From contig NZ_OY780939.1 of the NCBI RefSeq assembly GCF_963675975.1, positions 2,976,001 through 3,040,000 of the forward strand: 64,000 nucleotides of DNA. Reading direction: 5' to 3'. The translations under genes were made by a program, and so were the position numbers. The notes under the pieces were generated by a model. That model ran no database searches, was not told the DNA's origin, and worked only from the letters and a program-made list of their open reading frames with translations. Of this stretch, positions 1 through 64,000 are shown in pieces (the first letter of the stretch is position 1; each line of letters opens with the position of its first letter). This stretch comes from Halarcobacter sp. Lineage in GTDB: Bacteria > Campylobacterota > Campylobacteria > Campylobacterales > Arcobacteraceae.

Positions 1-876
1 TTTTTGTACTAAAAGCTGTTCATGTTCTCTGTTTTTATCTATCTCTTCTTCAACTCTTTTTTCTAGAGTTTCATTTAACTCTTTTAAGGCTTTAGATTTT
101 AGTTGTACACTTTTTTTATATCGTTTTAATACCTCATCTATTTTTTGTGAAACTATAATTGAAATCACTATTGCCATTGATAAAAACAGTAAAAAAAGTA
201 AAATATTTTGAAAAACTTGATTTTGAACTCTTTTTGTTAAATGTTCTTTATTTTTTGCAATCTCTTTTTCAATATCATCTACATAAACTCCAACAGCAAT
301 AACCCAATTCCATCTTGGAAAATATTTAAAATAAGAAAGCTTTTGTCTAGCCTCATTTGTATAAACTTTATTATATGAATATTCAGTATAAGACTCGCCA
401 AAAATCCTAATCTCGGTCATAAACTCTTCTCTAAACCTTTTGCCATTGCTATCTTCATAATTTGTAGAGATTGGTTTACCTAAAAGATCTGGACGATTTG
501 GATTAACTAAAAGTTTAGCAAAATCATCTCCACCTTTCATATTTAATATTTCATACACAAAAATATAATTACTTTTATCTCTATCAAAAGTGATATTATT
601 TAAAAGTCTTACGGTATCTGCTTTTAACTCTGTTTCATCCTCATCACTTTTTGTAGCATTATAATTTATAATATCTATAATAGTATTTATCTCTTTTTTT
701 AAAATACTTTTTTGACTTCTATATTGGTCTTGAACAGACTTTTCCATTTGTCTTTCAAAGTCTTCATAGGTATTTTTAACATAAAAATATGAGATTAAAA
801 ATATCATTGTACTCATAATGATAATGAAAATATAGATTATCATTTTTGAGATATTTTTTTCGGTAATAAACTTCAC
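1..876 (-). CDS. Cache-domain sensor histidine kinase, N-terminal part (cut by window edge)
   Basis: The minus-strand frame is open for 292 codons from a GTG at 876 to base 1 and runs out of the window, so the kinase core is not visible. The GTG is chosen because GGAAG lies just upstream; an in-frame ATG at 843 is the alternative. Residues about 12-32 form a transmembrane helix. Residues about 35-215 form a periplasmic Cache-type sensor with the typical ending Y-F-P-R-W-N-W-V-I-A-V-G-V-Y-V-D. A second helix spans about 222-243, followed by a charged coiled coil to 292. This is the usual front end of a sensor kinase (less likely a diguanylate cyclase or chemoreceptor). It is divergent from a response regulator starting at 938, which supports a two-component pair. 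Confidence 0.75.
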   Translation of the reverse strand, partial: MKFITEKNISKMIIYIFIIIMSTMIFLISYFYVKNTYEDFERQMEKSVQDQYRSQKSILKKEINTIIDIINYNATKSDEDETELKADTVRLLNNITFDRDKSNYIFVYEILNMKGGDDFAKLLVNPNRPDLLGKPISTNYEDSNGKRFREEFMTEIRIFGESYTEYSYNKVYTNEARQKLSYFKYFPRWNWVIAVGVYVDDIEKEIAKNKEHLTKRVQNQVFQNILLFLLFLSMAIVISIIVSQKIDEVLKRYKKSVQLKSKALKELNETLEKRVEEEIDKNREHEQLLVQK

Positions 877-937
877 TTCAACTTCCGTAAAATGGTTTTT
901 TGTTATGATACCACTATCTTTATTAATAAGGCTTTGT

Positions 938-1621
938 ATGGATAAAACAATAATATCAAAACTTAGTAGCTTTTCTGTTCTTTATGTGGAAGATGAAGAG
1001 GGAATCAGAAACAATATATATGAGATATTAAGACATCTTTTTAAAAAAACATTTCTTGCTAAAAATGCAAAAGAAGCATTTAATATGTATGAATCTAATA
1101 AACCAGATTTAATCATAACAGATATTAAAATGCCAAATGAAACAGGAATTGATTTAATTAAAAGAATTAGAAAAAGAGATAGTAAAGTAAGAGTTATTAT
1201 AACTTCTGCACACACTGATTTAAACTATATGTTAGATGCAACTGAACTTCATCTTGTAAAATATATTATTAAACCCATTACAGAAGATAAACTTGATGCA
1301 GCATTCGAAGCATTTATTAAAAGTTATGATGATTCAAAAATCTTTAATTTAAAAGAAGGCTGGCTTTTTGATGCGAGTAAATCTATAATTCAAAATGAAA
1401 ATACAGAGTTTAAATTAACAAAAAAAGAGAATCAATTTTTAAAACTACTAATCAAGAAAAATAGAATTATAACCTATGAAGAGATGGAAAATGTAATTTG
1501 GAATGAAGACAATATTATGACTCCAAATGCTATGAGACTATTTATTAAAAACTTTAGAAAAAAACTACCAAATGATGTACTTAGAAATGTACAAGGAACA
1601 GGATATAGATTAGTTCTATAA
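938..1621 (+). CDS. OmpR-family response regulator
   Basis: Two-domain transcriptional response regulator of 227 aa. The receiver domain (about residues 10-125) has the acidic pair E18/D19, phosphoacceptor D62 in the T-D-I-K-M-P motif, the Ser of I-T-S-A-H and the conserved Lys of I-I-K-P. A winged-helix DNA-binding domain (about 135-227) ends in the typical N-V-Q-G-T-G-Y-R. The ATG at 938 is preferred over an upstream ATG at 905 because AAGG sits at 928-931 and the product begins cleanly at the receiver fold. It is divergent from the Cache kinase at 1-876, its probable partner. Its stop overlaps the convergent EI24 gene by 6 bp. The target genes cannot be inferred. Confidence 0.88.
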   Translation: MDKTIISKLSSFSVLYVEDEEGIRNNIYEILRHLFKKTFLAKNAKEAFNMYESNKPDLIITDIKMPNETGIDLIKRIRKRDSKVRVIITSAHTDLNYMLDATELHLVKYIIKPITEDKLDAAFEAFIKSYDDSKIFNLKEGWLFDASKSIIQNENTEFKLTKKENQFLKLLIKKNRIITYEEMENVIWNEDNIMTPNAMRLFIKNFRKKLPNDVLRNVQGTGYRLVL

Positions 1622-2443
1622 TTCCTGTTCAATTAAATTATTATCATCTTTAATATCTCTTATTTTATTTAACTCTTGAAAATATCCATGTCCTAAATAT
1701 ATTATAAAAAATACAGCAGAAAAAAGCATTAATGAGGGAATCATTGATAAAAAATATAATAACAATGATCTCATTCTAAAACTATTAGCCTTTTTATAAT
1801 GTATATATTTATATTGCTCTTCTGTTAAAATAGTTGAAGCAACATCATAATTTAACATCTTATGAAAGAAATAGTAAAAAGGTAAATTAATAGCTATGAT
1901 ATTTACTAAAGGGATAAAATATAAAGGGATAAAAAGTATAAAAAGCAGAACCATTATAATTAAACTCTTAACGGCTATAAATATTGGACTTAAAAGGGAA
2001 CCAAAACCATTTATCTCTAAATGGGGATAATGTCTTTTATGAATTACACTTAAAATCATTGGAGTTAAAAAACCAATAATAATAACTGTAAGGAAAACAG
2101 AAAACATCATAATAAAAATTGTTCCAACTGTATAAATTAGAAAACCAACCAACCATGATGTAATAGAATACTTCAACAAAAATGCAGATAAAGAAATCAT
2201 CCAAACAAAATAAAAAGGCGCTTCTTCATCGACCATCACATCTTGACCATTTTGTGTTTGCTGAATATAAATCTCTAAAGAATCAAAACCATAACCTGCT
2301 GCCGTATAAAACATTATAAGCATAATAATTAGCGTAAATATCAAAGGTAAAATTGCTATTTTAAGCATAGGTTTTGTAAAAAAATCTTTTATACTTAAAG
2401 CTATAATTTCACCCTCTAACAAATTTTTATCTTTATTAATCAA
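1616..2443 (-). CDS. EI24 / CysZ-like membrane protein
   Basis: Integral membrane protein of about 275 aa with several long hydrophobic helices and a middle segment rich in Gly/Pro; the pattern resembles the EI24 domain family (CysZ-like). CysZ proteins take up sulfate, but other EI24 proteins are uncharacterised and the substrate here is unknown. The longest frame begins with GTG at 2461. I prefer the TTG at 2443 because AGGAG lies 5 nt before it; this start overlaps the end of the radical SAM gene (stop at 2436) by 8 bp, which indicates translational coupling. It is the last gene of the operon that starts with the PAS kinase at 5438. Confidence 0.65.
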   Translation of the reverse strand: MINKDKNLLEGEIIALSIKDFFTKPMLKIAILPLIFTLIIMLIMFYTAAGYGFDSLEIYIQQTQNGQDVMVDEEAPFYFVWMISLSAFLLKYSITSWLVGFLIYTVGTIFIMMFSVFLTVIIIGFLTPMILSVIHKRHYPHLEINGFGSLLSPIFIAVKSLIIMVLLFILFIPLYFIPLVNIIAINLPFYYFFHKMLNYDVASTILTEEQYKYIHYKKANSFRMRSLLLYFLSMIPSLMLFSAVFFIIYLGHGYFQELNKIRDIKDDNNLIEQEL

Positions 2444-3308
2444 ACCTTCTCCTATAATCACATTTTTGGCAAAACTCTTCTATAACTTTGCCATTTTTAA
2501 ATCCATTTTGAATATCTTTAACTCTTTTAGTATCTAAAATATCTGATATTTTATCATTATTTACATTACCTAAGTTGATTATACCATCCTTGTCCAAACA
2601 ACAAGGAACAACATCCCCACTACTTAAAATCCCAAAATGGGAATCCAAACCATAACATTTCCCCGTATCAGAGATAAAATCGTTGTTTAAATCCGGCCAT
2701 TGGAAATAATCATCAAAATTAAAAAACACCATTCTAGCTATTTTTATATTTTTAGGTCTATTTTTATATATCTCATCAATATCAAGATTTAAACAAAACC
2801 TTTCATTTACTTTTTCAAAAACATTTTTATTAAACTCTTTTGCACTTTTTGAATCATCTAAATTCCAAATCCGTAAATTTATAAAAAAGTGTTGTTTTTT
2901 ACTGATTGCATAATCTAAAAAATCTAAAATTGGTACTAAATACTCATCTAAACTTTTTTTATGAGAATTGGCATTATAAGAGTTTATAGAAAAATTTATC
3001 TGCTTTATAGCATTGTGCATCAAAGTGTTAAAGTGGTTTTTATTTAAATTATTTGCAGTTGTTGTTATATTAACTTTCAGATTTGAATCAAAGCTGATAT
3101 CTAAATATTTTTCAAGATTTCCTAAAACTAAAGGATCTCCTACAATATGATATGCTAACTCTTTAGTTATACCCTCTAACTGCATATTTATATTTTTAAA
3201 ATTTTCTAAAGACATTGTTTTATTAGGCAATGTTTTGGGTGGACAAAAACTACATTTTAGATTACATATATTTGTTATTTCAATATGTACTTTTCTAAAT
3301 TTTTTTAT
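2436..3308 (-). CDS. Radical SAM/SPASM domain protein with a non-canonical start codon
   Basis: Radical SAM enzyme of about 290 aa. Reading the frame upstream of the first TTG (3230) restores the essential N-terminus: a C-x3-C-x2-C cluster motif (C-N-L-K-C-S-F-C) at residues 15-22, preceded by H-I-E-I-T-N. The C-terminal part (after about residue 215) has further cysteines (C-C-L and F-C-Q-K-C) like an SPASM auxiliary cluster. No ATG, GTG or TTG occurs between the in-frame stop at 3321-3323 and the motif. The best initiation site is ATA at 3308, 6 nt after AGGA (3318-3315); ATT at 3311 is second. The Shine-Dalgarno sequence overlaps the stop of the upstream gene, so the genes look coupled. 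Substrate unknown; SPASM relatives modify peptides or anaerobic enzymes. Confidence 0.75.
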   Translation of the reverse strand: MKKFRKVHIEITNICNLKCSFCPPKTLPNKTMSLENFKNINMQLEGITKELAYHIVGDPLVLGNLEKYLDISFDSNLKVNITTTANNLNKNHFNTLMHNAIKQINFSINSYNANSHKKSLDEYLVPILDFLDYAISKKQHFFINLRIWNLDDSKSAKEFNKNVFEKVNERFCLNLDIDEIYKNRPKNIKIARMVFFNFDDYFQWPDLNNDFISDTGKCYGLDSHFGILSSGDVVPCCLDKDGIINLGNVNNDKISDILDTKRVKDIQNGFKNGKVIEEFCQKCDYRRRFD

Positions 3309-3316
3309 AATAAATC

Positions 3317-3856
3317 CTATTTAAGAAGGTATGGTAAGTCTCGTTTTAAAGACTCCAATAAATCTTCATTTATAAAAAATTGTGCAAACTCTTCAGCTCT
3401 ATTTTTATAAGCATATGCACAAATATACCTGTTTCTTCTAAGTAATTCTAAACTTTGTTCTAAAGCAACTTTTAAATCCTCATCACTATTGTTATAATAC
3501 TCATATATAGCTTTTAAAGGTTCTTCATAATTTGTGTCTTTAAAAAACACAACATTGTCTTCTAAAAACTCAATTACATTTTCTTCATTTGACTTAATAT
3601 TTAAAAAAGCATGTTTAATATCATCCATTCTTAAATCAAATTTATAACCCAATAAAAGAACCTCTTTAAAATTTAATATACTATTTTTTTGGAAATAGTA
3701 TTGTAAAAGAAGTTTTAAATAATGTTCCTTTACATCATCTTCAAAGTTTTCTATATACTCCAAAACATATTCAACATCTTCAATCTTATCATCATCAAGT
3801 AAAGTTTTGTGTATCATACTAACTTGAGCTAAAATTTCATGTAATCTATCATTCAT
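3317..3856 (-). CDS. Conserved-looking hypothetical protein, 179 aa
   Basis: I do not recognise this family. The protein is acidic, mostly helical by composition, with no signal peptide or membrane segment, so it is probably cytoplasmic. Tandem Leu/Tyr/Glu-rich helices suggest a small helical-repeat fold. Its ATG overlaps the end of the PAS kinase gene by 8 bp, and its TAG stop overlaps the Shine-Dalgarno sequence of the radical SAM gene, so it belongs tightly to that operon. It could act as an adaptor between the kinase and the downstream enzyme, but nothing in the sequence proves this. Confidence 0.6.
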   Translation of the reverse strand: MNDRLHEILAQVSMIHKTLLDDDKIEDVEYVLEYIENFEDDVKEHYLKLLLQYYFQKNSILNFKEVLLLGYKFDLRMDDIKHAFLNIKSNEENVIEFLEDNVVFFKDTNYEEPLKAIYEYYNNSDEDLKVALEQSLELLRRNRYICAYAYKNRAEEFAQFFINEDLLESLKRDLPYLLK

Positions 3857-5438
3857 CTATTTCCCTTTTTGTATCTAGAGGTAATTTTATACTAAAACAT
3901 GCACCTTTATAGGTTTTATTTTCATATTCTAATATATCATTTGTAACATCAATTTGTCCATTTAAATGTTTAACTATATTATTTGACATATAAAGACCTA
4001 TTCCTGTACCATGATATCTGTGTTTTGTTGTAAAATATGGCTCAAATATTCTATCAATAATTTTTTCACTAATTCCACCACCACTATCTTTTACTTCTAA
4101 AATAATAAAATTTTTGTTTGCATGAAATTGAATAGCTATTATCTTCTTATTTTTATTTTTTATCAACTCATCAACAGCATTACTTAAGATATTTAATAGC
4201 ACTTGAAGAAATTCATTTTCATAAGTAAATAGTTTCATATCTTCTATATCCAAAGTAAAAATTATTGAAAGTTGATTATAACGTGATTTAATAAGTTTTA
4301 TAGCACTTTGAATTAAGTCTCTAATTTCAAAAAGATTTTTCTCTTTATCTGGTTTAAAAAAGTTTCTAAAATCATCAATTGTTTTTGATAAATATTGAAC
4401 TTGGTCATGTATTGTATTTAATCCAGAACTTAACAGTTCTTTATCTAAAACACCTTGTTCATTTTGTAAAATCATGCCACTAGAAAGTACTGAAACTGCA
4501 GATAAAGGTTGTCTCCATTGATGGGCAATGTTTTCTATCATCTCACCCATTGCAGCCATTTTTGATTGTTTTTTCATCATTGTTTCATATTCAATCAACT
4601 CTTTTTTGGCTTTTGAGATCTCTTGTTGTAGTGTTCTATTGTACTCTTTTAATTTTGTATTTAATTCCTCTTTCTCTTTTTCTATCTCGATTCTCTCTCT
4701 AATATCTCTTGAGATTGCTGTAACAAAATCTGTATCTAAATAGTTTTTTAGATGTAAAGAGCTTTCAACTGGTATTTCAGTTCCATCTTTAGCCATATAA
4801 ATACCAAAGGTAATTAAACTTTTTTTATCTTCTAACTTTCTAAAAATTTCAGCTATTTGTATTTTTTGGCTTCCCTCAAAAGGTCTTCTAATTTCACTGA
4901 TTTTTTTACTTTTTAACTCTTCTAAACTATAACCTAAATTTTTACAAACCTTTTCATTTGCAAACTCAATCATCTCATTTTCTTTATTAATTAAAAAAAT
5001 CATATCACTTGAAGAATTAATCAATTCAAAATATAAGTTTATTTTTTCTGTTCTTTCTAATCTATTAGTAATATCTTTTGAATAAGATATAACGTACTCT
5101 TTTGAATCAATAACTTTAAATTTTGAGACAACTTCTACAGGAAAATGTTCTCCTGATTTTTTTCTATGGGAAGTTTCAATAATATTTGATCCTGCAATCT
5201 CACTTTGTTTAAAACTATCTAAGGCATTTAAGTATTTATCTTTAGTATCAACTTTTACATCTACATCCCAAAGTTTCAATGTTAATAACTCTTCTAAACT
5301 ATAACCTAAACACTCTAAAGCAGTATCATTTGCAAATACAAAATTTCCTTCTTTATCTATCCAGTATATTGCTTGATTTGATTGGGCAACTGAAGATTTT
5401 AAAATTTCATTACTATTTTTTTCTAAAAAATTGGTCAT
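3849..5438 (-). CDS. Soluble PAS-PAS sensor histidine kinase
   Basis: Cytoplasmic sensor kinase of 529 aa without membrane helices. PAS domains lie at about 15-125 and 135-250, each with the G-Y-S-L-E-E-L signature. A coiled coil follows (250-295), then the phosphoacceptor helix with H at about 305 in the motif I-A-H-Q-W-R-Q-P-L, and a HATPase domain with N-box N-A-V-D-E-L, D-S-G-G-G-I, F-E-P-Y-F-T-T-K and G-T-G-I-G-L. All ATP-binding motifs appear intact. It heads a four-gene minus-strand operon with an unknown protein, a radical SAM enzyme and an EI24 membrane protein. No response regulator is in that operon; the one at 938 belongs more naturally to the divergent Cache kinase. Confidence 0.88.
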   Translation of the reverse strand: MTNFLEKNSNEILKSSVAQSNQAIYWIDKEGNFVFANDTALECLGYSLEELLTLKLWDVDVKVDTKDKYLNALDSFKQSEIAGSNIIETSHRKKSGEHFPVEVVSKFKVIDSKEYVISYSKDITNRLERTEKINLYFELINSSSDMIFLINKENEMIEFANEKVCKNLGYSLEELKSKKISEIRRPFEGSQKIQIAEIFRKLEDKKSLITFGIYMAKDGTEIPVESSLHLKNYLDTDFVTAISRDIRERIEIEKEKEELNTKLKEYNRTLQQEISKAKKELIEYETMMKKQSKMAAMGEMIENIAHQWRQPLSAVSVLSSGMILQNEQGVLDKELLSSGLNTIHDQVQYLSKTIDDFRNFFKPDKEKNLFEIRDLIQSAIKLIKSRYNQLSIIFTLDIEDMKLFTYENEFLQVLLNILSNAVDELIKNKNKKIIAIQFHANKNFIILEVKDSGGGISEKIIDRIFEPYFTTKHRYHGTGIGLYMSNNIVKHLNGQIDVTNDILEYENKTYKGACFSIKLPLDTKREIDE

Positions 5439-5540
5439 TATAAAAATATCTTTTCTCTAATTTGAAAGTGATTTTATTTAACTTAAAATTAAAAATAGTT
5501 AAATATTGCTATTATAAAACATCTAAACAAAGGTATTTTT

Positions 5541-5957
5541 ATGATTAAGACCCCTTTTTTATCAACTGATGGAATTATTGAACTTTATGATGAAAACAAA
5601 TTTTTAGGCATAGTTTTAATAGAAAGAGTTAATGAACCCCATGGTATGGCATTACCTGGAGGTTTTGTAGATATTGGAGAAAAAGTAGAAGATGCTTTAA
5701 TAAGAGAGATGAAAGAGGAAACCTCTTTAGATGTTAAAATTATTAAACTTCAAAATATTTATTCTGATCCAAACAGAGACCCTAGATTTCATACTGTATC
5801 TGCTGTATATGTATGCAAAGCAAAAGGGACTCCAAAAGCTTGTGATGATGCAAAAGAGGTTTTTGTTTATAAAAGAGATGAAATCCCTTTAGAAAAACTA
5901 GTATTTGACCATAGAAAAATTGTTGAGGATTATCTAAAAAATAATCATATTAAATAA
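5541..5957 (+). CDS. Nudix hydrolase
   Basis: 138-aa Nudix protein. The Nudix box G-x5-E-x7-R-E-x2-E-E-x-G/S is present: G-G-F-V-D-I-G-E, followed by R-E-M-K-E-E-T, which binds the catalytic divalent metal. The size is that of an ADP-ribose or nucleotide-sugar pyrophosphatase, or of a MutT-like house-cleaning enzyme. The exact substrate cannot be read from the sequence. The ATG is preceded by AAAGG. It stands alone, divergent from the PAS kinase, 45 bp ahead of a DMT transporter; a short operon with that gene is possible. Confidence 0.85.
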   Translation: MIKTPFLSTDGIIELYDENKFLGIVLIERVNEPHGMALPGGFVDIGEKVEDALIREMKEETSLDVKIIKLQNIYSDPNRDPRFHTVSAVYVCKAKGTPKACDDAKEVFVYKRDEIPLEKLVFDHRKIVEDYLKNNHIK

Positions 5958-5983
5958 ATATTAAAGATTATTGATTAAAATTC

Positions 5984-5997
5984 ACCTTTTAAAAGGT
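5984..5997. repeat. 14-bp perfect palindrome overlapping the ribosome binding site of the DMT gene
   Basis: ACCTTTTAAAAGGT is a perfect palindrome. Its right half supplies the AAGG Shine-Dalgarno sequence of the ATG at 6003. In RNA the two halves could mask the ribosome binding site only with a zero-base loop, so it is more plausible as a weak operator or as chance in AT-rich DNA. Confidence 0.3.
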
Positions 5998-6002
5998 ATT
6001 TT

Positions 6003-6890
6003 ATGAAATCACAAAATAAAGCATACAAGTATGCACTTATAGCAGTTTTTTTTTGGTCTACAGTTGCAGCTGTATTTAAAATTGCACTTTTAACTTTAAA
6101 TCCAATAACTCTGCTTTTTTATGCATCTGTATCTTCTATGTTTATATTGTTCTTTATAATTGTTTTAAATAAACAAATAAAAGATGTGATTTTTTATATT
6201 AAAAATAACTTGAAACTAGTGTTACTTTTAGCATTAATCAATCCTTTTCTTTATTATTTAGTATTATTTCAAGCATATGATGCACTTCCAGCCCAAGAAG
6301 CACAAGTGATAAATTATACTTGGGCATTGATGTTGACTTTTCTTTCTGTAATTTTTTTAAAACAAAAATTAACTATAAATGATATAGTTGCTGGGATAAT
6401 CTGTTATTTTGGTGTTTTAATTATTGCAACAAAAGGTGAACCTTTTAGTTTAAATTTCTCAAATTTAAATGGTGTATTCTTAGCTTTATTTTCTACAGTC
6501 TTATGGTCTATGTATTGGATAATAAATACAAAAAACAAAGTTGAACCTATAATTGGTGTATTTTCTAACTTTATAATTTCTGTTCCTATTATTGGCCTAT
6601 ATGGATATTTTACTGGCACATTACAAGAAGTGACTGAATTAAAAGGGCTTTTCGCAGCTATTTATGTAGGTTTTTTTGAGATGGGAATAACATTTCTTTT
6701 TTGGCTAAATGCCATGAAACATGCCCAATCTACTTCAAAAATTGCAAATTTGATTTTTATATCACCTTTTTTATCTTTAATATTTATTCACCTACTTTTA
6801 GGGGAAGAGATATATTACTCAACACTATTTGGTCTTATAACTATAATATTAGGACTAATAATTCAACAATTAAAAAATAAGTTTTCTTAA
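6003..6890 (+). CDS. EamA/DMT-family transporter
   Basis: 295-aa inner-membrane protein with about ten hydrophobic helices in two EamA repeats, as in RhaT/YdcZ-type drug/metabolite transporters. The first repeat begins A-L-I-A-V-F-F-W-S-T, and the second carries the matching A-L-F-S-T-V-L-W-S-M. Such proteins export amino acids or other small metabolites; the substrate is unknown. It follows the Nudix gene by 45 bp. A second, distant DMT transporter lies at 36656-37540. Confidence 0.85.
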   Translation: MKSQNKAYKYALIAVFFWSTVAAVFKIALLTLNPITLLFYASVSSMFILFFIIVLNKQIKDVIFYIKNNLKLVLLLALINPFLYYLVLFQAYDALPAQEAQVINYTWALMLTFLSVIFLKQKLTINDIVAGIICYFGVLIIATKGEPFSLNFSNLNGVFLALFSTVLWSMYWIINTKNKVEPIIGVFSNFIISVPIIGLYGYFTGTLQEVTELKGLFAAIYVGFFEMGITFLFWLNAMKHAQSTSKIANLIFISPFLSLIFIHLLLGEEIYYSTLFGLITIILGLIIQQLKNKFS

Positions 6891-6957
6891 TAGCTTTTTT
6901 GTTACTTTATGACACATAAATACAATTTATAAAAAACTATTTAGAAATTTATTTTTT

Positions 6958-6986
6958 TTGACTTATTTTTTCATAGGTACTATAAT
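6958..6986 (+). promoter_or_regulatory. Sigma-70 promoter of the RHH-219aa cassette
   Basis: TTGACT at 6958-6963 and TATAAT at 6981-6986 are separated by exactly 17 bp. Transcription would start near 6993, giving a leader of about 150 nt before the TTG start at 7145. The rest of 6891-7144 holds no gene. Confidence 0.65.
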
Positions 6987-7009
6987 TGTGCAAGTATACA
7001 GTTTTTTTT

Positions 7010-7027
7010 AATTATTGCATAATAATT
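7010..7027. repeat. Inverted repeat in the leader of the RHH cassette
   Basis: AATTATT (7010-7016) and AATAATT (7021-7027) are exact inverted repeats around GCAT, about 17 bp downstream of the predicted transcription start. The position suits an operator bound by the ribbon-helix-helix-like product, or a small hairpin. In such AT-rich DNA chance is a real alternative. Confidence 0.35.
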
Positions 7028-7049
7028 ATACAAAATGAGAGTAAAAAAT

Positions 7050-7095
7050 TAAGTTTCAACAAAGTTTTTATATGAAATAATTTTCTAAGTTTCAA
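7050..7095. repeat. Direct repeat TAAGTTTCAA, two copies in the same leader
   Basis: The 10-mer TAAGTTTCAA occurs at 7050-7059 and 7086-7095, 36 bp apart, between the promoter at 6958 and the coding start at 7145. Together with the inverted repeat at 7010 this makes an unusually patterned leader for a short gene pair. The function is unknown. Confidence 0.35.
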
Positions 7096-7144
7096 AAGGT
7101 AGTACAAAAAGTATTACTAAAAAAACTTTATAGGGATTAAATCA

Positions 7145-7378
7145 TTGGCTAAACTAAAAAATAAAAGATCTGTAATTCAGAAAGTTATTAGTAAACATGT
7201 TAAAGGTAAGAAAAAAGAGATATCTCAACTTACTATTAAAATTGATAGTCGTTTAGATGATGCCTTAATCATTTTAAGTAAAGATTTAAATATATCTAAA
7301 AATAGACTAATTGAAGATATACTTTTTGAAAGTGGCATATTAGAAGAAGTTGATGAAAACTACGTGGAGATAGATTAA
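7145..7378 (+). CDS. Small ribbon-helix-helix-like protein, 77 aa
   Basis: 77-aa basic-to-acidic small protein. The first 25 residues are very Lys-rich. Residues about 28-60 (a short strand Q-L-T-I-K-I-D, then two amphipathic helices with L-D-D-A-L and S-K-N-R-L-I-E-D-I-L) fit the strand-helix-helix fold of RHH/CopG DNA-binding proteins. The start is TTG with AGGG about 9 nt upstream. Its TAA overlaps the ATG of the next gene (TAATG), so the two are translationally coupled. It may autoregulate through the leader repeats. It could also be the antitoxin-like half of a two-gene module, but the partner does not resemble a known toxin. Confidence 0.6.
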   Translation: MAKLKNKRSVIQKVISKHVKGKKKEISQLTIKIDSRLDDALIILSKDLNISKNRLIEDILFESGILEEVDENYVEID

Positions 7379-8037
7379 TGAATATTTTTCCAAAAAAAGA
7401 AGCAGTAATTGATGCGGTTTTAACGGGTATTGAAAATGCAAAAAACAACTACTCTTTCTGGACAGCAGATGAATTATATTTATCTTATGCCCCACCAAAA
7501 TTTTTATCTATTCATGTAGCACAAGAGATTGCAAAATTAGATGCTGCACCAGAAATATTCATTGATGCAACAGTTTCAGATATCTTAAGATGTTCATTGT
7601 CAAACAGAGGTGCATTTAGAGAATTTATGAGAGAAAATTATATCATGGATAGAAATCTAAGTATAACTTTAGATGAAAGATTTGAACATAAAAGTGATAA
7701 TGACTCAATTTCTAAAGTGATTATGTCTTTAAAAAATGGTGTTAGAAATGTTCAACAAGAGTATTTAGATGATATAGAACTAATGTGTAAAATACTTCAA
7801 AAAGATAATCTAAATGATACAACTTTAGATTATGCTATTTTTGGATTTTATTTAGATATATCTAGTAGTGCAAGAAAAAAAGCTCAAGTTAGACTTGATG
7901 CAATAATAGAATCTTTTGATAATATAGTTTCAAAATTTAATAATCTTAAATCAACTTTTAAAGGAGGGAAAATAAAGAAAATTGAAAAAGTTGGAGAATG
8001 GTGTATAGGATGTTACATCATTGAGCCATCGTTATAA
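7378..8037 (+). CDS. Unrecognised 219-aa protein coupled to the RHH-like gene
   Basis: No family is recognised. The protein is soluble, mixed alpha/beta, without signal peptide or membrane helices. Notable residues are W-T-A-D-E-L-Y-L near residue 25, and a Cys pair (W-C-I-G-C-Y) close to the C-terminus. The ATG overlaps the stop of the 77-aa RHH-like gene by one base, and both lie under one promoter. It ends 43 bp before livJ, so transcription may run into the Liv operon; no terminator is visible between them. Confidence 0.55.
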   Translation: MNIFPKKEAVIDAVLTGIENAKNNYSFWTADELYLSYAPPKFLSIHVAQEIAKLDAAPEIFIDATVSDILRCSLSNRGAFREFMRENYIMDRNLSITLDERFEHKSDNDSISKVIMSLKNGVRNVQQEYLDDIELMCKILQKDNLNDTTLDYAIFGFYLDISSSARKKAQVRLDAIIESFDNIVSKFNNLKSTFKGGKIKKIEKVGEWCIGCYIIEPSL

Positions 8038-8080
8038 TCTTTAGGACAAAAAAGTAGGACAAAATTTAAGGAGTTAAAAT

Positions 8081-9199
8081 ATGAAAAAAATTGTAAAAGC
8101 ATTAGCTTTAAGTGGAATTGTAACTTGCTCACTATTAGCAAGTGATGTTGTTAAGATTGGTGTACAAGCACCTATTACAGGTAAATATGCAAATGAAGGT
8201 CAAAGTATTGATAATTTTGTAAAATTATTAGTAAATGAAAAAAATGCCCAAGGTGGACTTTTAGGTAAAAAACTAGAAGTTGTAACTTGCGATGACGAAG
8301 CAAAAGCTCAAAAAGCAGCTGTTTGTGCAAAAAAACTAGTAAATGCAGGAGTTATAGCTGTAATTGGTTCATATACATCAGGAGCAACAGAAGCTGCTCA
8401 AACTACATATTATAGAAATAAAGTATTACAAACTAGTGATGGTACAAGTGATTCATTAATTGAGAAAAAATATTGGACTTTTTTTAGAAACTCATTTCCA
8501 AACTCTTCACAAAGTGACTTTACAGCAGATTACTTTGTAAATCAAAAAAAATATGAAAGAATTGTTGTTTTATCTGATTACTCTTCATACTCTGATGGAT
8601 TAGGTACAGCTACTGAAGAATCTATTAAAAAAATTGGTGGAAATGTAATTTTCAGAGGTAAAATTAAATCAGGAACTCAAAACTTTACAGCAGTTTTAAC
8701 AAAAATTAAAGCTATGAATCCAGATGTAATCTACTACTCAGGTTATTATACAGATGGTGGTCTTTTAAGAGCACAACAAATTCAATTAGGTATTAATGCT
8801 GATTTCGTTGGTGGGGATTCAAATGATAACCCAGATTTCTATAAATTAGCTGGTAAAGCATCTGAAGGAACTGTTATTATTAACTTCCCTACTCCAGAAA
8901 TTTTACCTTATGAAGAAGCGAAAAAATATCTTGCAGCATATAAAAAAGAGTTTGGAATTAACCCTCCTTCAATTTGGCCTGTTACAAATGCTGATGGTTT
9001 AAGAGCAATTATGGCAGCAGTTGAAGAAACAAAATCATTTGATACTAAAACAATCTCTGATTATATTAGAAACGATATGAAAGACTTCCCAGGTATTACT
9101 GGACCATTTAACATTAGAGAAGATGGTGAAAGAGTTGGAGCTAAATTCGTAGTATATAAACTAAATAATAACGGTACAAAAGACGTTGTTGGTCAATAA
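8081..9199 (+). CDS. livJ: Liv-type ABC transporter periplasmic substrate-binding protein
   Basis: 372-aa type-I periplasmic binding protein (Peripla_BP_6). A Sec signal peptide covers residues 1-20 (ending S-L-L-A-S). The mature part starts with V-V-K-I-G-V-Q-A-P-I-T-G and has the typical G-G-L-L-G-K-K-L-E motif and V-I-G-S-Y-T-S-G ligand loop. It delivers branched-chain or related amino acids to the LivHMGF membrane complex. The ATG has AAGGAG upstream. The downstream order livJ-H-M-G-F is complete. The true ligand is uncertain: the next gene is putA, so proline or glutamate-family amino acids are possible besides Leu/Ile/Val. Confidence 0.9.
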   Translation: MKKIVKALALSGIVTCSLLASDVVKIGVQAPITGKYANEGQSIDNFVKLLVNEKNAQGGLLGKKLEVVTCDDEAKAQKAAVCAKKLVNAGVIAVIGSYTSGATEAAQTTYYRNKVLQTSDGTSDSLIEKKYWTFFRNSFPNSSQSDFTADYFVNQKKYERIVVLSDYSSYSDGLGTATEESIKKIGGNVIFRGKIKSGTQNFTAVLTKIKAMNPDVIYYSGYYTDGGLLRAQQIQLGINADFVGGDSNDNPDFYKLAGKASEGTVIINFPTPEILPYEEAKKYLAAYKKEFGINPPSIWPVTNADGLRAIMAAVEETKSFDTKTISDYIRNDMKDFPGITGPFNIREDGERVGAKFVVYKLNNNGTKDVVGQ

Positions 9200-9220
9200 T
9201 AAATAAAACAAAGAGGTAAT

Positions 9221-10123
9221 ATGGATATTTTTCTTCAACAGTTAATTAATGGATTAACTATAGGAAGTCTATATGCATTAGTTGCTTTAGGTTATACAAT
9301 GGTCTATGGGGTAATGAAGTTAATCAACTTCGCCCATGGAGACCTTGTAGCCTTTTCAGCTTATGTGGGGCTTACAATATTTACTCAATTTTTTGGAAGT
9401 AGTGCATCTTCTTTCATTAATATTATTATTATATTTTTACTTACTGCAATTATTGTAGCTTTTGTTGGTGTCCTTCTTGAGCGCCTAGCATATAGACCTT
9501 TAAGAACGGCACCAAGACTTAGTGCTGTAGTTTCTGCTTTAGGAGCAGCTTTAGTAATTCAAAATGGAATAATGTTAATTTGGGGACCAAATATGTTGAT
9601 TTTCCCAGCTGACTTATTACCAAATACAACTTGGAATTTAGGTGGTGTGATTATTACATTTACTCAAGTTTGTATTTTAATACTTTCTGCTGTATTGATG
9701 ATTGCACTTTTCTTTTTTATTAATAAAACGAAAATGGGAACTGCAATTAGAGCAACTGCAATAGATCAAGATGCAGCTAAACTTATGGGAATCAATGTAA
9801 ACAAAGTTGTAATGATAATCTTCATCATAGGTTCAATGCTTGGAGCTATTGGTGGTTTATTTATTGGACTTTATTATAGAGCTTTAACATTTGATATGGG
9901 ATGGCTTTATGGATTAAATGCTTTCATTGCAGCAATTATTGGTGGAATTGGTTCAATTCCAGGAGCAATGTTAGGTGGACTTTTACTAGGATTATTTAAT
10001 GCACTAATTGCAGGATATATCTCAACAGAATGGGCAGAGACATTTACATTTATCTTGCTTATCATTATTCTAATAGTAAGACCAACTGGATTACTTGGTG
10101 AAAAAACAGCGGAGAAAGTATAA
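9221..10123 (+). CDS. livH: Branched-chain amino acid ABC transporter permease LivH
   Basis: 300-aa permease with about eight membrane helices. It starts with the classic L-Q-Q-L-I-N-G-L-T-I-G-S-L-Y-A-L segment and carries A-I-I-G-G-I-G-S-I-P-G-A-M-L-G-G near the end, the EAA-like loop that contacts the ATPases. It forms a heterodimer with LivM. Its stop overlaps the livM start (TAATG at 10121-10125), so the pair is translationally coupled. Confidence 0.93.
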   Translation: MDIFLQQLINGLTIGSLYALVALGYTMVYGVMKLINFAHGDLVAFSAYVGLTIFTQFFGSSASSFINIIIIFLLTAIIVAFVGVLLERLAYRPLRTAPRLSAVVSALGAALVIQNGIMLIWGPNMLIFPADLLPNTTWNLGGVIITFTQVCILILSAVLMIALFFFINKTKMGTAIRATAIDQDAAKLMGINVNKVVMIIFIIGSMLGAIGGLFIGLYYRALTFDMGWLYGLNAFIAAIIGGIGSIPGAMLGGLLLGLFNALIAGYISTEWAETFTFILLIIILIVRPTGLLGEKTAEKV

Positions 10124-11076
10124 TGAATAGAACTACTATAATAGCTGCTCTTTTTATCGCAGTGATGGCAATTTTTCCGTTTTTAGTTGACTCTGCTTGG
10201 TTATCAATTGGTATTACATTTTTAGTATTTGCTACAGTTGCATTTTCACAAGATATTATTCTTGGTCGTGCTGGTGTATTTAATATGGGACATGCAATTT
10301 TCTTTGGTATTGGAGCATATACAACTGCAATCTTAAATGTACAATTTGGATTTGAAATAATTGAAACACTTCCTTTTGCAATCATTTTCCCTGTTATTAT
10401 TGCTATTTTATTAGCTGGCCCAATTATCCACTTAAGAGGTGACTATTTATTAGTTGCAACTATTGGATTTAATATTATTTTTGAACAAGTTTTAAAAAAT
10501 GATATTTTTGGATTAACAGGTGGACCAAATGGTATTTTTGGTATTGATGTAGTTAGAATCTTTGGATATGAATTATGGTCAGATACTGCAATTTATTATA
10601 TGGCATATGGGCTTTTAATTATTACACTATTAATAATTAGAAATCTTGATAATTCAAGATATGGTAGAGCTTTATACTATATCAACAAAGATGAGATTGC
10701 CGCAAAATCAATGGGTATTAATATCCCTTACTACAAACTATTTGCATTTGCTTTAGGTGCTGCTATTGCAGGTGCTGCAGGTTCTATTTTTGCAGTTCAA
10801 TATTCAGCTGTTTCACCTGAATCTTTTAACTTTATGCAATCAGTTATGTTCTTTGCAATTGTACTTGTTGGTGGTTCTGCATCACTTCCTGGTGTAATTA
10901 TTGGAACATTTGTGATGTTTGTATTACCAGAACTATTTACAGAGTTTAAAGAATCAAGATATTTAATTTTTGGTGCAGCTATGGTTCTTACAATGGTTCT
11001 TAGACCAAATGGTGTATGGCCAGCAAAATTTGGAAATATTCCAAAATTTTTAAGACCAAAAGAGGGAGCTAAATAA
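10123..11076 (+). CDS. livM: Branched-chain amino acid ABC transporter permease LivM
   Basis: 317-aa permease, partner of LivH. It shows the LivM signature F-N-M-G-H-A-I-F-F-G-I-G-A-Y and L-V-G-G-S-A-S-L-P-G-V-I-I-G. About nine membrane helices are visible. Its start overlaps the livH stop and its stop overlaps the livG start by one base, typical of a tightly coupled complex. Confidence 0.93.
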   Translation: MNRTTIIAALFIAVMAIFPFLVDSAWLSIGITFLVFATVAFSQDIILGRAGVFNMGHAIFFGIGAYTTAILNVQFGFEIIETLPFAIIFPVIIAILLAGPIIHLRGDYLLVATIGFNIIFEQVLKNDIFGLTGGPNGIFGIDVVRIFGYELWSDTAIYYMAYGLLIITLLIIRNLDNSRYGRALYYINKDEIAAKSMGINIPYYKLFAFALGAAIAGAAGSIFAVQYSAVSPESFNFMQSVMFFAIVLVGGSASLPGVIIGTFVMFVLPELFTEFKESRYLIFGAAMVLTMVLRPNGVWPAKFGNIPKFLRPKEGAK

Positions 11077-11858
11077 TGAAATATGTTTTAGAAATAGAAA
11101 ATGTATCTAAATTTTTTCATGGTTTAGTTGCAATTGATGATTTAACAATCAAAGTTAAACCTGGTCAAATTTATGGAATCATTGGTCCAAATGGTGCAGG
11201 TAAAACTACACTATTCAACTGCGTAACTGGTATTTATACTCCTGAAGAGGGAACTATTAAATATAAAGGTGAAAACATCACAGGTATGCAACCACATTTG
11301 ATTGCACAAAGAGGTGTTCTAAGAACATTTCAAAATATCAGATTGTTTAAAGAGATGAGTGTAGCTGAAAATATCATGGCTGGATATCATACAAAATCAA
11401 AACAAAAATGGTATCACGCAATTATTCACACACCTGCATACAAAAAAGATGAAAGAGCAGCTTGGAAAAAAGTTGAAGAGTTAATGAAGTTTTTTAATCT
11501 AAGTCATTTAGCTACTCACCCAACTGGAGATTTATCTTATGGAAATCAAAGAAAAGTTGAGATGGCAAGAGCTCTTGCAGCTAATCCAGAACTTTTAATC
11601 TTAGATGAACCAGCAGCGGGATTAAATGAAAACGAAACAAAAGAGTTAACAGAGATAATCAGAAGTATCAGTAAAATGGATATTGGGATTATGATGATTG
11701 AGCATGATATGGAGATGGTTATGAACTTAACTGACTATATCACTGTAATCAATTTTGGGAAAGAGATTTCTCAAGGTGAGCCAAGTTTTGTTCAAGATGA
11801 CCCAAGAGTTATTGAAGCTTATATTGGTTCAGATGACGATGAAGATGAGGAGCAGTAA
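11076..11858 (+). CDS. livG: Branched-chain amino acid ABC transporter ATPase LivG
   Basis: 260-aa ABC ATPase. The Walker A motif G-P-N-G-A-G-K-T-T is near residue 38. The signature S-Y-G-N-Q-R-K-V-E and Walker B L-L-I-L-D-E-P-A-A-G-L-N-E-N-E are followed by the switch His of M-I-E-H-D. The insert after the Q-loop and the A-A-G-L-N-E motif are characteristic of LivG rather than LivF. It ends in an acidic tail. The stop overlaps livF by one base. Confidence 0.93.
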   Translation: MKYVLEIENVSKFFHGLVAIDDLTIKVKPGQIYGIIGPNGAGKTTLFNCVTGIYTPEEGTIKYKGENITGMQPHLIAQRGVLRTFQNIRLFKEMSVAENIMAGYHTKSKQKWYHAIIHTPAYKKDERAAWKKVEELMKFFNLSHLATHPTGDLSYGNQRKVEMARALAANPELLILDEPAAGLNENETKELTEIIRSISKMDIGIMMIEHDMEMVMNLTDYITVINFGKEISQGEPSFVQDDPRVIEAYIGSDDDEDEEQ

Positions 11859-12580
11859 TGGTAAATAATGAAATTCTTTTAGAAGTAAAAGATTTAGAAG
11901 TAAGTTACGGAGCTATTGCTGCAATTAAAGGTATCTCACTTTATGTAAAAAAAGGTGAAGTTGTAACAATACTTGGTGCAAATGGTGCTGGTAAAACTAC
12001 AACACTTAGAACAATTTCTGGGCTTCTAAAATCAAAATCTGGGCATATTATTTTTGATAAAAATGATATTACTAAAACAGAAGCACACGATATTGTATCT
12101 TTAGGTATGTCACATTCTCCTGAAGGAAGAAGAGTTTTTGGAACTTTAACAGTTGAAGAAAACCTTATGATGGGTGCTTATACACTAAAAGACCATGATA
12201 AAGAGACTTTAGAATGGATTTATGACATTTTACCAAGATTAAAGGAGAGGAGAAAACAGTTAGCAGGAACATTATCTGGTGGTGAGCAACAAATGCTTGC
12301 AATTGGTAGAGCAATTATGAGTAAACCAAAACTATTAATTTTGGACGAGCCTTCATTAGGACTTGCACCAATTTTAATTAAAGCAATTTTTAAAGCAGTA
12401 AAAGAGATTGCATTAAGTGGTGTTACAGTATTGCTAGTTGAACAAAATGCTAAAGCAGCTCTAAAACTAGCTGATAGAGCATATGTTTTGGAAGTAGGAA
12501 AAATTACCCATGAAGGTACAGCTGAAGAGTTGTTAAATTCAAAAACAATTCAAGAAGCATATCTAGGGAAAAAACATTAA
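11858..12580 (+). CDS. livF: Branched-chain amino acid ABC transporter ATPase LivF
   Basis: 240-aa ABC ATPase. Walker A G-A-N-G-A-G-K-T-T, the LivF hallmark S-P-E-G-R-R-V-F, the signature L-S-G-G-E-Q-Q-M-L-A and Walker B L-L-I-L-D-E-P-S-L-G-L-A-P are all intact. It closes the livJHMGF operon. No U-tract terminator follows; instead a structured element lies at 12601-12675 before putA. Confidence 0.93.
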   Translation: MVNNEILLEVKDLEVSYGAIAAIKGISLYVKKGEVVTILGANGAGKTTTLRTISGLLKSKSGHIIFDKNDITKTEAHDIVSLGMSHSPEGRRVFGTLTVEENLMMGAYTLKDHDKETLEWIYDILPRLKERRKQLAGTLSGGEQQMLAIGRAIMSKPKLLILDEPSLGLAPILIKAIFKAVKEIALSGVTVLLVEQNAKAALKLADRAYVLEVGKITHEGTAEELLNSKTIQEAYLGKKH

Positions 12581-12600
12581 TTAAAAAGAAGAAAAATATC

Positions 12601-12675
12601 AAGTAGCTAGAGGGGTTTTACTTGGCGGTACACCCCTCTTAAAGCACATTTAAAAGCGTGCGCTTAAAGCTACTT
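12601..12675 (+). ncRNA. Candidate cis-acting structured RNA (three-way junction) between livF and putA
   Basis: The 75-nt segment folds by eye into a compact three-way junction. P1 pairs AAGTAGCT (12601-12608) with AGCTACTT (12668-12675), 8 perfect base pairs. P2 pairs AGAGGGG (12609-12615) with CCCCTCT (12633-12639) and is topped by TAC/GTA closing the loop TTGGCG (12622-12627). P3 pairs AAGC (12642-12645) with GCTT (12662-12665), with weaker pairing inside. Junction linkers are only 0-2 nt. No T-run follows, so it is not a simple terminator. It ends 41 nt before the putA ATG. I know no named RNA family that it matches; it could be a riboswitch or leader for putA, or the 3' end of the liv mRNA. 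Confidence 0.5.
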
Positions 12676-12716
12676 AAAATTTGATTAAACTTTGATAAAT
12701 TTTAAGAGGAAAGCAT

Positions 12717-15700
12717 ATGAAAAATGAAGAAACTATTATTCAATCAGCAATTGAATTAGCAGAAAAATGGCAAAACAGAGCAACTGAACTTGTAAGTGAC
12801 TTTGACAGAGAGTTCTATGTGAAAATGAACAAAATGCTAGAACATCCAAAAGACAAAGCTCTTTTAATAGAGCTTATGGACCAATCTTTTAGATGTGATT
12901 CTTACGCAAGAGTTGCAGACCAAATCTGCTTTTTATTAGAAAAACACGGAATGGCACATTTCTTTACAACAAAAGATAGAATGCTTTTATGGTTATTCCA
13001 AAATATAGGTAAACACCTTCCTGGTTTATCTGTTCCAATGTTTATAGACCAAATTAGAGATGATACAAAAACAGTTGTACTAAAAGGTGAAAAAGAGCCT
13101 TTTAATAAACACCTTGAAATGAGGAAAAAAGAGGGAACTAGAATAAATATTAACCTTATTGGGGAAGTTGTTCTAGGAGAAGAAGAAGCAGAAGAAAGAA
13201 TTGAAAAATATCTTGAAGCTTTAAAAAACCCAAATATTGATTATATCTCTATCAAGATTTCAACTATCTATTCTCAAATAAATGCACTAAATTTTGAAGA
13301 TACTGTTGATGTATTAGTTAAAAAACTAACAAGAATCTATAAACAAGCAAAAAAATACCCATATATTGCTCCTGATGGAACAAAATCAAACAAATTTATA
13401 AACCTTGATATGGAAGAGTATAGAGATTTAGCTATTACTGTTGCTGTGTTTAAAAAGACTTTAGAGCAAGAAGAGTTTAAAGACTTCTATGCGGGTATAG
13501 TTCTTCAAGCTTATCTTCCAGATTCATTTAACTGGCAAAAAGATTTATGTGAATGGGCTAAAAAAAGAGTTGAAAATGGTGGAAGCCCTATCAAGTTTAG
13601 ACTTGTGAAAGGTGCTAATATGGAGATGGAAGAAACAGAAGCTTCTCAAAAGCACTGGGAGATGGTTACATATACAGATAAAAGTGACACAGACTCAAAT
13701 TATAAAAGAATGGCTAGATATGCCCTACTTCCAGAAAATGCTCCATTTATGCATATAGGTACAGCTTCACACAACCTATTTGAATTAGCTTTTGCTACAC
13801 AATTAGCAAGTGAAAATGGTACAAGTGAATATCATACTTTAGAGATGCTTGAAGGTATGAGTGAAGCAGCTAGATTAGCTATTAGAGAGATCTCTAAAAA
13901 TGTAATTCTTTATGCTCCAACAGCTGCAAAAGAGCAGTTTACAAATGCAATTGCTTATTTAGTTAGAAGACTTGATGAAAATACAGGTGATGATAACTTT
14001 ATTAGATATTCATTTGGACTAAAAGTTGGAACACCAGATTGGAATATGCAAAAAGATTTATTTTTAAAATCATTTGAACATGAAGCTACATCTTTTGTTG
14101 GTGCAAAGAGACAACAAAATAGACTAACTGAAAAATGGGAAGATTTTACAACAACTTCTTATGATACAAAAGAGTACCATGCTGAAGCAGATACAGACTT
14201 CGTACTTCCTGCAAATCAAGAGTGGGCAAAAACTATTGTAAAAAAATGGAAGTTTGATAAAGATACAAACCATGATATCAAACCTATTATTGTTGCTGGA
14301 GAAGAGATTACTGAAGATAGAAAAGTAATGGAAGCAATTGATAAGTCTCAATTAGAAGATAATGTTCTTGCTGGTAAATTTGCTACTGCAAATGCTGATG
14401 ATCTTAAAAAAGCAGTTGAAACAGCAAAAGCAGATGTTGATGGGTGGAGAGATTTAACTCATGAAGAGAGACACGCTGTATTAAAACAAGTAGCTATTAA
14501 AGTTAGAGAAAGAAGAGATGACTTAATAGGTGTTGCTGCTGCTGAAGTTGGTAAAGTATTTACTGAAACTGATGTTGAAGTTTCTGAAGCAGTTGACTTC
14601 TTAGAGTTTTATCCATATTCAGCTCACTACTTTGAAAAATATCAAAACCTTAAGTTCAAAGGAAAAGGTGTAGGTGTTGTTGTTCCACCATGGAACTTCC
14701 CTGTTGCGATTCCTTTAGGTGGTGTTGCTGCTACATTAGCTGCTGGTAATACAGTTATTATCAAACCAGCTTCAGTTGCAGCTCTAACTGCTTATGAGAT
14801 GTGCAAATGTTTCTGGGATGCTGGAGTTTCTAAAAATGTATTACAATTTGTTCCTTGTCCAGGTGCACTTGCAGGTGAACACTTAATAGCAAACAAAGAT
14901 GTAGATTTTGTAATCTTAACTGGTGGTGAAGATACAGCTGCAACTATGTTAAAAACAAGACCAGACTTATTCTTAACTGCTGAAACTGGTGGGAAAGATG
15001 CAACTATCGTAACAAGTATGGCAGATAGAGAACAAGCTGTTAAAAATATTTGTTTAAGTGCATTTAATAACTCAGGTCAAAAATGTTCAGCAACTTCACT
15101 TTTAGTTTTAGAAGAGGAAGTTTACAATGATGAAGCATTTAAAAAAGCTTTAATTGATACTGCAAAATCTATGAGTGTTGGTTCTGTTTGGGATTTCAAA
15201 AATAGAATTGGTACTTTAGCAAACCCTGTATCAGGAAACTTAGAAAAAGCAATCAACTCATTAGAGAAAAATGAAGAGTGGCTAGTTGCTCCTGAATATG
15301 CAGGGGAAAATCCATATATGTTAAAACCTGCAATTAAATGGGGAGTTGAAGAAGGAAACTTTATTCATAAAAATGAGCTTTTTGGTCCAGTATTAGCTGT
15401 AATGAAAGCAAAAGATTTAAAACATGCTGTTGATATTGTAAACTCAACAGGATATGGGTTAACTTCAGGTATTGAGTCTCTTGATGAAAGAGAAGTTGAA
15501 TACTGGAAAGCAAATCTAAAAGCTGGTAACCTTTATGTAAATAGAGGAACAACTGGTGCTATTGTTTTAAGACAACCATTTGGTGGAATGGGTAAATCTG
15601 CAATTGGAGCAGGTAGAAAAGTTGGTATATTTAACTACATCACTCAGTTTGTTGAGTTTGAAGAGGTTTCTACACCAAAAGTATCTAAAACTTACAACAC

Positions 15701-16289
15701 TGATTTAACTAGATTTATCCAAAGAGTTAAACAAAACAGTTCAAACAAAGAGCAATTTGAGATGTTAGAAGTTGCACTTCAATCTTATCTTGAAAACTAT
15801 GATAATGAGTTTTCAAAAGCAAAAGATTATTGTGAAGTAAGAGGTGAAGACAACCACTTTAGATATTTACCATTAAAAAATGTTTTAATTAGAGTATCAA
15901 GTGATGATACAATTTTTGAAGTTGTTTCAAGAATCTTAGCAGCTAAAATTTCAGGAGTACATTATAGAATTTCAATTAATAATAATGATGAAATAAAATC
16001 ATTCCTTGAAGAGAATAAAACTGATTTATTCAGTGGAAGAGATACTTTAGCGCAAGAAGATGATAATAAATTTATGCAATCAATTCCTAACTATGATAAA
16101 GTTATCTACTCTAACCTAGCAAAAGTTCCAGCTTTAGTGTTTGAAAAAGCTTCAGAAACTCTAACTTTTATTGTTAGACAAAAACCAATGATGGAGGGAA
16201 GACTAGAGCTTCTTAACTATTTCATTGAACAATCAATCTCGCACTCTTTCCATAGATATGGGAACATTGGTGCAAGAGGTATAAAATAA
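12717..16289 (+). CDS. putA: Bifunctional proline dehydrogenase / glutamate-semialdehyde dehydrogenase
   Basis: 1190-aa PutA, which oxidises proline to pyrroline-5-carboxylate with FAD and then to glutamate with NAD+. The N-terminal proline dehydrogenase barrel (about 60-460) contains R-L-V-K-G-A-N-M-E. The aldehyde dehydrogenase domain (about 530-985) has P-P-W-N-F-P-V-A-I-P, the general-base region T-A-E-T-G-G-K-D-A and the catalytic Cys in N-S-G-Q-K-C-S-A. A C-terminal extension of about 200 residues follows. There is no N-terminal ribbon-helix-helix domain, so unlike E. coli PutA this is not a self-repressor. AGAGGA precedes the ATG. It lies after the Liv importer and before an FMN glutamate-synthase-like gene, consistent with amino-acid catabolism feeding glutamate. 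Confidence 0.95.
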   Translation: MKNEETIIQSAIELAEKWQNRATELVSDFDREFYVKMNKMLEHPKDKALLIELMDQSFRCDSYARVADQICFLLEKHGMAHFFTTKDRMLLWLFQNIGKHLPGLSVPMFIDQIRDDTKTVVLKGEKEPFNKHLEMRKKEGTRININLIGEVVLGEEEAEERIEKYLEALKNPNIDYISIKISTIYSQINALNFEDTVDVLVKKLTRIYKQAKKYPYIAPDGTKSNKFINLDMEEYRDLAITVAVFKKTLEQEEFKDFYAGIVLQAYLPDSFNWQKDLCEWAKKRVENGGSPIKFRLVKGANMEMEETEASQKHWEMVTYTDKSDTDSNYKRMARYALLPENAPFMHIGTASHNLFELAFATQLASENGTSEYHTLEMLEGMSEAARLAIREISKNVILYAPTAAKEQFTNAIAYLVRRLDENTGDDNFIRYSFGLKVGTPDWNMQKDLFLKSFEHEATSFVGAKRQQNRLTEKWEDFTTTSYDTKEYHAEADTDFVLPANQEWAKTIVKKWKFDKDTNHDIKPIIVAGEEITEDRKVMEAIDKSQLEDNVLAGKFATANADDLKKAVETAKADVDGWRDLTHEERHAVLKQVAIKVRERRDDLIGVAAAEVGKVFTETDVEVSEAVDFLEFYPYSAHYFEKYQNLKFKGKGVGVVVPPWNFPVAIPLGGVAATLAAGNTVIIKPASVAALTAYEMCKCFWDAGVSKNVLQFVPCPGALAGEHLIANKDVDFVILTGGEDTAATMLKTRPDLFLTAETGGKDATIVTSMADREQAVKNICLSAFNNSGQKCSATSLLVLEEEVYNDEAFKKALIDTAKSMSVGSVWDFKNRIGTLANPVSGNLEKAINSLEKNEEWLVAPEYAGENPYMLKPAIKWGVEEGNFIHKNELFGPVLAVMKAKDLKHAVDIVNSTGYGLTSGIESLDEREVEYWKANLKAGNLYVNRGTTGAIVLRQPFGGMGKSAIGAGRKVGIFNYITQFVEFEEVSTPKVSKTYNTDLTRFIQRVKQNSSNKEQFEMLEVALQSYLENYDNEFSKAKDYCEVRGEDNHFRYLPLKNVLIRVSSDDTIFEVVSRILAAKISGVHYRISINNNDEIKSFLEENKTDLFSGRDTLAQEDDNKFMQSIPNYDKVIYSNLAKVPALVFEKASETLTFIVRQKPMMEGRLELLNYFIEQSISHSFHRYGNIGARGIK

Positions 16290-16312
16290 GAAGGAAATCC
16301 TTCTTATTTTAT
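16281..16312. terminator. Rho-independent terminator after putA
   Basis: A 15-bp perfect inverted repeat (16281-16295 with 16298-16312) contains GAAGGA/TCCTTC and ends in TTATTTTAT. The putA stop codon is inside the left arm. The A-rich left and T-rich right flanks would allow termination in both directions. Confidence 0.8.
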
Positions 16313-16381
16313 ACAAATCACTACTATTTAGTCACTTTCCTACGATATATTTCAATTATATAATTTTTTACAGGACTTTTA

Positions 16382-18109
16382 ATGGAAACTTGGGTTTTAG
16401 TTTTAGCTTGTGTAGCAATATTTATTTTTGCTTGGTATGTTCATGATAAGTATGTTCAAAGAAAACATCAGATTTTGGTTAATTATCCAATTATTGGTAG
16501 ATTAAGATTTGTTTTTCAAGAGTTTAGGGAACCATTTAGGCAATACTTTGGTGATGAAAAGTTTTATGAATCAATGGATAAACTTGAGTGGGTTTATAGT
16601 GCCGCAAGAGATAAAGTAAATTTTGCTTCTTTTTCTCCTTCTCAACCTCTTCAAAAGCCAAAATTAATGTTAAAACATACTAATATTGTTTTAAATGATG
16701 ATGAAGTTGAAAATGACTTTATAGTTACTTTTGGAGAGACAAGAGAAAAACCTTTTGTTTCAAACTCTATTATAGGAAGAGGTCCTATGAGTGATGGTTC
16801 TATTTCACCTGAAGGAACAAGAGCTTTTGTTTATGGAGCAAAAGAGGGAGATTTTCCTATTAATTCAGGGGAAGGTGGATTAACTTCAAACTTCTTTGTT
16901 ACACACAATAACTATGACATAAAATATATGAAAGAGGTAAAAGGTAGCTCTTTTCAAGAAAGCTCTTTTAAACTATTTAAACTACTATTTAACAAACCTG
17001 TAGCAATAGACTTTTATAGAAAAATGGTTTTCTATAAAGACCCTGAAGCTGATACTTATGTATTTAATATGGATAAAGAGTGTTTTTATAGACCTGATTG
17101 GAATGTACCATTAGAACACTTTCCTGAAGATGTACCTGAAGATATGCCCGATGTAATTTTACAAATAAGCTCAGGATTATATGGTGTTAGAACTAAAGAT
17201 GGTAAATTTGATATTGAAAGATATAAAAAGCAAATGCGTTTTTGTCGTATGACAGAGATAAAAATAGCCCAAGGGGCAAAACAAACAGGAGGAAAACTAA
17301 TTGGGAAAAAAGTTACTCCTGCAATTGCCCATTATAGAAATATTGAACCATTTAAAGATGCTTTTTCTCCAAATAGATTTCCATATGCAAATACAAATGA
17401 AGAATTATTTGACTTCATTGCAAAACTACAAGAAGCTTCAGGAAAACCAGTAGGGATAAAAATAGTAATTTCAGATAATGAAAATATTGAACCAATTGCA
17501 AAAGAGATTAAAAGAAGAGTTGATTTGGGATTATCTTATCCTGATTATATCTCTATTGATGGTGGTAGTGGAGGAAGTGCTACAGCTCCCCTTGATATGA
17601 TGGAAAGAATAGGAATGGATATAAGAGATGCCATTTATTTAGTAGATAAAATACTTAAAAAATATGGTATTAGAGATAAAGTAAAAATCTCAGCAAGTGG
17701 TAAAATATTAACTCCAGATGATGTAATTATTACTTTATGTATTGGTGCAGATTTTATCCAAATAGCAAGAGGGTTTATGATGAGTGCTGGATGTATTCGA
17801 GCTAGATATTGTTCAGGAGCAGGTAAACATCAGTGTCCTGTAGGTTTGGCTACACAAGATATCAAAAAAAGAAAACACTATTTTGTAAAAAAACATTCAG
17901 ACTATATTAAAAACTATCATAATAATATTTTAAAAAGTATGAAAAGTTTACTCGCTGTTATGGGATTAAAAAATATTAATGAATTAGATAAAGATAAATT
18001 GATATTTTTAGATAAAGACTCAATTATTCACGACAATATTGAAAGTGTTTTTGAAAGAAGAGTATTTCAAAATACAGAAAATGCTGACTCAAAAGATACA
18101 ATAAAATAA
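16382..18109 (+). CDS. FMN-binding glutamate synthase-like protein, membrane-anchored (paralog 1)
   Basis: 575-aa protein. One N-terminal membrane helix (residues about 3-22) is followed by A-W-Y-V-H-D-K-Y-V-Q-R. The rest is a glutamate-synthase FMN domain (about 120-520) with I-S-P-E-G-T-R-A-F, I-A-Q-G-A-K-Q-T-G-G-K-L, I-S-I-D-G-G-S-G-G-S-A-T-A-P and the late R-A-R-Y-C-S-G-A-G-K-H-Q-C-P-V-G cysteine segment. It lacks the glutaminase domain of GltB, so it cannot use glutamine by itself; the reaction is unproven. TATAAT at 16359-16364 and AGGA provide a promoter and ribosome binding site. A close paralog lies at 34829-36577. Confidence 0.85.
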   Translation: METWVLVLACVAIFIFAWYVHDKYVQRKHQILVNYPIIGRLRFVFQEFREPFRQYFGDEKFYESMDKLEWVYSAARDKVNFASFSPSQPLQKPKLMLKHTNIVLNDDEVENDFIVTFGETREKPFVSNSIIGRGPMSDGSISPEGTRAFVYGAKEGDFPINSGEGGLTSNFFVTHNNYDIKYMKEVKGSSFQESSFKLFKLLFNKPVAIDFYRKMVFYKDPEADTYVFNMDKECFYRPDWNVPLEHFPEDVPEDMPDVILQISSGLYGVRTKDGKFDIERYKKQMRFCRMTEIKIAQGAKQTGGKLIGKKVTPAIAHYRNIEPFKDAFSPNRFPYANTNEELFDFIAKLQEASGKPVGIKIVISDNENIEPIAKEIKRRVDLGLSYPDYISIDGGSGGSATAPLDMMERIGMDIRDAIYLVDKILKKYGIRDKVKISASGKILTPDDVIITLCIGADFIQIARGFMMSAGCIRARYCSGAGKHQCPVGLATQDIKKRKHYFVKKHSDYIKNYHNNILKSMKSLLAVMGLKNINELDKDKLIFLDKDSIIHDNIESVFERRVFQNTENADSKDTIK

Positions 18110-18134
18110 GAAGAATCACTCTCTTCTTATTTTA
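18102..18134. terminator. Rho-independent terminator after the glutamate synthase-like gene
   Basis: TAAAATAAGAAGA (18102-18114) pairs exactly with TCTTCTTATTTTA (18122-18134) around a 7-nt loop and runs into a T-rich tract. The stem is nearly the same sequence as the terminator after putA (16281-16312). Confidence 0.8.
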
Positions 18135-18153
18135 CAAATTATACATATAACTG

Positions 18154-18182
18154 TTGATTTTATAAAATAATAATACTATAAT
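18154..18182 (+). promoter_or_regulatory. Promoter of the PAS-GGDEF-EAL gene
   Basis: TTGATT (18154-18159) and TATAAT (18177-18182) are spaced 17 bp apart, 31 bp upstream of the ATG at 18213. It directly follows the preceding terminator. Confidence 0.6.
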
Positions 18183-18212
18183 ATTTTGTTATTATAAAAA
18201 TCAAGGTTAAAA

Positions 18213-20942
18213 ATGCGTTTTTCCCTCTCAAAGTTTAATTTTTTAAATTTAGTTATTAGTACTTTATTATTTTCTATTATAACAGGTATTTTTGTATATA
18301 AATTTGCCGATGATTTTTATGATGATAGAGTAGAGACATACGAAAATAACTATATAAACTCAAATAAAGATTTAATAAAAAATGAAATTGAAAAAGTTAT
18401 TAAAAGAGCTGAAGCTTTAAAAGAATTACAATATGCAAATAATAAATTAGTATTAAAAGAGAAGATTGATTATATACAAAGGGTACTTAGCAAAAAATAT
18501 TCTTCAAAACAAAACATTGAAAAAATAATAAATGAAACAAAACCTACACTTGATTATTATAAGTGGGATAACAATACTGGATATATTTATATTTTTGATA
18601 AAAAAGGTAAAATTCTTTATCATGGAACCAACAAAAACCTAATTTCAAAAAATGTTTTAGATATTGCAAAAGATAATAGTGAATTTGTATCTTTCCTACA
18701 ACAAACACTCTCTAAAGATGAAAATTATGGTAGTTATTTTTGGAATAAACCCCTAACAAATAAAAATGAACTCTTTGAAAAATATGTTTATATAAAATAT
18801 AATGAAGAGCTTAAGATATATATAGCTGCTGGTGTATATAAAGATGAAATGGACAAAAAAACCATAAATACTTTTTTAAATGAATTAGAAGTGAATAGAT
18901 TTGGAGAAAATGATTATGGCTATTTTTGGGTACTTAATACAAAAGCTACAATTCTTATGCATCCAATTGATACTGAATTAGAGAAAAGAGACTTAACAAA
19001 TCTAAAAAGTTTCGATAATAAGATGTTTATTCAAGAGATAATAAAAAGAGCAAAAAAAGATGTAACAGGATATATAACTTATCATTGGAATAGACCTGAT
19101 ACCTTACAAGTAGATGAAAAAACCAGTTATTTTTATTATATTAAAGATTGGAATATTATCATAAATTCAGGATTTTATCTTGCAGAATTAAAAAAGTTCT
19201 TATCTGATGAAAAAATGAAATTAAAAGATTCATTAATTGAGTATTCTGAAAAAGTTTTATCAATACTTATTATTCTAACAATTTTCTCTATACTAATTGC
19301 TAAATTTATATCCTCAAGAATTGAAAAAATAGAAGATGAAAAAAATGAAAACTATAATCTGTTAGAACAATATAAAATGATTTTAGACCATACCTCAGTT
19401 GTTTCAAGAGCTGATATCAATGGAAAGATCCATTATGTAAATGATAACTTTGAAAAGATAAGTGGTTTTAAAAAAGAGGTTCTAATAAACAATAGTTATA
19501 GCATATTAAAACATCCAGATAACAATAAAAAACAGTATAAAGAGTTATGGCAAACAATAAAAGCAGGTAATATTTGGAAAGGTTTAATTAAAAATAGACG
19601 TAAAAATGGGGAAAGCTATTATAATAAAACAACTATATTTCCAATAAGAGATTCAAATGGAAAGATAGTAGAATTCATATCCTCTTCTACAGATGTGACA
19701 GAACTATTAGAAAATAGAACCAAACTAAATGATCTATTTAAAAATGACCCTTTAACAGGTTTAGGAAATAGAGTAAGTCTTATAAATAAACTTGCAACAG
19801 TTGATGAAGGAGTACTAGCTTTAATCAATATAGATAGATTTAAAGAGATAAATGATAGTTATAGTCATGAAATAGGTGATGAAGTAATCAAAACTTTTGC
19901 AAATAGATTATTTGATTTCTTTAGTGACAAAAATTGCATTTTATATAGAGTACAAGCTGATATTTTTGCTATATATTACCCTTATCAAGATATTGAAGTA
20001 TTAAAAGAACTTGTAGAAAAATTTATGAAAGAAAAAGGTAAAGAAGCTTATTATGTAGAAAAAAATAAATTTATTGTTACATATACTTGTGGTTTAGCAA
20101 CCAATAAAGAAAATCTTTTAACCTTTGCAGACATAGCTTTAAGTGAAGCAAAAAATAAGAAAATAAGAATTGCTGTATATAATAGTTCAATGAAAAGTGT
20201 GGAGCAATTTAAAAACAATATTTTATGGGTAGATAAACTATATAAAGCTTTAAGTGAAGATAGAATAATTGCCCACTATCAACCAATTTACAATTATCAA
20301 ACTAAAAAAATTGAAAAATATGAAGCCTTAATGAGATTAATTGAAGATGATAAGATAATATATCCAAATGAATATCTAAGTATTGCAAAAAAGACAAGAC
20401 TATATCCTGAGTTAACATATAAAATGGTTGAAAAAGTTATAAGTAAATTCTCAACTATAGAAAAAGAGTTCTCTTTAAACTTATGTGTTGAAGATTTAAT
20501 GAATGATGAATTGATGTCTTTTATCTTTGATTTTGCCCAACAGAAAAAAGTGTTTAATAAAATGGTTTTAGAAATAGTTGAATCAGAAGAGATTGAAGAT
20601 AGTGAACATATTACTAAACTTCTAAAAAGATTCAAAGATAAAGGGTGTAAAATAGCAATCGATGACTTTGGAAGTGGATATTCAAATTATGATTATTTGA
20701 TTAAACTTCAAGTTGACTATATAAAAATTGATGGTTCAATTATTAAACATATTTTAGATGATACAAAAACACAAAATTTAGTTAAATCAATAGTAAGTTT
20801 TGCAAAAAAATCAGATATAAAGGTTATTGCAGAATTTGTTAGTTCTAAAGAGATTGACAGTTTGTTAAAAGAGTTAAATGTGGACTATGCTCAAGGTTTT
20901 TATTATGGAAAACCCTCAAAAGATTTAATCTGTCATCTATAA
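18213..20942 (+). CDS. Membrane Cache-PAS-GGDEF(degenerate)-EAL cyclic-di-GMP phosphodiesterase
   Basis: 909-aa membrane signalling protein. A TM helix (about 12-30), two Cache-like modules (about 40-330, with G-Y-I-Y-I-F-D and Y-G-Y-F-W-V-L-N), a second TM (about 345-365), PAS (about 385-500), GGDEF-like (about 505-655) and EAL (about 665-905) are visible. The cyclase motif is replaced by Q-A-D-I-F, so it should not make c-di-GMP. The EAL domain keeps E-A-L-M-R, N-L-C-V-E-D, L-E-I-V-E-S-E, I-D-D-F-G-S-G-Y, D-Y-I-K-I-D and Y-A-Q-G-F-Y, so it probably hydrolyses c-di-GMP. The dead GGDEF may bind GTP as a regulator. Its stop overlaps the convergent kinase gene by 10 bp. Confidence 0.87.
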   Translation: MRFSLSKFNFLNLVISTLLFSIITGIFVYKFADDFYDDRVETYENNYINSNKDLIKNEIEKVIKRAEALKELQYANNKLVLKEKIDYIQRVLSKKYSSKQNIEKIINETKPTLDYYKWDNNTGYIYIFDKKGKILYHGTNKNLISKNVLDIAKDNSEFVSFLQQTLSKDENYGSYFWNKPLTNKNELFEKYVYIKYNEELKIYIAAGVYKDEMDKKTINTFLNELEVNRFGENDYGYFWVLNTKATILMHPIDTELEKRDLTNLKSFDNKMFIQEIIKRAKKDVTGYITYHWNRPDTLQVDEKTSYFYYIKDWNIIINSGFYLAELKKFLSDEKMKLKDSLIEYSEKVLSILIILTIFSILIAKFISSRIEKIEDEKNENYNLLEQYKMILDHTSVVSRADINGKIHYVNDNFEKISGFKKEVLINNSYSILKHPDNNKKQYKELWQTIKAGNIWKGLIKNRRKNGESYYNKTTIFPIRDSNGKIVEFISSSTDVTELLENRTKLNDLFKNDPLTGLGNRVSLINKLATVDEGVLALINIDRFKEINDSYSHEIGDEVIKTFANRLFDFFSDKNCILYRVQADIFAIYYPYQDIEVLKELVEKFMKEKGKEAYYVEKNKFIVTYTCGLATNKENLLTFADIALSEAKNKKIRIAVYNSSMKSVEQFKNNILWVDKLYKALSEDRIIAHYQPIYNYQTKKIEKYEALMRLIEDDKIIYPNEYLSIAKKTRLYPELTYKMVEKVISKFSTIEKEFSLNLCVEDLMNDELMSFIFDFAQQKKVFNKMVLEIVESEEIEDSEHITKLLKRFKDKGCKIAIDDFGSGYSNYDYLIKLQVDYIKIDGSIIKHILDDTKTQNLVKSIVSFAKKSDIKVIAEFVSSKEIDSLLKELNVDYAQGFYYGKPSKDLICHL

Positions 20943-22357
20943 AATATAATTTGAAAGTGTGCTCCAACATATTTTTCTTTTTTATAAGAGAATGTTTTAT
21001 TTTCAACTGTAATGGTTCCACGATACCTCTCTCTTATAATTTTATCACACATTGATAATCCTATCCCTGTACCAATTGTTGCATGTTTGGTAGTAAAATA
21101 TGGTTCAAAAACTCTATTTAATATATTTTCTTCAATTCCACCTGCATTATCTAAAATAGAGATAATAAACTCATCATTATCTGTTTTTTTAGTTTTTATA
21201 AAAATAAGTCTTTTAGATTCTTTTTCATCTAGATTTTCAAGAGCATCAATTGCATTTTTCAATATATTAATTAAAACTTGTGATAACTCATTTATATTAC
21301 CCAACATTGTTAAATCTTCAGTTATATCAACATCAACTTTTATTTGATTTACTTTTAATGAAGATTCCAAAAGAACTAAAGATTCATTTATTGAGTCAGA
21401 TATTTTTATATTAGAGGGTTTCTTATCTACTTTTATAAAATTCCTAAAATCATCAATTGTTTTTGATAAATAATTAGCTTGAAGTAAAACCTTCCCAAGT
21501 GATGTATTAAGTTCTTTTTTCTCTATTTTTTCATCATATTCAATCTTTAAACTCAGTCCACTTACAATTGTAGTTATAATACTTAGAGGTTGTCTCCATT
21601 GATGTGCAATATTTCCAATCATTTCTCCCATTGAAACAAGTTTAGACTGCTCATAAGATAGTTTATCTCTTTTTTTTATCTCTTTTTGCTCTGCTAAAAT
21701 CATCTCTTTTTGTTCTTGAATCTTTTTTTCAAGATTATTATTTAAATCTTTCAAATCAGATTCTGTCTTAATCATTCTATTTAAAGATGGTACTACTATA
21801 AGTATAACTTCAAGAAATATTGTTAATAAAGTACCAAATAAAATAAATAACTCTCTGTTTTTTAATTCATTTGTATACTTCTCACTCTCTTTTTCAAATC
21901 TATTTACAGCATAATCTAAAGTTGGTAAAAGTTTAAAAGAGTAATTTTGTATAGATTCAACAATAAACTTATTATTTAAATTCTCAAGAAAAGTTTCTAA
22001 AAGTGAAATATAATTTCTTACTCTAACATCTAAATTAAATTTTTCTTCAAAATATATATCTTTTATATCTTTACTTTCCGTATTATTTAAAAGAAATTCA
22101 TGATCATGTTTCATTGTCAAAATTAATTCTTCTAAATGATTTATTAATTCCTTGTCTTCAGTTTCATAAACTCTTTTTACCATAAGAGTTGTTTTTTGAG
22201 ATAACATTCTTTGTTTCCCACTAATATTTATTAGTTTTGCATATATCTCTTGAGTATTTATTAATTGATTCATTGTAAAAAAAGCAAAAAAAGCCCAAAA
22301 TATTAATGAAGCAATTAGTATTGCATAAGTGATTTTTATATTTAATATTGTTTTCAT
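20933..22357 (-). CDS. Membrane sensor histidine kinase with PilJ/NarX-type sensor domain
   Basis: 474-aa kinase. A TM helix (about 8-28) is followed by a periplasmic helical domain starting with N-I-S-G-K-Q-R-M-L-S-Q-K, the motif of the type IV pili methyl-accepting N-terminal (PilJ) family, related to the nitrate-binding P-box of NarX. A second TM lies near 173-195. A coiled coil leads to I-G-N-I-A-H-Q-W-R-Q-P-L-S (His about 255) and an intact HATPase with N-A-I-D-A-L, D-N-A-G-G-I, F-E-P-Y-F-T-T-K and G-T-G-I-G-L. The ligand may be nitrate or nitrite, or simply redox or membrane state. There is no adjacent response regulator. Confidence 0.87.
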   Translation of the reverse strand: MKTILNIKITYAILIASLIFWAFFAFFTMNQLINTQEIYAKLINISGKQRMLSQKTTLMVKRVYETEDKELINHLEELILTMKHDHEFLLNNTESKDIKDIYFEEKFNLDVRVRNYISLLETFLENLNNKFIVESIQNYSFKLLPTLDYAVNRFEKESEKYTNELKNRELFILFGTLLTIFLEVILIVVPSLNRMIKTESDLKDLNNNLEKKIQEQKEMILAEQKEIKKRDKLSYEQSKLVSMGEMIGNIAHQWRQPLSIITTIVSGLSLKIEYDEKIEKKELNTSLGKVLLQANYLSKTIDDFRNFIKVDKKPSNIKISDSINESLVLLESSLKVNQIKVDVDITEDLTMLGNINELSQVLINILKNAIDALENLDEKESKRLIFIKTKKTDNDEFIISILDNAGGIEENILNRVFEPYFTTKHATIGTGIGLSMCDKIIRERYRGTITVENKTFSYKKEKYVGAHFQIIFYR

Positions 22358-22428
22358 GTTATACCTTAAACAATTATATACTAAAAAAACAATTAATTTA
22401 ATTATATATTATATAAAAATTAGAAAAT

Positions 22429-23871
22429 TTAACTTACTACTGTAATTTTATTTTTACCTTCATTTTTTGATTTATACATTGCATTATCTACTCTTAATAA
22501 TAAGTTCTCTTTTGTATCTGTACTATTTACCATAGTTAAACCAAAACTTGCAGTAACATTGTAAGAGCATAAATTTGTTAATTCTAAATCATCCTCTATA
22601 GCTTTTCTAAGTTTCTCACATATTAATTTACTATCTTCTAAAGATGAATCTATTAAGGCAATAATAAACTCCTCTCCACCCCATCTTGCTATTAAATCTG
22701 TTTGTCTAATATTTTCATTTAAAACTGTTGCAATACGTTTTAGAACTTCATCACCTTTTTGATGACCTAATTTATCATTTATATTTTTAAAATTATCTAT
22801 ATCTAAAAATATCAAACCTATATCATTGTCCCTTCTTTTTTGAAGTAATATTTGTGCAGTTAGTTTTTCTTCAAATGTACGTCTATTTGGTATTTTTGTT
22901 AAAGAATCATAAGTTGAAAGATATTCAAGTTTTTTACTATAGTTTTTTATAATAAAAAATATAAATAAAGAGATGATAAAAGTAACTGATATAGAACCAA
23001 AAAGATTTAAATAAAATACCTTTTGTACATCTTGTGTAAAATCATCCAAATTTGCTTCTACAGTTAAATATAGATTTAATTCAGAAATATATTTTGTATT
23101 TAAAATATATTTATGCCCCTCTTTCTCATACTCTATAGTATTAGGTTTTTTTGATAAAATAAACTCTTTATAGTTTTTTAATACTTTATAATCATTAATA
23201 TTTCTGTGTTTATTTATATTTCTTTCAGATAAAACAATTTTTCCATCTTCATTAAAAAATGTAACAATAAATTTATGTTTAAGCCTAAAAGATTTAAGTA
23301 AATCATCTATATATGAAATCTTTAATGCCACACCCGTTGCACCTAAAAAGTGATAGTTGTGGTCAAATATTTTATAATTTATAAACATAATCATATTGTT
23401 TGATAGATGCTCGTTAAAGTCTAAATTTATTTCATGCTTCTCTTCAATATTTTTAAATTGAAAATACCACTGGTTATTTTTATTTGTTTCATCTATCGTT
23501 TCAATAAAACCATTTTGTGTATAGTAATTTCTAGTTTTGTCTGATACTAAAAATGCATTAAACATATTATATTTATTTTTAATAGCTTCAAGATATCTTA
23601 TGATTTTATCACTGTTCTTTTCTTCATTTACTAACCAATCTTGTACAAATGTATCATTTGCCATTAAAGAAGATACTAAATATGGTTGAATAATACTTTT
23701 TTGAATATCTGTATATATGTTATCTAAAGATAAAGGTAAAGATTGATTTTTTAACTGATTTTGTGCATTATTTAAAGACACTACATAATTTATTACAGAA
23801 ATTGATACTGATAAAGCTATAAGTAAAGTAGTAATTATAAAAACAATTTTATATTTTGATTTTATTATCAT
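22429..23871 (-). CDS. Cache-domain diguanylate cyclase
   Basis: 480-aa membrane protein. TM1 (about 10-30), a periplasmic dCache-like region (about 35-285), TM2 (about 288-310) and a C-terminal GGDEF domain (about 315-480). The active site R-W-G-G-E-E-F is intact, and an inhibitory I-site R-Q-T-D lies five residues before it. It should therefore make c-di-GMP from GTP with product feedback. It is divergent from the hemerythrin gene, with an FNR-type box in between. A TATAAA (23886-23881) lies at the class II distance, which would give a leader of only about 3 nt. Confidence 0.9.
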   Translation of the reverse strand: MIIKSKYKIVFIITTLLIALSVSISVINYVVSLNNAQNQLKNQSLPLSLDNIYTDIQKSIIQPYLVSSLMANDTFVQDWLVNEEKNSDKIIRYLEAIKNKYNMFNAFLVSDKTRNYYTQNGFIETIDETNKNNQWYFQFKNIEEKHEINLDFNEHLSNNMIMFINYKIFDHNYHFLGATGVALKISYIDDLLKSFRLKHKFIVTFFNEDGKIVLSERNINKHRNINDYKVLKNYKEFILSKKPNTIEYEKEGHKYILNTKYISELNLYLTVEANLDDFTQDVQKVFYLNLFGSISVTFIISLFIFFIIKNYSKKLEYLSTYDSLTKIPNRRTFEEKLTAQILLQKRRDNDIGLIFLDIDNFKNINDKLGHQKGDEVLKRIATVLNENIRQTDLIARWGGEEFIIALIDSSLEDSKLICEKLRKAIEDDLELTNLCSYNVTASFGLTMVNSTDTKENLLLRVDNAMYKSKNEGKNKITVVS

Positions 23872-23908
23872 ATTCTCTCTTTTATATTTTTCTTATTGTA
23901 GCTATTTC

Positions 23909-23922
23909 TTGATTACAATCAA
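23909..23922. promoter_or_regulatory. FNR-type box between diguanylate cyclase and hemerythrin genes
   Basis: TTGATTACAATCAA matches TTGAT-N4-ATCAA exactly. On the plus side the -10 TACAAT (23945-23950) begins 29.5 bp from the box centre, the class II FNR geometry (box at -41.5), serving hemerythrin at 23974. On the minus side TATAAA (23886-23881) has the same distance and faces the diguanylate cyclase. The same box and spacing recur at 54160, 54562 and 55702. Confidence 0.75.
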
Positions 23923-23973
23923 TAATAATGATTTTATTTTTAGTTACAATAAAAGAAAAATTTAAGGAATCTA

Positions 23974-24414
23974 ATGTTGCTCGATAAAAATGAACTACCT
24001 TTAGTATCAATGGAATTTATGAATGAAGTACACTTTGAGGACCTAGCTATTATAAATGAGCTGTATGAACTAGTTATAAAATATGAAAATGAAAAAAATA
24101 TAGATAATGAAAACAAAATAAATAAAAAATATATGCAATGGTACAATCATACAGTAAAGCATTTTGAAGGGGAAGAGATAGAGATGCTTGAAAAAGGTTT
24201 TCCACCTTATCATATACATAAAGCAGAACATGAGAACTCATTAAATCTTATGAATCAAGTTTTTAAACAATGGCAAGAAACAAAAGATATTCAAATATTA
24301 AAACAATATTTAACAGGCGAATTACCAAAATGGTTAATAAATCATATTCAAACTATGGATACAGTAACTGCGATGTTTTTAAAAACGGGATTAAGTCCTT
24401 GTAGTGCACACTAA
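23974..24414 (+). CDS. Hemerythrin-family oxygen/NO-binding protein
   Basis: 146-aa cytoplasmic single-domain hemerythrin. All seven di-iron ligands can be placed: H20, H63, E67 (H-x3-E), H82, H86 (H-x3-H), H124 and D129 (H-x4-D). Bacterial hemerythrins bind O2 and some handle nitric oxide; which applies here is not shown by sequence. AAGGA lies 5 nt before the ATG. An FNR-type box and correctly spaced -10 precede it, so it likely belongs to the nitrate/NO regulon described for 52472-63442. A strong terminator follows. Confidence 0.9.
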   Translation: MLLDKNELPLVSMEFMNEVHFEDLAIINELYELVIKYENEKNIDNENKINKKYMQWYNHTVKHFEGEEIEMLEKGFPPYHIHKAEHENSLNLMNQVFKQWQETKDIQILKQYLTGELPKWLINHIQTMDTVTAMFLKTGLSPCSAH

Positions 24415-24453
24415 AAAAAGGAAGATTAGAGAAAGCGGTTAATCTTCCTTTTT
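24415..24453. terminator. Terminator after the hemerythrin gene
   Basis: AAAAAGGAAGATTA (24415-24428) pairs with TAATCTTCCTTTTT (24440-24453), a 14-bp stem with an 11-nt loop, ending in T5. A matching A5 on the left makes it potentially bidirectional. Confidence 0.85.
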
Positions 24454-24541
24454 AGAATTTACTTTGACATGTATGCTTAAAGTAAGTATAGCTGAGAATT
24501 AAATTTTCTTCTACCTTTTACTGTACAAAAAATAGACTTTT

Positions 24542-27118
24542 TCAAATACTTAGAGTAATAGAAAAACATGCACCTTTGAATTTTTGATTTTCATATTTAA
24601 ACTCTTTATTATAAACATCAATATCAAAGCCATGTCTTTTTCTAATTATTTTATCAGCCATAGAAAGTCCTAAGCCTGTACCAATTGATTGGTGCTTAGT
24701 TGTAAAATATGGTTCAAAAATTCTATTTATTATATTATCTTCTATTCCCCCTGCATTATCTTTTATCTCTAATTTGGCAAACTTTTCATCAATTTTTTTA
24801 ACAGAAATAAATAGAAATCTATTTTCTTCAGTATGAATTTTTTCTTTAATTGCATCTTTTGAATTATTAATAATATTAATTAAAGCTTGACACAACTCAT
24901 TAATATTTCCATAAATTTTTATTGACTCATCAATATCTAAAACAGTTTTAATATAATTGTTTTTTAAAGATGCTTCTACTAAAGAGAGTGTTTGCTCTAT
25001 TAGATCTTTAATAAATATCTCTTTAAAGATAGATTCCCCTTTTATAAAATCTCTAAAATTTTCAATAGTATCAGATAAATATTTAGCTTGCTTAATAATT
25101 ACATCATTAGCATGATCCAACTCTTCTTTGTCTAAAGTATCTAGCATAGATTGAAGCTTCATTCCTGAAGCACTAGTTGTTATTATAGATAAAGGTTGTC
25201 TCCATTGATGGGCAATATTTCCAATCATTTCACCCATTGAAACTAATTTTGATTGCTCTTCAATTATTTTTAAAGAAGTAATATCTTTTGCTAATATTAA
25301 AACTCTATTATTATCAGGTAAAACAGATAAACTCATATTTATATCTACTCTTTTATCATCTTTAATTAAAAAAGTAATTTCTATGTTTTCTAAATATTTT
25401 TTTTCATACAAAGATAAAAAAATCTCTTTAACTTTATCTTTTTCTTCAGAAGAAGCTAGTTGAATACAAGATTTTTTTTCTAATTCATTGTTTGAGTAGC
25501 CTGTCAACTTCATAAAAGCATTATTAAACTTTAAAAAATTAGACTCTAAATCAACAATGGCTATTCCATCTTGTGCATAATTAAATATTGTTTCAAACTC
25601 AATTTTTTGCATAATAATTTGTTTTTGTATTTGCTCTTTTTGTGTAACATCTACACCTATAGTTGCTAAATAGTCCATTGTACCATCTGGCTTATTTACA
25701 AGCATATTTGACCATTGAAAAATTTTTTCTTCTCCATCTTTTGATAGCCAACTATTTTTAAAAGATTTTATAAGTTCACCTTTTTTTGCTTTTTCTATAA
25801 TCTCTACAACTTTTCCTCTTTTATCTTCAGGTAAAAACCTCGACCAAAAATAAGGTTCACTGGCAATTTCATCACTTGAATACTTAGTAAATTCTTCTGT
25901 ATATTTATTAACCCTGAACATTACACCTTCTTTGTTTATAACAGCAGTAATAGCATTTGAATTATCTATAATTGTAGAAACGAAATCTCTTTGTTTTATT
26001 ATCTGATTTTCTAATTCTTTTTCATTAGTAATATTTCTAATTGTTAAATATAAATAATCCCTTTCAAAAAGGTTTATAGCAGTTGCATTTACTTTTACAT
26101 CAATTATAGTTCCATCTTTTAATTTATGTCTTGTTTCAAAAGTATCCCATCCATTTTCTAAAATGTGTTTTTCAATTTCTAAAAATGATTTTTCATTAGA
26201 AAAAAAATCCAAATCATCTATATGTAAAGTTAAAAACTTTTCTTTTTCATAGCCATATAGATTACAAGCTTTAGGATTTACATCTTCTATTTTTTTATTT
26301 TTCCTATCAACTAAGATTATTGCATCAAGAGAATAGTTATATAAAGAACTAAATTTTATATTTGCTTTTTTAACTTCTTTTATACTATTTTTATATTCTA
26401 ATAATAAACTTCCAACTTTTTTAATCATAGAATTAATTCCAGATTGCATTTGGCCTATTTCATCATTATCAGAAATGATTATTTGCGTATCTAAATTACC
26501 TTTTTCAGCCTCTTGCAATGTTTTTAAAGAGTTTTGGATTCTATTTGCAACTAGTTTTTGCGTAAACAATATAATTGAAAATGAAGTTAAAAAAGCAAGT
26601 AGAAGTGATCCCAAAATACTATAAGATATAATTTTTTGTTCAATTCTATCTAGTTTTTTTGTATCTATTGATAATACAATTCTGTAAAGAGAATTATTTG
26701 AAGTACTATTTTTAAGATTACCAATAGAGATTAATGTAGCTTTTTTATAAATAAATTTTTCTTCATTTTTTTTAAATAACCAAGTTTTATCAAAATCTGG
26801 AACTTCTTGAATTTTTCTACCAAGATAAGTTGTGTCACTTGATACTATTATTAGCTCATTACTTCCAACAATAAATCCTTTTTTATATTCTTGTCCAATT
26901 AATCTAGAGATATAATCCTTTCTAGAGATTGAACTAATAGGTATCTCCTCTTCTGCAATCATTTTATTTATAAGGTGTATTCTATCTTTAATATTAGCTT
27001 TAATTGTAGATGTATATATTTCTGAATATACATATCCCATAATACTAAAAGAGATAAATTCTATAATACCAACTATTGTGGCAATTTTTATGATAAAACC
27101 TATACTAAATTTTTTCAT
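24542..27118 (-). CDS. Membrane HAMP-PAS-PAS-PAS sensor histidine kinase
   Basis: 858-aa kinase. TM1 (about 8-30), periplasmic segment to about 160, TM2 (165-187), HAMP (190-240), three PAS domains (about 255-375, 385-490, 500-615), phosphoacceptor helix I-G-N-I-A-H-Q-W-R-Q-P-L (His about 635) and HATPase with D-N-A-G-G-I and G-T-G-L-G-L. The ATG overlaps the TGA of the upstream binding-protein gene by 4 bp (27115-27118), so kinase and periplasmic binding protein form one unit; the binding protein probably presents a ligand to the kinase. With the binding-protein gene frameshifted, this kinase may have lost its input. Confidence 0.87.
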   Translation of the reverse strand: MKKFSIGFIIKIATIVGIIEFISFSIMGYVYSEIYTSTIKANIKDRIHLINKMIAEEEIPISSISRKDYISRLIGQEYKKGFIVGSNELIIVSSDTTYLGRKIQEVPDFDKTWLFKKNEEKFIYKKATLISIGNLKNSTSNNSLYRIVLSIDTKKLDRIEQKIISYSILGSLLLAFLTSFSIILFTQKLVANRIQNSLKTLQEAEKGNLDTQIIISDNDEIGQMQSGINSMIKKVGSLLLEYKNSIKEVKKANIKFSSLYNYSLDAIILVDRKNKKIEDVNPKACNLYGYEKEKFLTLHIDDLDFFSNEKSFLEIEKHILENGWDTFETRHKLKDGTIIDVKVNATAINLFERDYLYLTIRNITNEKELENQIIKQRDFVSTIIDNSNAITAVINKEGVMFRVNKYTEEFTKYSSDEIASEPYFWSRFLPEDKRGKVVEIIEKAKKGELIKSFKNSWLSKDGEEKIFQWSNMLVNKPDGTMDYLATIGVDVTQKEQIQKQIIMQKIEFETIFNYAQDGIAIVDLESNFLKFNNAFMKLTGYSNNELEKKSCIQLASSEEKDKVKEIFLSLYEKKYLENIEITFLIKDDKRVDINMSLSVLPDNNRVLILAKDITSLKIIEEQSKLVSMGEMIGNIAHQWRQPLSIITTSASGMKLQSMLDTLDKEELDHANDVIIKQAKYLSDTIENFRDFIKGESIFKEIFIKDLIEQTLSLVEASLKNNYIKTVLDIDESIKIYGNINELCQALINIINNSKDAIKEKIHTEENRFLFISVKKIDEKFAKLEIKDNAGGIEDNIINRIFEPYFTTKHQSIGTGLGLSMADKIIRKRHGFDIDVYNKEFKYENQKFKGACFSITLSI

Positions 27119-28378
27119 GGTTCATAAACCGGTGTATCTTCAAAAGATTCTAATTTTGTAAAATCTTCTTTTTCATATCTAGAATTTTTAGGTGCAATAT
27201 GACCTAAAATTTCTATACTATCCTGAGGATTTTTTATATTTGGTTTCCAAGTTGCAGCATATGTACTTTGTTGTAAATGATGACTAATAGGATCCATAAA
27301 AGCAGCAGAATCTTGCATCCTTTCATCTGCACTAGCTTTATAGTTTTCTAACTCTTTTATAATCAAATGATTATTAGTTGAATTAACCTTTTTAATTGCA
27401 TTTAATAAAGCTTTTGTAGCAAGATATGAAGAATAAGTAACATGACCTGGATAATCTAATTTTGTTTTTTTATATCTTTTTCTATATTTTTCTACAAAAT
27501 CTTTTGTTCCTTTTGTATTTAGATTCCAAGACCAATTAACACCAAACAAAGGACGAATACTACCAGGAGCTAAATACAAATCTTCCCAATCTATTTCACC
27601 AACAACCCAATATTGTTCTTCAAAAGTTTTTGGTTCAATTTGTGCAAATAACTTCACTTGATTATTGCCACTAATATTAACAGCAACTACATCTGCATCG
27701 ATAGATTTAATCTCATTTACTATGATTTGTGGATCATTAAAAGAGGGATTTACATATATCTCTGATACTATTTTTCCTCCATATTCATAAATATAAGGTT
27801 TAGAAGCACTAGCACTACTTCTTCCCCCAATTATTGTCTTCTGATAATAATATTACTTTTTTTCTTTTTGATTTTTCTAATGCAAATTTAAGTAGTGTTT
27901 TATTGTAATTTGCTGCATTTGCATCAAATACAAATTTTGTTCTATGGGCATGTTCTACAGATTGTGAAGGAGCAGAAGAGTTAGTATTTATAAAAATAAC
28001 TCCATATTTTTGGCAAACATCTGACATACTTGTAGCAACTCCAGAATTCACGGCACCAAGCATAAAACTAATTTTATTAATAGTTATTAAGTCTTCTGCA
28101 ACTTTTGCTGCTTTTTCTGTATCTAAAGTAGGATTTTGTTGAACAAGAATAATACTCCTACCTAAAACTCCTCCTGAATTATTAAATTCATCTACAGCCA
28201 TTTGTGCTCCACGCCAATCTGCTTCAGAATGGATACTAAAACGCCCTGTTGAAGGAGAAACATGTGCAATAATAATTGGTTTAATCTCTTTTGCAAAAGA
28301 AGGAAATATAAAAGAATAATTTATAATAAGTAAGGATAAGACTAGATAAGTAAAATTATTTATATTTTTAATATTCAT
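27115..28378 (-). pseudogene. Periplasmic substrate-binding protein (Peripla_BP_6), frameshifted
   Basis: The 5' part (28378 to 27815) encodes a signal peptide and the first lobe of a Liv/urea-type binding protein (I-A-H-V-S-P-S-T-G, G-G-V-L-G-R-S) and stops after N-W-G-K-K. The 3' part (to 27115) continues the same fold in another frame. Removing one base from the run of five C at 27824-27828 (G5 on the coding strand) joins them: L-L-S-E-D-N-N-W then G-R-S-S-A-S, giving a full-length protein of about 420 aa. The GTG at 27657 is only an internal Val codon. So this is a +1 frameshift in a homopolymer: a true pseudogene, an on/off switch, or a sequencing error. It is coupled to the kinase at 24542. 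Confidence 0.8.
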
Positions 28379-28478
28379 TTTAAAATCTTTTATAAAGTAA
28401 ATTTATAATAATAGAATACCATAAAATAGTTGATTTATATTTGAATTAATTAGCTAAAAATTTGATTATTTAATTAAG

Positions 28479-28555
<77 letters not shown>

Positions 28556-28575
28556 AATAGAGCTTATTTATAAGG

Positions 28576-28652
28576 TGGTGGGTCATGAAGGACTCGAACC
28601 TTCGACCACTCGGTTATGAGCCGAGTGCTCTAACCAGCTGAGCTAATGACCC
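28576..28652 (-). tRNA. tRNA with anticodon CAT (Met elongator or Ile2)
   Basis: 77-nt cloverleaf with acceptor GGGTCAT/ATGACCC, encoded CCA, and anticodon arm CTCGG-CTCATAA-CCGAG giving CAT. The acceptor has a normal first base pair, so it is not the initiator. The sequence alone does not let me separate elongator Met from the lysidine-modified Ile2. Confidence 0.9.
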
Positions 28653-28674
28653 AACTGTATAAACAAACTCAAAA

Positions 28675-28765
28675 TGGCGGACAAGGAGGGATTCGAACCC
28701 TCGGTACCGTTGCCAGTACGCATCCTTAGCAGGGATGTGGTTTCAGCCAACTCACCCACTTGTCC
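28675..28765 (-). tRNA. tRNA-Ser (anticodon GCT)
   Basis: 91-nt type II tRNA with a long variable arm. Acceptor GGACAAG/CTTGTCC, encoded CCA, anticodon arm CATCC-CTGCTAA-GGATG giving GCT. It is first in a three-tRNA transcript (Ser, CAT, Gly). A TAAAAT on the minus strand (28787-28782) may be the -10. Confidence 0.95.
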
Positions 28766-28912
28766 TCGTTTTAGGGTTGTAATTTTACTTCCTTTGTACT
28801 TAAATACATCTTAATTTTATAGTTTTTTTTGCGAATAATTATATTCATTATAGAAATTTCATTATTTAGTTTAAGTTTGTGGGTAGTATAATTTTCTAAA
28901 GAGGGAAATATT

Positions 28913-30391
28913 ATGGACAATAAATTCAAAAAAATAGTTCCATTTTTAATAATTCTTTTAACAATATTTTTTATATTTGGTTCATATATCTTATATAAAA
29001 ATGAGATTGTTAATATAAAAGAATACTCATATAATCGCATAAATCATAGTTTATATCATTTTAAAGAATACTTTTCAATATCAGAATCTTTTTTATTTGC
29101 AATGAAATATACCATAGAAGATAAACTAAATAATCACTGTCCATGCAATCATCCAAAATACAAACAAATAGATACAAATTCAGATATTTTTTCTTTGAAA
29201 GATAATGATTCAATTTTAGTGGGAATTAACAATTATGATTCAACAGAACTATTTAAAAATGAAATAAATAGCTCACTTTATTTAAAACCTATTTTTTTAG
29301 CAGCAAAAAAAGTATTACCAGATTTAAAAAAAATTTATTACAAGTCAAAAAATAAATTTATTTTTGTATCACCTGGTATGAATATAAATAACAATAAAGA
29401 ATTAACCTTTAGATACACTTGCCCTTCATGGATAGATTCTATAAATAAAATTGATTCCTATAAACAGTTTATAATTACTAAAGCATATATTAACAATGTT
29501 TCAAAAGAAAAATTAATTACACTTTCTCTTCCTATTTATAAAAATAAAGATTTTTTAGGAATAGTATCTATTGACATAAAATTAGACACTTTAGTCTCTT
29601 ATATAAATAAAATCCCTTTAAAAGGAAATATTTATATTATCGATGAAAATAACAATTCTGTTGCATCAAAATTTAATGAAGAATTAAATAAAAAAAATCA
29701 GTTTAACAAATCCTTTTTAATAAAAAAAGAGATTGTTGAAAATCAGTTATATATTGCTTATCCACTTAATGAAAAGAAAATAAGAGAAGAAGCATTTTAT
29801 AAAAGTTTAGGGAAGATTTTTATTTTATTTTTAATTTTTATTATTAGCATTATATTACTGTATTTAAAAAATCTTTTAATAAAAGTTCAAAACCTTGCTA
29901 ATACAGACTCTTTGACTAATATACTTAATAGAAGGGCTATGAAAGAAGCTATTGAGAATCAAATAAAAATTAGTAGAAGATATAATCAACCTTTATCTTT
30001 TTTACTAATTGATATAGACTACTTTAAAAAAGTAAATGATAATTATGGTCATCAAATAGGAGATTTAGTATTAGTTGAAATTTCAAAACTTTTTAAGCAA
30101 CTCATTAGAGCTTGTGATATTGCAGGAAGATATGGAGGTGAAGAGTTTTTGATTACTTTAGCAAATACAGATATAAATGAAGCTTTTATTATGGCTGAAA
30201 GATTGAGAAAATTAATTAATCAAATAAAAATAAAAAATACAGATATCAATTTAACTGTTAGTATTGGCTGCTATTTCTTAAAAGATGAAGATGATTATGA
30301 TTCTATATTAAAAAATGTTGATAAGCTTTTATATAAGGCTAAAAATGAAGGAAGAGATCAAACGGTGAAAGAAGATTTAGATGTTATCTAA
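28913..30391 (+). CDS. Cache-domain diguanylate cyclase
   Basis: 492-aa membrane protein. TM1 (about 10-32), a periplasmic Cache region (about 35-290) with a short Cys cluster (C-P-C-N near residue 77), TM2 (about 297-318) and a GGDEF domain (about 325-490). The active-site motif R-Y-G-G-E-E-F is intact and the I-site R-A-C-D is present, so it should synthesise c-di-GMP with feedback inhibition. TATAAT at 28887-28892 is a likely -10. Its 3' end overlaps the convergent pyrF by 15 bp. Confidence 0.9.
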
Positions 30392-31063
30392 TATCTTCTC
30401 TACAACTTCTTTTGGATTTGAAGCTTTATAGATAGGTCTACCTACAACTATAAAGTCAACTTTGTTTTCTTTTGCAAATGGTATATCTGCAACTCTTTTT
30501 TGGTCACCTGAATCTTCACCAAAAGGTCTGATTCCTGGACATAAAGTTATAAATTCATCTGAAGTATTTGTTTTAATATCAAGACTCTCAAAAGCAGAAC
30601 AAACAACACCATCAATACCTGATTGGAAAGTATCAACTGCCATCTTAGTTGCTTTTGTTTTTATATCTTCATTATATACAGCTTTGAACTCATCATTATC
30701 AAATGATGTAAGAGCAGTAACAGCTAAAACTAAAGGTTTATTTGGAATATCTTTGATTCTATCCATAACTGTTTTCATGGCTCTACTACCTGCACTTGCA
30801 TGTACATTAAACATATCTACAAGTCCAAACCTTGAAATCTCTTCAGCAGCATCAGCCATAGTGTTTGGAATATCATAAAGTTTTAAATCTAAAAATATTT
30901 TGAAACTAGGATTAATAGCTTTTAAATCTTCTAAAAACTTTTTACCATCTCTAGTATAACTTCTAAGTCCAACTTTTAACCAAACATCGTAGTCTTTTAT
31001 TTGTTCAACTATTGCAAGATTCTCTTTTGCACTTGGTAAATCTAAAGATACACAAAGTTTCAC
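30377..31063 (-). CDS. pyrF: Orotidine 5'-phosphate decarboxylase
   Basis: 228-aa TIM-barrel enzyme, the last step of UMP synthesis. The catalytic [10 protein letters not shown] segment (Lys and Asp) is intact, as are the N-terminal S-L-D-L-P and the phosphate loop V-V-G-R-P-I-Y. It is the last gene of the operon starting at 36577, 2 bp after nusB. Confidence 0.95.
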
Positions 31064-31065
31064 TA

Positions 31066-31464
31066 TTAAGCCTTTTTGCTAACTTTGTCTAAAAGACCGT
31101 TGATAAATTTTGGAGCACCATCAGAAGCTAGTTTTTTTGATAATTCAATTGCTTCGTTTATAACGATTGCTTTTTCAAGACCTTTTATCATAATCTCAAA
31201 TATAGCAAGTCTTAAAATTGATTTCTCAACACTTCCAATGTCTTTTATTCCACCTTGTGTTAAGTGGCTTACAAGCTCTTCATCAATAGCTTCAATATTT
31301 TCAATAACTCCATTGAAAAGGTCAAGAGCAAACTCTTTTTGTTTGTTTCTAATCTTTTTATCTTCTAAAATCTCATCAACAAACTTTACAATACCTTCAT
31401 TTCCTAAATCATAGGCATAAAGTAATCCAATTACAGACTCTCTTGCTTGTGTTCTAGTTGCCAA
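31066..31464 (-). CDS. nusB: Transcription antitermination factor NusB
   Basis: 132-aa all-helical NusB, which with S10 binds boxA RNA in rRNA leaders. The N-terminal [14 protein letters not shown] and C-terminal [12 protein letters not shown] and F-I-N-G-L-L-D-K-V segments are diagnostic. It lies 2 bp after ribH, the usual ribH-nusB pairing. Confidence 0.95.
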
Positions 31465-31466
31465 AT

Positions 31467-31937
31467 TTATTTCTCCATTTCGCTATATAAATCTAACATC
31501 TCAATAATAGTAACCATAGCTTCTGCACCTTTGTTTCCAACTTTGCTTCCAGCTCTTTCAATTGCTTGTTCGATAGTATCTGTTGTTAAAACACCATTTG
31601 ATACTGGTTTACCATATTTAAGAGTAACTGTTGCTATACCTTTTGTAGCTTCTGCTGAGATATAATCAAAGTGAGGTGTTGCACCTCTTATAACTGCTCC
31701 AACACAACATACTGCGTCGTATTTTCCAGTTGCAAGTGCTTTTTCTAAAGCAAAAGGGATTTCAAATGCACCAGGCACTAAAATAAGGTCTAAATTTTCT
31801 TCATTTCCCCCATGTCTAATAAATGCATCTTTTGCACCTTCTACTAATCTATCTGTAATAATATGATTAAATCTTCCATTGATAACAGCGATTTTTTCAT
31901 CACCTTTTAATCTTAATTTACCTTCTAAAATATTCAT
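31467..31937 (-). CDS. ribH: 6,7-dimethyl-8-ribityllumazine synthase
   Basis: 156-aa lumazine synthase of riboflavin biosynthesis. Diagnostic segments are [29 protein letters not shown] and the C-terminal [10 protein letters not shown]. The next flavin step, ribF, is elsewhere in the window (43546). Confidence 0.95.
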
Positions 31938-31968
31938 TTAATTTTCTCCAAAAAATTATTATAAGGTA

Positions 31969-32769
31969 TTAATTATACCCTAATGCATCTTTAATAGCAA
32001 AAATGTCATTTACTGTCTCATATAGCTTATCTATTTGAAGCATATTTGGTCCATCGCTTAATGCAATTGAAGGATCAAAATGTGTTTCAAAGAAAAATCC
32101 ATCAACTCCAACAGCAGCTGCTGCTTTAGCCAAGCTTGGAACTATAGCACTGTTTCCACCTGTTGTTTCACCAGTACTTGGAACTTGTGCTGAGTGTGTT
32201 GCATCAAAAATAACTGGTGCATACTCTCTCATAGCTATTAGGTTTTTCATATCAACAACTAATGCTCCATATCCAAAAGTATTTCCCCTCTCACAAAGCC
32301 AAACACCTTTTTCTTTTGAAGCCTCATAACTCACCTCATCTACACCTCTAGTTTTTAAAACCTTTTCAACTGGATGTTTCATACTATTTGGCGCTAAAAA
32401 TTGCCCTTTTTTGATATTAACTTTACAGTCTGTTTTGGCTGCTGCAACTAAAAGGTCAGTTTGTCTACAAAGAAATGCTGGGATTTGTAAAATATCAACT
32501 ACCTCAGCAGCAGGAGCAGCTTGATATGATTCATGAATATCAGTAATAAGTCTATATCCAAATTGCTCTTTTACCTCTTGGAACATTTTTAGTCCCTCAT
32601 CAAGTCCTGGTCCTCTAAAAGAGCTTAGGCTTGTTCTATTTGCTTTATCAAAAGATGCTTTAAAATAAAAATCTACTCTTTTATCTTCACTTAAAGGTTT
32701 TAGCATCTCTGCAATTTTCATAACTGTGTCTCTATCTTCTAAAACACATGGTCCAGTTAATATAATCAT
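31969..32769 (-). CDS. kdsA: 3-deoxy-8-phosphooctulonate synthase (KDO-8-P synthase)
   Basis: 266-aa enzyme joining arabinose-5-phosphate and PEP for LPS inner core. Key segments are G-P-C-V-L-E-D, F-K-A-S-F-D-K-A-N-R-T-S, D-I-H-E, I-P-A-F-L-C-R-Q-T-D-L and K-K-G-Q-F. The Cys in I-P-A-F-L-C-R is common to KdsA proteins. Its start overlaps the K+ channel gene by 4 bp. Confidence 0.95.
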   Translation of the reverse strand: MIILTGPCVLEDRDTVMKIAEMLKPLSEDKRVDFYFKASFDKANRTSLSSFRGPGLDEGLKMFQEVKEQFGYRLITDIHESYQAAPAAEVVDILQIPAFLCRQTDLLVAAAKTDCKVNIKKGQFLAPNSMKHPVEKVLKTRGVDEVSYEASKEKGVWLCERGNTFGYGALVVDMKNLIAMREYAPVIFDATHSAQVPSTGETTGGNSAIVPSLAKAAAAVGVDGFFFETHFDPSIALSDGPNMLQIDKLYETVNDIFAIKDALGYN

Positions 32770-34457
32770 TGTTTATTCCTTAAAAAAATTGTTTTTCTCT
32801 CTTTACCTGTGTATACATAATAAAACTCATAAAAGTTCTGTGCTATATATTCTATATCATCTCTTGCACTTTCATCACAAGCAAAAAGTATTTCATCACC
32901 CATTTTTAGGGATACTTCTAAGCTAGGAAGTAATATGGCTTCCTCTTCTCTTTGAATTAAAAGTGGTATTATATTGTTTTTTTGTTCTCTATTGTATAAA
33001 GAGCGATTAAAAATCTCTAAAAACACCTCTTTATTCTCTTTTAAACTCTCAGTTATCATTGGCGCATGATTGTTATCTATTTTTAATTCATACAATAAAG
33101 GATTTTCATCTATTACTTGAAGTAAATTTTTTACAAGTTTAGAACCCCAAGTATCATCTTGTCCAAGTAAAAGTCTAATAAACTTATCAGAAAGTGGACT
33201 TATTAAAGCGTTTGTTGTTTTATTTATAAGTATTCTTGAAGGCATAAAAATATGGTCAACTTTTGCATTTTCAAATATTGAAAAATCATCCATCTCATTT
33301 TCTCTAGCTATTGTCATAATTTTTGGATTAAGTTTTTTTGCAGTAGCCAAAATAGATAGATTTGTTGTATCATCATTTGTTGCAGAGATTATTGCAACAG
33401 AATCTAAAATACCTACACTCAATAACATATCTTTATCGTCTGCATTTCCATAAGTTATTTTTAGAGAATCACTTGAATGAAACTTATCAACCTTTAATTT
33501 ATCCAACTCTACAAATTCTGCTTCAACACTACTAAGTTTTAGATTTTCATATATGTGTTGTCCCATTCTTCCATATCCACAAACTATATATTTACCTTTT
33601 GGAAAAGATGGAAGTCTTGCATTTAGATTGTCTATTTGATATACCCATTTTTCAAGTTTCAAAATATTTGGAGCATTTAAGGCCATTGCTATCTCATTTG
33701 AGATAATAGAAAAAGGATTAGCAATAATTTCTACATCTAAATCTTTTAAATTTTCAGTATGGTTTATAGTTGTTGATTTTACAGCAAGTCGTACATAAGG
33801 GTTTAAAAGTTTTGAAGTAAGTGCAATTCTAAGGTTTAAAGAATCATCATCAAATATTGAAACTAAACCTTTACAGTTATGCTTTTTTATTCCCGCTTCA
33901 ATAAGTGCATTTGGAGTATATGCATCAGCAACTAATACTGGAACAGTTGGAGTAAAATTTTCTAATATCAACTCATTTGCTCTAGCTTCACTTCTTTCAA
34001 TTACTACTGTTCTTATCTCTTGTTGTATTGCTCTGTTTATTATCTCATTTGTGATTTGATTGTAGCCAAGGATTATAATAAACTTTTGTTTTAAACCCTT
34101 TACTTGTCTTTTAAATCTAGACTTTTCCATCTCTCTTAAAAAAAGTTTATCTTGAAGAAGAGATACTAAAGAACCAATCCCATAAAACCACCCAAGGACA
34201 GTTAAATAAATAGAAAATGTAACCCAAAGTTTTTGCGGATAAGTAAAGGCATAAGGTGTTTCACCAAAACCAATAGTTGTAGCTGTATAAGTTACAAAAT
34301 AAAAAGCATCAAAAATACTCATATGATAAGGTTGCCCCTTATCATCTACTCCATCTATAATAAGTAAGCCAACAATAGCTATTGTGTAAGAGATAACAAT
34401 AACTAAAAATGGTCTTCTCATCCTTTGAAGGATGATAAATAATGAACTATTTTTCAC
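32766..34457 (-). CDS. Potassium channel protein with two RCK (TrkA-N) domains
   Basis: 563-aa protein. Two membrane helices (about 17-35 and 78-100) flank a pore loop with the selectivity filter T-T-I-G-F-G-E near residue 63. The cytoplasmic part has a first Rossmann fold (I-I-L-G-Y-N-Q-I-T, about 125-245) and a second (I-V-C-G-Y-G-R-M-G-Q, about 288-410), then a C-terminal regulatory region. This is the layout of MthK/YugO-like gated K+ channels. It overlaps kdsA by 4 bp and follows the small membrane protein gene by 7 bp, within the 36577-30377 operon. Confidence 0.88.
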   Translation of the reverse strand: MKNSSLFIILQRMRRPFLVIVISYTIAIVGLLIIDGVDDKGQPYHMSIFDAFYFVTYTATTIGFGETPYAFTYPQKLWVTFSIYLTVLGWFYGIGSLVSLLQDKLFLREMEKSRFKRQVKGLKQKFIIILGYNQITNEIINRAIQQEIRTVVIERSEARANELILENFTPTVPVLVADAYTPNALIEAGIKKHNCKGLVSIFDDDSLNLRIALTSKLLNPYVRLAVKSTTINHTENLKDLDVEIIANPFSIISNEIAMALNAPNILKLEKWVYQIDNLNARLPSFPKGKYIVCGYGRMGQHIYENLKLSSVEAEFVELDKLKVDKFHSSDSLKITYGNADDKDMLLSVGILDSVAIISATNDDTTNLSILATAKKLNPKIMTIARENEMDDFSIFENAKVDHIFMPSRILINKTTNALISPLSDKFIRLLLGQDDTWGSKLVKNLLQVIDENPLLYELKIDNNHAPMITESLKENKEVFLEIFNRSLYNREQKNNIIPLLIQREEEAILLPSLEVSLKMGDEILFACDESARDDIEYIAQNFYEFYYVYTGKERKTIFLRNKQ

Positions 34458-34464
34458 TATTTTC

Positions 34465-34851
34465 TTACCTTCTTGACTTTAAAGTGTCTCCAACATAAAG
34501 TGCAACAGAAACTATGTTTGCTAATAATGCTCCACCCGATAAAGAAACAATCAATCCAACAACCTCTTGATTGATACTATAAGCATAATATGCAACTGCC
34601 CAAATGATTGCAGAAGCAATAAGTTGAATATCAGCAACCAAAGATGTTGCTAAAAGAACAGAACCCATTTGTGTTTTATCACCAAGTTTTAGTGTTGTAG
34701 CAATTATATTTACAATAATTGCAGCTAAAAGCTCATATTTACTATGATGCTCTAAAGAGCTCATATCTCCATAAAAAAAACCAAAATTAAGTGTCATAGC
34801 TAAAATTATAAAAAATCCTGAAATTACCTTATCTAGATTCATGAAATTCAT
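34465..34851 (-). CDS. Small four-helix membrane protein (possibly DUF6394)
   Basis: 128-aa hydrophobic protein with four predicted helices. I recall a Campylobacterota family, DUF6394, next to glutamate-synthase-like genes, but cannot confirm it here. Its start overlaps the end of the upstream FMN protein gene by 23 bp (34829-34851), so the two products probably work together, for instance as membrane anchor or partner. Confidence 0.6.
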   Translation of the reverse strand: MNFMNLDKVISGFFIILAMTLNFGFFYGDMSSLEHHSKYELLAAIIVNIIATTLKLGDKTQMGSVLLATSLVADIQLIASAIIWAVAYYAYSINQEVVGLIVSLSGGALLANIVSVALYVGDTLKSRR

Positions 34852-36577
34852 CCTCCATATCTTTTCCTATATCTAGTATTCTACCAAATACTTTATCAAT
34901 ATTATCATGTACTCTCGAATCTTTATCTAAAAACATGATTCTATGTTTATTTAATTGATTAACATTTTTTAGTCCCATTACAGCTAATAAACCTCTAATC
35001 CCTTTTAATAAGTTGTTATGATAATGTTCAACTTTTTTTGCTTGTTTATGAACAAAATATTTTTTTCTTTTATTTTTATTTTGAGTTGCAAGACCTACTG
35101 GACAATCGTGTCCATTTGTTCCAGAGCAATATCTTGCACGGATACAGCCTGCACTCATCATAAATCCTCTTGCTATTTGTACAAAATCAGCACCCAAAGA
35201 TAAAATAATAACAATATCATCAGGTGTAAGTAGCTTTCCACTAGCAACAACTTTTATTTTATCTCTGATTCCATAATCTTTTAAAACTTTATCCACTAAA
35301 TAAACAGAGTCTTTGATATCTAAACCAATTCTTTCCATCATTTCAATAGGAGCTGTAGCACTTCCTCCACTTCCACTATCAATAGATATAAAATCAGGAT
35401 AAGCATCATTTCCAGCTTCTATTCTTTTTTTAATCTCTTCAACTAAAGGGATTATGTTTTCATAATCTGAAATAACTATTTTAATCCCAACAGGCTTTTC
35501 TGATAGATTTTGCATTTGACCAACAAAATCAAAAAGCTCTTCAACAGAGTTTGCAAAAGGGAATCTATTTGGAGAAAATAAATCTTTGTGGGCTTCAACA
35601 TTTCTATAATAAGCAATTGCCGGACTTACTTTTTCAGCTGTTAATTTTCCACCTGTTTGTTTTGCACCTTGAGCTATTTTTAGTTCTGTCATTTTACAGA
35701 ATCTCATAACTTTTTGGTATCTTACTGGATCAAACTTTCCATCTTTTGTACGAACTGAATATAAGCCTGAACTAACTTGTAAAATAATATCTGGCATATC
35801 TTCAGGAACATCTTTAGGAAAGTTTTCTAAAGGTGCTTCCCAATCTGGTCTATGAAAAATTTTTGTTTTTAAATCGAATATATAAGTTTCAGCCTCAGGG
35901 TCTTTTTTAAATATCATTTTTCTATAGGCATCAATTGCAAGGGCTCCATTAAATAGTTTTTTAACTATATCTCTTACAACTATTTGAAACTTTGTCCCTT
36001 CAACCATTTTCATATATTTTTTATCATAATTTTGGTGAGTTATAAAAAAGTTTGAAGTTAATCCACCCTCACCTGAGTTTATTGGGAATTTTCCTTCATT
36101 TGCACCTATAACAAAAGCTCTAGTTCCTTCAGGTGAGATAGAACCATCACTCATAGCAGAACGTGAAATAATAGACTTTGAAACATAAGGTTTTTTTCTA
36201 TTCTCACCAAATGTAACACTAAACTCAGTATCAACCTCATCTTCATTTAAAACAATATTTGCATGTCTTATCATAAATTTTGGTACAGGTAAAGGTTGAG
36301 AAGGTGAAAAAGAACTATAGTTTGGAAGGTTTCTTGAAGCTTTTGCAACCCAATCAAGTTTATCTTTTGATTCATAAAATTTTTCATCACCAAAATATTG
36401 TCTAAAAGGCTCTCTTAACTCTTCTAGAACAAACCTAAGTCTACCAATAATTGGATAGTTTACCAATAACTGATGATCTCTTTGAACATATTTATCATGT
36501 ACATACCATGCTATAATGATAAGTACAAATACTGCAATGGCAATCTCAATATATAAAGGTAGATTGTTTAGTTCCAA
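34829..36577 (-). CDS. FMN-binding glutamate synthase-like protein, membrane-anchored (paralog 2)
   Basis: 582-aa paralog of the protein at 16382-18109, very similar along its length: N-terminal TM (about 9-26) followed by A-W-Y-V-H-D-K-Y-V-Q-R, then the FMN domain with I-S-P-E-G-T-R-A-F, A-K-Q-T-G-G-K-L, I-S-I-D-S-G-S-G-G-S-A-T-A-P and R-A-R-Y-C-S-G-T-N-G-H-D-C-P-V-G. There is no glutaminase domain. Start is TTG with AGAAGGA 7 nt upstream. It heads a seven-gene operon ending with pyrF. The function is unproven. Confidence 0.85.
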   Translation of the reverse strand: MELNNLPLYIEIAIAVFVLIIIAWYVHDKYVQRDHQLLVNYPIIGRLRFVLEELREPFRQYFGDEKFYESKDKLDWVAKASRNLPNYSSFSPSQPLPVPKFMIRHANIVLNEDEVDTEFSVTFGENRKKPYVSKSIISRSAMSDGSISPEGTRAFVIGANEGKFPINSGEGGLTSNFFITHQNYDKKYMKMVEGTKFQIVVRDIVKKLFNGALAIDAYRKMIFKKDPEAETYIFDLKTKIFHRPDWEAPLENFPKDVPEDMPDIILQVSSGLYSVRTKDGKFDPVRYQKVMRFCKMTELKIAQGAKQTGGKLTAEKVSPAIAYYRNVEAHKDLFSPNRFPFANSVEELFDFVGQMQNLSEKPVGIKIVISDYENIIPLVEEIKKRIEAGNDAYPDFISIDSGSGGSATAPIEMMERIGLDIKDSVYLVDKVLKDYGIRDKIKVVASGKLLTPDDIVIILSLGADFVQIARGFMMSAGCIRARYCSGTNGHDCPVGLATQNKNKRKKYFVHKQAKKVEHYHNNLLKGIRGLLAVMGLKNVNQLNKHRIMFLDKDSRVHDNIDKVFGRILDIGKDMEDEFHESR

Positions 36578-36592
36578 AATGAATCCTTCTTA

Positions 36593-36622
36593 TTAATATT
36601 ATACTACAAAGCGTAATATTAA
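36593..36622. repeat. Inverted repeat upstream of the 36577-30377 operon
   Basis: TTAATATTA (36593-36601) and TAATATTAA (36614-36622) are exact inverted repeats 12 bp apart, starting 16 bp before the TTG start at 36577. This could be an operator or a leader hairpin. No T-run follows on either strand. Confidence 0.35.
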
Positions 36623-36655
36623 AAATTATATCCTAAGAAACTAAATTTTTCAAAT

Positions 36656-37540
36656 CTACTCTTTTTTTGAAGAAACAAAAAATCCACTTACAACAATAAG
36701 TGAGATACCTAAAATAATCCAAATATCAGGAAAAGCATCACCTAATATAAGTCCAATCATAATTGAAAAAGCAATATTAGCATAAGAGATTGTTCCTATA
36801 ATTCCAGCTTTAGCAACAGAATAAGCCTTAGTCATATAAACTTGGGCTAAAGTTGCAACACCGCCTAAACATATAATATTAATCCAATCACCAGGTTGAG
36901 GCATAACAAATTTTGCAAAAATATAATCGTATTGTTCATTTATATAAAATTCAGATATCAACATCAAAAGAAGAGGTCCAACTGTACCTATTCCCATAAA
37001 AGATAAAACTATGGTTCTTCCATCATAATATTTTCTAAGTTCTCTAATAGAAGTATACGCTAAACCAGCACCGACACCACATAAAATCCCTAGCCAATCA
37101 GTTTTATCTAAAGAGCTTCCATCAAATTTTGTAATAAACAAAATCCCTATAAAGCCTATAAAAACTCCTAGCCAACCTTTTAATCCTAATTTTTCTTTTA
37201 CGAAAAAATAAGCAAATATTGCACTAAAGATTGTAGAAGTTTTAGAGAAAGTCATAGCTTCCCCTAAAGGTATGTTTGCAATATTATAAAAAAAGAATAA
37301 AAGTGCTATAAAACCTGCTAAACCTCTAAAAACAAGTAGCATTGGTTTTCCACCTTTTTGGTTTAAAGGTGATTTATAAATTGAAATAAGTATTAATAGT
37401 ACGCCAAAAACATTTCTAAAAAAAACAACTTCGATTGAACTCATTGAACCACTAAGTTGTTTTGCAAAGGCTCCCATACAAGCGAAGCAAAAAGAAGCAA
37501 AAAGCATATATTTAATACCCAAAGTTACATCATTGGTCAT
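36656..37540 (-). CDS. EamA/DMT-family transporter
   Basis: 294-aa inner-membrane protein with ten hydrophobic helices in two EamA repeats (F-A-C-M-G-A-F-A-K in the first, G-A-G-L-A-Y-T-S-I in the second). The R-N-V-F-G-V-L-L-I motif after helix 2 is typical of the S-adenosylmethionine/riboflavin-type DMT carriers, but the substrate is not defined. It is divergent from murA. Confidence 0.85.
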   Translation of the reverse strand: MTNDVTLGIKYMLFASFCFACMGAFAKQLSGSMSSIEVVFFRNVFGVLLILISIYKSPLNQKGGKPMLLVFRGLAGFIALLFFFYNIANIPLGEAMTFSKTSTIFSAIFAYFFVKEKLGLKGWLGVFIGFIGILFITKFDGSSLDKTDWLGILCGVGAGLAYTSIRELRKYYDGRTIVLSFMGIGTVGPLLLMLISEFYINEQYDYIFAKFVMPQPGDWINIICLGGVATLAQVYMTKAYSVAKAGIIGTISYANIAFSIMIGLILGDAFPDIWIILGISLIVVSGFFVSSKKE

Positions 37541-37695
37541 TAAAAATCCTTAAAATAAAGATGGCATTTTATAGCTTTTCTTTTTAAATAAAGATTATTA
37601 ATAAACTTAAATTATAAAATTAATATTTTTAGCTATTTTTAGATAGAATTCTGACAATTTGTATAAACAATGAGCTCTGCTCTATTAGGAAAAGA

Positions 37696-38961
37696 ATGGA
37701 ATATTTAAAAATCAATGGCGAATCAAAATTAAATGGTGAAGTAGAAATCTCTGGAGCAAAAAATGCAGCTTTACCTCTAATTGCAGCAACAATCTTAGCA
37801 AAAAATGAACTTTCTATATGTAATCTGCCAGATGTTGTTGATATCAATACACTTTTAAAATTAATAGATAAACTAGGTGGAAAATTTACAAAATGTGATG
37901 ATTGTATCAAGATTGATACTTCAAAGTTAAATAAAACAACAGCTACTTATGATATTGTAAAAACGATGAGAGCATCTATTTTAGTTTTAGGCCCTATTCT
38001 AGCTAGATTTGGACACTGTGAAGTTTCACTTCCTGGTGGTTGTGCAATTGGACAAAGACCTGTTGATTTACACCTAAAAGCACTTGAAGCTATGGGAGCA
38101 AAAATCAATATCAATCATGGATATATTGAAGCTACTGCACCAAATGGTCTGAAAGGAACAAAAATTGTATTCGATAAAGTTACAGTAGGAGGAACTGAAA
38201 ATACAGTTATGGCAGCAGCTTTAGCTGAAGGTACTACTACAATTATTAATGCAGCAAAAGAACCAGAAGTACAACAACTTTGCGAAATTATAAGGAATGC
38301 AGGAATAAAAATTGAAGGGATTGGTACATCAAAACTTGTAATACATGGGTCAAATAAGCAACTACTAAATATGAAAAACTTTGATGTAATTCCAGATAGA
38401 ATTGAAGCTGGAACATATATGTGTGCCGCAGCAATTACAAATTCGAAACTTAAGATTACAAAAGTGAAACCTATTCATTTAGAAGCTGTAATAGCAAAAC
38501 TAGAAGAGATGAACTTTGAGATTATTCAAGATGATGATTCTGTAACTATTTTACCAACAGATGAGATTAAACCTGTAAATATTATTACAAGTGAATATCC
38601 AGGTTTCCCAACAGATATGCAAGCCCAATTTATGGCACTAGCAACTCAAGCAAATGGTACTAGTACTATTGATGAAAGATTATTTGAAAATAGATTTATG
38701 CATGTTAGTGAATTATTAAGATTAGGAGCTGATATCCATTTAAATGGAAATATTGCGACAATTAATGGAGCAAAAGAGACATTAAATGGTACTGATGTTA
38801 TGGCAACAGACTTAAGAGCATCATCAGCATTAGTTTTATCTGCACTTGTAGCAAAGGGAGAAACTTCAATTCATAGAATTTATCATTTAGATAGAGGATA
38901 TGAAAACCTAGAAGGGAAGTTAAACAAAATCGGAGCAAAAGTAGCTAGATATAAAGAATAG
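37696..38961 (+). CDS. murA: UDP-N-acetylglucosamine 1-carboxyvinyltransferase
   Basis: 421-aa MurA, the first committed step of peptidoglycan synthesis. It has G-A-K-N-A-A-L-P near the start, the PEP-binding Cys in [11 protein letters not shown], and the C-terminal [13 protein letters not shown]. The Cys at the fosfomycin site is present, so normal fosfomycin chemistry is expected. Full length for the family. Confidence 0.96.
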
Positions 38962-39024
38962 TTTATTATCTTATTTAAGAAATAATTTAATAAAATAGAT
39001 TTAAAGAAGATTAAAGGTTATTAT

Positions 39025-40122
39025 ATGAAATTAGAAATCTCATTGTTTAGATTTGATTACAAGTCAGATTATTTACCATATTACACAAAAAACTATGTAA
39101 AAATAAAAAATGAAAAATCACTTCTTGATATATTAAATAATATCAATATTGAACATCCATTTGAGTTTAGAAGTGCACCACATTTTCCTTTAGTGATAAA
39201 TGGTATTTATACATATGCTTCAATAAGTATTGATGAACTAGTAAATACTTTTGGAACTGATTTAGTTATTGAACCAATATCTATAAGAAGAGCACATACA
39301 GACTTAATGATAAATGATGCAGACTTTCACGAAAGATTAAAAGTATTATCAGAATTTATTACAGATGAAGATAAAAAGAATTACGAAAACTATAAAATAT
39401 ATTTTTACGCATCAAATACAATTAACTATGAATATGATTATATTGGAGATTCTATATTATTATTAGCTTATGACTTAATTGAAAAAAATCCAAATTTAGA
39501 AAATGATATTTTAGAAGCAATAAATGATTATGATACTTCTATTGAATATAATACTAGCCTAAAAAACAGAGTTTATATGCTTGACTCTAAAGTAATAGAA
39601 AAAATTAATACAATAAAAGAAAAACTAAAAATCACAAAACCTATAAAAGAACAAAACCTATTTTTAGATAAAAAGAATAAAATTGATTTTGGAACTTTTG
39701 ACGAGAATTATACAATTAAACATAACTTTGAAGATTTTAATCTTGCATATTATAAAGGTTTAAAAGAGGATACACAAGTTAGTTCTTTATTAGAAAAATT
39801 AAGTGCAAAAATCATAAATACACCTTCTATGAACACTGATTTAGCTTTAGAAACTTTCCATATCAATTCTGATTTCTCTATGAAACTAGCTTCAACTGTT
39901 ATGTTAGAAGCTTTTGATAATAATGCAGACTTACTAATTGTTGATAATGATGAGATTTTCTATCTTTTAGATTCAAATAGAAAAGCTATGGAAAAAGTTT
40001 CAGGTAGAGCAATTTTAACTCCAGTTATACATAAAAATGAACTTCAAAAACTTGTATCAGGAGACCATGAATCACTAAAAGAGCAACTAAAAAAACATAT
40101 AGTTGATCCAGAAATTATATAA
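39025..40122 (+). CDS. Hypothetical protein, 365 aa (possibly DUF5644)
   Basis: Soluble protein. The N-terminal 90 residues resemble a ferredoxin-like fold as in fumarate-reductase/HdrB-type proteins (L-F-R-F-D-Y-K-S-D-Y-L-P-Y), but it has no cysteines to hold a cluster. The C-terminal 90 residues (N-A-D-L-L-I-V-D-N-D-E-I-F, then D-S-N-R-K-A-M-E) look like the end of HdrB-type subunits. I recall a Campylobacterota family DUF5644 of this kind, unconfirmed. It lies 64 bp after murA and 11 bp before the HNH-like gene. Confidence 0.55.
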   Translation: MKLEISLFRFDYKSDYLPYYTKNYVKIKNEKSLLDILNNINIEHPFEFRSAPHFPLVINGIYTYASISIDELVNTFGTDLVIEPISIRRAHTDLMINDADFHERLKVLSEFITDEDKKNYENYKIYFYASNTINYEYDYIGDSILLLAYDLIEKNPNLENDILEAINDYDTSIEYNTSLKNRVYMLDSKVIEKINTIKEKLKITKPIKEQNLFLDKKNKIDFGTFDENYTIKHNFEDFNLAYYKGLKEDTQVSSLLEKLSAKIINTPSMNTDLALETFHINSDFSMKLASTVMLEAFDNNADLLIVDNDEIFYLLDSNRKAMEKVSGRAILTPVIHKNELQKLVSGDHESLKEQLKKHIVDPEII

Positions 40123-40132
40123 ATGAGATAAA

Positions 40133-40753
40133 ATGGTATTAGATATAACTTTCATCATTTTTGGATGTTTGATAATTGTATCACTAATACCACTTTATAT
40201 TTATAGAAAAGAGATTTATAGAAAACTTAGTAGAAAAGGTGATATAAAAACTTTTTTTAACGATACAAAAAACTATCTAATTAGTAGCTATCCAAAAATT
40301 CAATTTAATTTTGATATTTTAAAAAAATTTGAAAATGAAGAAGATATAAAAGTTAAAGAAACTCTTATTGCAGAAGAGTTTGTCAAACAATTTACCTATT
40401 TTGAGTATGAACTTAGTACTCAAAATAGTGTTCCCCATGAAAAACTTTGGAGTAGTTATGACCAAAATTCAAAATTACTAAAAGATAATAAATTTCCAAC
40501 AGATTGGGCACAAAGAAAAAAAACTGCTTGGATGAGAGATGATGGTAGATGTAATAGATGTGGCTTAAAAATAGACTTATCTAATGCAAATGCACTCTTA
40601 GTAAAACAGATGAAAGACGGCGGTGGATTCAATCTTGAAAATATTGTTGTTTTATGCCATGATTGTACAAAAATCATAAAATCTTCAAATCTTGAAAGAA
40701 CAAGAACAGATTTAAACCTTTTAGATAAACTTATAAAAAAGATACATCTGTAA
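40133..40753 (+). CDS. Membrane-anchored HNH-like zinc-ribbon protein (catalytic His apparently missing)
   Basis: 206-aa protein with an N-terminal membrane helix (about 3-24) and a C-terminal HNH-type zinc ribbon: R-D-D-G-R-C-N-R-C-G ... L-C-H-D-C. The Asn of the motif (L-E-N-I-V) is present. The D-H pair that normally opens the motif is replaced by L-V, and the final H of L-C-x2-C-H is T. So the fold seems kept but nuclease activity is doubtful. It lies 11 bp after the 365-aa gene and ends against the convergent secretin gene. Confidence 0.65.
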   Translation: MVLDITFIIFGCLIIVSLIPLYIYRKEIYRKLSRKGDIKTFFNDTKNYLISSYPKIQFNFDILKKFENEEDIKVKETLIAEEFVKQFTYFEYELSTQNSVPHEKLWSSYDQNSKLLKDNKFPTDWAQRKKTAWMRDDGRCNRCGLKIDLSNANALLVKQMKDGGGFNLENIVVLCHDCTKIIKSSNLERTRTDLNLLDKLIKKIHL

Positions 40754-40754
40754 A

Positions 40755-42197
40755 TTACATATTAAAATATTTGTTATACATCTCTTGATGAAGATCTCTT
40801 TTATCTTTTTTCTCTGCTGTTTTAGTACTTTTTTCTCTTAATTTAATTAACACTTTTTCTAAAAATTCATCTTCTAAACTTTTAAGTTTTGATAACTCTT
40901 TTCTTATATATGTTAAATCTCTATTTTCAGGAATAATATATGGGGTGATAACTATTACAAGGTTTTTATTTTGAGAATTATTTTGCCTATTTTTAAATAA
41001 TTCACCAATCAAAGGGATATCTCCTGCTAGAGGGATTTTTTGAATACTATTCTCTTTTTTCTTTTCTATAAGTCCACCTATTATTACACTTTCTCCGTTG
41101 TTTAAAATAGCTTTTGTATTAATCTCTTTTTTTGAAGTATCAGGATTAACATTAAAGCTGTTTCTATTTTTTATATTTTCTACTAATGTTATTACATCTA
41201 AAAAGACTTTTTCATCTTTTGAAATTCTAGGTTTTACTTTTAAGCTAAGCCCTACATCTTCCCTTTCATAAGTGATACTAGTGTTTCCTCCATCAGTAAC
41301 AGTTCTTCCTGTTTGTATTGAGATGGTTTCTCCTACATATATTGAGCTTTCACTATTATTTACACAAAGAATTGAGGGTTCAGATATTATATCAAGACCA
41401 TAAGTTCTATTTAACAAATTTAAAGATGCTCCTAAAGCAATAGTTTCACTAACATTTGGAATATTTAAACCAATTGCAGAGGTATCAATTGCAATAGCAT
41501 CTCCACCATTTAGATTTGATGCAAAAGTATATAAACCACCCGAATAACTTTTGCCACCTAATATCCCATAACTAATCCCAATCTCCTCAATCAAATCATT
41601 ATCTAACTCTATAATTAAAGCTTTAATATATACTTGTTTTTTAGGCTTATCAAGCTTTAATATTAAATCTTTTAACTCTTCTATTTGTGATAAGTTAGCA
41701 TTAATAATGATTGAATTTGTTAGCTCATCAATTGCGATTACTGGTTTAACTTTGTTTTTATAATCTTTTTTTGAAATTATTAAATCAAGAGTTTTAGCTA
41801 CACTTGTGGCATCATTATTTTCCAAATAAATTAATTCATTAAAAGATTTATTCTTTTTTTCCTTTTTAAAAAAAACTTTTTTCTTTTTATTTATAGTTTT
41901 TTTAACTAAAGTACTCCTTTTTACAATTCTGATTATATTATTATCCTCAATAAGAATATAACCTTTAGGTTTTAAACTATATTTTAAAATATCTAAAAGA
42001 CGATTTTCATCTATTGGTGAGTTTGATATAAAATCTACACTTCCTTCAATTTTTTCAGTTAAAAGTATATTTTTACCTATTTTTTTAGAAGTAATTGTAA
42101 TTAACTCTTCAATACTTAAATCTTTAAAATTTATATTTATTAAGTTTGAAGAATAACATTGGCATATGAAAAGTAATAATAAAAAAGCATATTTCAT
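40755..42197 (-). CDS. Secretin (GspD/PilQ/MshL family)
   Basis: 480-aa outer-membrane secretin. A signal peptide (residues 1-16) is followed by an N0/STN-like domain (N-F-K-D-L-S-I-E-E-L), an N1-type ring domain with L-D-K-P-K-K-Q-V-Y-I-K-A-L-I-I-E, and the secretin core with I-Y-V-G-E-T-I and V-I-G-G-L-I-E plus V-I-T-P-Y-I-I. It is shorter than classical GspD, closer to MshL. No other secretion or pilus gene is adjacent, so the pathway is unknown. Confidence 0.88.
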   Translation of the reverse strand: MKYAFLLLLFICQCYSSNLININFKDLSIEELITITSKKIGKNILLTEKIEGSVDFISNSPIDENRLLDILKYSLKPKGYILIEDNNIIRIVKRSTLVKKTINKKKKVFFKKEKKNKSFNELIYLENNDATSVAKTLDLIISKKDYKNKVKPVIAIDELTNSIIINANLSQIEELKDLILKLDKPKKQVYIKALIIELDNDLIEEIGISYGILGGKSYSGGLYTFASNLNGGDAIAIDTSAIGLNIPNVSETIALGASLNLLNRTYGLDIISEPSILCVNNSESSIYVGETISIQTGRTVTDGGNTSITYEREDVGLSLKVKPRISKDEKVFLDVITLVENIKNRNSFNVNPDTSKKEINTKAILNNGESVIIGGLIEKKKENSIQKIPLAGDIPLIGELFKNRQNNSQNKNLVIVITPYIIPENRDLTYIRKELSKLKSLEDEFLEKVLIKLREKSTKTAEKKDKRDLHQEMYNKYFNM

Positions 42198-42242
42198 AAC
42201 ACAACTTTTATAATAATTTTTTTAATTATATTTTAATCTATC

Positions 42243-42818
42243 TTAAAGTTGTATTGCAATCTCTCTTGGAAGTTGTTTTTTTAATTGATCATATTGTTCA
42301 TCTGTTACATCTAAAGTTAATTTCACTTTATCACTAAAATCTTTATTGCTAATTTGAATTTGAAGGTTATTAACTATATACTCAACTAAAGATAAAGAGC
42401 TATAATCAAACTCTAATTTTTCACTTTTTAGTTTTTCATATTTTATTAAATTTGAAGAATTGATAACTAAATTGACTGCATCACTGTAAGCCCGAACCAA
42501 ACCACCAGTACCAAGTTTTATTCCACCAAAATACCTTACAATAATTACGCCACAATTTATAAGTTCATTACCAGCTAATACATTTAAAGATGGTTTTCCA
42601 CTTGTACCTTTTGGCTCTCCATCATCACTAGAGTTTTCTACTACTTGGTCAAATTCATTTAAGTATCTATATGCATAAACATAATGTCTTGCTTTTGGAT
42701 GTTCTTTTCTAATTTTTTCCATCATTAAATCAAAGTTTTCGTATGGAGTTAAATAAGCAATAAACTTTGATTTTTTTTCTTCTAAAGTTTGGGTATAGTT
42801 CTCATTAATAAAATACAT
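42243..42818 (-). CDS. YigZ/IMPACT family protein
   Basis: 191-aa protein of the UPF0029/YigZ family. It contains K-S-K-F-I-A-Y, D-D-G-E-P-K-G-T-S-G-K-P, and V-R-Y-F-G-G-I-K-L-G-T-G-G-L-V-R-A-Y, the family signature. YigZ proteins are thought to act on ribosome or translation factors; the biochemical role is unsettled. Divergent from tlyA. Confidence 0.92.
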   Translation of the reverse strand: MYFINENYTQTLEEKKSKFIAYLTPYENFDLMMEKIRKEHPKARHYVYAYRYLNEFDQVVENSSDDGEPKGTSGKPSLNVLAGNELINCGVIIVRYFGGIKLGTGGLVRAYSDAVNLVINSSNLIKYEKLKSEKLEFDYSSLSLVEYIVNNLQIQISNKDFSDKVKLTLDVTDEQYDQLKKQLPREIAIQL

Positions 42819-42875
42819 TTTTTAATTTTACTAAAATAATCTGATTTAGAGCTTTTTTTTATTATAATTGCAAGT

Positions 42876-43583
42876 ATGAGATTAGACATTTATCTAACAA
42901 AAAACTTTGATATACAAAGTAGAAATAAAGCACACGAAATAATAAAAGCTAAAAAAGTAAAAGTTAATGGAAACACTGTAACAAAACCCTCTTTTATAGT
43001 AGATGAAAATTCAAAGATAGAACTTTTAGAAGAGGATTTTTATGTAAGTCGTGCAGCTTATAAATTAAAATATTTTTTAAATGAAATAAATATTAATTTA
43101 TCAGCTTTAGATGGACTTGACATAGGAAGTAGTACTGGTGGATTTACCCAAATATTACTAGAATCAGATATTAAAAGTGTAACTTGTGTTGATGTTGGGT
43201 CAAACCAATTACATGAAAAAATAAAAAATGATAAAAGAATAATATTTTTTGAGAATCAAGATATTAGAACTTTTAACTCAGAAAAAAAGTTTGATATTAT
43301 CACTTGTGATGTTTCATTTATCTCAGTTTTAAATATTATAAATGATATTGACAGATTAGCAAAAGATAAAATTATAATCCTTTTTAAACCTCAATTTGAA
43401 GTTGGTACAAATATAAAAAGAGACAAAAAAGGGGTTGTAAAAGATAAAAAAGCTATAGTTAAAGCAAGAGAAAAATTCTTAGACCAATGCAAATTATTAG
43501 ATTGGAAACTAAATTATTTTTCACCTAGCAGGTTAGAAGGAAAAGATGGAAATGAAGAAGAGCTCTTCTATTTTAGTAAATAA
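42876..43583 (+). CDS. tlyA: TlyA-family rRNA 2'-O-methyltransferase
   Basis: 235-aa protein with an N-terminal S4 RNA-binding domain (1-60, M-R-L-D-I-Y-L) and an FtsJ-like methyltransferase domain with the SAM loop D-I-G-S-S-T-G-G-F-T and the K-P-Q-F-E-V-G motif. TlyA methylates 16S/23S rRNA and affects capreomycin susceptibility in relatives. Its 3' end overlaps ribF by 38 bp. Confidence 0.92.
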   Translation: MRLDIYLTKNFDIQSRNKAHEIIKAKKVKVNGNTVTKPSFIVDENSKIELLEEDFYVSRAAYKLKYFLNEININLSALDGLDIGSSTGGFTQILLESDIKSVTCVDVGSNQLHEKIKNDKRIIFFENQDIRTFNSEKKFDIITCDVSFISVLNIINDIDRLAKDKIIILFKPQFEVGTNIKRDKKGVVKDKKAIVKAREKFLDQCKLLDWKLNYFSPSRLEGKDGNEEELFYFSK

Positions 43584-44388
43584 AAAAGATATTACAGCAA
43601 TAGCACTTGGAGGCTTTGATGGGATGCATATAGCCCATCAAGAATTATTTAATCACTTAGGAGATAAGGGAGCTGTTGTTTCAATAGAATCAGAATATGC
43701 AAATCTAACTCCAAAAACATATAGACAAGAGTATTGTAAATATCCAATTTATTACTATATTTTAGAAAATATAAAACACTTATCAGGAGAAGAGTTTATC
43801 TCTTTATTAAAAGAGGAGTTTCCAAATTTAGAAAAAATAGTTGTAGGTTTCGATTTTTGTTTTGGTAAAAATAGAAAAAATTGTATTTCTGAATTAAAAA
43901 ATCTATTTCATGGTGAAGTTACAGTTGTAGATGAAATAAAACTTGATGGGATACCTGTTCACTCTAGAATAATTAGAGATTATATAAAAGATGGTGATAT
44001 AAAACAAGCAAATAGACTTTTAGGAAAAGAGTATAAAATATTTGGTAATCAAATTAAAGGGCAAGGATTAGGCTCTAAAAGTTTTGTTCCGACAATTAAT
44101 CTAAATATAGAAGATTTTATTCTTCCAACAGAAGGTGTTTATCTTACAAAAACAATTATAAATGAAGAGGAATTACCATCAGTAACTTTTTTAGGGCATA
44201 GAGTTACAACAGATGGAAGTTTTGCAGTAGAAACACATATTATAGACAAAAATATTAAAAATAGATTCTCTTTAGTACAAATAAAATTTATTGATAAAAT
44301 AAGAGATAATAAAAAATTTAATTCTTTTGAAGAGTTAAAAAAACAAATAGAACTTGATTTAAAAATGGCAAAAGACCTATTAAAGTAG
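43546..44388 (+). CDS. ribF: Bifunctional riboflavin kinase / FAD synthetase
   Basis: 280-aa enzyme making FMN and FAD. The N-terminal nucleotidyltransferase has G-G-F-D-G-M-H-I-A-H-Q and, near the middle, V-H-S-R-I-I-R-D; the kinase domain has K-S-F-V-P-T-I-N-L and the G-V-Y segment. The ATG at 43546 has AAGG 5 nt upstream and overlaps the tlyA end by 38 bp, a conserved-looking coupling. Confidence 0.92.
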   Translation: MEMKKSSSILVNKKDITAIALGGFDGMHIAHQELFNHLGDKGAVVSIESEYANLTPKTYRQEYCKYPIYYYILENIKHLSGEEFISLLKEEFPNLEKIVVGFDFCFGKNRKNCISELKNLFHGEVTVVDEIKLDGIPVHSRIIRDYIKDGDIKQANRLLGKEYKIFGNQIKGQGLGSKSFVPTINLNIEDFILPTEGVYLTKTIINEEELPSVTFLGHRVTTDGSFAVETHIIDKNIKNRFSLVQIKFIDKIRDNKKFNSFEELKKQIELDLKMAKDLLK

Positions 44389-44408
44389 AGTAAATTTAAT
44401 ACTCTACT
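44384..44408. terminator. Possible bidirectional terminator between ribF and the convergent cyclase gene
   Basis: AGTAGAGTA (44384-44392) pairs with TACTCTACT (44400-44408) around 7 nt. Both stop codons lie in or next to the stem. T-tracts are weak on both sides. Confidence 0.45.
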
Positions 44409-47400
44409 CTATTTCGACCTTTTTCTTTGGCTTTATACAACTTATCATCTGTTATTTTATATAACTCTTTACTTGTTTTAATTTCATCTGCTTTTGCTGT
44501 ATATAAACCTACAGAAATTGTAATAGATGAACTTGCAGAATTATATCTATGTTCAATATTTAGCATCTCTATCTCTTTTCTAATCATTTCAGCAAAAGTA
44601 AGAGCTCCCTCATTGGTATTTGCTTGAAAAATTATCGCAAACTCTTCTCCACCAATTCTAAATGGAATATCAGATGAACGCTTACATAAACTATTTATTT
44701 TTTTACCAATACTGATTAAAACCTCATCTCCTTTTTGATGTCCATAATTATCATTATACTGTTTGAAATGATCAACATCAAAAATCACAAATGCAAATAT
44801 TTGATTAGATCTTTTTATTCTATTTATCTCTTTATCAAACATAATATTGAAATATCTTTTATTATAAAGTGTTGTTAACTCATCTGTTATTGATAGATAC
44901 TCTATTCTCTTTTTATCTGTAATATTACTTTTAATAGAACTGTATCCTATAATATTTCCATTTTTATCAAATTGAGGTGTTATAGTAGTAGAGACCCAAT
45001 AAGTATGACCATCTTTATTTTTATTTTTTATTTCACCCTTCCAAGTTTTACCTTTTTTAATTGTTTGCCAAAGTTCTTTATATACTTGTTCTGGCACATC
45101 TTCATGTCTTACTATATTATGAGATTGACCAATTAACTCCTCTTTTGAATAACCAGATATATTGCAAAAAGCTTTACTAACTTCAGTTATGATACCATTT
45201 TTATCAGTTTTTGAAATAATTACATTTTCATTAATTAAATCTAAATTTTTTTGCATCTTCTCATTAACTTCTCTAATCTTTTTATTTTTATATACAATTA
45301 TTACAATAATAAAAGTAAAAAATAAAACAATCCATAAAATTTTTTGATAATCAATATTTTGTTGATATTTTACTGATAACCATTTTTTTGATATTTCATT
45401 TTTTTGTTCATTTGATAGATTTTTAATTAGTTTATTAAAAATTACATTTAAAAGAGGTTCTTTTACAGTTGTAGCAAAAGACAATCCCCAATCACCTTCT
45501 ACTTTCCCTGTAATTTTTAAATTACCTATATAGTTTTTTTGTATCTCATATCCAATAATAGGTAAAGAATCAATCACTGCATATAATTTATTATTATCAA
45601 CTTTGCTAAGCCCCTCTTGTATGTTATCAATCTCTACAATATCAATATTTGGATATTTTTCTTTTAAATATTTTTTATAAAAAGAGTTTTTTAATAAACC
45701 AATTTTTTGTTTATCTAAAGTAGAAATATCATTTATAAAAGGTTTATCTGTTTTAGTTGCAATAACAAGTGGAAAATCCAGATATCTATCTGTAAAATTA
45801 AAATACTCAGAATACTCTTTTGAATCAAAAAACACAGGCATAATTTCACATTTGCCCTGCTTTATTAAATCTAAAGTTTCCTTCCAAGAAGTAGTTCTTT
45901 TTAGATTTATTTCTATAGGAACTTCACTTTTAAATAAATCTATATATTCAGAACTTATACCTATATAATTTCCATTTTTAATCCCTTCAATAGGCATAAA
46001 ATTTGGATTAATACACATATTAAATTCTTTTTTTGTTTTTAAAAAACTTATCTCCTCTTGATTTATAATAAACTTTTTTAACTCTTCACTTTTTACATCT
46101 ATCCATTTACTTTTTAATTTTATTTTTTCATAAACAGGTATTGAGTTTTCAACTTTTTCCAAAATCGATTTTAATATACTATTTTTTTTAGATACACCAA
46201 CATACAAACCTATTTTTTCTAAATACTTCATATCATTAATATTTATTGTTTTTAAATTAACAAACCAATTTTTCTTAATTAAATATTGAATTAAAGTTAA
46301 ACCTCCAAATGCTGCATCAATTTTTCCATTTGATACATCACTAATTGCTTCTGAAATACTATCAACTAATACTAAATCTATAGAACTGTAATATTTTTTA
46401 AATATCCCTTCAAGATATGATTTTCTAAGCATTGCCACTTTTTTTCCTTTAAGATCTTCAAAGGAATTAATATTTAAATCTTTTCTTACAACTAAAGTTG
46501 GTATATAATCAATATCTTTAATATCCGTATATTCTATATACTCTTTTCTTGCATTACTTATAGCAACATGGGGCATAATATGTAATTTTCCACTTTTCAT
46601 ATCTTCTAAATGCTCATTCCATAAAGCAGTTTCAAATTTTATATTTACTCCTAAATATTTTCCTATAAGCTTAAAATAATCAATCGAGTAACCTTTAAAT
46701 TCCCCTTTTTCTTTAAAATTAAAAGGTGGAAAATCATCTAAACTTTGCACTGTTAAAGTAGGATTATTTTTCAAAAAATCTTTTTCTTCATCAGTAAAAC
46801 TCAAATCTATATATTTTTCATTGTAATCTTCAAAAACAAAATCTTTAACATTAAATGTATGTTCTGTTAAACCATACTCTTTATATAAATTATTTATATA
46901 TTGAACTCTACCTCTGTCTATTAAACCAATAGGGTAAGAATCCCTGTCAATCATATTATTTACTATCTTAGCTTCATATCTTAAATGTTCTAAAGATTTA
47001 CTTGAATTATATTTTTTATGAATCAATTGAATTATCTCTTCTTTATGATCTAAAGCATATTCCCAACCTCTTAAAGTCGCTTCTTTAAACCTATTAACCC
47101 TATCTGGGTGATTAATTACTTCATTTTGGTTTGTAAATAACATATCTCCGTATAAATCAAAACCATAATTTGTAGGATTGATAATATTTATATCAATATT
47201 TCTTTCTTTAAAATAAAAAGGCTCATTACTTAAATATGCGGGAGATATATCTACTTCATTGTTTATAAGTTTTAAGTAATCATTAGCTTCTCTTTTTCTA
47301 ATAAGATTAGGTTTTACATTAAATTTTTTAAGCATAGCTAAGATTGAAAAACCATCAGTATCATTTTCATAAAAAATCATATTTTTTTTATCAAAATCAT

Positions 47401-47749
47401 AAATAGAGTTTAACTTACTATTTTTTAGAGTTATTAATACATTTGGAGAGTGTTGAAAAATAGGAGCAACTAAAAAAACAGGTTCATTTTTTGATTTATA
47501 TAAAAAAAGTATAGAATCTGCAACTCCATATTGAGCTTCATTTTTAATCACTTGCTCTATATTATTATGTTTTAAATCCCTTTGTTTTATATCTACATCA
47601 AGACCAACTTCAGAATAAAAACCCTTTTCTTTTGCTGCATAATAACCTGCAAATTGAAATTGATGAAACCATTTTAATTGTAAAGTAATTTTTTCATTTG
47701 AATATAAAAAACCAACTAAAAAAAATATTATAAAAATTAATCGTAACAT
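44396..47749 (-). CDS. Giant diguanylate cyclase with NMT1 and two SBP_bac_3 sensor domains plus PAS
   Basis: 1117-aa protein. A signal peptide/TM (1-17) precedes an NMT1/THI5-like binding domain (about 20-300, L-K-W-F-H-Q-F-Q-F-A-G-Y). Two SBP_bac_3 domains follow (about 320-560 and 570-800), each with a Y-I-E-Y-T-D or F-N-F-T-D-R type start. A TM (about 812-832), PAS (about 845-960, G-Y-S-K-E-E-L) and GGDEF domain (about 965-1117) complete it. F-R-I-G-G-E-E-F is intact with an I-site R-S-S-D before it. So three stacked periplasmic binding domains control c-di-GMP synthesis. Ligands are unknown; NMT1 domains bind thiamine precursors or nitrate/sulfonate-like molecules, SBP_3 bind amino acids. 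Confidence 0.88.
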   Translation of the reverse strand: MLRLIFIIFFLVGFLYSNEKITLQLKWFHQFQFAGYYAAKEKGFYSEVGLDVDIKQRDLKHNNIEQVIKNEAQYGVADSILFLYKSKNEPVFLVAPIFQHSPNVLITLKNSKLNSIYDFDKKNMIFYENDTDGFSILAMLKKFNVKPNLIRKREANDYLKLINNEVDISPAYLSNEPFYFKERNIDINIINPTNYGFDLYGDMLFTNQNEVINHPDRVNRFKEATLRGWEYALDHKEEIIQLIHKKYNSSKSLEHLRYEAKIVNNMIDRDSYPIGLIDRGRVQYINNLYKEYGLTEHTFNVKDFVFEDYNEKYIDLSFTDEEKDFLKNNPTLTVQSLDDFPPFNFKEKGEFKGYSIDYFKLIGKYLGVNIKFETALWNEHLEDMKSGKLHIMPHVAISNARKEYIEYTDIKDIDYIPTLVVRKDLNINSFEDLKGKKVAMLRKSYLEGIFKKYYSSIDLVLVDSISEAISDVSNGKIDAAFGGLTLIQYLIKKNWFVNLKTININDMKYLEKIGLYVGVSKKNSILKSILEKVENSIPVYEKIKLKSKWIDVKSEELKKFIINQEEISFLKTKKEFNMCINPNFMPIEGIKNGNYIGISSEYIDLFKSEVPIEINLKRTTSWKETLDLIKQGKCEIMPVFFDSKEYSEYFNFTDRYLDFPLVIATKTDKPFINDISTLDKQKIGLLKNSFYKKYLKEKYPNIDIVEIDNIQEGLSKVDNNKLYAVIDSLPIIGYEIQKNYIGNLKITGKVEGDWGLSFATTVKEPLLNVIFNKLIKNLSNEQKNEISKKWLSVKYQQNIDYQKILWIVLFFTFIIVIIVYKNKKIREVNEKMQKNLDLINENVIISKTDKNGIITEVSKAFCNISGYSKEELIGQSHNIVRHEDVPEQVYKELWQTIKKGKTWKGEIKNKNKDGHTYWVSTTITPQFDKNGNIIGYSSIKSNITDKKRIEYLSITDELTTLYNKRYFNIMFDKEINRIKRSNQIFAFVIFDVDHFKQYNDNYGHQKGDEVLISIGKKINSLCKRSSDIPFRIGGEEFAIIFQANTNEGALTFAEMIRKEIEMLNIEHRYNSASSSITISVGLYTAKADEIKTSKELYKITDDKLYKAKEKGRNRVEY

Positions 47750-47867
47750 GATACTCTCTTTTTATTTCCCTCTTTTATAAATTATATCTAAAAAATATCA
47801 AATTCTTTTTTATCATATTAAATTATTGTAAATCATTATTAATATTCATTTAGATAAAATATCTCTT

Positions 47868-48578
47868 ATGACAGATAAGGTATTTGAAAAAACAATTAAC
47901 AAACAGTTTGAATTTGATGAAGAGGTAGCATCAGTATTTGATGATATGCTAAATCGTTCAGTTCCATTTTATAAAGAGATGCAAAGACTAACAATAAATT
48001 TTGGTCTAAATTTTCTAGAAAAAGATGATAAAGTTTATGATTTAGGATGTTCTACAGCTTCAACACTAATTGAACTTGCAAAGCACTCCCCTTTTCCTCT
48101 TGAATTAATAGGAATTGATAACTCTGAAGCTATGCTTTCTCGTGCAAAAAAGAAAGCTAAAGCATTTGGTGTAGATATTAAACTTATAAATGAGGATTTA
48201 CATAATATCTCTTATGATAATGCAAAATTAATCATTTCTAATTATACACTTCAATTTATCAGACCCCTACAAAGAGAAAAGTTAGTTAAAAAAATTTATG
48301 ATAGCCTTGAAGAAAATGGTATTTTTATCTTTTGTGAAAAAGTTATCTCTTCAGATAAAATACTTGGAAAACAATATATAGATGAGTATTATGAATTTAA
48401 AAAAACTCAAGGTTATAGTGAATTTGAGATTGCACAAAAAAGAGAAGCTTTAGAAAATGTTTTAATACCTTATACTGAAGAAGAAAATAAAAAAATGATT
48501 TTAGATGCTGGATTTAGCCATTGTGAAACACTTTTTAAGTGGGTAAACTTCAGCACCTTTATTGCAATAAAAAAATAA
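47868..48578 (+). CDS. cmoA: Carboxy-S-adenosyl-L-methionine synthase
   Basis: 236-aa CmoA, which makes Cx-SAM for the cmo5U modification at tRNA position 34. The SAM-fold motif [11 protein letters not shown] and the CmoA-specific S-N-Y-T-L-Q-F-I are present. Full length. A terminator follows at 48579-48594. Confidence 0.92.
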
Positions 48579-48600
48579 AGCCTCTTCTGAGGCTCTTTAG
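48577..48600 (+). terminator. Rho-independent terminator after cmoA
   Basis: AGCCTC (48579-48584) pairs with GAGGCT (48589-48594) around TTCT, followed by CTTT and then AGGTTTTG. The cmoA stop is at its left edge. Confidence 0.7.
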
Positions 48601-48698
48601 GTTTTGCTTCTTTTATTAGGAATTTATTTCATAAACTAAAAAGAAGAAAAAAATAATAAGATCCCCTTTTTTATAGGGACTAATAAAAAGGAAATTAT

Positions 48699-49205
48699 AT
48701 GTTAGAAGTTGGTCAAACTGCACCAGAATTTTGTGCTTTAAATCAAGATGATATAGAAATATGTTCAAGAGACCTATTAGGAAAATGGATTGTTTTATAT
48801 TTTTATCCAAAAGATATGACTCCTGGTTGTATAAATGAGGCTTGTGATTTTACAGCAGCAGAACCAGAATTTGATAAATTAGATGCAATAATCTTAGGTG
48901 TAAGCCCTGATGACACGAAAAAACACAGAAATTTTATTGAGAAAAAAGAATTATCGATTACACTTTTAGCTGATGTTGAGAAAAAAATGTGTGAAGCATA
49001 TGAAGTTTGGCAACTTAAAAAATTTATGGGAAAAGAGTTTATGGGTGTAGTTAGAACTACATTTATAATAAATCCTGAGGGTAAAATAGCTGCTTTATGG
49101 GATAAAGTAAGTGTTAGAAAGAAAAAAACTGTAAAAGGTGAAAAAATAGAAATACTTCATGCTAATGAAGTTAAAGAAAAATTAGAAGAGTTACAAGGAA
49201 AATAA
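48699..49205 (+). CDS. bcp: Thiol peroxidase Bcp (peroxiredoxin)
   Basis: 168-aa cytoplasmic PrxQ/Bcp-type peroxiredoxin. P-x3-T-P-G-C contains the peroxidatic Cys and a second Cys lies five residues later (C-I-N-E-A-C), the atypical two-Cys arrangement reduced by thioredoxin. AAGGAA precedes the ATG. It ends on the start of the next gene (TAATG). Confidence 0.92.
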   Translation: MLEVGQTAPEFCALNQDDIEICSRDLLGKWIVLYFYPKDMTPGCINEACDFTAAEPEFDKLDAIILGVSPDDTKKHRNFIEKKELSITLLADVEKKMCEAYEVWQLKKFMGKEFMGVVRTTFIINPEGKIAALWDKVSVRKKKTVKGEKIEILHANEVKEKLEELQGK

Positions 49206-50284
49206 TGAAACTTTTAACAAAAACCCTATTTGCTTTATTTGCAACATCAATCCTTTCACAAGGTTTATTGGCAAAAACAACAATTTGTTATAAAAAAGAC
49301 TGGAAATCTCCTGCTACTATTGAAACAACAAAATTAGATGGTGGTGAGTGTAAAAATGAGTTATCTTATAAAGATATGTTAAGTCAAGGTTGGTTTTTAA
49401 AAGATATTAAAATTGAAAAAGGAACTAAAGGACTTAATTATATTTATGTATTTTCAGATAAAGAGATAGTAAGTATAAACAATAGTGATTTATTAAATAA
49501 CAAATATCAAAAACTAGATTATAGAGCAATAGCTTCAAGAATCAGTGATGTAAATGAAGAAACAGCTAAAATTGATATTGGAAACTTAAGAGTTGGACAA
49601 AGTGCAATTATTCAACATTTTTATAAGAATAATCAATCCCTTATAGTTTCAAATGCATATGTAATAGATTCAAACGAGACTAGCTCAACAATCAAATTTA
49701 TCCCCTTTTTAGATATTAAACAAAATGCTTTACCAACTTCAAATAGAAAACCTCAAAATGGAGATGTAGCTATAGTAAACTATCTTTACAACGCTTCTTT
49801 AATTGTTGCTCCATCTCAAGATGCATTTACAGCAACAAGGGAAAAATTTAGAGATAACAACTTTATCCACTCTGATTTATTTGCAGTATATTTAAAAAAT
49901 GAAGGTATCCCTTTACCATCTAAGAAAGTTATTCAAGATTATGCTATTTCTCAAAACTTAGGAACTATCTTTTTTATAATAGATAGTACAGTTTATATTG
50001 TAGATGCTAAAACTTTTGCAATTTTACAAAAAGACACTATTGCATATAATTTTGTAGAAAATAAAAAAATGCCATTTTATACAAGAATTGAAAAAATTGA
50101 GAGCAATATTATAAACTCAGTTTTAGATTATAAAAGCTGGCTTGGAAAAATAGAAGAGTTTTTAGGTGCTGACAATAGAACAGAAGAGGAGATTTTATTA
50201 GAAGATCAAATCGCTTCTGGAGAGTTAAAAATTGATGCTGCAATCTATGCAAACTACTATAAAACAATTTTAGGTATAAAATAA
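49205..50284 (+). CDS. Periplasmic PgbA-like (plasminogen-binding N-terminal domain) protein
   Basis: 359-aa exported protein with signal peptide (1-23, ending L-L-A-K). Segments such as R-V-G-Q-S-A-I-I, A-L-P, N-G-D-V-A-I-V-N-Y-L-Y, I-V-A-P-S-Q-D-A-F and H-S-D-L-F-A match what I recall of the PGBA_N family of Campylobacterota, named after Helicobacter PgbA. Host plasminogen binding was shown for Helicobacter proteins only; here the cellular role is unknown. It is coupled to bcp upstream and glcD downstream by one-base overlaps. Confidence 0.6.
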   Translation: MKLLTKTLFALFATSILSQGLLAKTTICYKKDWKSPATIETTKLDGGECKNELSYKDMLSQGWFLKDIKIEKGTKGLNYIYVFSDKEIVSINNSDLLNNKYQKLDYRAIASRISDVNEETAKIDIGNLRVGQSAIIQHFYKNNQSLIVSNAYVIDSNETSSTIKFIPFLDIKQNALPTSNRKPQNGDVAIVNYLYNASLIVAPSQDAFTATREKFRDNNFIHSDLFAVYLKNEGIPLPSKKVIQDYAISQNLGTIFFIIDSTVYIVDAKTFAILQKDTIAYNFVENKKMPFYTRIEKIESNIINSVLDYKSWLGKIEEFLGADNRTEEEILLEDQIASGELKIDAAIYANYYKTILGIK

Positions 50285-51672
50285 TGATAGAACAAAAACA
50301 TATTGACTACTTTGTAGATGTTGTTGGAAAAGAGAATGTCTATAGTGATAAAGCACATAAAATAGCTTATTGTTATGATGCAACAAAAGAGAGATTTGAA
50401 CCTGATGCAGTTGTTTTTCCAAGGGATGAACAAGATATTTCAAAAGTACTTAAATATTGTAACGAAGAAAAAATAGTAATTGTTCCTAGAGGAGCAGGAA
50501 GTGGCTTCACAGGTGGAGCACTTCCATCTAATGGTGGAATTATATTATCATTAGAAAGACATATGAATAAACTTCTAGAAATTGATATGGAAAATATGGT
50601 TGGAGTTGTTCAACCAGGACTTATAAATATGCAGTTTCAAAAAGCAGTTGAAGAGGTTGGTTTATTTTACCCACCAGATCCAGCAAGTGAAGAATACTCA
50701 ACTTTAGGTGGAAATGTATCTGAAAATGCAGGTGGGATGAGAGCTGCGAAATATGGTATTACAAAAGATTATGTGGTTGCATTAAGAGCTGTATTACCAA
50801 ACGGTGAAATAATAACAGCAGGTAAAAAAACTATTAAAGATGTTGCAGGATATAACACCGCTGGTATCCTAATTGCCAGTGAAGGTACACTGGCTGTTAT
50901 TACAGAAATCACTTTAAAACTTATTCCAAAACCAAAGTTCAAACAAACATATATGGGTGTTTTTCCTGATGTAAATAAAGCTATGAATGCAGTATTTAAA
51001 TCACTAGCAAGTGGAGCAAATCCAGTTGCAATGGAGTTCTTAGATACTTTAGTTATCAAAGCTTTAAAACAAAAATTTCCACAAGTTGAACTTCCTGAAA
51101 ATGCAGGTGGAGTTTTAGTTGGAGATGTTGATGGTTCTTCAGAAGCTGAAATCAATGCTCAACTTGAAACATTAAAAGAATCATTTGCAAACAATGGGTC
51201 AATTGACTTTATAGTTGCAAAAGATGAAGAACATGGAAAATCTCTATGGTTTGCAAGAAGAAATGCAAGTCCAGCCACAGCAATCTATGGAACAAAAAAA
51301 CTAAATGAAGATATTTCTGTTCCAAGATCTAAGCTTCCAGAAGCTCTTGATTCAATCTATGCAATAGGTGAAAAATATGGATTTAATGTTCCATGTTTTG
51401 GTCATGCAGGTGATGGAAATATTCACGTAAATGTAATGGTAAAAGATAAAAACAACTCTAAAGAGATGGAAGATGGCCACAAAGCTATTGAAGAGATTTT
51501 CCAATTAGTTGTTGATATGGGTGGAACTTTATCAGGTGAACATGGAATTGGTTTATCAAAAGCTCCATTTATGAATATTGCTTTTAATGAAGCAGAAATA
51601 GAATTATTTAAAAGTATAAAAAAAGCATTTGACCCAAATAACATTTTAAATCCATTTAAAATGGGTCTTTAA
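50284..51672 (+). CDS. glcD: FAD-linked glycolate/lactate oxidase subunit (GlcD family)
   Basis: 462-aa flavoprotein with an N-terminal FAD-binding domain (P-R-G-A-G-S-G-F-T-G-G-A, P-P-D-P-A-S, G-G-N-V-S-E-N-A-G-G) and a C-terminal oxidase domain (F-G-H-A-G-D-G-N-I-H, G-E-H-G-I-G). It should oxidise D-lactate or glycolate to the keto acid and reduce quinone. No GlcE/GlcF partner is next to it, so it may act as a D-lactate dehydrogenase. Confidence 0.9.
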   Translation: MIEQKHIDYFVDVVGKENVYSDKAHKIAYCYDATKERFEPDAVVFPRDEQDISKVLKYCNEEKIVIVPRGAGSGFTGGALPSNGGIILSLERHMNKLLEIDMENMVGVVQPGLINMQFQKAVEEVGLFYPPDPASEEYSTLGGNVSENAGGMRAAKYGITKDYVVALRAVLPNGEIITAGKKTIKDVAGYNTAGILIASEGTLAVITEITLKLIPKPKFKQTYMGVFPDVNKAMNAVFKSLASGANPVAMEFLDTLVIKALKQKFPQVELPENAGGVLVGDVDGSSEAEINAQLETLKESFANNGSIDFIVAKDEEHGKSLWFARRNASPATAIYGTKKLNEDISVPRSKLPEALDSIYAIGEKYGFNVPCFGHAGDGNIHVNVMVKDKNNSKEMEDGHKAIEEIFQLVVDMGGTLSGEHGIGLSKAPFMNIAFNEAEIELFKSIKKAFDPNNILNPFKMGL

Positions 51673-51677
51673 AAGAT

Positions 51678-52475
51678 ATGGAAGAGAATGATTTTGTAAA
51701 AAAACCAATCAAGAGTCTATTAAAAATTTTAGACTCTTTTTTTAATGATGATACTACATATTATGCAGCAAGTCTTAGTTTCTTTACAATCTTCTCTTTA
51801 CTTCCAATTATCGCCCTACTTATTTATATAATCTCAAGCTTAGAATTAATTCAAGGGTATTTAGATGTATTTATCAATTATATATTTGATATTTTAAACC
51901 CTACCCATTCAAAAGAGTTCTTAGAAGCTTTTAAAAACTATATTTCAAACTCAAATAAACTAGGTATTATTGGTGTACTTTATATGTTATTTGTATTTAT
52001 TATGTTTTTTAAAGATTATGAATATATAGTAAATAAAATACATAAAGCAAAAAGAAAACCTCTATTACAATCTTTTTTCTTTTATCTTATTTTTTTAGTT
52101 ACACTTCCACTTATGTTAGCTGCACTTAATATCGCACTATCATTTTATGAAAATACAATATTTAACTGGTTTATCACTTTTATATTTGCTTGGTTTATCT
52201 TTTTTGGTTTATTTAAATTGAGTGTAAACAAATATATCTCATCAAAAGCTGCTGCAATATCTTCACTATTTACTTTAATAGTATTGTCTATTACTAAAAA
52301 TTTATTTGTGTATTATGTGGTTTATAATAAAACTTATTCAACTATTTATGGTTCTTTGGCTATTTTATTGTTTTCTTTTTTCTGGATTTATATTTCGTGG
52401 GTTATATATCTTTATGGGATAAAAATGTGCCATAAACTAAATATTCTAGAAGAGAGTAAAAAATTAAAAAATTAA
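51678..52475 (+). CDS. YihY/BrkB-family membrane protein
   Basis: 265-aa protein with about six helices and the family signature Y-Y-A-A-S-L-S-F-F-T-I-F-S-L-L-P near the start and I-Y-L-Y-G near the end. Once called ribonuclease BN by mistake; the present view is a membrane transporter-like protein of unknown substrate. It starts 5 bp after glcD. Its end overlaps the convergent sensor gene by 4 bp. Confidence 0.88.
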   Translation: MEENDFVKKPIKSLLKILDSFFNDDTTYYAASLSFFTIFSLLPIIALLIYIISSLELIQGYLDVFINYIFDILNPTHSKEFLEAFKNYISNSNKLGIIGVLYMLFVFIMFFKDYEYIVNKIHKAKRKPLLQSFFFYLIFLVTLPLMLAALNIALSFYENTIFNWFITFIFAWFIFFGLFKLSVNKYISSKAAAISSLFTLIVLSITKNLFVYYVVYNKTYSTIYGSLAILLFSFFWIYISWVIYLYGIKMCHKLNILEESKKLKN

Positions 52476-53461
52476 CTTTTATTTTCTACTTCTTTTAAAA
52501 TACTATCTAATTGCTTTTTTAAATCATTTAATTTTTTTGTAGTTTTTATTAAGTTATCAGAAGACTCAATTGCAATATCTTCACTTCTATCAATACTTTT
52601 TATGATATCAGATTTATTTTCTAAATCATCAATAATATTTTCAAACTCATCAGTTAAATCTTGAAGTTTTTCCGAAGCTAATCTAGATTGTTCTAAAGCA
52701 ACTTCTGAGTAATTCATAGCTGAATTAACTTTATTAATAAAGAAATTAATATTGTCTGCCATCTCAACAAACTCTTTTTCAGATTCTATCTCAATTGGCT
52801 CTATCTCAGTTATATCAGAAGAACTAATTTTTTTATATTTTTCAAGAAACTCATTTGCATGACTTTCTATTTGTCTTAACTGAATTAAAGAATATAAAGA
52901 GAATATAAATAAAAATGAAAATGCCAAATATTGAAAGTTTTTGATAAATGCAGTTTTTTGCTCTATATATTCTGTATATAAAGTTACAATCTCATCTACC
53001 TCTTCAAGAAGCTTGTTATTAGTTTGATATATATACTCCAATATAGAGTTTAATTTTTCTATATCATTAGTTAATACTGCTTTTTTAAACTCAATTGTAT
53101 TTTTTTCAAAAGTTGCCCACATTACACTTACTTTTGAGATTTGATTTGCCAAACTTGCAGTTGGTGCTTCTGAAATTTTTAGCAAATCATTTCCATTTTT
53201 TAAAGTATCCAAACCATATTTAAATTCATCAATTGCATTATCAATTTCTGAGAAATTGTTTGCTCTTGTTTGATAAAGATAAAAAATATTTTTTGTAATT
53301 CTTTGGGTTAACATTCTTTGTTTTCCTGCAATATTTACAATTGTGGCATCTTTTATATTTTTTTGATTTAAATATATTGTTATGACAATTACACAAAATA
53401 TTGAAGTAAAGAGCAATGCACCTAAAATCTTTATTTTTTGACTTACACCTATTTTTTTCAT
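52472..53461 (-). CDS. Membrane protein with PilJ/NarX-like nitrate-sensing domain but no output domain
   Basis: 329-aa protein. A TM helix (about 10-30) is followed by N-I-A-G-K-Q-R-M-L-T-Q-R-I, the type IV pili methyl-accepting N-terminal motif related to the nitrate-binding P-box of NarX. A periplasmic four-helix bundle reaches about 175, a second TM covers about 178-197, and the remaining 130 residues are a charged coiled coil. There is no kinase, methyl-accepting or GGDEF domain. It starts 1 bp after the crp/fnr gene, so it is in the same operon. A role as a membrane nitrate/nitrite receptor influencing that regulator or a separate kinase is an inference. Confidence 0.75.
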   Translation of the reverse strand: MKKIGVSQKIKILGALLFTSIFCVIVITIYLNQKNIKDATIVNIAGKQRMLTQRITKNIFYLYQTRANNFSEIDNAIDEFKYGLDTLKNGNDLLKISEAPTASLANQISKVSVMWATFEKNTIEFKKAVLTNDIEKLNSILEYIYQTNNKLLEEVDEIVTLYTEYIEQKTAFIKNFQYLAFSFLFIFSLYSLIQLRQIESHANEFLEKYKKISSSDITEIEPIEIESEKEFVEMADNINFFINKVNSAMNYSEVALEQSRLASEKLQDLTDEFENIIDDLENKSDIIKSIDRSEDIAIESSDNLIKTTKKLNDLKKQLDSILKEVENKS

Positions 53462-53462
53462 T

Positions 53463-54125
53463 TTATATCCCTAAGTATATACTTTTCAATTCTTCTTCTT
53501 TTAAAATTACAACATTACTTTTTTCTACCATTATAGTTTCATTTCTAACTAATCTTTTTAAAACCCTTGATAAGGTTTCAGGCTGAATATGAAGAAGCAA
53601 TGCAACTTCTGTTCTTTTTAATTGGTTAAACATATCCAAATCATTTATTAACATAAAGGCAACTTTTGAAGTTGCATCAAAAACCAATTCCCTATTTATA
53701 ATACATTGTAATTGTTGGTTTTTATAAATCAACTCATTAATAAATTTTAATATTAATTCATTTTGTGCCAAAAACTCTTTTTTAAACCTGTTAAAATCAA
53801 TTGATAAAATGGTACTATCTCTTAAAAATTCACTATTTGAAAAACAGTTTATTTTATTATCTTGTAAATTAGATAATTCAGATATCATAGAGTTTGGATA
53901 AACATAATATAAAAATATTTCATTATCGTATTTATCTATTTTATAAACTTTTAAAAGTCCATCAATTAAAAATAATAATCTGTCTGTAGTTTCAGTTTCA
54001 TAGAAAAGTACTGTTTTTGCATTATATGAAGAGATTTCTGACATTGATGCTACTAAATCTAACTCACTATCTGACAAATGTGAAAATAAACTTATTGATT
54101 TTATTGCTTCTTTTGTTTTAATCAT
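53463..54125 (-). CDS. Crp/Fnr-family regulator of the nitrate/NO module
   Basis: 220-aa regulator: cyclic-nucleotide-binding-like sensor domain (about 10-125), dimer helix (130-150) and a C-terminal HTH whose recognition helix reads P-E-T-L-S-R-V-L. The E, S and R match FNR residues that read TTGAT. There is no N-terminal cysteine cluster; the only cysteines are isolated, so it is not an oxygen-sensing [4Fe-4S] FNR and resembles the Dnr/NssR type. I start at ATG 54125, because the longer frame begins at a TTG inside the binding box. No ribosome binding site precedes the ATG: TATAAT (54137-54132) is only 6 bp away, so the mRNA is probably leaderless. Confidence 0.82.
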   Translation of the reverse strand: MIKTKEAIKSISLFSHLSDSELDLVASMSEISSYNAKTVLFYETETTDRLLFLIDGLLKVYKIDKYDNEIFLYYVYPNSMISELSNLQDNKINCFSNSEFLRDSTILSIDFNRFKKEFLAQNELILKFINELIYKNQQLQCIINRELVFDATSKVAFMLINDLDMFNQLKRTEVALLLHIQPETLSRVLKRLVRNETIMVEKSNVVILKEEELKSIYLGI

Positions 54126-54159
54126 CGTACAATTATATAAAATTAAACTGAAACTTTTA

Positions 54160-54173
54160 TTGATTTGAATCAA
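54160..54173. promoter_or_regulatory. FNR-type box between the crp/fnr gene and the ygbA-like gene
   Basis: TTGATTTGAATCAA fits TTGAT-N4-ATCAA. Each direction has a -10 beginning 29.5 bp from the box centre: TACAAT at 54196-54201 for the gene at 54221, and TATAAT at 54137-54132 for the regulator. Both are the class II (-41.5) arrangement, so the regulator likely controls itself and its neighbour. Confidence 0.82.
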
Positions 54174-54220
54174 TTTAAAATATTTTTTATTTTATTACAA
54201 TTAGAATAAAAAAAAGATAT

Positions 54221-54556
54221 ATGAAAAAAGATAAATTTAAAAAAGAGATAAACACTTTAAAAATTTTTTTTGAACTTTATTGTAAAACAAATCATAAAGC
54301 TCAAAATAGTTTTAATAATATTATTAAATATCAAGATTTTACTTTAAACAATGAGATTACACTATGTAATGACTGTAAAAAATTATTTGACTATAGTGTA
54401 AATAAACTACAAAATTGCCCCCATGAAGAAAAACCAAGATGTAGAAAATGTCCCAATCCATGTTATGAAAAAGATCAATGGAAAGCTTTAGCTAAAATCA
54501 TGAGAAGTAGTGGTTTAAAGTTAGGATTACTAAAAATAAAAAATCTGTTTTCTTAA
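54221..54556 (+). CDS. YgbA_NO-family protein (nitrous oxide-stimulated promoter family)
   Basis: 111-aa cysteine-rich protein. C-N-D-C-x3-L-F-D-Y, then C-P-H-E-E-K-P-R-C-R-K-C-P-N-P-C-Y matches the YgbA_NO family (E. coli YgbA), whose genes are controlled by NO-responsive regulators. The Cys spacing suggests a bound metal or cluster. The class II FNR-type promoter upstream agrees. Its biochemical role is not known to me. Confidence 0.82.
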   Translation: MKKDKFKKEINTLKIFFELYCKTNHKAQNSFNNIIKYQDFTLNNEITLCNDCKKLFDYSVNKLQNCPHEEKPRCRKCPNPCYEKDQWKALAKIMRSSGLKLGLLKIKNLFS

Positions 54557-54561
54557 TGCAC

Positions 54562-54603
54562 TTGATTTAAATCAATTTAATAAATTTATTTTTTATGTAA
54601 AAT
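54562..54603 (+). promoter_or_regulatory. FNR-type box and promoter of moaA
   Basis: TTGATTTAAATCAA (54562-54575) is a full palindrome. The -10 TAAAAT (54598-54603) begins 29.5 bp from its centre. Transcription would start near 54610, 13 nt before the moaA ATG. Confidence 0.8.
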
Positions 54604-54622
54604 TTCAAAAAAAGGAGAAGCT

Positions 54623-55600
54623 ATGCTTATTGATAAATACAATAGAGAAATCGATTATCTTCGAATTTCAGTCACTCAAAGATGCAACTTTAGATGCCAA
54701 TACTGCATGCCTGAAAAACCTTTTGAATGGACTCCTAAAGAGGATTTGTTAACTTATGAAGAGATGTTTAAATTTATAAAAATTTCAATAGACAATGGAA
54801 TAAAAAAAATAAGAATCACAGGTGGTGAGCCATTAGTAAGAGATGATTTATATAAACTAATAGAGATGATATCTTCTTATAAACATGATATTGATTTAGC
54901 TCTTACAACAAATGGATACTTACTAAAACAACAAATACCAAAATTAAAAAAAGCTGGATTAAAAAGGGTAAATATATCAATTGATTCACTAGAAAAAGAG
55001 ACTTTTGGGTACCTTACTAAAAAAGATGTACTATCAAAAGTTTTAGAAGGTATTGATTTGGCAATTAATTCAGGAATAAAAGTAAAACTAAACAGTGTAA
55101 TCTTAAAAAACATAAATGAAAATGAGATTATAAACCTATATAATTTTGCAAAAAATAAAAATATTCAAATTAGATATATTGAGTATATGGAAAATGAAAA
55201 TGCCTATTCAAATTTAAAAACCCTATCAAGTAAAGAGATACTTAAAACAATTAAAAATATTACAAATATAAAAGAAGTAGATTCAAAAGTAAATTCTGCT
55301 GCAAAAATTTACGAAGATGAGGATGGATATTGTTTTGGTATTATAGAACCTTATGATGATTCTTTTTGTAAAACTTGCAATAGAATAAGACTTAGTGCGA
55401 ATGGCGACTTGATTCCATGTCTATATTATGAAGACTCATCAAATATCAAAAACTCATTAGAAGATGATAAAAAAATAGTAAATATTATAAAAGAAGTCAT
55501 AGCAAAAAGACCTGAAAAAAATAAATGGTCTTATTCAAATAAACTTGAAAAAGTAGAAAAAGAGATATCATCTAGAGCCTTTTATTTTACTGGTGGATAA
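54623..55600 (+). CDS. moaA: GTP 3',8-cyclase (molybdenum cofactor biosynthesis)
   Basis: 325-aa radical SAM enzyme for the first step of molybdopterin synthesis. The N-terminal C-N-F-R-C-Q-Y-C cluster and R-I-T-G-G-E-P-L-V-R follow the family; the C-terminal cluster is C-K-T-C-N-R-I-R-L-S-A-N-G and a later Cys (P-C-L-Y). It supplies cofactor for NapA, which starts 186 bp downstream; both carry the same type of FNR-like promoter. Confidence 0.95.
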   Translation: MLIDKYNREIDYLRISVTQRCNFRCQYCMPEKPFEWTPKEDLLTYEEMFKFIKISIDNGIKKIRITGGEPLVRDDLYKLIEMISSYKHDIDLALTTNGYLLKQQIPKLKKAGLKRVNISIDSLEKETFGYLTKKDVLSKVLEGIDLAINSGIKVKLNSVILKNINENEIINLYNFAKNKNIQIRYIEYMENENAYSNLKTLSSKEILKTIKNITNIKEVDSKVNSAAKIYEDEDGYCFGIIEPYDDSFCKTCNRIRLSANGDLIPCLYYEDSSNIKNSLEDDKKIVNIIKEVIAKRPEKNKWSYSNKLEKVEKEISSRAFYFTGG

Positions 55601-55701
55601 TATTAACTCTTCCCTTTAAATAAAAATATTTTAAATTATATAATCTCCAAATAGTCCTATACATAAGCCTTATATCTAAAAATAAATTTTTCTTTAATAA
55701 A

Positions 55702-55743
55702 TTGACTTAAGTCAAAGTTTTAAATTTTTTTTAGTGTTAAAAT
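55702..55743 (+). promoter_or_regulatory. FNR-type box and promoter of the nap operon
   Basis: TTGACTTAAGTCAA (55702-55715) is a perfect palindrome, TTGAC variant. TAAAAT (55738-55743) begins 29.5 bp from its centre, predicting a start near 55750, 36 nt before the napA ATG. Confidence 0.82.
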
Positions 55744-55785
55744 TATCATGTTAGAAAAGAAAAATTTTAGAAGGAGAAGAGAAAG

Positions 55786-58596
55786 ATGTCACTTTCAAGA
55801 AGAGATTTTCTAAAAAGCTCTGCTGCAGCATCTGCCGCAGCAGCAGTTGGCATGAGTGTACCTAGTAATCTAAGTGCAGCTACTCAAACAGCTGAAGCTG
55901 GATGGAGATGGGATAAGGCTGCATGTAGATTTTGCGGTACAGGTTGTGGAATCATGATGGCAACAAAAAATGGAAAAATTGTTGCAGTAAAAGGAGATCC
56001 AGCAGCACCAGTAAATAGAGGATTAAATTGTATTAAAGGATACTTTAATGCAAAAATCATGTATGGTGCAGACAGATTAAAAACTCCACTTTTAAGAGTA
56101 AATGCAAAAGGTGAGTTTGACAAAAATGGAAAATTTGCTCCTGTATCTTGGCAAAGAGCTTTTGATGAAATGGAGATTCATATCAAAAAAGCTTTAAAAG
56201 CTTCAGGACCAGAAGGTGTTGGTGTATTTGCATCTGGGCAATATACAATTATGGAAGGTTATGCAGCTCAAAAAATGATGAAAGCTGGATTTAGATCAAA
56301 TGCTATTGATCCAAATGCAAGACACTGTATGGCTTCAGCTGTTGTTGGTTTTTATCAAACATTTGGAATTGATGAACCTAGTGGTTGTTATGATGATATT
56401 GAACTTACAGATACAGTTGTATCATGGGGTTCAAATATGGCTGAAATGCACCCTATTTTATGGTCAAGGGTTACAGATAGAAAATTATCAAACCCAGACA
56501 ATGTAAAAGTTGTAAATATTTCAACTTATAGACATAGAACTTCTGATTTAGCAGATATGGAGATTATATTTACTCCAAATACTGACTTAGCTTTATGGAA
56601 CTATATTGCCCATGAAATAGTTTATAATCATCCAGAAGCTATTGATTGGGATTTTGTTAAAAAACATATAATTTTTGCAGCAAGTCCAGTTAATATGGGT
56701 TATGGTATGAGAAGAACTGGAGAAAAATCTCTAAAAGATGGTAAATACTCTGATAAAGAGATGGAAACTATTTCTAAAGAGATGAAAAAAACAGTATCAG
56801 AAACTGAAGCACCAGCATTAGCTCCATATGGTTATAAAGCTGGAGATGTTATGGAAAATAATCCAGCAGGATTAAAACACTGGGAAATCTCTTTTGAAGA
56901 GTATAAAAAATTCCTTGAACCATACACTTTAGACTATGTAGCAAAAATATCTAAAGGTAATCCAGATGAAGATATTGAAGTATTTAAGAAAAAACTTAAA
57001 GATTTAGCTTCTTTATATATTCAAAAAGACAGAAAAGTTGTTTCATTCTGGACAATGGGTATGAATCAACACACAAGAGGTACATGGGTTAATACTTTAG
57101 CTTATAACGTACACTTCTTATTAAATAAACAAGCAAAACCTGGTTCTGGAGCATTTTCACTTACTGGACAACCAAGTGCATGTGGTACAGCAAGGGAAGT
57201 AGGAACATTCTGTCACAGATTACCTGCTGATATGATGGTTGCAAATGGTGCTCATAGAAAAATTGTTGAAAATAAATGGCAAATTCCAGAAGGAACATTA
57301 AACCCAGTTGGAAATCAACACATTATGAAAATCCATAGAGATATTGAAGATGGTGTAGTAAAATTTGCGTGGGTTAATGTTTGTAATCCTTATCAAGATA
57401 CTGCAAGTGCAAGCCACTGGATAAAAGCAGCTAGACAAATGGATAATTTTATCGTTTGTTCAGATGGGTATCCAGGTATTTCTGCAAAAGTATCTGACCT
57501 TATTTTACCTTCAGCAATGATTTATGAAAAATGGGGAGCTTATGGTAATGCAGAAAGAAGAACTCAACACTGGAGACAACAAGTATTACCAATAGGTGAT
57601 TCTATGTCTGATACTTGGCAATGGGTTGAATTATCAAAAAGATTTAAAATAAAAGATTTATGGGGTGAATACACTCTAAGAAATGGTAAAAAACTTCCAG
57701 ATGTAATTGCAAAAGCTAAAGAGATGGGATATGATGAAAATACAACTATGTATGATATCCTTTTTGCAAACAAAGAAGCAAAAAGCTATAAACTAAATGC
57801 TGAAGATCCTATCCAAAAAGGATTTGATAATACTGAAGGATTTGGTGATAACAGAAATGTTCTTGGAAGTGATGGAGAAGTTTGGAAAGGTTATGGTTTC
57901 TTTATCCAAAAATATCTATTTGAAGAATACGCTTGGTTTGGTAGAGGTCATGCACACGATTTAGCTGACTTTGATACTTATCATAGAGTAAGAGGACTTA
58001 AATGGCCAGTTGTAGATGGTAAAGAGACTCAATGGAGATTTAATACTAAATATGACCCATATGCAAAAAAATATGGAAAAGAGACTGGACATACAGATTT
58101 CGCATTTTATGGAAAACTTGCAAAAGCTCTTCCTAGTGGAGACCTTTTAGGTGTTAAAAATAAAACTAAAACTGCATTAAAAAACAAAGCAAAAATATTT
58201 GCTAGACCATATATGGATCCACCAGAAGTACCAAATGAAGAATATCCATTATGGTTAAGTACAGGTAGAGTTTTAGAACATTGGCATAGTGGAACTATGA
58301 CAATGAGAGTTCCAGAACTTTATAGAGCTGTTCCGGAAGCACTTTGTTATATGCACCCAGAAGATGCAAAAAAACATGACCTAAAACAAGGTGGATTATG
58401 TTGGGTTGAATCTAGACGTGGAAAAGTAAAAGCTAGAGTTGAAACAAGGGGAAGAAACAGACCTTCTAGAGGATTAGTATTTGTACCTTGGTTTGATGAG
58501 AAAGTATTTATTAACAAAGTATGTTTAGATGCAACTTGTCCGCAGTCAAAACAAACAGACTTTAAAAAATGTGCAGTTAAGATTTATAAAGCATAA
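55786..58596 (+). CDS. napA: Periplasmic nitrate reductase catalytic subunit NapA
   Basis: 936-aa molybdoenzyme reducing nitrate to nitrite in the periplasm. A twin-arginine signal (S-R-R-D-F-L-K, residues 4-10) leads an Ala-rich helix. The [4Fe-4S] motif C-R-F-C-G-T-G-C-G and later C-I-K-G are near residue 50. The molybdenum ligand Cys is in the segment A-R-H-C-M-A-S-A-V. It is longer than proteobacterial NapA, as in Campylobacterota. GAAGGAGAAG lies upstream. It leads napAGHBF-x-LD, all on one strand with small gaps. Confidence 0.96.
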
Positions 58597-58616
58597 GTAA
58601 AAAAGGGAGTACTGCT

Positions 58617-59444
58617 TTGAACAGTAATAATCCTTTGAAAGAAAATAAAATGAAAAGTGAAGAGATAAGTGACAGAAGAAAATTTTTTTTAAACTTAGCA
58701 AGAGCAGCAGGAATTGCTGCTCTTGGTGGATTAATTTGGAGTGCTTATATTGATGAAGTAACAGCATCAGAACTAACTCTAAGACCACCTGGTGCATTAG
58801 ATGAAGAAGATTTTCTAAAAACATGTATCAAATGTGGAATGTGTGTAGAAGCATGTCCATATGACACACTTAAATTAGCAAAACCAGGAGATAATAAACC
58901 TTTGGGAACTCCTTTTTTTGAGCCAAGAGATGTGCCTTGTTATATGTGTACAGATATACCATGTGTTCCTGTTTGTCCAACAGATGCATTAGATATAACT
59001 AAAGTAAGTACAAATGGAAAGCTTAACATAAATCAAGCTCAAATGGGTGTTGCAGTAGTGGATACAAAAAATTGTATTGCCTTTTGGGGAATTCAATGTG
59101 ATGCATGTTATAGAGCCTGTCCCTTATTAGATGTTGCTATAAAATTAGAATATACAAAAAATGAAAGAACAGGAAAACACGCTTTTTTAAAACCAATTGT
59201 TGATAGTGATTTTTGTACTGGTTGTGGGCTTTGTGAAAGAGCTTGTGTGACAGAAAAAGCATCTATTTTTGTTTTACCTAAAGAGGTAGCTCTAGGACGT
59301 GCTGGAGATTATTATATTAAAGGTTGGGATAAAACAGATGAGAAAAGACTTGAAAATGCAACTAGTGAAACAACAAAAACTGAAATAAGTAAACAAAAAG
59401 CTGTTGATTCATTAAATGATATGGGAGGACTTTTAGATGATTAA
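58617..59444 (+). CDS. napG: Ferredoxin-type protein NapG
   Basis: 275-aa periplasmic iron-sulfur protein passing electrons toward NapA. A twin-arginine signal (S-D-R-R-K-F-F-L) precedes four [4Fe-4S] motifs: C-I-K-C-G-M-C-V-E-A-C-P, C-Y-M-C-T-D-I-P-C-V-P-V-C-P, C-D-A-C-Y-R-A-C-P and C-T-G-C-G-L-C-E-R-A-C. The start is TTG at 58617 with GGGAG 7 nt upstream; an ATG at 58650 lacks a ribosome binding site. It overlaps napH by 8 bp. Confidence 0.94.
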   Translation: MNSNNPLKENKMKSEEISDRRKFFLNLARAAGIAALGGLIWSAYIDEVTASELTLRPPGALDEEDFLKTCIKCGMCVEACPYDTLKLAKPGDNKPLGTPFFEPRDVPCYMCTDIPCVPVCPTDALDITKVSTNGKLNINQAQMGVAVVDTKNCIAFWGIQCDACYRACPLLDVAIKLEYTKNERTGKHAFLKPIVDSDFCTGCGLCERACVTEKASIFVLPKEVALGRAGDYYIKGWDKTDEKRLENATSETTKTEISKQKAVDSLNDMGGLLDD

Positions 59445-60252
59445 GAATAAATTTCTAATCCTTAGAAGATTAACTCAAATATCTATAATGGTTTTATATT
59501 TTGGTGCTAATGCTTGGGGATGGAATATTTTAATTGGAAATTTAAGTTCATCAAAAATCATGAATTTAATTCCAATGAGTGATCCTTATGCAGTATTGCA
59601 AATGTTTGTTTCAGGGGCAATAATAGCATCAGATGTATTTTTAGGAGCATTAATTGTTGTTATATTTTATTCAATAATTGGAGGAAGAGCATTTTGTTCT
59701 TGGGTTTGTCCTGTAAATATTATTACAGATTTGGCAAACTATATTAGAAGAAAACTTGAATTTAATAGAATTCAAAAAAGACAACCTGCTACAAGAAATA
59801 TCCGATACTGGACAATAGCAGTTAGTTTAATAATTTCTTTTATTTTTGGAGTAGCAGCCTTTGAATTTATTTCTCCTATATCAATGGTACATAGAGGAAT
59901 AATTTTTGGTTTAGGTTTTGGTTGGTCGGCTATTCTAATTATATTTTTATTTGACCTTTTTATTTTAAAAAATGGTTGGTGCGGACATATTTGTCCCTTA
60001 GGAGGATTCTATTCAATAGTAGGAAAATTTAGTCTTATTAGAGTAGAACACGAAGAAGAAAAATGTACACTTTGTATGAAGTGTAAAGAGGTTTGTCCAG
60101 AAAGTCAAGTATTGTTTATGGTTGGAAAATCAACAGAACAAATACTTTCAGGAGAATGTACAAACTGTGCAAGATGCGTAGAAGTTTGTGATGATGATGC
60201 ACTAAACTTCTCATTAAGAAATCTGATAGATAATAAAAAGAAGGAGAATTGA
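59437..60252 (+). CDS. napH: Quinol dehydrogenase membrane component NapH
   Basis: 271-aa membrane protein with about four helices, the C-S-W-V-C-P and C-G-H-I-C-P-L-G-G motifs, and two C-terminal [4Fe-4S] motifs (C-T-L-C-M-K-C-K-E-V-C-P, C-T-N-C-A-R-C-V-E-V-C). With NapG it replaces NapC as the quinol oxidase for the system. Confidence 0.94.
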   Translation: MIKNKFLILRRLTQISIMVLYFGANAWGWNILIGNLSSSKIMNLIPMSDPYAVLQMFVSGAIIASDVFLGALIVVIFYSIIGGRAFCSWVCPVNIITDLANYIRRKLEFNRIQKRQPATRNIRYWTIAVSLIISFIFGVAAFEFISPISMVHRGIIFGLGFGWSAILIIFLFDLFILKNGWCGHICPLGGFYSIVGKFSLIRVEHEEEKCTLCMKCKEVCPESQVLFMVGKSTEQILSGECTNCARCVEVCDDDALNFSLRNLIDNKKKEN

Positions 60253-60253
60253 T

Positions 60254-60883
60254 ATGAAACTTGTTACTAAACTTGGGCTTGGTTTAGCAGTAACTTCATT
60301 TATTGCATTTATAGGTTGTTCTCAAGCTCAACCAACAATTTCAGAAGAATCTTTAGGACTAAGAAAAGTTGATCTTTATAGTGAAGATACAGTAGTACCT
60401 GAAGAAACTAAATACAATAAAGCTGCACCTAGTAGTTCTAAAACAATTAATAGAGCTTTTCAAGATGCACCACCAATGATTCCACACGATGTTGAAGGAA
60501 TGTTACCAATTACTGTGAACAATAATCAATGTGTAAGTTGCCATGCTCCAGAAGTTGCACCATCACTTGGAGCGTTACCATACCCTAAATCACATATGAT
60601 TAATTTTAGACCAGAAACATCATTGGCTAAAGATGGTAAGATAGTAAAAAATGGAAAAGAGATTGATAATACATCAAGTGAGAAACTTGAATATGTTACA
60701 ATCAAAAATATAAATAAACTAAATGGAGCAAGATTTAACTGTTCGCAATGTCATGCTCCACAAAGTGAAGGTGAATTAGTAGGAAATACTTTTCAACCAG
60801 ATTTTACAAATGAAGATGGTATGAAAAAATCTAGTTGGTCAGGTTCTAAACTTACTGAGGGTTTAGACACATTAATGGAATAA
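60254..60883 (+). CDS. napB: Diheme cytochrome c NapB
   Basis: 209-aa small subunit of nitrate reductase, with two C-x2-C-H heme motifs, C-V-S-C-H and C-S-Q-C-H. The N-terminal signal ends in F-I-G-C, a possible but imperfect lipobox. The start is 2 bp after napH. Confidence 0.94.
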   Translation: MKLVTKLGLGLAVTSFIAFIGCSQAQPTISEESLGLRKVDLYSEDTVVPEETKYNKAAPSSSKTINRAFQDAPPMIPHDVEGMLPITVNNNQCVSCHAPEVAPSLGALPYPKSHMINFRPETSLAKDGKIVKNGKEIDNTSSEKLEYVTIKNINKLNGARFNCSQCHAPQSEGELVGNTFQPDFTNEDGMKKSSWSGSKLTEGLDTLME

Positions 60884-60885
60884 TT

Positions 60886-61374
60886 ATGAAAAGAAGAGAG
60901 CTTTTTAGCTCTCTTGCCAACTCTTTTTCTAAAAAAGAGGAGCAAGAGACTCAAATTAGACCACCATATTATAAAGAATTAGATTCTTTTCATAAAGAGT
61001 GTACTAACTGTGATAATGAGTGTGCCACTTTTTGTGAAGAAAATATAATTATAATTGGAAAAGATAATACTCCAATAATTGATTTTAGTTTAGGAGGATG
61101 CACATATTGTGATGAGTGTGCAATAAATTGTCCTAACGATGTATTAACTATAGAAAACAAAAAAAGAATTGACGCTAAAATTGAGATTGATATTTTAAAA
61201 TGTATTAGTTGGCATAATACAATGTGCTTTTCATGTAAAGACCCATGTTTAGATGATGCCATAAAATTTTTAGGGATGTTTAGACCCTCTATAGATGAAA
61301 ATATTTGTACAAATTGTGGTTTTTGTATTTCAAAATGCCCAACAGAAGCTATTACTATTATTAAGGAGAATTAA
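60886..61374 (+). CDS. napF: Ferredoxin-type protein NapF
   Basis: 162-aa cytoplasmic iron-sulfur protein thought to help NapA maturation. It starts M-K-R-R-E-L-F-S. The cluster motifs C-T-N-C-D-N-E-C, C-T-Y-C-D-E-C-A-I-N-C-P, C-x-S-C-K-D-P-C and C-T-N-C-G-F-C-I-S-K-C-P are visible; the first is a variant. Two bp separate it from napB. Confidence 0.92.
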   Translation: MKRRELFSSLANSFSKKEEQETQIRPPYYKELDSFHKECTNCDNECATFCEENIIIIGKDNTPIIDFSLGGCTYCDECAINCPNDVLTIENKKRIDAKIEIDILKCISWHNTMCFSCKDPCLDDAIKFLGMFRPSIDENICTNCGFCISKCPTEAITIIKEN

Positions 61375-61653
61375 ATGCCTGTAAAATTTATATCACATGT
61401 AGATGAAGATAAAGATGAAAATTGGTTTATAAAACTAACAGATACATTGAGTGACAAAGATGCAATATGTAACAATTTAGAGGAATATAAAGAGAAATTG
61501 GAAGAATACTCAAGTGAGTACGGATATGATATAGAAGTAGTATGGACAAAATCAAAAACTCTTTCTATAAAAAACTATCAAGATTTAAATGAAAAAATGG
61601 CTCTTTTACAAAAAGAATATGAAAATGAGATTGATGAATTAAATAAAAAGTAA
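61375..61653 (+). CDS. Small acidic protein of unknown function inside the nap operon
   Basis: 92-aa acidic protein, no signal peptide, no Cys beyond C32. The C-terminal third is a charged coiled coil. Its ATG begins on the base after the napF stop and it ends 9 bp before napL, so it is translated as part of the operon. I do not recognise it; a chaperone-like or assembly role is only a guess. Confidence 0.7.
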   Translation: MPVKFISHVDEDKDENWFIKLTDTLSDKDAICNNLEEYKEKLEEYSSEYGYDIEVVWTKSKTLSIKNYQDLNEKMALLQKEYENEIDELNKK

Positions 61654-61662
61654 GGTAGATTC

Positions 61663-62604
61663 ATGTTAAAAATATTTTTGCTATTTATTCTTTGTTTTAA
61701 TTTATATGCTGTAGATAAAATAACTCCTTCAAAAGTTCTTACTACATCTGGTGATGTACAAGATATGAAACTAAAAGATAATATTCTTTATGCTGGAACA
61801 AGTAATGGAACAGTTGAGATTTTTGATATAAATACAAATGAGAAATTAAAAGAGATAAAAATACCTGACATAAAAGACTTTATGGGTGATACAATTCCTG
61901 CAAAAATATATTCAATTGATATACTTAATAATAAAATATTAATAGTATCACAAGGAATGAATGGATATAGAAATATTTTTATATATGAAAATAGTGATTT
62001 AAAAAAGATTATAGACATTGAAAAAAAATACTACTTGCAAAAAGCATATTTTGTGGATGATAACAATATAATTTTTGCACTACTAAGTAACCAAATAGGT
62101 TTATATAATTTCACTTCTCAAAAATTAAAATATCTAATCCAAATTAGTGCATCTTCATTTTCTGATTTTGTTATAAATCAAAATAAACAAACAATTGTTA
62201 CAACTGATGAAAGTGGAATTGTAAAAGAGATAAATATAAATGAAGGCAGTGTTATAAAACAATATAAAACATTGAACCTTGATAAAATATATCAATTGGA
62301 TTTTAAAAACAATGTAGTAATAACCGCTGGACAAGATAGAAAATCATCTATATATAAAAATCAGTCAAGTTACAAATTGGAATTTGATTTTTTATTATAT
62401 AGTTGTGCATTGAATAAAAATGGTAAATATGGTGCAATAGCATTCAATGAAGAAAATGAAGTATTAATATTTAACATAGATACAAAAGAATATCTAAAAA
62501 TATTAACAGGACAAGAAGCTACAGTAACAAAAATACTATTTAATACAAAAAATCAAGTTTTTGTTAGTAGCGATAGCAATAAAATAAACTATTATAATTT
62601 TTAA
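61663..62604 (+). CDS. napL: WD40-like periplasmic protein NapL
   Basis: 313-aa exported beta-propeller-like protein: signal peptide (1-16) and repeated blades such as D-N-I-L-Y-A-G-T-S-N-G-T-V-E-I-F-D and T-I-V-T-T-D-E-S-G-I-V. The position between napF and napD matches napL of Campylobacter/Wolinella; its exact role in nitrate reduction is not settled. Confidence 0.85.
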   Translation: MLKIFLLFILCFNLYAVDKITPSKVLTTSGDVQDMKLKDNILYAGTSNGTVEIFDINTNEKLKEIKIPDIKDFMGDTIPAKIYSIDILNNKILIVSQGMNGYRNIFIYENSDLKKIIDIEKKYYLQKAYFVDDNNIIFALLSNQIGLYNFTSQKLKYLIQISASSFSDFVINQNKQTIVTTDESGIVKEININEGSVIKQYKTLNLDKIYQLDFKNNVVITAGQDRKSSIYKNQSSYKLEFDFLLYSCALNKNGKYGAIAFNEENEVLIFNIDTKEYLKILTGQEATVTKILFNTKNQVFVSSDSNKINYYNF

Positions 62605-62614
62605 GGAGTTTAAA

Positions 62615-62998
62615 ATGAATATATCAAGTATTGTAGTACAGACTACACCAAAGTATTTAGAACAAGTAGTGGAAGATTTAAAAAACTGTAAAGCATGTGA
62701 TTATCATATACATGATGAAAAAGGAAGAATCATCATAACAATAGAAGGAAATGGTGTTAAAGAAGAATTAGAAAAATTAAGAGTAATAGAAGCAATACCA
62801 CATGTTATATCAGCAGATATGCAAATGGCTTATAGTGAAGATGAATTAGATGAGCATATTGAAGTTTTAGAAAACTCAGATGCAGTTCCAAAAATGTTAA
62901 ACGATGATAATATCGATCCAGATAAAATAATCTATAGAGGCGATTTAAAAAGAAAAGACTTAGAAGGCTTTGCAGAAGAATTTGATAAGGTTGATTAA
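62615..62998 (+). CDS. napD: NapA twin-arginine chaperone NapD
   Basis: 127-aa cytoplasmic protein with the NapD ferredoxin-like start (N-I-S-S-I-V-V-Q-T, E-Q-V-V-E-D-L) and I-P-H-V-I-S-A-D-M-Q-M-A-Y. NapD binds the NapA signal peptide and assists cofactor loading. A C-terminal extension (about 90-127) is longer than in enterics. Its TAA abuts the ATG of the PAS gene. Confidence 0.9.
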   Translation: MNISSIVVQTTPKYLEQVVEDLKNCKACDYHIHDEKGRIIITIEGNGVKEELEKLRVIEAIPHVISADMQMAYSEDELDEHIEVLENSDAVPKMLNDDNIDPDKIIYRGDLKRKDLEGFAEEFDKVD

Positions 62999-63442
62999 AT
63001 GGAATTTTTACAAAGTGAATTTTTAATAGAAACAATTGTACCTGAAGATGAACTAATTATTTCAAGAACAGATTTAAAAGGTAATATCACATATGCAAAT
63101 GAAACTTTTGCATATATTAGTGGTTATACTGTAGAAGAGTTAATAGGTAAACCACATAATATAGTTAGACATCCAGATATGCCGAAAAGAGTCTTTAAAC
63201 AGATGTGGGAAAAACTTCAAAGAAAAGAAAAATGGGAAGGTGTTGTAAAAAACCTAAGAAAAGATACTGGGTTTTATTGGGTACATGCAACTATAAGTGG
63301 AGTATATAAAGATGATAAACTAGTTGAATATAAATCAATAAGAATTCCAATTTCACATACAGAAAAAATTAAATTCCAAAGATTATATGATTCATATAGA
63401 AACATAGATAAAGAAAATATAAGAAAAATCATCTACACTTAA
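62999..63442 (+). CDS. PAS-only protein, CetB/Aer-like
   Basis: 147-aa cytoplasmic single PAS domain. I-S-R-T-D-L-K-G-N-I-T-Y-A-N-E, G-K-P-H-N-I-V-R-H-P-D-M-P and F-Y-W-V-H-A-T match the energy-taxis PAS proteins (Campylobacter CetB, Aer N-terminus), which bind FAD and sense redox state. The ATG directly follows the napD stop, so it is translated with the nap operon. A partner chemoreceptor such as CetA is not in the window. Confidence 0.82.
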   Translation: MEFLQSEFLIETIVPEDELIISRTDLKGNITYANETFAYISGYTVEELIGKPHNIVRHPDMPKRVFKQMWEKLQRKEKWEGVVKNLRKDTGFYWVHATISGVYKDDKLVEYKSIRIPISHTEKIKFQRLYDSYRNIDKENIRKIIYT

Positions 63443-63445
63443 TTA

Positions 63446-63521
63446 TGGTGCCCACAACGGGATTTGAACCTGTAACCTCTCCCTTACCATGGGATTGCTC
63501 TACCGTTGGAGCTATGCGGGC
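63446..63521 (-). tRNA. tRNA-Thr (anticodon GGT)
   Basis: 76-nt minus-strand cloverleaf. Acceptor GCCCGCA pairs with TGTGGGC (one G-T pair), encoded CCA, anticodon loop ATGGTAA gives GGT, and T-loop TTCAAAT. It is convergent with the PAS gene, 3 bp away, and no terminator lies between. Confidence 0.93.
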
Positions 63522-63658
63522 AATAAATTAAGTTGGAAATTCTAACCTTGACTTACTTAGTTTATACTTAATAGAAATATAAAAATCATTTATCCTAAAA
63601 TTTATTATTATTTATATTTAAGTTTCAATTAGTAAAATTTATTTACAAAAGGAACTTT

Positions 63659-63823
63659 ATGGAAACTATTGACAAAAATATAAAAGATATAAAAGATATA
63701 CTATCAAGATTCAGTAAAGAGCTAAAAAAGAAAGAAGAAACACATAAAGATATAATAAAAGAGCTAAGAGGAATAAGAAGCCAATTATATAGCTATAAAG
63801 AGCAAAGAGAGGTAAGTAAGTAA
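63659..63823 (+). CDS. Small coiled-coil protein, 54 aa
   Basis: A 54-codon frame starting ATG at 63659 with AAAGGA about 7 nt before it and ending TAA at 63821. The product is charged, Lys/Glu-rich, with a heptad-like pattern and no Cys. No family is recognised. The good ribosome binding site is the main support. Confidence 0.5.
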   Translation: METIDKNIKDIKDILSRFSKELKKKEETHKDIIKELRGIRSQLYSYKEQREVSK

Positions 63824-64000
63824 AAAAGGCAATAAATGATAAGAATATAAAAGAAAGCCGCAAGAACATAAAAATACAAGTAAAAAAGCACCTAAAAAAA
63901 TATATAAAGCCTCAAGAGTAAATAAACATAACTATAGTAATAAATAAAAACTAATGAAACAAGTAAATAGAAGGTAATAATAAGCGAAGAATTCAGAGTA
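63824..64000. other. A-rich tail with no recognisable gene
   Basis: The last 177 bases are strongly A-rich on the plus strand and hold only very short open frames without ribosome binding sites. Nothing clear is seen; the segment is cut by the window end. Confidence 0.6.

Follow-up and report, generated by a model that had tools for sequence, protein, structure and literature searches.

A PilJ receptor without a kinase domain, paired with an NssA-type Crp/Fnr regulator, as a proposed nitrate switch in Halarcobacter and its relatives

Introduction

Two adjacent genes of Halarcobacter sp., one encoding a Crp/Fnr regulator and the other a membrane receptor with a PilJ sensor domain, probably constitute a kinase-free nitrate switch in which the receptor directly controls the NssA-type regulator. 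The genes were found in a stretch of DNA of 64,000 nucleotides, hereafter the window. A previous sequence-only reading of this DNA took the pair for a peculiarity of this locus, but it is a recurring module of the order Campylobacterales, with single-PilJ, double-PilJ and nosZ-linked forms. Published work connects NssA with the nitrate response, and its sensing mechanism was called open in a review; no such mechanism is described in the parts of the literature that were examined. The gene adjoining NssA is an obvious candidate for the nitrate-sensing part.

The receptor: domains, fold and nitrate site

The receptor and its main features are the following.

52472..53461, minus strand: output-less PilJ receptor, 329 aa (PF13675, hydropathy, AF2 model, fold and profile matches)
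Receptor layout, approximate boundaries: TM1 ~12-34; periplasmic sensor ~36-172; TM2 ~175-197; HAMP-like part 199-255; tail 256-329
53303..53338, minus strand: residues V42-Q53, forming the nitrate N-box (VNIAGKQRMLTQ); Arg49 corresponds to R61 of McpN (PMC6381276 for the consensus and for the function of R61)
52508..52585, minus strand: motif of the cytoplasmic tail at residues 293-318 (SEDIAIESSDNL...), conserved and proposed to contact the regulator (column conservation in 200 pairs)

The open reading frame of the receptor (52472-53461, minus strand) follows that of the regulator (53463-54173, minus strand, counted from a TTG) after a gap of 1 bp. Its TM segments were assigned by hydropathy, the TM2 window 177-195 scoring just 1.53. 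The Pfam profile PF13675 matches residues 30-130 with 67.8 bits against a cut-off of 26.6, which makes the protein a member of the PilJ family, and VNIAGKQRMLTQ, located in the first sensor helix, satisfies the full published nitrate N-box, [IVL][ND]xAGxQRML[ST]Q, including the key Arg whose role was described for R61 of McpN (PMC6381276). The existence of a transmembrane protein with a PilJ/NarX-like motif 1 bp after a Crp/Fnr regulator, as pointed out in the sequence-only reading, is thereby confirmed.

The profile of the receptor family matches PilJ (7zjr, 2e-14), McpN (6gcv, 3.5e-9) and NarQ (5iji, 5e-4). In the AF2 model (pLDDT 78.5, with part of the tail below 60) the top Foldseek matches are NarQ fragments; residues 1-253 align with residues 2-230 of a NarQ chain (5jeq; TM1-sensor-TM2-HAMP) with a Z of 13.7 over 223 residues (rmsd 3.3 A), and residues 36-167 with the McpN ligand domain with a Z of 17.8 (rmsd 2.0 A), values to be read beside the Z of 14-17 that unrelated four-helix bundles reach against the same model. 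Since the fold match is unspecific by itself, the homology argument is carried by the sequence matches.

The N-box alone leaves the ligand unsettled, and NarQ also responds to nitrite (PMC12285233), so that the receptor could sense nitrite or another anion and not nitrate. This reading is most improbable: McpN, which carries the full N-box, binds nitrate and not nitrite (PMC6381276), and nitrite, unlike nitrate, NO or N2O, elicits no response of nap, nrf and cnos in Wolinella succinogenes (PMC8139620).

On the cytoplasmic side, neither Pfam at E up to 1 nor NCBIfam at E up to 0.1 revealed a recognized output domain. No DHp/HisKA or HATPase domain was found in these searches, the MCP signalling domain was absent from the Pfam scan, and the tail alone gave sub-threshold Pfam matches only. 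Pfam finds no HAMP domain either, though the model aligns through the HAMP of NarQ. The earlier description of the cytoplasmic part as a coiled coil and nothing else stands as far as recognized output domains are concerned and needs amending in two respects, the HAMP-like alignment to 5jeq and the conserved motif at residues 293-318.

The tail, about 75 residues long and helical in a low-confidence part of the model, occupies the place that signalling domains have in kinases. Its motif has the form [S/T/K]EDxxIxSxExL and, over 200 pairs comprising all three forms of the module, the columns of E294 and I298 (99%), D295 (95%) and L304, L311, L314 and L318 (94-96%) are among the most conserved, together with Q53 and K57 in the helix of the N-box and with F80, W115, N148 and F205. 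A relaxed version of the motif is present in 183 of the 202 complete receptors. Conversely, the SED motif is absent, as judged by eye, from a receptor-like protein without an adjoining regulator (L028, in genome G100). Because the tail is conserved and its motif is missing from this regulator-less protein, the tail is likely the point of contact with the regulator.

Pairing of receptor and regulator in the order

Of 104 genomes in the family, 86 encode the receptor. In all 60 loci fetched around receptor matches across the order a homolog of the regulator lies immediately upstream, and 37 of these 60 stretches (3.8-12 kb) contain nap genes. The converse search, with a model built from paired regulators only, covered 298 genomes of the order: among the best 100 regulator matches the receptor is directly downstream in 96 by coordinates, and of the remaining four one is paired as well (G136), for one the coordinates indicate a contig end (G071) and two are receptor-less (G034 and G186), giving 97 pairs in 99 resolvable cases. 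Among the matches ranked 101-129, 5 of 29 were paired by coordinates, and G074 and G032 later proved to be paired.

The pairing comparison set these best 129 regulator places against 105 of the listed receptor places, periplasmic-looking multi-PilJ proteins, the G000 kinase and L028 being excluded. Of 105 receptors, 101 were paired; three more (L312-L314) turned out to be paired after fetching, and the last one (G201, contig C81) begins at contig base 19. L028 is a real exception, a receptor-like protein without a neighboring regulator. The start of the ORF upstream of L028 resembles CheV/CheW by eye and PilJ domains occur in chemoreceptors (PMC6381276), which would fit a chemotaxis or accessory protein signalling through Che proteins; given the lack of an MCP signalling domain, the regulator as constant neighbor and the frequency of nap genes in the fetched stretches, this role is very improbable for the receptor.

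The genes of a pair overlap by 4 bp in 65 of 93 single-PilJ pairs, which suggests coupled translation and synthesis, as expected for proteins that would form a complex; the pair in the window is non-overlapping. In Sulfuricurvum kujiense the module is located on plasmid pSULKU01 (typed as non-mobilizable), where nap genes, a gene for a PAS protein, regulator, receptor and moaA are consecutive. A tblastn search of plasmids retrieved the regulator in five records, all Campylobacterota by name, and the receptor in one, and in a sample of the phylum, 50 genomes of which gave no match, the matches listed came from genomes of the same order only.

Only two proteins of the Halarcobacter genome match PilJ at E <= 0.001, the receptor and a histidine kinase encoded at 20933-22357, and it had been suggested that the former signals to the latter in trans. 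The kinase carries the similar sequence INISGKQRMLSQ, which is an N-box with an A->S change, so that the motif noted in the sequence-only reading is there and is not identical; its PilJ match reaches 25.6 bits, just under the cut-off, or 28 bits in the genome-wide search. It has a PilJ sensor of its own, however, and a full-length orthologue (E < 1e-90) was found in only 14 of the 104 family genomes (a fifteenth, in G290, is partial), far fewer than have the receptor. On this distribution the kinase was rejected as partner, and signalling through it or another histidine kinase in trans is hardly to be expected. For the other option raised there, possible signalling of the receptor to the regulator, there is good support from the operon pairing, the common clade, the conserved tail and the correspondence to NssA, all of them features of sequence.

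The regulator and its relation to NssA

53463..54125, minus strand: Crp/Fnr regulator of the NssA clade with recognition helix ETLSR (PF00027 and PF13545, tree, AF2 pLDDT 89.3, DNR 3dkw closest)

The ATG at 54125 is the more likely start of the regulator, rather than the TTG at 54173, because homologs mostly have about 220 aa and a palindrome at 54160-54173 would otherwise fall inside the ORF.

Three such regulators (E <= 1e-5) are encoded in a genome which we take to be that of W. succinogenes DSM 1740. One lies beside nap and is followed by a receptor of 460 aa with two PilJ domains. Two regulators of a second genome are 45.2/28.6/25.5 and 33.2/48.8/28.2% identical to the three of Wolinella, and the values published for the Nitrosophilus labii regulators against NssA/NssB/NssC are 44.8/29.2/26.1 and 33.3/50.0/28.2 (PMC11539149). 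As computed and published identities match, the receptor-paired regulator of Wolinella corresponds to NssA. NssB and NssC have no adjoining receptor, and the gene of NssC is located just ahead of a nosZ that is interrupted.

In a tree of 83 regulators, the 71 paired ones sampled, NssA and the two receptor-less regulators of G034 and G186 are split from NssB, NssC and seven unpaired regulators by a branch with 100/97 support; the nine outside regulators had been picked for having no receptor, and the tree accordingly indicates that paired regulators group together, not that all outsiders are unpaired. The regulator of the window belongs to the NssA clade, apart from NssB and NssC, and is 40% identical to NssA over 215 aligned columns.

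The regulator could alternatively sense a signal of its own, for example NO through haem as DNR does, with the receptor modulating it or reporting nitrate elsewhere and the operon reflecting shared regulation. The solved sequence closest to the regulator profile is indeed that of the NO sensor DNR (3dkw), two members of the clade lack a receptor (L199 in G034, directly before napA, and L197 in G186), and so do NssB and NssC. Against this reading, which we regard as improbable, stand the association of the two genes in 97 of 99 resolvable cases, the conservation of a receptor tail with no other recognized output, and the nosZ-linked pairs described below, in which both proteins differ from the nitrate form. 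Among the positions conserved in at least 93% of paired regulators, only R194 is changed in both receptor-less regulators; this position follows the recognition helix and was discarded as a clear hint to the contact site.

Neighboring genes and promoter boxes

The genes and palindromes around the pair are listed below.

54221..54556, plus strand: ygbA homolog (PF11756), divergent from the regulator (Pfam, NCBIfam)
54623..55600, plus strand: moaA (TIGR02666, 356.5 bits)
55786..61374, plus strand: napA, napG and napH (above cut-offs), then napB and napF homologs (below cut-offs) (NCBIfam)
54160..54173, no strand: palindrome TTGATTTGAATCAA between regulator and ygbA, a perfect Crp/Fnr palindrome
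54562..54575, no strand: palindrome TTGATTTAAATCAA before moaA
55702..55715, no strand: palindrome TTGACTTAAGTCAA before napA
23909..23922, no strand: palindrome TTGATTACAATCAA between the dCache-GGDEF and hemerythrin-like genes

These four palindromes are the copies of TTGAYN4RTCAA in the window, a pattern narrower than, and contained in, the published consensus TTGA-N6-TCAA (PMC11539149); the hemerythrin-like gene is matched in Pfam with 22.3 bits, below its cut-off. In the fetched loci the 250 bp upstream of a gene contain the box in 31 of 43 cases for napA (0.2 expected), 44 of 50 for nosZ, 6 of 44 for moaA, 0 of 33 for napG and 14 of 437 for other ORFs; these loci are mutually related and were fetched around receptors, so that the counts are not independent draws. 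For the single, double and divergent (nosZ-linked) pairs, a box before the regulator operon was counted in 19/93, 6/50 and 5/62, respectively. In Wolinella, napA is preceded by two boxes, and the regulator has none at a distance of up to 300 bp.

Genome-wide the box is weakly enriched (45 sites, and 34 for the reversed pattern), and it was therefore rejected as proof of a regulon. TTGATN4ATCAA with one mismatch is not enriched in the window (16 occurrences vs 11.5, with 11 of 100 shuffles as high). Paralogous regulators may share the box. A cluster of boxes near 1.32-1.34 Mb lies beside a paralogous Crp gene, with no denitrification genes among the 10 ORFs examined.

Three receptor forms and the nosZ-linked sister pair

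The 207 unique pairs comprise 93 short single-PilJ receptors, 52 longer ones (>400 aa; two PilJ stretches in 6 of the 7 scanned) and 62 divergent ones. After seven pairs with a masked stretch or short sequence had been dropped, 200 pairs were used in the alignment analyses. In these the GxxRM of the nitrate site is found in 89/89 single, 49/51 double and 0/60 divergent receptors, and 56 of the 60 divergent receptors read QKxx[T/I]Q, with Lys in place of the nitrate-contacting Arg. An Arg-to-Lys change in NarX/NarQ gives ligand-insensitive proteins (PMC8199190, section 9).

Divergent pairs were first seen beside clade-II nosZ (TIGR04246, 880 bits). A scan of named genomes for the nosZ-linked receptor yielded 57 loci, mostly from Sulfurimonas and also from Arcobacteraceae, Sulfurovum and Sulfuricurvum. 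Regulator and nosZ are both adjacent in 47 of them, nosZ alone in 1, a contig edge intervenes in 4 and something else is found in 5, so that nosZ directly follows in 48 of the 53 loci that could be resolved. Two receptors with a nitrate-type GxxRM (L079 and L080) also precede nosZ, which counts against a strict division of labor. The pattern-based scan returned no record titled Wolinella among its 57 loci, which is not proof of absence. NssC, considered as the counterpart of the nosZ-linked regulator, was rejected, as no receptor adjoins it and its long branch falls outside the clade.

The 20 divergent-form regulators sampled are monophyletic (100/100) and form, with the single-PilJ form, a clade of 100/100 support; their nested position within the single-PilJ form has a support of only 93/78. 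They have Ser in place of Cys 94 and Cys 141 in 72 and 77% of cases, respectively. The divergence of receptor and regulator alike from the nitrate form fits a pair that works together.

From its sequence and location, the nosZ-linked receptor is a candidate N2O-linked sensor; no mechanism of N2O sensing is described in the parts of the literature that were examined. The pair is a concrete candidate sensor connected with N2O reduction, which bears on greenhouse-gas turnover by Sulfurimonas and its relatives. The wider idea that the module is a general kinase-free switch for respiratory substrates in Campylobacterales, retooled in the nosZ-linked form for nitrous oxide or a related signal and thus an N2O sensor, is speculative and, in our estimate, quite improbable.

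Proposed mechanism

We propose that the receptor is the nitrate-sensing component for NssA and acts by direct contact, without phosphotransfer. The PilJ protein would be a homodimeric membrane receptor that, like McpN and NarQ, binds periplasmic nitrate between its two N-boxes, with Arg49 contributed by both chains. Ligand-induced movement would be transmitted by TM2 and the HAMP-like part to the helical tail with the SED motif, which would directly control the neighboring NssA-type Crp/Fnr activator. As regards the sign of the effect, in the simplest form the regulator would be held at the membrane without nitrate and let go with nitrate; within direct control, such hold-and-release is perhaps slightly less likely than not, allosteric activation being the alternative. 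The freed regulator would bind TTGA-N6-TCAA before nap, moaA, ygbA and its own operon, and perhaps before the hemerythrin-like gene, as its putative regulon. The nosZ-linked sister pair would have the same wiring and a changed ligand site.

A coevolution analysis (mean-field DCA, 200 pairs, Neff 132) gave an inter-protein signal of 0.75-0.98 of the average for the tail and 0.86-1.03 for the periplasmic part, with no enrichment in the tail; the top within-protein pairs were not contact-like by eye, and the analysis is uninformative on the contact between receptor and regulator.

If this model is right, NarX-type receptors would have a further route to the control of transcription, the direct gating of a Crp/Fnr protein without phosphorylation.

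Comparison with known systems

Neither the recurring kinase-free pairing nor its nosZ-linked form was found in the openly accessible literature searched. A close relative is the NssA system of W. succinogenes: both regulators belong to the same clade, are encoded near nap and are followed by a PilJ receptor, which has two PilJ domains in Wolinella and one in the window. NarX and NarQ of Escherichia coli share with the receptor the layout of TM1, four-helix periplasmic sensor, TM2 and HAMP-like part as well as the GxxR nitrate motif; in the receptor of the window, however, no kinase domain was found, and its neighbor is a Crp/Fnr regulator and not a response regulator of the NarL/NarP type. McpN of Pseudomonas aeruginosa resembles it in the PilJ domain, the full N-box and the fold of the ligand domain (Z 17.8) but is a chemoreceptor, whereas the receptor of the window ends in a tail of about 75 residues with no MCP signalling domain. 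Nitrate sensing free of a phosphorelay has also been proposed for DrpA/DrpB-DnrS/DnrT of Thermus, in which the activator DnrT is likewise Crp-like (PMC6282519). There, in contrast, DrpA is located in the periplasm and DrpB at the membrane, no TM segment is predicted in either, DrpA lacks a consensus nitrate motif and the term PilJ does not appear in the main text (PMC6282519).

PilJ Proteins Outside the Receptor-Regulator Pair

Proteins carrying several PilJ boxes in series were found in ten of the loci fetched, and two-box forms occurred in four more.

L005, 1435-3096 (+): tandem-PilJ-box protein; others in L006, L013, L017, L019, L023, L024, L027, L030 and L031
L007-L009 and L018: two-box forms
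L028, 372-1682 (-) and 1734-2636 (-): long PilJ receptor and the ORF upstream of it

The tandem-box proteins, two-box forms included (~280-560 aa), have a signal-like N-terminus and, as judged by eye, lack a second TM and a tail, and on these sequence features they are possibly periplasmic nitrate-binding proteins of Campylobacterales. The long L028 receptor has no neighbouring regulator and, by eye, no SED motif (the conserved tail motif proposed to contact the regulator), and the ORF upstream appears CheV/CheW-like on inspection; this receptor has possibly been rewired toward chemotaxis.

Crp/Fnr Boxes and Genes Near nap

Window 23909-23922: perfect Crp/Fnr box flanked by dCache-GGDEF and hemerythrin-like genes
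G000, contig C1, 1319273-1339823: five TTGAYN4RTCAA boxes within ~20 kb
L197, 4382-5038 (+): NssA-clade regulator without receptor
Window 62999-63442: small protein 3' of the nap genes

The window box lies close to the PilJ kinase gene and may tie nitrate regulation to c-di-GMP. The G000 cluster surrounds a second Crp paralogue (1331746), in a region with TonB receptor and ABC transporter genes. The L197 regulator, whose gene is divergent from napA, sits on a long branch (1.26) of the regulator tree, and its position 94 is not Cys.

The small protein type also follows napL in other loci; its likeness to the regulator-adjoining PAS-domain protein of the Sulfuricurvum kujiense plasmid pSULKU01 (L363, 8460-8984) is one of gene position. 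Regarding the regulator, a review states that A. butzleri encodes no FNR/CRP-family homologues (PMC6682613), against which stands the presence of the window-type Crp/Fnr regulator in the majority of the Arcobacteraceae genomes surveyed, a count made at the level of the family as a whole.
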